Shown: positions 1-21,613 of the stretch, one piece after another | Layout of the letters: each line of letters begins with the position of its first letter | Position numbering within the stretch: the first letter of the stretch is position 1 | Origin: a virus | Direction: 5' to 3' (one strand) | IMG/VR virus record: IMGVR_UViG_3300025887_000166 | Location: 1 to 21,613 of that record | Length of the DNA: 21,613 nt | The notes under the pieces: generated by a model | The model's input: the letters and a program-made list of their open reading frames with translations, nothing else | What the model was told of the DNA's origin: nothing | Database searches by the model: none | Program-made: the position numbers and the translations under genes

Positions 1-15
1 AAGAACGATGTAGTT

Positions 16-447
16 ATGAACTACGACTATCAAGTCGCTGTAGCTGAAACTGAGAAAGCCCGAATGGAAGCTATCAAAGAGATTGCCCGTCAGGGTGATA
101 CTGGAGCGGTAGCTGCTGCAATGATGATGCAGGGCCAAGGCAGTTCCGCACACGCTGCGCCAAACTCAGGCAAGGATAGTGCATTGGCTTGGGCGGGAAT
201 ACTTGTGCCAAGCATTGTGCAAGCGACAGGCATTGCTGTAAATGCTGACGTGGCTAGAGTGCAATCAAACAACAACACAACGATTGCCACAACCAACAGC
301 AACAACGGCAAGGACATTGCAGTCAACACCAACGAAACAATGGCGACGATTGCTGAGGCAACCATCGTCAACCCGCAAGTTGTCACCAGCACCAGCACGG
401 TCAACACGATCACTTGCGTGACCGACGCAAGCTACACCTGCGAGTAA
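16..447 (+). CDS. Hypothetical phage protein with one hydrophobic segment; may begin upstream
   Basis: Function not recognised. The N-terminal 30 residues are charged and helical. They are followed by a Met/Ala-rich stretch, a hydrophobic segment at about residues 55-75 that could span a membrane, and an Asn/Thr-rich C-terminal half with two cysteines near the end. The reading frame stays open through the left edge of the window and no clear Shine-Dalgarno precedes the ATG at 16, so the true start may lie outside. The next gene begins 3 nt after its stop, so it belongs to the late virion operon. A structural or minor tail role is inferred from position only. Confidence 0.6.
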   Translation: MNYDYQVAVAETEKARMEAIKEIARQGDTGAVAAAMMMQGQGSSAHAAPNSGKDSALAWAGILVPSIVQATGIAVNADVARVQSNNNTTIATTNSNNGKDIAVNTNETMATIAEATIVNPQVVTSTSTVNTITCVTDASYTCE

Positions 448-450
448 GTA

Positions 451-978
451 ATGTCGTATTATGTCCTTCCCGATTACTGGGTTTCTGGTTACGCGGAAGG
501 CGATGCCGTTGAGATTGCTGCGACAATAACGCCTACCCTTACGTTTGCAACTGTGGATGTGAACAGCGTTGCTAGTATATCGTCTATCGCTTCACAGGCG
601 GTGACGTTCACGCTCGACGTTGATAAAATTTCTGGTATTGCGTCGATTGTGGTTGCGTCGGCTGATATGGCGTCTCAGGCGTTTTACATCAAAGAGGCGT
701 CAGCAAGCGTTGACGCAAGTATTGAGGCAGCGTCCAGTGCAGTTGCAATACTTACTGGGCAATCGCAAGTTGATGCGTCAACCACATTCGCTGCGAACGT
801 GAATAGAATTTTGTACAATAGTGCAAACATTGAAAATTCATGTATAATGACGGGAAATGTTCGGTACTACTGGACTACAGAAACAGATACAGACGAGACA
901 TGGACAGTCCAAAGCGATACAGATGAAATATGGACAGTTCAGAGCGATACTGCGGAAACGTGGGAAAGGGTTAATTAA
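451..978 (+). CDS. Hypothetical virion protein with C-terminal [10 protein letters not shown] repeats
   Basis: Encodes 175 aa. The first 120 residues are rich in Ala, Ser, Val and Thr with alternating hydrophobics, as in beta-structured phage fibre or spike proteins. From about residue 146 the chain has three in-frame copies, the last degenerate, of a 10-residue unit of the type [10 protein letters not shown]. The TAA stop overlaps the next ATG by one base (TAATG), suggesting coupled translation with the tail-fibre-like gene downstream. Similar Trp-containing tandem tails occur in marine phage structural proteins (recalled, not searched). The exact function is unknown. Confidence 0.65.
886..969 (+). 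repeat. 30-bp in-frame tandem repeat
   Basis: Units start with GATAC at 886, 916 and 946. The first two are full 30-bp units and the third diverges after about 24 bp. The differences between units are mostly synonymous or conservative, so the repeat appears maintained at protein level (Asp/Thr/Glu-Trp-Thr-Val-Gln-Ser). The unit length is a multiple of three, so copy number can change without a frameshift. Confidence 0.85.
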
Positions 979-1517
979 TGGCTGACAGTACAACAACAAA
1001 TTTTGGCTTCATTAAGCCGGAAGTCGGATCTTCAAATGATACTTGGGGAACCAAGCTGAATGAAAACTGGGATGACATCGATGGCTATCTGAACGACAAG
1101 GCACCGAAGGCCGATCCGGTTTTTACCGGCAATTCTACGTTTGCCTCTGACGTTGCTATAACTGGTGACGCAACGGTTGGTGGATCGTTGAAGTCGCAGA
1201 CATATGAGGACACATTTGTGTCTGGTGTGGGCAGCACGATTGACCTGTCAACCGGCACCGTTTTCTCGCACACGCTGTCTGCTAACGCTACGTTTACGTT
1301 TTCAAATGCCCCAGCAAGCGGCACGGCATTTGCGTTTGTATTGAAATTGACGCAGGGCGCGGGGCCATACACCGTGACATGGACGAACGTCCTGTGGAAT
1401 AACGGCCTCACGCCAGCCGTGTCAGATGGCAGTGGCGAGATTGATGTTTACGTTTTCTTGACGCATGACGGCGGGACAACGTGGTATGGATTTGTTGCTG
1501 GACAGGATATGTCATGA
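978..1517 (+). CDS. Tail-fibre-like virion protein
   Basis: Encodes 179 aa. The N-terminus has the pattern [20 protein letters not shown] followed by LNENWDDID, a signature seen at the start of many phage tail-fibre and tail-associated proteins. It then runs through a 'PVFTGNSTF' segment typical of fibre repeats to a beta-rich C-terminal domain (roughly residues 75-179) with a TWTNVLW motif. It starts at the ATG overlapping the preceding stop and ends in an ATGA overlap with the glycine-rich gene. It is probably a short receptor-binding or fibre component; assignment to a named family is not certain. Confidence 0.75.
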
Positions 1518-2167
1518 GTTTGGCAAGTAAATTACTTGTATCTAGCGGGTCGCCAACTGGCGAACAGGTATTCACGTCGTCTGGGACGTGGACTGCCCCG
1601 AAGGGTGTTTACCTTGTGTCTGTAGTCGCCATTGGTCAAGGCGGTAATGGCGCTAGGGAAACTGGCACTGACAGTTTTGGAAACCCATATGATAGGAGTT
1701 ATGGCGGTGGCGGCGGCGGTCTTGGCTGGAGGAATAATATCCAAGTAGCACCAGAACAGTCATATATTGTTAGAGTATTATCAACGGGCAGCTATTTCAT
1801 TTCCATAAATACTGTGTGGGGCGAGTCTGGTAAGACTAATGATTCCAGTGTCCCGATTAGCAATGTTGGAGGTATATATATCGGAGACGGAGGGGGCAAT
1901 GGGGGACATGGCCGCAGCGCGAATAAATTAACCAACCCTGAATATACAATCGGCGGCGGCGGCGACGCTGGTAATTACAATTCAGACGGCGGGATTTCAA
2001 ATTCAGTTTACGGCGTAGCAGACCCTTACACCACTGTTCCGCTTGGCGAAGGGTCTGGCATATCTGGCAATGATATTGGCAATTATGGCTACGGCGGAAC
2101 GGAATATTTATCTGGCGGCGGAGGCGTAGTTCAAATCCGCTGGGGTGTTAATAAGGACTTTTCCTGA
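1514..2167 (+). CDS. Glycine-rich tail adhesin-like protein
   Basis: Encodes 217 aa from the ATG in an ATGA overlap with the upstream stop; the in-frame ATG 33 bases upstream would only extend it into the previous gene. Residues near 20-45 match the common phage '[14 protein letters not shown]' entry strand. They are followed by repeated poly-glycine clusters ([31 protein letters not shown]) separated by variable loops. In known adhesins such as Salmonella phage S16 gp38, glycine-rich motifs build a polyglycine-II sandwich that presents receptor-binding loops. Here this is an inference from composition. The position next to the fibre-like gene supports a host-recognition role. Confidence 0.75.
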
Positions 2168-2391
2168 TGTACATTGACGATAAAAGCCATGAATGTTCCC
2201 CAAGCTGGGCAAATATACTGCGCAAGCGGTATCCAAGCACCAGCTTCCCAAGCAAGATGAGTGATGAAAGCCTAGCCAACATGGGCATTCACGCGATAAA
2301 GCCCGCGCTACGCAAGGTTGGCGTTGAATACATTAAGTGCGATCCTCAGTTAATCGATGGCGTTTGGACTGAAATTCTGGAGGCAAAATAA
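2167..2391 (+). CDS. Small hypothetical protein of the tail operon
   Basis: Encodes 74 aa and is soluble in appearance, with a basic patch (LRKRYP) and a Cys-Asp-Pro motif near residue 57. It is coupled on both sides: its ATG shares one base with the previous TGA and its own TAA shares one base with the next ATG. Small genes directly after phage adhesins often encode fibre-assembly chaperones, but no chaperone signature can be seen here. Function unknown. Confidence 0.6.
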   Translation: MYIDDKSHECSPSWANILRKRYPSTSFPSKMSDESLANMGIHAIKPALRKVGVEYIKCDPQLIDGVWTEILEAK

Positions 2392-3869
2392 TGCCCTTAA
2401 TCCCATTGCAGATCCCCGCAGGACAATTCCGAAACGGGACAGACTTACAGGCCGCAGGACGCTGGACTGACGGTTCCCTTGTGCGGTGGCATGAGGGGGC
2501 GATGATGCCTGTAGGTGGATGGCGTCAACGAGGTGACGTTTCCATTGGCGGTGTTGTTCGCGGCATGATTGCTTGGAGGGACAATGACCAAAACCGCTTT
2601 ATGGCGTTTGGAACCCATGACAGCCTTTTTATTATGGAGGAAGACAACGACGTATATGACGTAACCCCAACGGGTTTTACGTCTGGTCGGGTCAGCGCAT
2701 CCGTAAACTCAGGATATGGAGGCGGCTTATATAGCAACGAGGATTATGGTATTCCAAGGCAAGACAGCTTCACTTTGCTGGAGCCTACAACTTGGAAGCT
2801 AGACACTTGGGGCGAGTATTTGGTTGGATGTTCTACAGATGACGGAAAGCTGTACGAGTGGCAAATTGATACGGCAACACCGGCGGCGGCAATTGCGAAC
2901 GCCCCTACTGCCAACACCTCACTAATCGTAACTGAAGAGCGTTTTATCTTTGCATTAGGTGCTGGTGGAGACCCTAGAAAAGTTCAGTGGTGTGACAGGG
3001 AAAACAATACAGATTGGACACCGGCGGCAACAAACGAGGCTGGTGATATTTTGCTGCAAACCAGCGGCGAAATTATGGCTGGTGCGAGAACGCGCGGCGA
3101 GACAATTATTTTGACAACTAACGACTGCCATGTTGCCCGTTACCAAGGTCCACCATATGTTTTCGGGTTTGAGCGCGTCGGAACATCTTGCGGGCTTATT
3201 GGCCCCAATGCTGTTGCCTCAGTTGATGCCGGCGTTGTGTGGATGGGCGGATCAGGGTTTCACATTTATAGCGGTGGTGCTGTGCAGGACTTGTCTTGCG
3301 ACGTTTCTGATTACGTTTTCTCAAGTATGAACAGAGACCAGTTAGCCAAAGTTTATGCTGTAGTAAATTCTAAATGGCGAGAAATATGGTGGTTCTACCC
3401 TTCAGGTGATGGAACGGAATGTGACCGATATGTTGCGTTTGACTATGCTGAAAACATATGGATGACAGGAAACTTAGAGCGCACTGCGGGCGTTGACGCT
3501 GGGACATTCCGCCAGCCAATTTGGATAGAGCCTGATGGAACCTTGTATGAGCATGAAATTGGCAATCAGTACGGCTCTGAAAGCGTTTTTGCTGAGACAG
3601 GCCCGATTAGTATAGGTGCTGGCGATAACGTGATGCGCGTTACTGGCTTAATACCTGATGAAAAAACTCAAGGCGAGGTCACTGCAACATTTAAAACTCG
3701 CTTGTATCCCAACGCAGATGAAGCATCTCACGGGCCGTTTAATATGGCTAATCCTACGTCTGTTAGATTTACAGGCCGTCAAGTTAGAATGCGCGTAGAT
3801 GGAAATAGCAACACGGATTGGCGAGTTGGTGTCATGCGGATCGACGCAAGTCAGGGCGGGAAGAGATGA
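2391..3869 (+). CDS. P22 gp10-like packaged-DNA stabilisation / tail hub protein
   Basis: Encodes 492 aa, close to the roughly 470 aa of P22 gp10. The N-terminus (IPAGQFRNGTDLQAAGRW, then LVRWHEG, then PVGGWRQRG) is the recurring opening of a family of marine podoviral tail proteins often annotated as packaged-DNA stabilisation protein. The rest is beta-rich with many Trp, Gly and Asp residues, consistent with a beta-propeller-like fold. In P22, gp10 sits below the portal and helps seal the packaged genome and attach the tail. That role is inferred from similarity recalled, not computed. A generic tail protein is the alternative. Confidence 0.65.
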   Translation: MPLIPLQIPAGQFRNGTDLQAAGRWTDGSLVRWHEGAMMPVGGWRQRGDVSIGGVVRGMIAWRDNDQNRFMAFGTHDSLFIMEEDNDVYDVTPTGFTSGRVSASVNSGYGGGLYSNEDYGIPRQDSFTLLEPTTWKLDTWGEYLVGCSTDDGKLYEWQIDTATPAAAIANAPTANTSLIVTEERFIFALGAGGDPRKVQWCDRENNTDWTPAATNEAGDILLQTSGEIMAGARTRGETIILTTNDCHVARYQGPPYVFGFERVGTSCGLIGPNAVASVDAGVVWMGGSGFHIYSGGAVQDLSCDVSDYVFSSMNRDQLAKVYAVVNSKWREIWWFYPSGDGTECDRYVAFDYAENIWMTGNLERTAGVDAGTFRQPIWIEPDGTLYEHEIGNQYGSESVFAETGPISIGAGDNVMRVTGLIPDEKTQGEVTATFKTRLYPNADEASHGPFNMANPTSVRFTGRQVRMRVDGNSNTDWRVGVMRIDASQGGKR

Positions 3870-4522
3870 GCGCACCAAATACAGCTCCCCCAGTTACAGA
3901 AAATCTCAAGCAGTGGGCTGAAAGGTTTTCTCGCTATGTGACAAAAAACTTATCAAAACTGACGTTTAAGACTGCTGACGCAAGCCCAGCTGAAAACGGC
4001 GTGATCCTTTGGGATGAGGCAAACGGATACCCGGTGGTCTCAAAGAACGGTGAGTTCCGTCAAATCGTGCTGGAGGATGGCCAGTATGCTGGCGGCATTA
4101 CAACAGATCAGACCGCTGCATCTATAAACACCGCCTACGCCTTGACGTACACATCAAGCTCCGCCGAGGGTATTACAAACGGCACACCAGCCTCTCGCAT
4201 AGTCTTTGAAGAGGCTGGCGAGTATATGATTAGTTTTTCGGCACAAATTTCATCTACGTCCAGCTCAACTGTAAACTTCTGGTTTTGGCCACGCGTCAAC
4301 GGCGTTGACGTTACTGGGTCAACGATGAAGAACGCACTGCACCAGAACGGCGCAACGCTTGTTGTGTCTCGGTCTGTTATCTTTAACTTCGCCGCCGGAG
4401 ATTACTTGGAAGCCATGTGGGCTGTTGACAGCACCAGCGGATTTCTTGATGCAACTGCGGCAACGGCGTTTGCACCCGCAGCACCAGCGTCCACAATTTC
4501 GATAACGAGGCTGCACGGATGA
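3866..4522 (+). CDS. Jelly-roll (C1q/TNF-like) virion protein
   Basis: Encodes 218 aa from the ATG overlapping the upstream TGA (ATGA). The N-terminal 75 residues are helical and then an 'ENGVILWDEANGYPV' linker. From about residue 85 to the end the sequence follows the C1q/TNF-like phage pattern: a surface strand (YALTYTSSS), an 'EEAGEYMISFSAQ' strand, a Ser-rich turn, 'FWFWPRVNGVDV', then 'FNFAAGDYLEAMWA' and a terminal 'ISITRL' strand. Such trimeric jelly rolls decorate capsids or tip fibres. Placement between the stabilisation-like protein and the ejection proteins supports a virion role. Confidence 0.65.
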   Translation: MSAPNTAPPVTENLKQWAERFSRYVTKNLSKLTFKTADASPAENGVILWDEANGYPVVSKNGEFRQIVLEDGQYAGGITTDQTAASINTAYALTYTSSSAEGITNGTPASRIVFEEAGEYMISFSAQISSTSSSTVNFWFWPRVNGVDVTGSTMKNALHQNGATLVVSRSVIFNFAAGDYLEAMWAVDSTSGFLDATAATAFAPAAPASTISITRLHG

Positions 4523-4986
4523 CCAACGAAAACGTCATAAAGGTCAGCTTCGAGCCGCAGCAAGATCCCAAAGTGGAAATGTTTGCCGTGCTGCCCGAGA
4601 ACCTGCCGGCGGTGATCGACGACGCGCGGCGCTTCATAGCGATGTCTACTGCGCGCCAGGACAATGTAGACGCCGATCACATCATCCAAGACCTATGCGA
4701 CGGCATGTCATTGCTGTGGATGGTTTACGTTGACGGGGTGCCAATGGCGTCCGTCGTGACCTGCATTTTGCACCACCCGCTGCGCCGCAACCTCAAGATC
4801 GAGTGGATGGGCGGAGAGGACATGCACCTTTGGGCCGGAGAGGCGTTGGCCACTTTGACAAAAATAGCGAAAGAAGCTAAAATGGACGCGATTGAGACTG
4901 ACGGTCGCAAGGGGTTTGCGAAATACGCAGAGGCGGCTTCATTCCGCGAAACGCGCAGACATTATGAGATGGAGCTGAGCCAATGA
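4519..4986 (+). CDS. GNAT-like phage protein (candidate internal virion protein)
   Basis: Encodes 155 aa. The core has the GNAT-like succession of a strand (LLWMVYVDGVPMASVVTC), a second strand with a basic Arg-rich turn (LRRNLKIEWMGG), a helix with Trp (DMHLWAGEALATLTKIAKEA) and a C-terminal strand-helix (MDAIETDGRKGFAKYAEAASF). The acetyl-CoA-binding Q/RxxGxG loop is not evident, so enzyme activity is doubtful. GNAT-like proteins occur in this position in podoviruses, where T7 gp13 is an internal virion protein. ATGA overlaps link it to both neighbours. Confidence 0.6.
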   Translation: MTNENVIKVSFEPQQDPKVEMFAVLPENLPAVIDDARRFIAMSTARQDNVDADHIIQDLCDGMSLLWMVYVDGVPMASVVTCILHHPLRRNLKIEWMGGEDMHLWAGEALATLTKIAKEAKMDAIETDGRKGFAKYAEAASFRETRRHYEMELSQ

Positions 4987-6029
4987 GTTCGACCAAGACA
5001 CAAGAAAGCAAGCTGCCGCAGTGGCAGGAAGACTTCGTCCGCGAGCAGATCATGCCGCGCGGCATTGAGATCGCCGACACGGAATACACTCCATACACTG
5101 GCGAGACGATTGCCGGCATGACGCCGACCCAGCAGCAGGCGCTTTCCGGCTTCGGCGGGCTCGACATGGGCGGTGCGGCATATGATCAGGCGATAGCTGC
5201 ACAGCGCGGCCTGGCTGGCTTCGCCCCTACCGGAATGGGCGCCGTTGGCGCCGTCAGTTCAGCGCGAGCCCCAGGGCAGATTGACGTCAACCAGCTGGCG
5301 TCAACTGACCTTGGTGCGTACATATCGCCATACACCCAAAACGTAATTGATCTAGGTCAACAGGACATCGAGCGTCAGCGTCAGATGGCGTCCAACACGC
5401 TCGGCGCGCAGGCGGAGGCCGCCGACGCATTTGGCGGATCGCGTCAGGCTGTGCAGGAGGGCGTAATCGCCGGCGAGGCTCTACGCCAGGCGGGCGCCTT
5501 GTCCGCCCAGCAGCGGGAGCAGGCGTTTACGCAGGCGCTTCAGTCTGGCCAGTTTGACATTAGCAACGTGCAGCAGGCGCGCACATTGAGGTCGGACCAA
5601 CAGATGCGGGCCGCGGAACTTGCCCAGCAGGCGCGAGAAGCTGCGGCGGCACGCGCCCAGGCGGCGGCAGGAGCCAACTTCCAAGGCCAGTTCCAAGCTG
5701 CCGGCATCCAAAGCGGAGCCGCCAACGCAATGGCCGGACTGGCGGGGCAGCAACTGCAATCGCGGCTCACCGGCCTCGGCGCGCAAATGTCTGCCGGAGA
5801 GCAGCAGCGCGCCCTGGAGCAGGCTCAGTTGGAAGCTGATTACGCAATGTTCCAGGGGCAGCAGGCGTATCCGCTCACGCAGCTTAACGCGCTCCTAGCG
5901 GCGGGTTCCGGCATTCCGACGGGACTTGGCACAACGACGACGCGCGATCCGTTTGGCGGGTTGAAGGCGGTTGGGCAGGTGCTCTCTGGCGTCGGGGACG
6001 TAGGCACTGGATTTGGATACGGGAGGTAG
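4983..6029 (+). CDS. Ala/Gln-rich candidate DNA-ejection protein A
   Basis: Encodes 348 aa. The N-terminal part carries 'YTPYTGETIAGMTPTQQQA' and then 'YISPYTQNVIDLGQQDIERQ' and 'AFGGSRQAVQEG', a set that recurs in marine phage internal or ejection proteins. Residues about 110-290 are helical and extremely rich in Ala, Gln and Arg, consistent with long coiled coils. The C-terminus is Gly-rich. It is the first of three consecutive large proteins whose order matches the internal-virion cassette of podoviruses. No enzymatic motif is visible. Confidence 0.6.
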   Translation: MSSTKTQESKLPQWQEDFVREQIMPRGIEIADTEYTPYTGETIAGMTPTQQQALSGFGGLDMGGAAYDQAIAAQRGLAGFAPTGMGAVGAVSSARAPGQIDVNQLASTDLGAYISPYTQNVIDLGQQDIERQRQMASNTLGAQAEAADAFGGSRQAVQEGVIAGEALRQAGALSAQQREQAFTQALQSGQFDISNVQQARTLRSDQQMRAAELAQQAREAAAARAQAAAGANFQGQFQAAGIQSGAANAMAGLAGQQLQSRLTGLGAQMSAGEQQRALEQAQLEADYAMFQGQQAYPLTQLNALLAAGSGIPTGLGTTTTRDPFGGLKAVGQVLSGVGDVGTGFGYGR

Positions 6030-6031
6030 AC

Positions 6032-7159
6032 ATGGAACCTTATTTATTAACGCAAGAAGACATCGACAAACTGCTCGCCGCCGGCGGATCTGACGCCATG
6101 CCGGGTGAGGCGGCAACGCCTCAAGACTTGCAGCTTCTAGGTATTACGCCGCAGCCAATGCCGGAAGTAACAGACGACAGGAGCCCCGGCGGCAACCTTG
6201 CGGTCGAGACTGTGCCAGCTCCGCCTGCCGTTACACCTGTCACTGCGCCTGCAAACGACAACATGGCGCTGCTCCAACAAATGTTGGACGCGCAAAAGCC
6301 GGCGCAGCCTTCTTCATACGAAAGTATGTCAAAGGACCAGCGCCGCATGTTAGCCTTTGCCGGGCTTTCCGACGCGGGCAGAGCCTTGCAGGGGCTGCAA
6401 GGCGGAAAGGTGGAAGCATTGCTCGGCCGCTTCAACGAGCAGGCCGACATACAGCGCAAGGCTACGGCGGCGCAGGCTCAGCGGCAGATGCTGCAAGGGC
6501 TTATTGGCACTAGCGGGGCGGGTCAAGATCCGCAGGCTCGCATCCAGCAGCTTCTCAACCTGGCGATGGTGAACCCGAGCATGGCGCCGGCAATCGCGTT
6601 GCAGGTTAAACAGATACAGGATCAGATCAAAGCGTCCACAGGTGATGTGAGCGGCTCTTCTCAAGCAGCCACTCAGCTTGAAGACGTTAATGCTTTAATC
6701 AATATGATTGACGAAGATCCAAGTCTAACCACAGGCATAATGGGTTCACTCCTTAGTTACATCCCCGGCACTGGCGCGAATATTGCTGAAGGCTTGGCCA
6801 CTACCTTGAGGTCCAATCTTGCGCTTCAAGCGCTGAAAGACCTGAAGGCAACAGGCGCGACAATGGGTGCACTTAATGCAACAGAATTTACCGCGCTGGA
6901 AACTGAATTAACCCAGCTTGATCTGTCTAAGGGGCCGCAGACATCCAAAAGAGCCTTGAAGCGTATTCAGACAAAGTATCAAAACCTGGTCGCTGATGCG
7001 TTTAGAGACGCCGAAGAACAGGTGGCCGCCGGAAATCCTATGGGGCAAAGAACGCTTGATGGGTTAAATCGGATATTTGGGGGCAAGCCAGCGTGGACCG
7101 AAAACGCGGGTCCAGTGGTCCCGTCAGACGGCACCTCAGATCCATTGAACATTTTATAA
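6032..7159 (+). CDS. Candidate DNA-ejection / internal virion protein B
   Basis: Encodes 375 aa, starting 2 nt after the preceding stop with no strong Shine-Dalgarno, so translation is probably coupled. The N-terminus reads LLTQEDIDKLLAAGG. It is followed by a Pro/Ala-rich linker (about residues 20-75), an Ala/Gln helical region, and a C-terminal domain (about 210-330) with the pattern 'GIMGSLLSYIPGTGANIAEGL' and then 'LKATGATMGALNATEF'. That domain resembles one found in other phage structural proteins. A virion-internal role is inferred from neighbours. Confidence 0.55.
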   Translation: MEPYLLTQEDIDKLLAAGGSDAMPGEAATPQDLQLLGITPQPMPEVTDDRSPGGNLAVETVPAPPAVTPVTAPANDNMALLQQMLDAQKPAQPSSYESMSKDQRRMLAFAGLSDAGRALQGLQGGKVEALLGRFNEQADIQRKATAAQAQRQMLQGLIGTSGAGQDPQARIQQLLNLAMVNPSMAPAIALQVKQIQDQIKASTGDVSGSSQAATQLEDVNALINMIDEDPSLTTGIMGSLLSYIPGTGANIAEGLATTLRSNLALQALKDLKATGATMGALNATEFTALETELTQLDLSKGPQTSKRALKRIQTKYQNLVADAFRDAEEQVAAGNPMGQRTLDGLNRIFGGKPAWTENAGPVVPSDGTSDPLNIL

Positions 7160-7171
7160 TAGGGTAAAAGC

Positions 7172-9490
7172 ATGGCCTCCATACAAGAAATCCGCAGTAA
7201 ATACCCTCAGTACAATGAAATGAGCGACGAGGATCTTGCGCTGGCGCTCCACGGCAAGTTTTACTCTGACATGGACTTCGGCGAGTTTTCAGAAAGGATC
7301 GGGCTTGCTCCCGCTCAAGAGGCTCCGACGATCCCCGAAGGCTCCACGCTGCTGAAGCAATACCCCGACGGCGGCTACATCACGCAGAACCGCAAGACGC
7401 GGCAGATGAATTATGTGAACCCTAACGACGCATATGTGACCGCCGACCAGGGCACAATCACCAGTATCATGCGTGAAGGCGGAGACGCTGCAAAAGTTGT
7501 CAAAGGCGAAATGTCTCGCGATGTCGTTGGCGAAGGCTTCACGTCGCTGGCCAGCGGGTTTGGTAAGGGTGTTCCATTTGCTCGCGGTTATGTTGAGCCA
7601 GCGATGGCCGCAGTGAACCCAAACATTAGCGAGGAGACTATCCGCGCAGCCATAGGGTCGCAGGAAGCAGAGTATCCGGCTTTGACGGGCGCCGCCCGTC
7701 TAGCCACCGGCGCGGCCACCGGCGTGGCGTCTGGAGCTGACCGCTTGATAAACGCACCAACGCGCATTGGACGTGCCGCACAGGCCATGGGCTTCGGCAC
7801 TGGCATAGGCGTCGCTGAAGGCGGGATTGCAGGTTACGGAGAAGGCGGCGCAGAAGAGGCGGCGCGGCAAGCGCAAGTCGGCGGCATGTTTGGTTTGTTC
7901 GCGGGGGCAGTCGCGCCTGCTATCGGGTCAATCGCCGGCGGCGTGAGCCGCTTTAAGGCTGAAATGCCGTTCCGCTCGGACATTAATAAGATCGGCGCCA
8001 AGGGCGACGCTAAGCGACTGATAAAAGACGCCGTGGAAGCTGACGGCGTCGGCGCCGCCGCCGCGGCCAACACGCCTTACGGAAACATAGCAACGCTCGG
8101 CCCTAATATGTCGAACCTACTTGACGTCGTGGCGAATACTCCGGGCAAGGGTGCGGCAGTGGTACGCTCGAACCTCAACGAAACGTCTCTGGCCGCGTCG
8201 CAAGATCTGTCGAGAACGCTGGACGATGTCCTTGGCGAGGTTACATCTGGCAAGATTGGCCAGAAGGCCGGCATCATGGCGGACACGGCTGCGGCTCGCA
8301 AGGAGCTGTACGGTAGCGCGTACACCGCCCAGATAACTCCTGGCGAAGACGCGTCCGACGTAGTTCTAGACCTATACACCCGAGTGTCTCCAGATGACTT
8401 GACCGGCGCCACAACACTGATGCGTGAAGCGGGAGGGGAGTTTGACTACATGGTGCCGACGCGCGTCAGCGAAGAGCAGGCCAACAAGATACTGAGCAGC
8501 AAAAACGGCGTGAACATAACTTACGACGTCGACGGAAACTACATCGCCATGCGGACGCCGACAGTCGAGACGCTGGACTACGTCACGCGCCGGCTGCACA
8601 GCCGCGCCCAAGAGCTCAAGCGATCTGGCGACATCGAGGGATACCGCTCCAAGACTGCTCTGGCCATTCAGATGCGCAACGCGCTTGACGAAGTCAGCCC
8701 AGATTATGGAGCGGCGCGCGCTGCGGGCAAAGATGCCATTGACCAGAAGATCGCGGCAGACCTTGGCAACGACTTGCTGAGCCCGTCTGTGACGCGCGAG
8801 GAGGTGCAGATCGCACTGGACGTCATGGGGCCAACTGAGCTCAATCAAGTCAGAACTGCGCTGAGAAACCGCCTAGACGAAATCGCGGCAAACGCGAAGG
8901 TCAACCCAACAAAGCGCACCGACGCTGAAGTGGTTGAGGCGCTGGCGCAGCTGAAGGCGATGAATACTCGGGCCGTGGCCACAAAGATGCAAATGGTTCT
9001 GGGCGACGTTGGCTTCGAGAAGATGTCGAATAAGATCCGGGAAGCCAGCGACGCAATGATTATGGCAGCCTCTGTTGCTCAAAACTCGAAGACAGCAATA
9101 CGCCAGGCGGTGCAGAAGCGCTTTGAGGAGTTAATCACCCCGACGATGGGTGAGCGCATTGGTCAGCAGGGGTTGCTGGGCGCGCCGACCGCGATGGCGT
9201 CTGACCTACTGCTGGCTGGAGGCGGCCAAGCGGATCGCATCCGCGCGGCTCAAGAGCAGCTGGCGCCAATCCTATCTCGCCGCATGACGCCGGACGACTT
9301 AATGCGCCAGGCGCAGGCTATGGAGCGCGCAGCTCCGGGAATACAGGCAGCCAGAGAGACAGGGGAAGCGACAAAGAGCAACGTCATAAGCGGGCTTCTC
9401 GGCGCGGGAGCGTCAGCGCAGGCAGCCGGCGTGCAGCCTCCAGTCGACCCTTCTCAGGATCTGCTAAGGATGTTCGCCGGCCCCCGCTAA
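7172..9490 (+). CDS. Large candidate DNA-ejection / internal virion protein C
   Basis: Encodes 772 aa. The first 45 residues match the recurring phage N-terminus 'IRSKYPQYNEMSDEDLALALHGKFYSDMDFGEF'-type motif (only short parts quoted: KYPQY, SDEDLA, KFYSDM). Residues about 165-260 are a Gly/Ala-rich amphipathic and hydrophobic stretch that could insert into membranes, as expected for proteins forming the trans-envelope ejection channel. The remainder is long, helical and charged. No lytic transglycosylase motif was seen. It ends the plus-strand virion block and converges, 3 nt apart, on the minus-strand gene at 9494. Confidence 0.6.
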   Translation: MASIQEIRSKYPQYNEMSDEDLALALHGKFYSDMDFGEFSERIGLAPAQEAPTIPEGSTLLKQYPDGGYITQNRKTRQMNYVNPNDAYVTADQGTITSIMREGGDAAKVVKGEMSRDVVGEGFTSLASGFGKGVPFARGYVEPAMAAVNPNISEETIRAAIGSQEAEYPALTGAARLATGAATGVASGADRLINAPTRIGRAAQAMGFGTGIGVAEGGIAGYGEGGAEEAARQAQVGGMFGLFAGAVAPAIGSIAGGVSRFKAEMPFRSDINKIGAKGDAKRLIKDAVEADGVGAAAAANTPYGNIATLGPNMSNLLDVVANTPGKGAAVVRSNLNETSLAASQDLSRTLDDVLGEVTSGKIGQKAGIMADTAAARKELYGSAYTAQITPGEDASDVVLDLYTRVSPDDLTGATTLMREAGGEFDYMVPTRVSEEQANKILSSKNGVNITYDVDGNYIAMRTPTVETLDYVTRRLHSRAQELKRSGDIEGYRSKTALAIQMRNALDEVSPDYGAARAAGKDAIDQKIAADLGNDLLSPSVTREEVQIALDVMGPTELNQVRTALRNRLDEIAANAKVNPTKRTDAEVVEALAQLKAMNTRAVATKMQMVLGDVGFEKMSNKIREASDAMIMAASVAQNSKTAIRQAVQKRFEELITPTMGERIGQQGLLGAPTAMASDLLLAGGGQADRIRAAQEQLAPILSRRMTPDDLMRQAQAMERAAPGIQAARETGEATKSNVISGLLGAGASAQAAGVQPPVDPSQDLLRMFAGPR

Positions 9491-9493
9491 ACG

Positions 9494-9694
9494 CTACTTC
9501 TTAGCAGCTTTTTTAGGCGCAGTCTTAGCGGGCTGCGCCTTCAGCGTGTCCGCCGCCAGCTGGTGCAGCTGAGCCGACTGCTCCTGTATAATCGTGGCCG
9601 CCTGTTCGCAGAATTTGAACAGCGCCATGATGTTTGTCACGCGGTGCGGATTGTTGAGATTGCGCACCAGTTCTTTCGTTTGGTCGTCGAGCAT
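9494..9694 (-). CDS. Small Lys-tailed protein, antisense between two plus-strand blocks
   Basis: Encodes 66 aa from the ATG at 9694, chosen because GGAGGA lies 4 nt upstream; in-frame ATGs 12 and 21 bases further up lack such a site. The body is helical and acidic-amphipathic (ELVRNLNNPHRV, QLHQLAADTL), and the last 14 residues are Ala/Pro/Lys-rich (KTAPKKAAKK) like a histone tail, suggesting nucleic-acid contact. Its stop faces the stop of the 772-aa gene with 3 nt between. It stands alone on the minus strand, so it should have its own promoter in the divergent region 9695-9822. Function unknown. Confidence 0.65.
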   Translation of the reverse strand: MLDDQTKELVRNLNNPHRVTNIMALFKFCEQAATIIQEQSAQLHQLAADTLKAQPAKTAPKKAAKK

Positions 9695-9822
9695 GTGATC
9701 CTCCATGAATGTCACCCTGGCACCCTATAACATTTTTTTCGCTTTGTGAACATTTTGTGCTTGCAAGGGGTGTGTGTTACCCCTATGTTAACAATATAGA
9801 CAGAAACAAGGGAGAAACGGAC
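9695..9822. promoter_or_regulatory. Divergent intergenic region with candidate plus-strand promoter
   Basis: This is an AT-rich gap between divergent genes. A plus-strand candidate is TTGCAA (9761-9766), a 17-nt spacer, and TATGTT (9784-9789). The spacer contains the inverted repeat GGGGT-(7 nt)-ACCCC, which could be an operator. The palindrome TGTTAACA occupies 9786-9793, about 29 nt before the start codon at 9823. AAGGGAGA at 9808-9815 is a good ribosome-binding site. A minus-strand promoter for the gene at 9494 is expected, but I could not place one convincingly. Confidence 0.4.
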
Positions 9823-10050
9823 ATGCAAACTAACGAGCAAAAAACTTCAGAAATCAACAAGTTGAACAAGTCTCAACGCGCTACTATGAAGTCATTGTGG
9901 AATGGTCGTAAGATCGGCATGATCCTTGTTAAAGATGTCCTTGATAACAATTACCCAACTGTCCAAGTGAAAGACGATGCAAATTTGTGGCTGACCGCGC
10001 ACCTTGGCCCCAAAGGCGCCATATATTCCAAGCGCTTTGAGAAGATTTAA
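9823..10050 (+). CDS. Hypothetical early protein, 75 aa
   Basis: Starts at the ATG 7 nt after GGGAGA; earlier in-frame starts lie within the promoter-like region. The N-terminal 20 residues are polar (Asn, Lys, Gln), then SQRATMKSLWNGRKIG and an 'ILVKDVLDNNYPTVQVKDDANLW' region that looks like a mixed alpha/beta domain, ending in basic residues. It is the first gene of the plus-strand accessory cluster and is followed by the 10057-10085 hairpin element. No family recognised. Confidence 0.7.
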   Translation: MQTNEQKTSEINKLNKSQRATMKSLWNGRKIGMILVKDVLDNNYPTVQVKDDANLWLTAHLGPKGAIYSKRFEKI

Positions 10051-10056
10051 TTTAAC

Positions 10057-10085
10057 CGGGAGCTTCGGCTCCCGCCCACCGGGAG
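10057..10085 (+). promoter_or_regulatory. Alternative hairpins overlapping a ribosome-binding site
   Basis: Hairpin 1 is CGGGAGC-TTCG-GCTCCCG (10057-10074), a perfect 7-bp stem with a UUCG tetraloop. No T-run follows, so it is not a classical terminator. Hairpin 2 is CTCCCG (10069-10074) pairing with CGGGAG (10080-10085) over a 5-nt loop. It uses the same 3' arm and would cover GGGAGAG (10081-10087), the ribosome-binding site of the gene at 10094. The two stems exclude each other. Confidence 0.6.
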
Positions 10086-10093
10086 AGCATAAC

Positions 10094-10243
10094 ATGATGC
10101 CAACGAAGCAAGACTGGGCGATCCTCGCCATCTGGACGTCACTGTGCGGGCTGTTGATCGCCTGCACAGTAGCCGTTAATATTTCAGACGAACCAATGCG
10201 CCCGAAAGCGCGTCCAACACACTGGGAGACCACCAATGGCTAA
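10094..10243 (+). CDS. Small single-span membrane protein, 49 aa
   Basis: Starts at the first of two adjacent ATGs, 6 nt after GGGAGAG. Residues about 8-29 (WAILAIWTSLCGLLIACTVA) form one hydrophobic span, followed by a short polar tail with Pro, Arg and His. It overlaps the next gene by 8 bases. The size and topology would suit a phage accessory membrane protein, but no family is recognised. The overlapping upstream hairpins suggest its translation is controlled. Confidence 0.65.
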   Translation: MMPTKQDWAILAIWTSLCGLLIACTVAVNISDEPMRPKARPTHWETTNG

Positions 10244-10526
10244 ACTAACTCGCGCCGAAGTCTTAGACACGGCCAAGGAATATGTGACCAAGGACCGGGC
10301 GTCCGACCACGGCGACATGGAGGACAACTTCAAAACCATCGCCATCTACTGGAGCGTCCACCTTGGCGTCGAGGTTCTACCGCACGACGTTGGGACCATG
10401 ATGCTGCTGCTGAAGGCCGCCAGGGCCAAGTCAAACCCGAAGCACGCCGACAACTACATCGACGCGGCTGGATACGCAGCCTGCGCCGGTGAGCTGGCCA
10501 CAGAGGATAAGGAGGGCGCGACATGA
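10236..10526 (+). CDS. DUF6378-like phage protein
   Basis: Encodes 96 aa matching a widespread phage and prophage family. The features are an N-terminal 'RAEVLDTAKEYVTKDRASDHG' helix with the conserved R-x-x-x-HGD motif, 'DNFKTIAIYWSVHLG', 'VGTMMLLLKAARAKSNP' and 'HADNYIDAAGYAACAGEL'. The conserved Asp, His and Asn residues hint at a metal or nucleotide pocket, but no function is established to my knowledge. It is translationally linked to the next gene through an ATGA overlap. Confidence 0.8.
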   Translation: MAKLTRAEVLDTAKEYVTKDRASDHGDMEDNFKTIAIYWSVHLGVEVLPHDVGTMMLLLKAARAKSNPKHADNYIDAAGYAACAGELATEDKEGAT

Positions 10527-10723
10527 GCCTGGGCCTGGACAGCATCCTACCGAAGCTCATAGCGTGCGCTGAGTGCCACGGAGAGGGCACCGTGGAGCAG
10601 GGGTTCGCATACCCGCACAACGCAGGCCGAGACATCGGCGAAATCATCATGGAGACCGTTTTATGCCCCGAGTGCGGCGGCATGGGCGAGATCCCGCCAT
10701 TCGAGGAGGAGGAAGACGAATGA
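10523..10723 (+). CDS. Small zinc-ribbon protein (DnaJ-type CxxCxGxG)
   Basis: Encodes 66 aa with two cysteine pairs: CAECHGEG near residues 15-22 and CPECGG near 48-53. This is the CxxCxGxG pattern of the DnaJ zinc-binding domain, reduced to two half-sites that can coordinate one zinc. The C-terminus is a run of Glu/Asp. Small proteins of this type are common among phage early genes and may bind RNA, DNA or a host protein; the role here is unknown. Both ends overlap neighbouring genes by 4 nt. Confidence 0.75.
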   Translation: MSLGLDSILPKLIACAECHGEGTVEQGFAYPHNAGRDIGEIIMETVLCPECGGMGEIPPFEEEEDE

Positions 10724-11487
10724 AATACGATCCAGAGGCGCTGACCCGCCACGTTCTTGACTGCGCACAGCAGGGCATGTCGCAAGCCGACGTTGCCGAG
10801 CTTCTACATGTGTCGCGCTCAACGATACACCGCATATGCACCACAATGAATATTACCTTGGAGAGGAAGAAACGTGAATACGGACCAAACTCAGATCATT
10901 ATAAAAAGGCTAGAGCGGATCAACGGCATAATGCTGGCGGAGGAGAAAACGGCGATGCGGCCGAACTTGAAGCAGCGGCTGGAAGAGCAGCAAGCACTGC
11001 TCGACGTGCTAAAGCGCGAGATGCAAAAGACGCAGCCGAGCGACTGAGGCTCAAGCTGGAGGGTGTGACGGACAAGCATGAGCGCTTTGAGATCACATAC
11101 GCGCACTGCATTTGGGAGTTCGAGCAGATGCACTACCGAAACGGCAGGCGCGACCCGCTGCCGGCTGGCCCGCGCAGGCCGACCACAATGGCCCCGTCCA
11201 TGCTGATAGCGGCGGAGAAGAGCAGGCAGCACAGCATCAACCAGGTCAATCGCCTGTTCTCTTTGATAAAGTATGACCAGCGCATTACGGCCTCTGAGGC
11301 CGCGGAGCTGCTGGGCGAGAGCGTGCCGCGCACGTCAAGCTATCTCAAGAAGATGTGGGAAGCGGATAAGATCTACCGCGTGCGCGACCTGGTCGAGGTA
11401 GAGGGATGCACGAAGCGTCAGTGGCGCTGGGTCTTTAGCAAGCAGCCAATCAAGGCGCTGAATAACTTTTTCGAGGATGATGATTGA
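10720..11487 (+). CDS. HTH protein with C-terminal winged-helix-like region (possible fusion)
   Basis: Encodes 255 aa from the ATG in an ATGA overlap, preceded by GGAGGAGGAAG. Residues about 10-45 form a clear helix-turn-helix (MSQADVAELLHVSRSTIHRI). The C-terminal part (about 115-255) contains 'INQVNRLFSLIKYDQRITASEAAELLGESVPRTSSYLKKMWE', a winged-helix-like pattern cited here only by its parts ITASEAAELLG and RTSSYLKKM. Between them, residues about 52-109 are Ala/Arg-rich with low-GC third positions, unlike the flanks. In that stretch another frame looks coding (gene at 10874). It may be two genes fused through loss of a stop, or a genuine dual-coding region. A GTG at 11065 is an alternative start for a separate 141-aa C-terminal product. 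Confidence 0.6.
   Translation: MKYDPEALTRHVLDCAQQGMSQADVAELLHVSRSTIHRICTTMNITLERKKREYGPNSDHYKKARADQRHNAGGGENGDAAELEAAAGRAASTARRAKARDAKDAAERLRLKLEGVTDKHERFEITYAHCIWEFEQMHYRNGRRDPLPAGPRRPTTMAPSMLIAAEKSRQHSINQVNRLFSLIKYDQRITASEAAELLGESVPRTSSYLKKMWEADKIYRVRDLVEVEGCTKRQWRWVFSKQPIKALNNFFEDDD
10874..11047 (+). CDS. Overprinted 57-aa coiled-coil protein inside the HTH gene
   Basis: A GTG start is preceded by GGAGAGGAAGAAAC, a strong ribosome-binding site. The product is a charged amphipathic helix (KRLERINGIM, NLKQRLEEQQALLDVLKREM) ending in QKTQPSD, typical of a small coiled-coil phage protein. Codon third positions are overwhelmingly G or C in this frame, as in neighbouring genes. In the 10720 frame the same bases give A/T-rich third positions and an Ala-rich low-complexity sequence. 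This makes the 57-aa frame the better coding candidate here. Function unknown. Confidence 0.6.
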   Translation: MNTDQTQIIIKRLERINGIMLAEEKTAMRPNLKQRLEEQQALLDVLKREMQKTQPSD

Positions 11488-11597
11488 TGGATGACAAAGA
11501 AGTTGAGCGCATGATAAACGCAGCAGGTCTGATCGGAGCCATCTTTGGCTTCATCAGCGGCGCTGGTTTGATGGCGCTGGTGGGCATTATATTTTGA
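11487..11597 (+). CDS. 36-aa membrane protein coupled to the HTH gene
   Basis: The ATG shares its first base with the TGA of the preceding gene (TGATG), a classic re-initiation arrangement. The polar N-terminus (MDDKEVERMINAAG) is followed by a 22-residue hydrophobic Gly/Ile/Ala-rich span (LIGAIFGFISGAGLMALVGIIF) running to the C-terminus. A short soluble head plus one span resembles small phage inhibitors or holin-like peptides, but no family is recognised. It closes the plus-strand accessory cluster. Confidence 0.6.
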   Translation: MDDKEVERMINAAGLIGAIFGFISGAGLMALVGIIF

Positions 11598-11755
11598 AAT
11601 CGTGCAGGGTGGCCGTTGAGTTGAATGCTGGCACATTTGGTAGCAACGTCACACTAGGCTAAACAACCACCATTCCCGTGGTAAGTCGATTTTACTTGTG
11701 ATGATAGCCACCCTGCTTGAACTTTCTAATCAAAGTCGCGCCCGGTCACAAGTGG
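11598..11755. other. Convergent non-coding junction with alternative stems
   Basis: No gene is seen here. GCAGGGTGGC (11604-11613) is perfectly complementary to GCCACCCTGC (11707-11716), enclosing 93 nt. The centre contains ACCAC-(7 nt)-GTGGT near 11667-11682. ATAGCCAC (11704-11711) is also complementary to GTGGCTAT (11752-11759), which overlaps the stop codon of the minus-strand nuclease gene. The two stems share bases 11707-11711 and cannot both form. No T-run of the usual terminator kind follows either stem. It may end transcription from both sides or be a structured RNA. Confidence 0.5.
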
Positions 11756-12139
11756 CTATTTGAAGCTGTCGAATGTTTTTTGCATTGAATTCTCTTCGTT
11801 CAGGAATTCCTTATCTGATATATATGTTGTCACGGAAGTTAGCTCCTCACCCCGGCGGAAGATCACAGCGCCCAAATCAATGGATACAAACGCAAACACG
11901 TCTGATACCCCTACGTTCTTTTTGGGCGTGTGGAATGCGTAACTGTTGGTGGTCTTGTGCGTCTTGCTGGCCGTCTTCACTTGCAGCGTGAGTGTCTGTG
12001 TATCCGTCTCAACATACGCATCGTGATCTTTGATCTGGCAGAGCGTGCAGATGTAGCCAGCCAACGATAAGTAGGCGAGGGCCAAATGCTCCCCGGCCCT
12101 ACCTACCGCCGCACTGGCCTTTTGATCTTGCTTTGCCAC
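11756..12139 (-). CDS. PD-(D/E)XK endonuclease-like protein
   Basis: Encodes 127 aa from a GTG start at 12139. The order of motifs fits the PD-(D/E)XK fold as seen in short restriction-like and homing-type nucleases (the I-Ssp6803I group is the closest I recall): Glu17 in 'GRAGEHLALAYL', Asp40 in 'KDHDAYVE' and the Q-V-K triad at 53-55, with a downstream basic strand region. It would cut DNA with divalent metal. It is the last gene of the lysis cassette, 18 nt after the endolysin stop, with no clear ribosome-binding site and an inverted repeat in the gap. It may be a homing, defence or genome-processing enzyme. Confidence 0.7.
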   Translation of the reverse strand: MAKQDQKASAAVGRAGEHLALAYLSLAGYICTLCQIKDHDAYVETDTQTLTLQVKTASKTHKTTNSYAFHTPKKNVGVSDVFAFVSIDLGAVIFRRGEELTSVTTYISDKEFLNEENSMQKTFDSFK

Positions 12140-12162
12140 TTAGCTAAGCTGACTAAGCTAAG
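12139..12162. repeat. Inverted repeat between endolysin and nuclease genes
   Basis: CTTAGCT (12139-12145) and AGCTAAG (12156-12162) are perfect complements around a 10-nt loop and span the gap between the endolysin stop and the nuclease start. The left arm contains the palindrome TTAGCTAA (12140-12147), which recurs twice at 13259-13266 and 13268-13275 inside an upstream gene of the same cassette. On the minus-strand mRNA the hairpin would sit exactly where the nuclease ribosome-binding site should be. Confidence 0.55.
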
Positions 12163-12784
12163 TAATCAGCCAGGTGTGGATCTTGCGCGTCTGGTTGATG
12201 CGATCCTCCAGACCGTGATAGCCGCCATTCACGCGCTTGGTGATCCGCTTGATGGCTTCGTCGTTCACGCCGTCATCGGCAATCGCGAACAGGCCGTTCT
12301 TCTGGAAGAACCAGAGCGCAGTCTCGAAGGCGTACTCGTCAGCCAGCTTCGATGGATACTCAAGCACCTCCGGCAAGTTCATGTCAGCCGCAAATGCTTT
12401 GACGTTTGCCTTGCCTGTGAGCTGTAGGAAACCTTTTCCCGCGAACGCAAAACCGTCGCCACTTGCCTCGTCGCCATTGCCCATGCGGCTGGAGTAGACC
12501 TTGTTTGCCAGCCCCTGCGGGTTCTTGGCATACGGCTCTGCGCTCGCAACGGTCGGGAAGCGAGACGGCCAGACGGCTTGGATGCGCTCCGGTGTTGAGT
12601 AGTACAGCCCCTCGGTGGTGCGCTTAAATCCGCCGCTCTCGTGGTGGGCTTGGCCAAGTAAATGCGCGCCGCGGTTGGGCGACAGGTCGTAATGCTTAGC
12701 GATTGCTCTGGCCGTGTTCGGGCCAAACGCGCCGTCAGCTGAAACTCCAATTTTGGCTTGGAGCAACTTCATTGCTTCACTCAT
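12158..12784 (-). CDS. Endolysin: GH19 chitinase-like muramidase with peptidoglycan-binding start
   Basis: Encodes 208 aa. Residues 5-29 (KLLQAKIGVSADGAFGPNTA) match a short peptidoglycan-binding motif. The GH19 catalytic domain follows: HHESGGF with the putative acid Glu49, second Glu58 in 'TEGLYYSTPERI', 'GKGFLQLTGKANV' (117-127), and 'ITKRVNGGYHGLEDR' (181-195). Phage GH19 enzymes cleave cell-wall glycans during lysis. There is no signal peptide, so export through the holin lesion is expected. Its start overlaps the stop of the upstream Cys-rich gene by 4 nt. Confidence 0.92.
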   Translation of the reverse strand: MSEAMKLLQAKIGVSADGAFGPNTARAIAKHYDLSPNRGAHLLGQAHHESGGFKRTTEGLYYSTPERIQAVWPSRFPTVASAEPYAKNPQGLANKVYSSRMGNGDEASGDGFAFAGKGFLQLTGKANVKAFAADMNLPEVLEYPSKLADEYAFETALWFFQKNGLFAIADDGVNDEAIKRITKRVNGGYHGLEDRINQTRKIHTWLIT

Positions 12785-12888
12785 TTTTTAGCGCTCATCT
12801 TCTTGCACATGCCGGCGGCGCGGCAGGCGGATTTTGTCTTGCAGGATGGGCACGGCTTAAAGCCAGATGATTTTTTACCGTATTTCAT
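12781..12888 (-). CDS. 35-aa cysteine-rich basic protein
   Basis: Reads from an ATG at 12888 preceded by AGAGGTC and overlaps the endolysin start by ATGA. The product has a basic N-terminus (MKYGKKSSGFK), then the pattern CPSCKTKSACRAAGMC with four cysteines, ending in Lys-rich residues. The spacing CxxC-x5-C-x5-C suggests a single zinc site. Similar tiny basic proteins occur in phage lysis and structural regions. Tight coupling on both sides supports a real gene; the role is unknown. Confidence 0.65.
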   Translation of the reverse strand: MKYGKKSSGFKPCPSCKTKSACRAAGMCKKMSAKK

Positions 12889-12889
12889 G

Positions 12890-13144
12890 TTATGACCTCT
12901 TCGATTTAGTGCCGGAGCATTTCCAGCGCTTGCGTGAAAGATTTAGCGGGCTGTTTGGATCAGCCGCAGCCTTTGGAAACTTTTTCTTCTGCGCGGCAGA
13001 ACGTGCGCAATACGCATCGCCCTTGGATGTGCCGGGCTTGACCCGTGGGCCGCCACCCTTCGCCTTGCCCGCCTGACCGTAGCTGACCTTTTTCCCGGAC
13101 GCCGTGACCTTGACGCGGGCTTTGCCTTTTGCTGGTGTCGCCAT
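12890..13144 (-). CDS. Basic DUF6321-like phage protein
   Basis: Encodes 84 aa and is very basic, with an N-terminal Lys/Gly/Ala-rich stretch and a C-terminal module 'KGDAYCARSAAQKKKFPKAA', then 'DPNSPLNLSRKRWKC'. That 'YC-R, SPLNLSRKRWKC' pattern matches a short domain found in marine phage and virus proteins (DUF6321 as I recall). The two conserved cysteines and the basic surface suggest nucleic-acid binding, though the function is unestablished. The start codon shares one base with the upstream gene's stop. Confidence 0.65.
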   Translation of the reverse strand: MATPAKGKARVKVTASGKKVSYGQAGKAKGGGPRVKPGTSKGDAYCARSAAQKKKFPKAAADPNSPLNLSRKRWKCSGTKSKRS

Positions 13145-13509
13145 TAATCCATCCCACCTTTCATATCCATGATACCGTTATGGTCGCGGCTAATATACTT
13201 CAAATCGTTCTCAATCAGAGCCACTCGTTGCTGCAACTGCGTGACCTGACCAATCGAGTTAGCTAAGTTAGCTAATTCATCCCAAATCTCCTCAATCTCA
13301 ACGAAAGCATATTCCAGCTCCATCGCGTTATCTTGAACGTCACGCTTGAGATTTACGTTATCCTCAATAGCCATGCGCGAGCCGATCTGCCCGACGGTTT
13401 CTTCCAAACTCGCAATAGTCGCAGCCTGCTGGCTGACCCACCAAACACCAGCCGCTAACTGCACAGCCATAGCTGCCACGAGGGCCAGAGGTAGCTTGAC
13501 GTTTTCCAT
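13144..13509 (-). CDS. Membrane-anchored coiled-coil protein (spanin-like candidate)
   Basis: Encodes 121 aa. The N-terminus has one membrane span (about residues 7-25, LPLALVAAMAVQLAAGVWW) followed by a long helical, heptad-like region (ASLEETVGQIGSRM through LQQRVALIENDLKYI). This topology, an N-in anchor with a periplasmic coiled coil, is that of inner-membrane spanins (Rz) or of structural anchors. No overlapping Rz1-like lipoprotein gene is seen, so the spanin role is uncertain. It is coupled to the holin gene upstream by a one-base stop/start overlap. Confidence 0.6.
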   Translation of the reverse strand: MENVKLPLALVAAMAVQLAAGVWWVSQQAATIASLEETVGQIGSRMAIEDNVNLKRDVQDNAMELEYAFVEIEEIWDELANLANSIGQVTQLQQRVALIENDLKYISRDHNGIMDMKGGMD

Positions 13510-13910
13510 TACTTCGTTAGCCCCTGTTTCTTTTCGTAGCTGCGGAGACCGCCCAAGCCGAGCATCCCCATCATAACGGTCATCAAACTGCTCATGTCAA
13601 ATGTAGGCAGCTCCGGTATCTCGACGCCAGCAACGGTAACGCCGAAGACGATGAATGGCTGCAAGACAAAGTGGTATGCAAACGCAGCGCCGCAAACCCA
13701 TCCGATAAACGGACGCCAGCCACCCTTAAACACTGAGCCACTGGCCGCTTCAGCCCTGTTGACCTCGATCTGCGCAAGCATGGCTTCTTGAGCGTGCCTG
13801 TCGGCCATCGTACTCAACTCATGCGCGAGCCGTGCGGCTTGATCTTTATCCGCTATGAACTTGCCTGCCAACTCGGTGGCTGGCGCTATTAGATCGCTAA
13901 GAAAACTCAT
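13509..13910 (-). CDS. GTA-type holin (3TM holin family)
   Basis: Encodes 133 aa with the hallmark of the holin family of gene transfer agents and alphaproteobacterial phages. It has an N-terminal amphipathic region (DLIAPATELAGKFIADKDQAA), a charged helix, the conserved 'GGWRPFIGWVCGAAFAYH' start of the first span (about 64-92), and a second span near 107-122 (SLMTVMMGMLGLGGLRSYEK). Holins permeabilise the inner membrane at a set time and release the endolysin, encoded three genes downstream. The start overlaps the previous stop by 4 nt. Confidence 0.85.
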   Translation of the reverse strand: MSFLSDLIAPATELAGKFIADKDQAARLAHELSTMADRHAQEAMLAQIEVNRAEAASGSVFKGGWRPFIGWVCGAAFAYHFVLQPFIVFGVTVAGVEIPELPTFDMSSLMTVMMGMLGLGGLRSYEKKQGLTK

Positions 13911-14158
13911 TGTCCCACCTCATACTCTACTTTTGAGCTTGAACCAGTGCTGGTTACGCTCGTTTTGGACTCCTTACCCATCCAGATGCCAAAGCAGCCT
14001 GTGAGCGATCCCATACAGACGCTGACAAGCCCTGACTGAGCAACGCTGGGATCATCTAGGCTCATAAACCAATGCACCGCCTGATAGGTCAAAACAGTGA
14101 CTGCCAGCATCATCAAGCGCGGCAGAACCTTCCAGTTATCAAGTATCGTGTGTGTCAT
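13907..14158 (-). CDS. Small two-span membrane protein, lysis-cassette
   Basis: Encodes 83 aa with two hydrophobic segments (about residues 13-31 and 42-60) separated by a short acidic loop (SLDDPS) and a Ser/Thr-rich polar tail. The opening 'ILDNWKVLPRLMML' resembles small membrane proteins in marine phage lysis regions (recalled, unsearched). The hairpin topology would suit a second holin or an antiholin. It starts directly after the previous gene's stop and overlaps the GTA holin by 4 nt. Confidence 0.65.
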   Translation of the reverse strand: MTHTILDNWKVLPRLMMLAVTVLTYQAVHWFMSLDDPSVAQSGLVSVCMGSLTGCFGIWMGKESKTSVTSTGSSSKVEYEVGQ

Positions 14159-14635
14159 CTACCATTTCGCCTGCTTTTTCCCGAGATAATAAATGACCAC
14201 GCCGACAATACCAATGCCTGATACCACCACCAGAATGCCCAAAGTCCACTCGATAATCGCCTGCCTGATTTCCGCCTTGCGATATAAAGTTTTCTGACGA
14301 TCCTTGCGCACTTGGGCTTCGATCCGCAGGAGTTCTTGCCAAGCCGATTGGCCATAGCCGAACTGAATATATTGCTTAATATCTGCACGCAGAGCCTCCG
14401 CTTGTTTTTTCTTGGCGAAGATGTCCATTGCACTGGGGCCACTGCCGCCAAACAGCACGGCGTACCACGGCTGGTTCTCCGCTGACTTGTGTGCAAATTC
14501 CAAGTCTGAAATCGCGCCAGCAAATTTGGCCAGATCATTGGATATGCCGCCAATGTCCTTGCCGAGCTGGATGCCCTTCTTGATGGCGGATACGGCGGTC
14601 TGCGCTGCTGCGAATGCTGTGAATGGATCAATCAT
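14159..14635 (-). CDS. Hypothetical protein with C-terminal membrane anchor
   Basis: Encodes 158 aa. The N-terminus (IDPFTAFAAAQTAVSAIKKGIQLGKDIGGI) is an amphipathic helical region often seen in phage and virus small proteins. It is followed by a charged helical section (60-127) and one hydrophobic span at about 128-150 (IEWTLGILVVVSGIGIVGVV), ending in Lys residues. I chose this frame over the overlapping frame at 14155-14631, which is Arg/Ser-rich and lacks a coherent domain. The function is unknown; a membrane-associated role in lysis is inferred from its neighbours. Confidence 0.65.
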   Translation of the reverse strand: MIDPFTAFAAAQTAVSAIKKGIQLGKDIGGISNDLAKFAGAISDLEFAHKSAENQPWYAVLFGGSGPSAMDIFAKKKQAEALRADIKQYIQFGYGQSAWQELLRIEAQVRKDRQKTLYRKAEIRQAIIEWTLGILVVVSGIGIVGVVIYYLGKKQAKW

Positions 14636-14817
14636 GCGTCTGCAAACCTCACGGGGCAGACGTAGTGCGGCGGCACGCTATACTTGCGGTCATACCATTG
14701 CGCCTTTGTTATCTTCTCGCTGCCGCAGTTGTAGTAACACGACTTCACCAGAACATTGCCTACGCCCTGCACCCATGCGTGTCCGAAACTCACAAAGACC
14801 AGCGCGCAGAGCATCAC
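14632..14817 (-). CDS. Small secreted or periplasmic Cys-containing protein
   Basis: Encodes 61 aa. The first 20 residues are hydrophobic (MMLCALVFVSFGHAWVQG) and fit a signal peptide. The mature part carries a CYYNC pair and another Cys near the end (YVCPVRF), so a disulfide in the periplasm is plausible. The start overlaps the upstream gene by 4 nt and the stop overlaps the next start by ATGA. It could be an outer spanin-like factor, but no lipobox can be identified with certainty. Confidence 0.6.
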   Translation of the reverse strand: MMLCALVFVSFGHAWVQGVGNVLVKSCYYNCGSEKITKAQWYDRKYSVPPHYVCPVRFADA

Positions 14818-15038
14818 TTCCTCTCAATCAGGCGGTCTATCTTGGCGTCGAGCCCGTCTAGCCGCGTCATCAATCTGTTCATCTGGTCGGAGCTGTCCGC
14901 CTTCGTAATGTATTCTTCGCGGGTGCGGTTAATCAGGATCTGTAAGCGCGTGATCTCGTTCGTCCACGATTTGACCCAGAAGCCAATGCCCGTGACAACA
15001 ATTGATAGTAGTCCGCTCCACATAACGTCAGCTTCCAT
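14814..15038 (-). CDS. Membrane-anchored coiled-coil protein, first gene of the lysis cassette
   Basis: Encodes 74 aa from the ATG at 15038, chosen because GTGGAG lies about 7 nt upstream; an in-frame ATG 27 bases earlier has no such site. One N-terminal span (about 6-22, MWSGLLSIVVTGIGFWV) is followed by a coiled coil to the end (ITRLQILINRTREEY, then LMTRLDGLDAKIDRLIER). The pattern recalls XhlA-like or DUF2730-like phage proteins with the span at the other end. A role in lysis is inferred from position. Confidence 0.65.
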   Translation of the reverse strand: MEADVMWSGLLSIVVTGIGFWVKSWTNEITRLQILINRTREEYITKADSSDQMNRLMTRLDGLDAKIDRLIERK

Positions 15039-15160
15039 TGTGAACTCCACTTTATTCTGACGCATATTAACACGGCGACGACAGAAAAGAAATATCTCGG
15101 CAACACCTTGACCCCTGCTCCCATTCTGTTAACACTGGGCAAACAAATGGAGGAACCACT
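15039..15160. promoter_or_regulatory. Divergent promoter region of lysis cassette and replication module
   Basis: Plus strand: TTGACC (15108-15113) could be a -35 element. The -10 is not obvious; TTAACA follows after 15 nt and TAACAC after 16 nt. The palindrome TGTTAACA sits at 15127-15134, 26 nt before the GTG start at 15161. GGAGGA (15149-15154) is the ribosome-binding site. Minus strand: TTAATATG read toward the lysis cassette is a possible -10 near 15064-15071. The only two divergent gaps in the window, this one and 9695-9822, both carry TGTTAACA. Confidence 0.4.
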
Positions 15161-15331
15161 GTGAAACATGAGTTAAAACAAATCGGGCCGCGCATCCGCG
15201 CCGATATAGCTGAGATGTTGAAAGAGCATTGCGCCAGCCAGCGCGTCAGCGCGTCGCTGACGATAGAGCGACTGATCGTCGAGCATCTCAAGAAGGGTGG
15301 ATATGTTGTCGAAGATTACAATCGGTATTGA
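15161..15331 (+). CDS. Small ribbon-helix-helix-like regulator, 56 aa
   Basis: A GTG start lies 6 nt after GGAGGA, a strong ribosome-binding site. The product begins KHELKQIGPRIRADIAEML, continues ASQRVSASLTIERLI and ends with a short basic and aromatic tail. A strand-helix-helix layout with 'RIRADIAEMLKEH' followed by 'SASLTIERLIVEHLKK' is that of Arc/MetJ-type DNA-binding proteins. It overlaps the resolvase gene by 29 bases. As the first gene of the replication module it may be an autoregulator; TGTTAACA upstream is a candidate operator (inference). Confidence 0.65.
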   Translation: MKHELKQIGPRIRADIAEMLKEHCASQRVSASLTIERLIVEHLKKGGYVVEDYNRY

Positions 15332-15761
15332 TCCAGGCTATCGCACCGGGGGCGTTGCGCTTCTGGGTGACGGCTTCGCCGAGGTGCACGACCTGCCGGT
15401 CTACACCGAGGGCGGCGTCGACGTGATCGCGCTGCTCGACATCATCAACAGCGCCGGCCCAGTGGAGCACATTTGGCTTGAAAAACAACAGGCTATGCCT
15501 AAGCAGGGCGTCGTGTCGGTGTTCAAGCTGGGCTTCGCCTACGGCCAGATCCTGACGACTGCCGCACTGTCTGGCCACCCGTACAGCGAAGTGCGGCCGG
15601 CCAAGTGGAAGTCGAGCATGAATTTGCCGAAGGATAAGGACGCGGCGCGCCGGCAGGCCCAGCAGTGGTATCCAGATCTGGCGCTGCGACTGAAGCGGAA
15701 GAAGGACGAACACCGTGCGGAGAGCCTGCTGATCGCCGCATATGGGAGAGGTGAGAGATGA
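15303..15761 (+). CDS. RuvC-like Holliday-junction resolvase
   Basis: Encodes 152 aa from the ATG 6 nt after AGAAGG; a GTG two codons earlier (15297) is the alternative. RuvC fold motifs with acidic residues are visible: Asp10 in 'ITIGIDPGYRTGG', Glu60 in 'HIWLEKQQAMPKQG', and the C-terminal 'KKDEHRAESLLIAAYG' with Asp135/Glu136 and Glu140. Such phage enzymes resolve four-way junctions and debranch DNA before packaging. ATGA couples it to the exonuclease gene. Confidence 0.88.
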   Translation: MLSKITIGIDPGYRTGGVALLGDGFAEVHDLPVYTEGGVDVIALLDIINSAGPVEHIWLEKQQAMPKQGVVSVFKLGFAYGQILTTAALSGHPYSEVRPAKWKSSMNLPKDKDAARRQAQQWYPDLALRLKRKKDEHRAESLLIAAYGRGER

Positions 15762-16552
15762 CCGTAAAACTTGATATGACAAACGAGGCGTATCACCTCG
15801 AGCCGTCGCTGAGCGCCAGTGGCGCCAAGACGATAGCGCTGGGATCGCCGGCCGAGTACAAGTACGGCGAGTTTAAGAGCAGCCCCGCATTCGACGTGGG
15901 CACGGCCACGCACACGCTGGTATTCGAGCCGCAGAACGCGGCCAGCATCTGGTGCGGGCCGGAGACGCGCCGGGGGCTCGACTGGAAGCGCAAGAAGTTG
16001 GAAGCGGACGAGGCGGGCGCCTTGCTGCTGACGGAGGCGGATTACCGCCTGGCCGCAGACATGGCTGAAGCGGTGCGCTCAAACCGGGCAGCCGCGGAGC
16101 TACTCAGCGGCGACCTTGTATGCGAGGCCAGCATATTCAGCAAAGATCCGTCGACCGGCGTCGAGATGCGGTGCCGCCCGGACGGATGGCGCCGTGACAT
16201 CGGCGCGCTGATCGACTTGAAGACGACCATTGCGTCAGACCCGGAGGGTTTTGCCAAGCAATGCGCCAACCTCGGGTATCACATACAGGATATGTTTTAC
16301 CGGCGGTGCATGGAAAACGCCGGGTTTGAGGTAGACCGCTTCTGCTTCATAGCGGTACAAAAAACGCGCCCACACCTAGTAGGCGTCTACGAATTGGACT
16401 GGGCCAGCCTCGACGAGGGGAAGGCAGCAGTTCAGTATGCTCTCGAGAAATATCGCAAGGCGAGCGAGAGCAACGAGTGGGGCTACGATTTTGGGGACTT
16501 GAAAACGATCCAACTTCCGCGCTACTCATTTAAGTTCAGTCAGATTGACTGA
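15758..16552 (+). CDS. PD-(D/E)XK exonuclease, RecE/exodeoxyribonuclease VIII-like
   Basis: Encodes 264 aa. The opening 'MTNEAYHLEPSLSASGAK' and the order of catalytic motifs match the PDDEXK family of RecE-like phage exonucleases: His52 in 'GTATHTLVFEP', Glu123 in 'VCEASIF', Asp142 in 'RCRPDGW', Asp153-x-Lys155 in 'LIDLKTT', and Tyr174/Gln177 in 'GYHIQDMFY'. These enzymes digest one strand to expose 3' ssDNA for annealing or recombination. The neighbouring resolvase and SSB-like gene support a recombination module. No RecT-type annealase gene is seen beside it. Confidence 0.9.
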   Translation: MTVKLDMTNEAYHLEPSLSASGAKTIALGSPAEYKYGEFKSSPAFDVGTATHTLVFEPQNAASIWCGPETRRGLDWKRKKLEADEAGALLLTEADYRLAADMAEAVRSNRAAAELLSGDLVCEASIFSKDPSTGVEMRCRPDGWRRDIGALIDLKTTIASDPEGFAKQCANLGYHIQDMFYRRCMENAGFEVDRFCFIAVQKTRPHLVGVYELDWASLDEGKAAVQYALEKYRKASESNEWGYDFGDLKTIQLPRYSFKFSQID

Positions 16553-16583
16553 GAAACGGCAACCATAGTCTAGGAGACATCAT

Positions 16584-17171
16584 ATGCCAATATCATTCGG
16601 ATCAAGTTCAGAGGGTTCTGGGAATTCATTGTTTATACGGTCAAATCTGCCGCAAAATCGCTGGTGGGTGAAGACGGAAGCGGGCGACGAGAACATCGAC
16701 ATGTCTCGCGGCTTCGCGGTGGACATCAAAAACGTCCAGTTCGGCTGGCTGCACATCGACATCGGCGTGCGAGACTGGCAGCCCTGGCCGTCACCGTCCG
16801 AGCAGATCCCGCGCCCAAGCGAGGTCTATAAGCAGGGCTTCGAGGTCAAGTGCTGGCTAGTTGACGGCCGTGAGGCGTCGTTCAGCGGCAACTCTTATGG
16901 CCTCGGCCAGTTCATCGCCAAGCTGTACAACCAGGCCGAGCAGGTGCCCGAGTTTGCGACGCAGATCCCAATCGTGCAGGTCACGAGCTCAACGCCGGTC
17001 GTGGTCGGCAAGGGCACGTCGTATGACGTGGGCTTCAACATCTCCAAGTGGATCAACCGCCCGGAGAATGGCGCAGCGCACCCGGCGGCAGCAGCGGCAC
17101 CCGAGATGGCGCCAGCGCCTGCACCGGCACCCGCCGCAGCCCCCGCAGCCGATAACAACTTCGGCTTCTAA
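16584..17171 (+). CDS. Candidate single-stranded DNA-binding protein
   Basis: Encodes 195 aa with AGGAGA upstream. The first 150 residues are a Trp/Gly-rich, beta-type domain (WWVKTEAGDENIDMS, FGWLHIDIGVRDWQPWPSP, YDVGFNISKWINRP). After that comes a Pro/Ala linker (about 156-188) and a short tip ADNNFGF. A folded OB-like domain, a disordered Pro/Ala linker and an acidic/aromatic tip is the usual architecture of SSB proteins, and the gene lies between an exonuclease and the primase-helicase. I did not recognise a specific family signature, so the call is partly contextual. Confidence 0.6.
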   Translation: MPISFGSSSEGSGNSLFIRSNLPQNRWWVKTEAGDENIDMSRGFAVDIKNVQFGWLHIDIGVRDWQPWPSPSEQIPRPSEVYKQGFEVKCWLVDGREASFSGNSYGLGQFIAKLYNQAEQVPEFATQIPIVQVTSSTPVVVGKGTSYDVGFNISKWINRPENGAAHPAAAAAPEMAPAPAPAPAAAPAADNNFGF

Positions 17172-17178
17172 GCAACAT

Positions 17179-17202
17179 GGCCGCCTGCCTCGGTGGGCGG
17201 CC
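17179..17202 (+). other. Strong hairpin between SSB-like gene and primase-helicase
   Basis: GGCCGCC (17179-17185) pairs perfectly with GGCGGCC (17196-17202) around a 10-nt loop, 8 nt after the upstream stop and 20 nt before the helicase start. No T-run follows, so it looks less like a terminator than an mRNA stabiliser or partial attenuator that separates expression of an abundant SSB from a less abundant helicase. Confidence 0.65.
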
Positions 17203-17221
17203 AAACTATAGGGTGGAAACT

Positions 17222-19417
17222 ATGAGCGAGAGATACTTTAGCAAAGTCGCGGAGAGCGCAGTGGCCGACGTGGCCGGTGCGATCAAGGGGAGCCGCAACG
17301 AAATTTTAAACAAGGCCGCATTCAGCCTGGGCCGCCACGCGCACATGGCGCCGGCAAACCTGGACGCGGCACTCATGGAGCTGCACAGCGCGGCCAAGGC
17401 AATGGGCCTGCAAGATCACGAGATCAAGGCTACAATCGGCAGCGGCTTCAAGCGCGGCGGCGACAATCCGAAGGAGCTCGAAAGCTCCGACGCGATGCCG
17501 TACACGCCCAGCGAGTTCGAGCGCCTCATGGCGCGCCTGGCCGCTAAGGAAGTGCTGGCGAGGGACGACGAGACCCGCGCGGACAAGATGCGCAAGGCCC
17601 GCGAAATCTGGGAGCGCGGCGTCACGATTTCGCGTGACAACACCGACGCCGTGCGTCCGGCGCTGCTCTACCTCAACTCGAGGGGTCTGAGAGCCAGCAC
17701 AGCCTCACATGCGGCGCGGTTCAACCCGAACATATACGACGGCCCCGCAATTATGTTTCCCGCGCTCAGTCCAGAGGGAGAAGTGTGCGGCGTGCAGAGC
17801 GTGCTGCTCACACCCGACGGCCACAAGCGAGAGCACAACGGCATCAGCAAATACAGCCGCGGCGTGATCGCCGGCAACGTCATGCGGATCGGCAACGAGC
17901 ACGAGGGCGGCGTCATCATCATGGCCGAGGGGCCGGAGGACGCGCTCAGCGTGTACCAGGCGGTCGGCGACGAGGCGACAATCGTCTGCACGTTCGGCAA
18001 GGCTGGCATGTCAACATATCCCGTGCCGCGTGCGTCCGACGTGACGATCTGCGCCGACCCGGATCTCGACGTTGACGCGGTGGCCGACGTGCTCCGCGGC
18101 GACGGCAGCACCGACGTGCACGTCGTGCGCTTCGACATGCTGGGCGTTGAGGGCGTCAAGGATGCCAACGACTACATCCGCGAGGCTGGGGCGCAGAAAT
18201 TGCGTGAGGCATTGGCGATGGCAAAGCCGGTCGCGCAGGTGCAGGCCGAGATCGCGCAGTCCGAGCGCAGCTACCCGACGCCATATGATCCCGTTGACCC
18301 GGCAAGCATACCGGCGCGGCGCTGGATCTACGGCCAGCACTACATCCGATCAAACGTGTCCGTGCTGGCGTCAGCCGGGGGCGTGGGCAAGACGTCCATG
18401 CAAATCGTGGAGGCGCTGGCAATTTGCACCGGCCGTCCGCTGCTCGGTGAGCCCGTGCACGAGCCGTGCAACGTGTGGATCATCAACTTGGAAGACCCAT
18501 ACGAGGAGCTCCAGCGGCGTGTGGCCGCGGCTATGCTGCACTACAACGTCACGGCAGACGAGATCCGGGGCAAGCTGTTCCTCGACGCGGGCCGCGACAT
18601 GAACATCATCTTCGCCAGGCAAGACCGCGACGGCATCACAGTCGACGACGCGCTGGTCGACTACCTGACGGCCAAGATTACGGAGAACAAGATCGGGCTG
18701 GTCAGCATCGACCCGTGGGTCGGGGCGACTGGCATACAGGAGAACGACAACGTCGCAATGAACGCAGCCGTCGGGGCCGTGCGCTCCGTGTGCGACGAGA
18801 CGGACTGCGCCGCGTCACTCGTTCACCACATCCGCAAGGGCAACGGAGATGACGCCAACGTCGACAGCATTCGCGGCGCCGGATCATTGCTCGGCGCAGC
18901 AAGAGCGGCGCGCGTCATCAACCGCGTGTCGCAGGAGGACGCGCTCAAGCTGGGCGTGTCGGAGACCGAGGCGCTGGGCATCTTCCGGGTGGACGACGGC
19001 AAGTCGAACATGGCTCCGCCGGCATCGAAGGCAGTGTACCGGCGCATGGTCGGCGTGAAATTGCCGAACGGGGAATACGTCGGGGTCGCGACCGAGTTCG
19101 CGATGCCTGACCTCTTCGACGGGGTGAGCGCCAAGGACGCGATGAAGGTGCAGCGTGACGTCGGGCAGGCGGCCGAGCGCGGCGAGTTCATGCGCCAGAA
19201 CCCGCAGGCTAAGCACTGGGTGGGCAACATCGTGGCGCTGCACCTTAACCTCGACGTCGACAAGAAGCATGAGAAGGCTAAGGTCAACGCAATCGTGAAG
19301 AAGTGGATCGAGACCGACGTGCTGCGCATCGAGCGCGAGAAGGATCTGCGCACTGGGCGTGACGTGCCGGTGGTCGTCGTGGGTGAGTGGATCACCGGCG
19401 AGGAGGCGGGCGTTTGA
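17222..19417 (+). CDS. Toprim primase - RepA-like hexameric helicase
   Basis: Encodes 731 aa from the ATG after AGGGTGG; an upstream in-frame ATG at 17177 lies inside the hairpin region and has no ribosome-binding site. N-terminal helical domain: 'NEILNKAAFSLGRHAHMAP'-like segment. Middle Toprim domain: Glu236 in 'IIMAEGPEDALS', Asp279-x-Asp281 in 'ICADPDLD', then 'KDANDYI'. C-terminal RecA-fold ATPase: Walker A 'AGGVGKTS' (about 385-392), Walker B 'LVSIDPW' with Asp497, and 'VHHIRKG' near 534-540. It would unwind DNA and may synthesise primers, although the N-terminal zinc finger of T7 gp4-type primases is not evident. It is the central replication protein of the window. Confidence 0.88.
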   Translation: MSERYFSKVAESAVADVAGAIKGSRNEILNKAAFSLGRHAHMAPANLDAALMELHSAAKAMGLQDHEIKATIGSGFKRGGDNPKELESSDAMPYTPSEFERLMARLAAKEVLARDDETRADKMRKAREIWERGVTISRDNTDAVRPALLYLNSRGLRASTASHAARFNPNIYDGPAIMFPALSPEGEVCGVQSVLLTPDGHKREHNGISKYSRGVIAGNVMRIGNEHEGGVIIMAEGPEDALSVYQAVGDEATIVCTFGKAGMSTYPVPRASDVTICADPDLDVDAVADVLRGDGSTDVHVVRFDMLGVEGVKDANDYIREAGAQKLREALAMAKPVAQVQAEIAQSERSYPTPYDPVDPASIPARRWIYGQHYIRSNVSVLASAGGVGKTSMQIVEALAICTGRPLLGEPVHEPCNVWIINLEDPYEELQRRVAAAMLHYNVTADEIRGKLFLDAGRDMNIIFARQDRDGITVDDALVDYLTAKITENKIGLVSIDPWVGATGIQENDNVAMNAAVGAVRSVCDETDCAASLVHHIRKGNGDDANVDSIRGAGSLLGAARAARVINRVSQEDALKLGVSETEALGIFRVDDGKSNMAPPASKAVYRRMVGVKLPNGEYVGVATEFAMPDLFDGVSAKDAMKVQRDVGQAAERGEFMRQNPQAKHWVGNIVALHLNLDVDKKHEKAKVNAIVKKWIETDVLRIEREKDLRTGRDVPVVVVGEWITGEEAGV

Positions 19418-19665
19418 CCGAATTCGATGACAGTGGCGACATGAACCTCGAGGACGAGGATCTCATCATGGCGGTCTACTGGTCCGACATACTGCGCGCC
19501 TGCGCCATCGAGTTCGAGCCGGGGCTCATGCAGCCGCGCACCGTCGAGGAGCGGATGCGCGTGCAGGAGATCATCGTGGCAACCATGCAGTGTCTGGAAC
19601 ACGCGCTGCTGCGGCTTGATGACCAGATAACGGGGGTGAGGAGCGATGCAGATGTGTTGCATTAA
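19414..19665 (+). CDS. Small acidic hypothetical protein after the helicase
   Basis: Encodes 83 aa from a TTG start overlapping the helicase stop (TTGA), with GAGGAGG about 8 nt upstream; the ATG at 19441 is an alternative. The N-terminus is strongly acidic (EFDDSGDMNLEDEDLI) and the rest is helical (AVYWSDILRACAIEF, EERMRVQEIIVATMQCLEHALL). It is the last gene before the GTGTGG repeat region. It may be a helicase-associated factor, but there is no recognisable domain. Confidence 0.6.
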   Translation: MTEFDDSGDMNLEDEDLIMAVYWSDILRACAIEFEPGLMQPRTVEERMRVQEIIVATMQCLEHALLRLDDQITGVRSDADVLH

Positions 19666-19836
19666 TGCTTCCACACCTTCCACACATGGGGTGTGGGGAG
19701 GTGTGGAGAGTGTGGTAAATAAGGCCATTTCACCTCCCACACCACCACACGCTATTGTATAGCGTGGTGGTGTGGTGGTGTGGCGTGCGTGAGATTTTAG
19801 GTGTGGTTAACATTAGGGACGAAGGGGAGTTATATC
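19666..19836. other. Non-coding region of nested GTGTGG/CCACAC inverted repeats
   Basis: Ten copies of GTGTGG or its complement CCACAC lie at 19671, 19680, 19691, 19701, 19710, 19737, 19745, 19770, 19778 and 19801. They build hairpin A (19671-19706; CCACACCT/AGGTGTGG plus TCCACAC/GTGTGGG, loop ATGGG) and hairpin B (19737-19775; CCACACCACCAC/GTGGTGGTGTGG plus GCTAT/ATAGC with a 2-nt bulge and loop TGT). The strands GTGTGGGGAGGTG (19691-19703) and CACCTCCCACAC (19731-19742) can also pair with each other and would disrupt both hairpins. A palindrome-related GGTTAACA lies at 19805-19812 and AAGGGGAG at 19822 serves the next gene. Candidates are a replication origin, a packaging site or an attenuator. 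Confidence 0.75.
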
Positions 19837-20442
19837 ATGGCAGCTAAGGTGAGTGGCAAAGCGAAGCCGAAGTACACGAAGGCGCGGAAGGATAAGGGGA
19901 CGTTCGAGACTGGCAACCAGAGCAAGCCGATCTCACGTCAGGTCGATGGTCAGCTGGCTCCGCTTGATCGAAAGGCGCGGGAGAAGACGCTCAAGTGGGG
20001 CGACACTCTGCCGTCTCTCGTGAGCCCGGAGCTCGCTGGGCGCTTTGAGGCGGCGTACGACGCGCTGCGGGTGAAGATCGAAGCGGATGACGTGGTGGCG
20101 GTGCACCAGATCGCGACGCAGCTGATACGCGCCTGGGATGCGCTGGAAGCGGAGGCGGAGGCTAACGGGCATCAGCCGGTGGGTCGGCACGCGTACTGCA
20201 TCGAGATCGCCAGCGGGAACATCGTGTGCATCGCGCTGCACGACGCGGTCGGCATAAGGCGTGAACATCCAGATTGGTTGGTGTATGATATGGTCGACGC
20301 AGCAATCGTGCTGGGGAATAACTTTAGTAGCGAGTTCATCGAGAAGACGCTGGCGCAGTTTCCCGAGGCAAGGGTGACGCGGTGCATCGGACCAGCGAAC
20401 AGCACGTTTGACGTTGAGCTGGGCGACGAGATACCGTTTTGA
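19837..20442 (+). CDS. Hypothetical protein with SSB-like acidic C-terminal tip
   Basis: Encodes 201 aa from the ATG preceded by AAGGGGAG; a GTG at 19801 is in frame but lies in the repeat region. The N-terminal 30 residues are basic (KVSGKAKPKYTKARKDKG), followed by a helical section (ELAGRFEAAYDALRVKIEADD) and a mixed domain with YCIEIASGNIVCIAL. The protein ends FDVELGDEIPF, closely like the DDDIPF tip by which bacterial SSB recruits partners. Position before the terminase small subunit suggests a link between replication and packaging. Family not recognised. Confidence 0.65.
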   Translation: MAAKVSGKAKPKYTKARKDKGTFETGNQSKPISRQVDGQLAPLDRKAREKTLKWGDTLPSLVSPELAGRFEAAYDALRVKIEADDVVAVHQIATQLIRAWDALEAEAEANGHQPVGRHAYCIEIASGNIVCIALHDAVGIRREHPDWLVYDMVDAAIVLGNNFSSEFIEKTLAQFPEARVTRCIGPANSTFDVELGDEIPF

Positions 20443-20457
20443 GCAGGAGAGTGTGAC

Positions 20458-20913
20458 ATGGGAACAATTGGCAAGGTGAAACTGGCAGCGCTTGAGGCTG
20501 CCGGCGAGGACGAGATCTTCGGGATGATCGCAGCGGGCAAGAACGCGTCCGACGTGATCGCGCATTACAACGTGGGATGGAACCTGTTTCACAAGTGGAT
20601 CGCGTCGGGCGAGGGAAGAGCTCAGCGCTATGACGAGGCCAAGCAGATGGCTGGTCACTACTACGCGTCGCAGGCGCAGAAGATTGCAGACGAGATACAT
20701 CAGCATGAGGCGAGCGTGAACAGCGCGAAGCTGGCGGTCGACGTGCTGAAGTGGAAGGCGGCGAAGGCGTCGCCAGAGTATGACACGAGGCAGCGAGACA
20801 TCGCTGTCAACATCAGCGTGAACGACCTGCACGCGCAGGCTGCGCAGCTGCTCAACAGCGTTGGTGGCGACGTCATCGAGGGCGAGGCAATCGAGGTGGA
20901 GGACGACGATTGA
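20458..20913 (+). CDS. Terminase small subunit
   Basis: Encodes 151 aa with AGGAG 9 nt upstream. The N-terminal helix-turn-helix-like part (EDEIFGMIAAGKNASDVIAH, then VGWNLFHKWIASGEG) fits DNA recognition. The central helices (YYASQAQKIADEIHQHE, SAKLAVDVLKWKAAKASPEYD) correspond to the oligomerisation region of phage small terminases, and the C-terminus is acidic. The large subunit gene follows after a 341-nt gap. The protein would recognise the phage packaging site and load the large subunit. Confidence 0.8.
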   Translation: MGTIGKVKLAALEAAGEDEIFGMIAAGKNASDVIAHYNVGWNLFHKWIASGEGRAQRYDEAKQMAGHYYASQAQKIADEIHQHEASVNSAKLAVDVLKWKAAKASPEYDTRQRDIAVNISVNDLHAQAAQLLNSVGGDVIEGEAIEVEDDD

Positions 20914-20989
20914 GCGCGAAATCGCACATCGACGCAGCGTTGCAGGCGCGTACGCGCGTGACACGATCTCGCCGATCAGTCAACATATC

Positions 20990-21025
20990 GCCACATTTGG
21001 GCACTTTTGGGCGTTCAAATGTGGC
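20990..21025 (+). other. 10-bp stem hairpin between terminase genes
   Basis: GCCACATTTG (20990-20999) pairs perfectly with CAAATGTGGC (21016-21025) around a 16-nt loop containing TTTTGGGC. There is no T-run after the stem. It carries CCACA/TGTGG as in the 19671-19806 region, though with different flanks. It may be a terminator-like or processing hairpin after the small terminase, or a protein-binding palindrome. Confidence 0.6.
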
Positions 21026-21067
21026 AGAAGTAAGGCACAAGCAAGGCAAAACAGCTAAGCTGCTGAG

Positions 21068-21096
21068 TTGCAACGATAAAAGATTTAACATAATAA
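21068..21096 (+). promoter_or_regulatory. Candidate promoter for the large terminase gene
   Basis: TTGCAA (21068-21073) is followed after 15 nt by CATAAT (21089-21094) or after 17 nt by TAATAA (21091-21096). The same -35-like hexamer TTGCAA occurs in the candidate promoter at 9761. The stretch is clearly more AT-rich than its surroundings. Neither spacing and -10 combination is a perfect match, so confidence is limited. Confidence 0.35.
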
Positions 21097-21254
21097 CGGT
21101 TATGACTCTTTCGCCAGCTCTGAGGCCAAATCGCTGCCGAGATCCGCGTTTTGACCCCCCCCTCTCAAATCTCGGGCGGGTGCAAAAGCTCATGTCCCCT
21201 TCACGCACCCCGAGAAAAAAATTTCACACCACAACGCCACAGGAGTGTTAACAC

Positions 21255-21613
21255 ATGAACGCGCCCAGCCCCCAAGATAACCCGTTTCTGAAGTTGATGC
21301 GCCGCTACCGCGACGACCCGGTGCGCTTCGCCCAGGAGGTCATTGGCGTCGAGCCTGACGAGTGGCAGGTTGAGCTCTTGGACGCGATTGCCGCCCCAGC
21401 GATCCGCCGCGTGTCCGTTCGGTCTGGCCACGGCGTCGGCAAGTCGACGGGCGTCGCCATGGCGGCCATCTGGCACGTCTTGATGCGGTATCCGAGCAAG
21501 ACGGTGGTGACGGCGCCCACGTCTGCGCAGCTGTTTGACGCGTGCTTCGCGGAGATGAAGAACGTGGCCAAGCGGCTGAAGCCCCCGTTCAACAATTTGC
21601 TGGAGATCAAGTC
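21255..21613 (+). CDS. Terminase large subunit, N-terminal part (cut by window end)
   Basis: The first 119 residues are visible, starting at the ATG 7 nt after AGGAG. The packaging ATPase motifs are present: the adenine-binding 'DEWQ' (35-38), Walker A 'SGHGVGKST' (57-65) and the strand 'KTVVTAPTSAQLFD' (82-95). Walker B and the C-terminal nuclease domain lie beyond the window. The protein pumps DNA into the prohead and cuts concatemers. The gene continues past base 21613. Confidence 0.93.
   Translation, partial: MNAPSPQDNPFLKLMRRYRDDPVRFAQEVIGVEPDEWQVELLDAIAAPAIRRVSVRSGHGVGKSTGVAMAAIWHVLMRYPSKTVVTAPTSAQLFDACFAEMKNVAKRLKPPFNNLLEIK

Follow-up and report, generated by a model that had tools for sequence, protein, structure and literature searches.

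The window, by which we mean the whole stretch of DNA analysed, is part of the genome of a tailed phage and corresponds to a virus record with a length of 21,613 bases. The genes near the array of short repeats considered here run, from left to right, as an exonuclease, an ORF without an assigned function, a primase-helicase, a small ORF, the array itself, a 201-aa ORF (orf19837), an Sf6-like TerS and the start of TerL (Table 1). In the primase-helicase, the primase domain is a marginal match to PF13362 (Toprim_3) at residues 232-324 (27.8 bits against a cut-off of 27.2), with PHROG primase matches as well, and the helicase domain at residues 359-541 matches the RecA-type family PF13481 (AAA_25) with 131.5 bits; the Pfam search matched no SF3/D5-type (P4-type) helicase family in this protein. 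For orf19837, searches of Pfam, PHROG and NCBIfam returned nothing. Its structure model consists of a helical core and a small mixed domain, and a structural search with this model gave no convincing match, DNA-binding folds included.

Table 1 Features at the locus and their positions in the window
Feature	Position	Strand	Basis or remark
Primase-helicase gene, 731 aa	17222..19417	+	DUF7146, Toprim_3, AAA_25 (RecA-type helicase), C-terminal winged helix; Pfam/PHROG and covariation with the array
C-terminal winged-helix domain (residues about 637-720), proposed hexamer reader	19130..19381	+	AlphaFold2 model; structural matches; without Pfam family
Codon 662 (Gln)	19205..19207	+	pairs with hexamer position 6 (Q:C, R:G); 100/100 phages, 29/29 held out
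Codon 708 (Asp), wing	19343..19345	+	second-ranked column for hexamer position 3; A in the single CCCCAC phage
Codon 711 (Thr), wing	19352..19354	+	pairs with hexamer position 3 (T/A/H:A, Q:T or C, D:G); 100/100 phages, 29/29 held out
Small ORF in the gap between primase-helicase and array	19387..19665	+	divergent; sometimes undetectable in relatives
Iteron array, ten sites, proposed replication origin	19671..19806	.	hexamer counts, shuffles, conservation in relatives
Left-arm iterons CCACAC x2 (19671-19676, 19680-19685)	19671..19685	-	exact sites, relatives
Iterons GTGTGG x3 (19691, 19701, 19710)	19691..19715	+	site-to-site spacing of 9-11 bp kept in close relatives
GGCCATTTCAC block	19723..19733	+	nearly invariant, 26 close relatives
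Central element: inverted iterons around a hairpin (19737, 19745 minus; 19770, 19778 plus)	19737..19783	.	folding, exact sites, tip covariation
Central hairpin tip CGCTATTGTATAGCG	19750..19764	.	dyad kept, sequence changes
Last iteron and GTTAACATT box	19801..19814	+	invariant, 26 close relatives
orf19837, 201 aa	19837..20442	+	after the array in relatives examined; not tracking the hexamer

The phage group that carries this array is large, uncultured and mostly marine. In the collection of known phages searched, the array region had no DNA match and orf19837 no match, while the primase-helicase had partial matches only and no close cultured relative. The best of these partial matches, in Rhizobium phage RHph_X2_26, differs at the C terminus, and that phage lacks the array. 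Two contigs whose TerL is 84-85% identical to that of the group (L033 and L034) are found in genome assemblies labelled Opitutae and Desulfuromonadales, and are probably misbinned phage contigs.

A dense repeat array with a central hairpin

An earlier note, made from the letters of this DNA, reported ten copies of the hexamer GTGTGG/CCACAC within 136 bp (19671-19806), and the count is exact, with copies starting at 19671, 19680, 19691, 19701, 19710, 19737, 19745, 19770, 19778 and 19801. Markov shuffling of the whole window produced no more than 3 copies of this hexamer in any 136 bp over 300 shuffles; taking whichever hexamer was densest, 100 shuffles peaked at 7, compared with the 10 observed. 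Homologues of orf19837 are encoded by 31 viral contigs, and all 30 of those that reach far enough upstream carry the array. Among 26 close relatives, mean column identity is 99.5% in the hexamers versus 85% in the spacers. Sites and their spacing are fixed and the spacers free to change, as is typical of DNA sites to which a protein binds, and a single real hairpin occupies the centre.

The hairpins A (19671-19706) and B (19737-19775; 17 pairs with a 2-nt bulge) described earlier are both present, as is the alternative pairing of 19691-19703 with 19731-19742, which comprises 12 pairs and a one-base bulge. Compared with shuffled controls the region is far more stable on either strand, whether folded as RNA or as DNA (z -4.3, -5.5 and -6.0). 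Compensatory changes, which the note had named as a check on all of these stems, are clear in hairpin B only. Covariation in hairpin A is no higher than in shuffles, its hexamers being fixed and its spacers drifting among close relatives, and the third pairing, though compensated once at clade level, has a disrupted inner pair in 11 of 25 sequences. By comparison, hairpin B shows clean compensatory change among relatives at its tip. Across arrays this tip takes 20 distinct sequences, and its six inner pairs are 100% complementary, versus a mean of 43% (maximum 68%) with shuffled partners; the 89 of 104 arrays entering this comparison had been selected for five pairs, so that the contrast is partly built in, which is not true of the diversity of the arm sequences. 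Hexamer pairs were excluded when the central hairpin was picked.

It had also been suggested that mutually exclusive stems make this region an RNA attenuator or switch, in this case in the leader of orf19837. The strong folding and the one compensated change in the third pairing would fit such a role, but the lack of covariation in hairpin A, the inconsistent inner pair of the third pairing, the absence of any family match in an Rfam search of the region and the tracking of the hexamers by the DNA-binding domain of a protein (see below) make an attenuator extremely improbable.

The hexamer changes between relatives

The array is kept in 104 distinct relatives (133 when a held-out set is included), and no relative with an intact intergenic region was found that lacks the repeats while keeping both flanking genes, one of the observations that the earlier note had named as speaking against it. 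The repeat itself changes around a consensus of CC-N-CA-C/G, and the 104 arrays are divided among CCACAC (37), CCTCAG (21), CCGCAC (17), CCACAG (15), CCGCAG (7), CCTCAC (6) and CCCCAC (1). Most copies inside one phage's array change jointly: averaged per array, 92% of CCNCAS matches agree at position 3 and 83% are identical to the array's majority hexamer, figures that take in chance CCNCAS matches lying between the true sites. L033, for instance, has the same layout as the window with GTGCGG/CCGCAC throughout, its primase-helicase being about 70%, its ORF 54% and its TerL 85% identical.

A few arrays depart from this regularity. Mixed or degenerate hexamers (CCTAAC, CCTCAC and others) occur in L074, L076 and L078/L314, and these arrays are perhaps caught between two specificities. 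In one contig (L094/L298), the left half of the array is missing and only the right-hand sites and a portion of the central hairpin remain, which may be an assembly artefact.

Two residues of the primase-helicase track two bases of the hexamer

We scored 1545 columns, taken from the primase-helicase, orf19837, TerS and TerL, against hexamer positions 3 and 6, with similar sequences down-weighted. For position 6, the top column is residue 662 of the primase-helicase with a normalised mutual information of 1.00, the next column reaching 0.48; for position 3, the top column is residue 711 of the same protein (0.83), followed by its residue 708 (0.57), with all others at or below 0.46. Residue 662 is Q in 59/59 CCNCAC phages and R in 41/41 CCNCAG phages. 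At residue 711, all 51 phages with A at position 3 have T, A or H, all 25 with T have Q and all 23 with G have D; the single CCCCAC phage combines Q711 with A708. It should be noted that these 100 phages include many close kin and form about 30 clusters at 90%.

The correspondence also holds beyond the arrays from which it was drawn. With the rule fixed in advance, 29 of 29 held-out arrays were assigned correctly at both positions, the nearest training domains being 68-99% identical and the held-out set coming from the same collection as the training set. A DNA search by one class of central hairpin returned 35 contigs carrying the domain, all of which obey the rule; two of these are new and most were already in the data set. 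On a tree built with the C-terminal domain left out, there are 16 hexamer changes, and the few independent pairs that it offers (6-9) agree in 6/6 cases for residue 662 and position 6 and in 9/9 cases for residue 711 and 'A' (sign test p=0.004). For Q at residue 711 the tree holds four pairs only, three of them concordant and one in which Q occurs with T as well as with C.

Two close comparisons illustrate these switches. L202 (CCGCAC) and L205 (CCACAC) have three differences in the last 130 residues of the primase-helicase, D711H among them. In L143 and L144 (CCGCAG and CCACAG), orf19837, TerS and TerL are 97-100% identical and the C-terminal domain of the primase-helicase 85%, which suggests that this domain and the array may be exchangeable as a cassette.

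Proteins commonly pair arginine with guanine, glutamine with the A opposite T and aspartate with the C opposite G, and place threonine or alanine beside the methyl group of the T opposite A. The pairings at residues 662 and 711 would fit these preferences. As far as sequence comparison can, the covariation shows that the C-terminal domain recognises the hexamers of the array.

We considered whether the protein encoded by orf19837 might instead act on the array, binding it either to repress or as an accessory initiator, with the correlation of the primase-helicase a by-product of linkage. The gene does adjoin the array in the relatives examined, yet its best columns reach only 0.45 (position 3) and 0.34 (position 6), the hexamer switch between L143 and L144 leaves the protein 97% identical, and its model has no convincing match to a DNA-binding fold; we regard this explanation as exceedingly unlikely.

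The scores also bear on packaging, a role proposed earlier from the position of the array just ahead of the terminase genes. A packaging start (pac or cosB) with TerS as its binder would fit the Sf6-like family match of that protein and the fact that small terminases do bind repeated sites. However, the best TerS and TerL columns reach 0.35-0.45, against 1.00 and 0.83 for the primase-helicase, and none tracks the hexamer; TerS is 98% identical between L143 and L144, whose hexamers differ; and arrays of the same class lie beside another terminase (TerL about 54-58% identical, TerS mostly unmatched) in L129, L130 and most of L260-L276. Moreover, two genomes assemble as circles (long contigs with end overlaps of 99 and 123 bases) that close away from the array, and in phiM5, which among isolates with mapped ends is the nearest by TerL, the terminal repeat lies immediately ahead of the TerL gene. 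Packaging at this site is thus very unlikely.

Some further observations concern the terminase genes. The terminase module is swapped, with TerL about 54-61% identical and TerS mostly undetected, while the primase-helicase, array and orf19837 are kept, in L129, L130, L260, L261, L262, L264, L270 and L276, and also in L210. In the window, TerS and TerL are separated by a gap of 341 bp (20914-21254), and a loose cluster of related contig ends appears in or near this gap. The terminal repeat of phiM5, a cultured relative by TerL, is a direct repeat of 357 bp.

The proposed reader domain is predicted to be a winged helix

Neither a Pfam search, which placed no family over the C-terminal domain of the primase-helicase, nor a sequence search of solved structures, which gave nothing relevant, assigns this domain. 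An AlphaFold2 model of residues 560-731, of moderate confidence overall (mean pLDDT 70.9) and about 80-90 over the domain, predicts helices at 637-652, 667-674 and 682-697 and strands at 701-707 and 714-720, in winged-helix order. The best structural matches of the domain are winged-helix domains (RecQ, BLM, DnaD and repressors), with Z up to 8.7, a range in which a common fold can occur without kinship. In the model, residues 708-713 form the tip of the wing, and the second helix starts just after residue 662. Across hexamer classes, the third helix (682-697) is conserved.

A probable replication origin

Based on these results, we propose that the array is a replication origin of the phage, with iterons bound by the phage's own primase-helicase (the proposed origin-binding initiator) around a central covarying hairpin; we put the probability of this reading at about 0.86. 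Of the three roles raised in the earlier note, it is thus the origin that is favoured, while the swapped terminases and the absence of a tracking terminase column speak against packaging, and the behaviour of hairpin A and the third pairing against attenuation. Multiple short repeats near an initiator gene, as in iteron-type origins, are present, and a fused primase and helicase that reads a multi-site array beside its own gene follows the plan of P4 alpha and pRN1. That the protein physically binds the array, that the array acts as an origin and that the hairpin is extruded or used for priming are steps that we infer, origin activity from the domains of the protein and from analogy, the covariation itself speaking for recognition. 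An inflection of the cumulative GC skew, which had been suggested as a further sign, does not occur at the array in four long genomes (G001-G004), where the skew follows gene direction.

In the mechanism that we envisage, the winged helix at the C terminus of the primase-helicase would bind the CC-N-CA-C/G iterons as double-stranded DNA, with residue 662 setting base 6 and wing residue 711 (together with 708) setting base 3; recognition of the conserved CC and CA presumably falls to residues of the domain that are themselves conserved. Several copies of the protein would gather on the 7-10 phased sites, in both orientations, around the central hairpin. The attached RecA-type helicase would thus be placed at the origin, where it could open the DNA and be loaded, and the attached Toprim primase may begin primers at or near the central hairpin.

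Covariation speaks for recognition only, and the primase-helicase could bind the array as a control site and not as an origin, either for autoregulation of transcription into orf19837 and the terminase genes or as a copy-number or incompatibility site. An operon-like series of genes does start right after the array, with orf19837 following it in the relatives examined. Against this, the combination of a fused primase-helicase bearing a winged helix, a multi-site array and a hairpin is the layout of self-initiating replicons (PMC4234260), and the four long genomes (about 37 kb), in which no second dense hexamer cluster was found, offer no other such cluster as an origin. We consider a mere control site unlikely, and favour the origin.

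Comparison with known initiators

The lambdoid O protein recruits the helicase of the host and its origin lies inside the O gene, unlike the arrangement here. It is similar in being a phage initiator that acts on iterons within the replication module (PMC7466680, PMC4488673). In P4 alpha, one polypeptide combines Toprim primase and hexameric helicase domains and ends in a winged helix that recognises the repeats of the origin (Ziegelin and Lanka 1995; Yeo et al. 2002, via PMC4234260). The protein described here likewise has a Toprim primase fused to a helicase and a C-terminal winged helix, the winged helices being likened by description. Its helicase is AAA_25 of RecA type, whereas that of P4 alpha is SF3, and we therefore do not file it as a member of the P4 alpha family. 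It differs further in that the array lies 3' of the gene, contains a central covarying hairpin and comes in many repeat specificities with a residue code. These findings suggest a fused primase, helicase and iteron binder whose helicase is of RecA type, where P4 alpha has an SF3 one.

pRN1 depends on a stem-loop immediately 3' of its replication gene (PMC4234260). The pRN1 protein ORF904 and its counterpart in Bordetella phage BIP-1 are also primase-helicases with a C-terminal winged helix, and a downstream stem-loop is their actual or proposed origin; they have an archaeo-eukaryotic primase, an SF3 helicase and no iterons, in contrast to the Toprim domain, AAA_25 helicase and iterons found here (PMC4234260). 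RSF1010 resembles the present system in its iterons and hairpins (ssi in the case of RSF1010) and in the cooperation of an iteron binder, a helicase and a primase, but these are three separate proteins, RepA, RepB' and RepC, where the phage has a single one (PMC4234260). In the PLE of Vibrio cholerae, an origin-directed nuclease has been proposed as the force behind origin change (PMC8263062, PMC7145576). The PLE initiator differs in belonging to the RepA_N family, without primase or helicase, and two origin types are described there, with no residue-to-base code (PMC8263062, PMC7145576).

By analogy, an origin-directed nuclease is a candidate driver of the switching seen here. More broadly, we speculate that these phages carry a self-loading RecA-type primase-helicase with a small, evolvable residue code (662, 708 and 711) that sets its origin specificity, and that code and array are switched together, time and again, in phage populations that thereby avoid being cross-recognised by competitors, satellites or origin-directed nucleases, resulting in mutually incompatible origin types within one family; we offer this tentatively, as a possibility that we hold to be somewhat less probable than its opposite. 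A scan for satellites that carry the array without the phage, carried out for one class of central dyad, gave only phage contigs of the same type or contigs too short to judge.

Overall, a probable replication origin has been located, and the protein that would read it named, from sequence alone for a large phage group without a close cultured relative in the collection searched. In this natural system, two or three amino acids correspond almost deterministically to two bases in a repeated DNA site, and the tree carries about 16 switches. To our knowledge, few winged-helix proteins and few replication initiators offer such a residue-base correspondence. Several questions become testable, namely how an initiator and 7-10 sites change jointly, whether origins with different codes are incompatible, and what drives the switching.

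Elsewhere in the window, a second block conserved at the DNA level lies at 9482-9825, where it is 81% identical to another genome of the group and comprises a small gene on the minus strand and the adjoining intergenic stretch.
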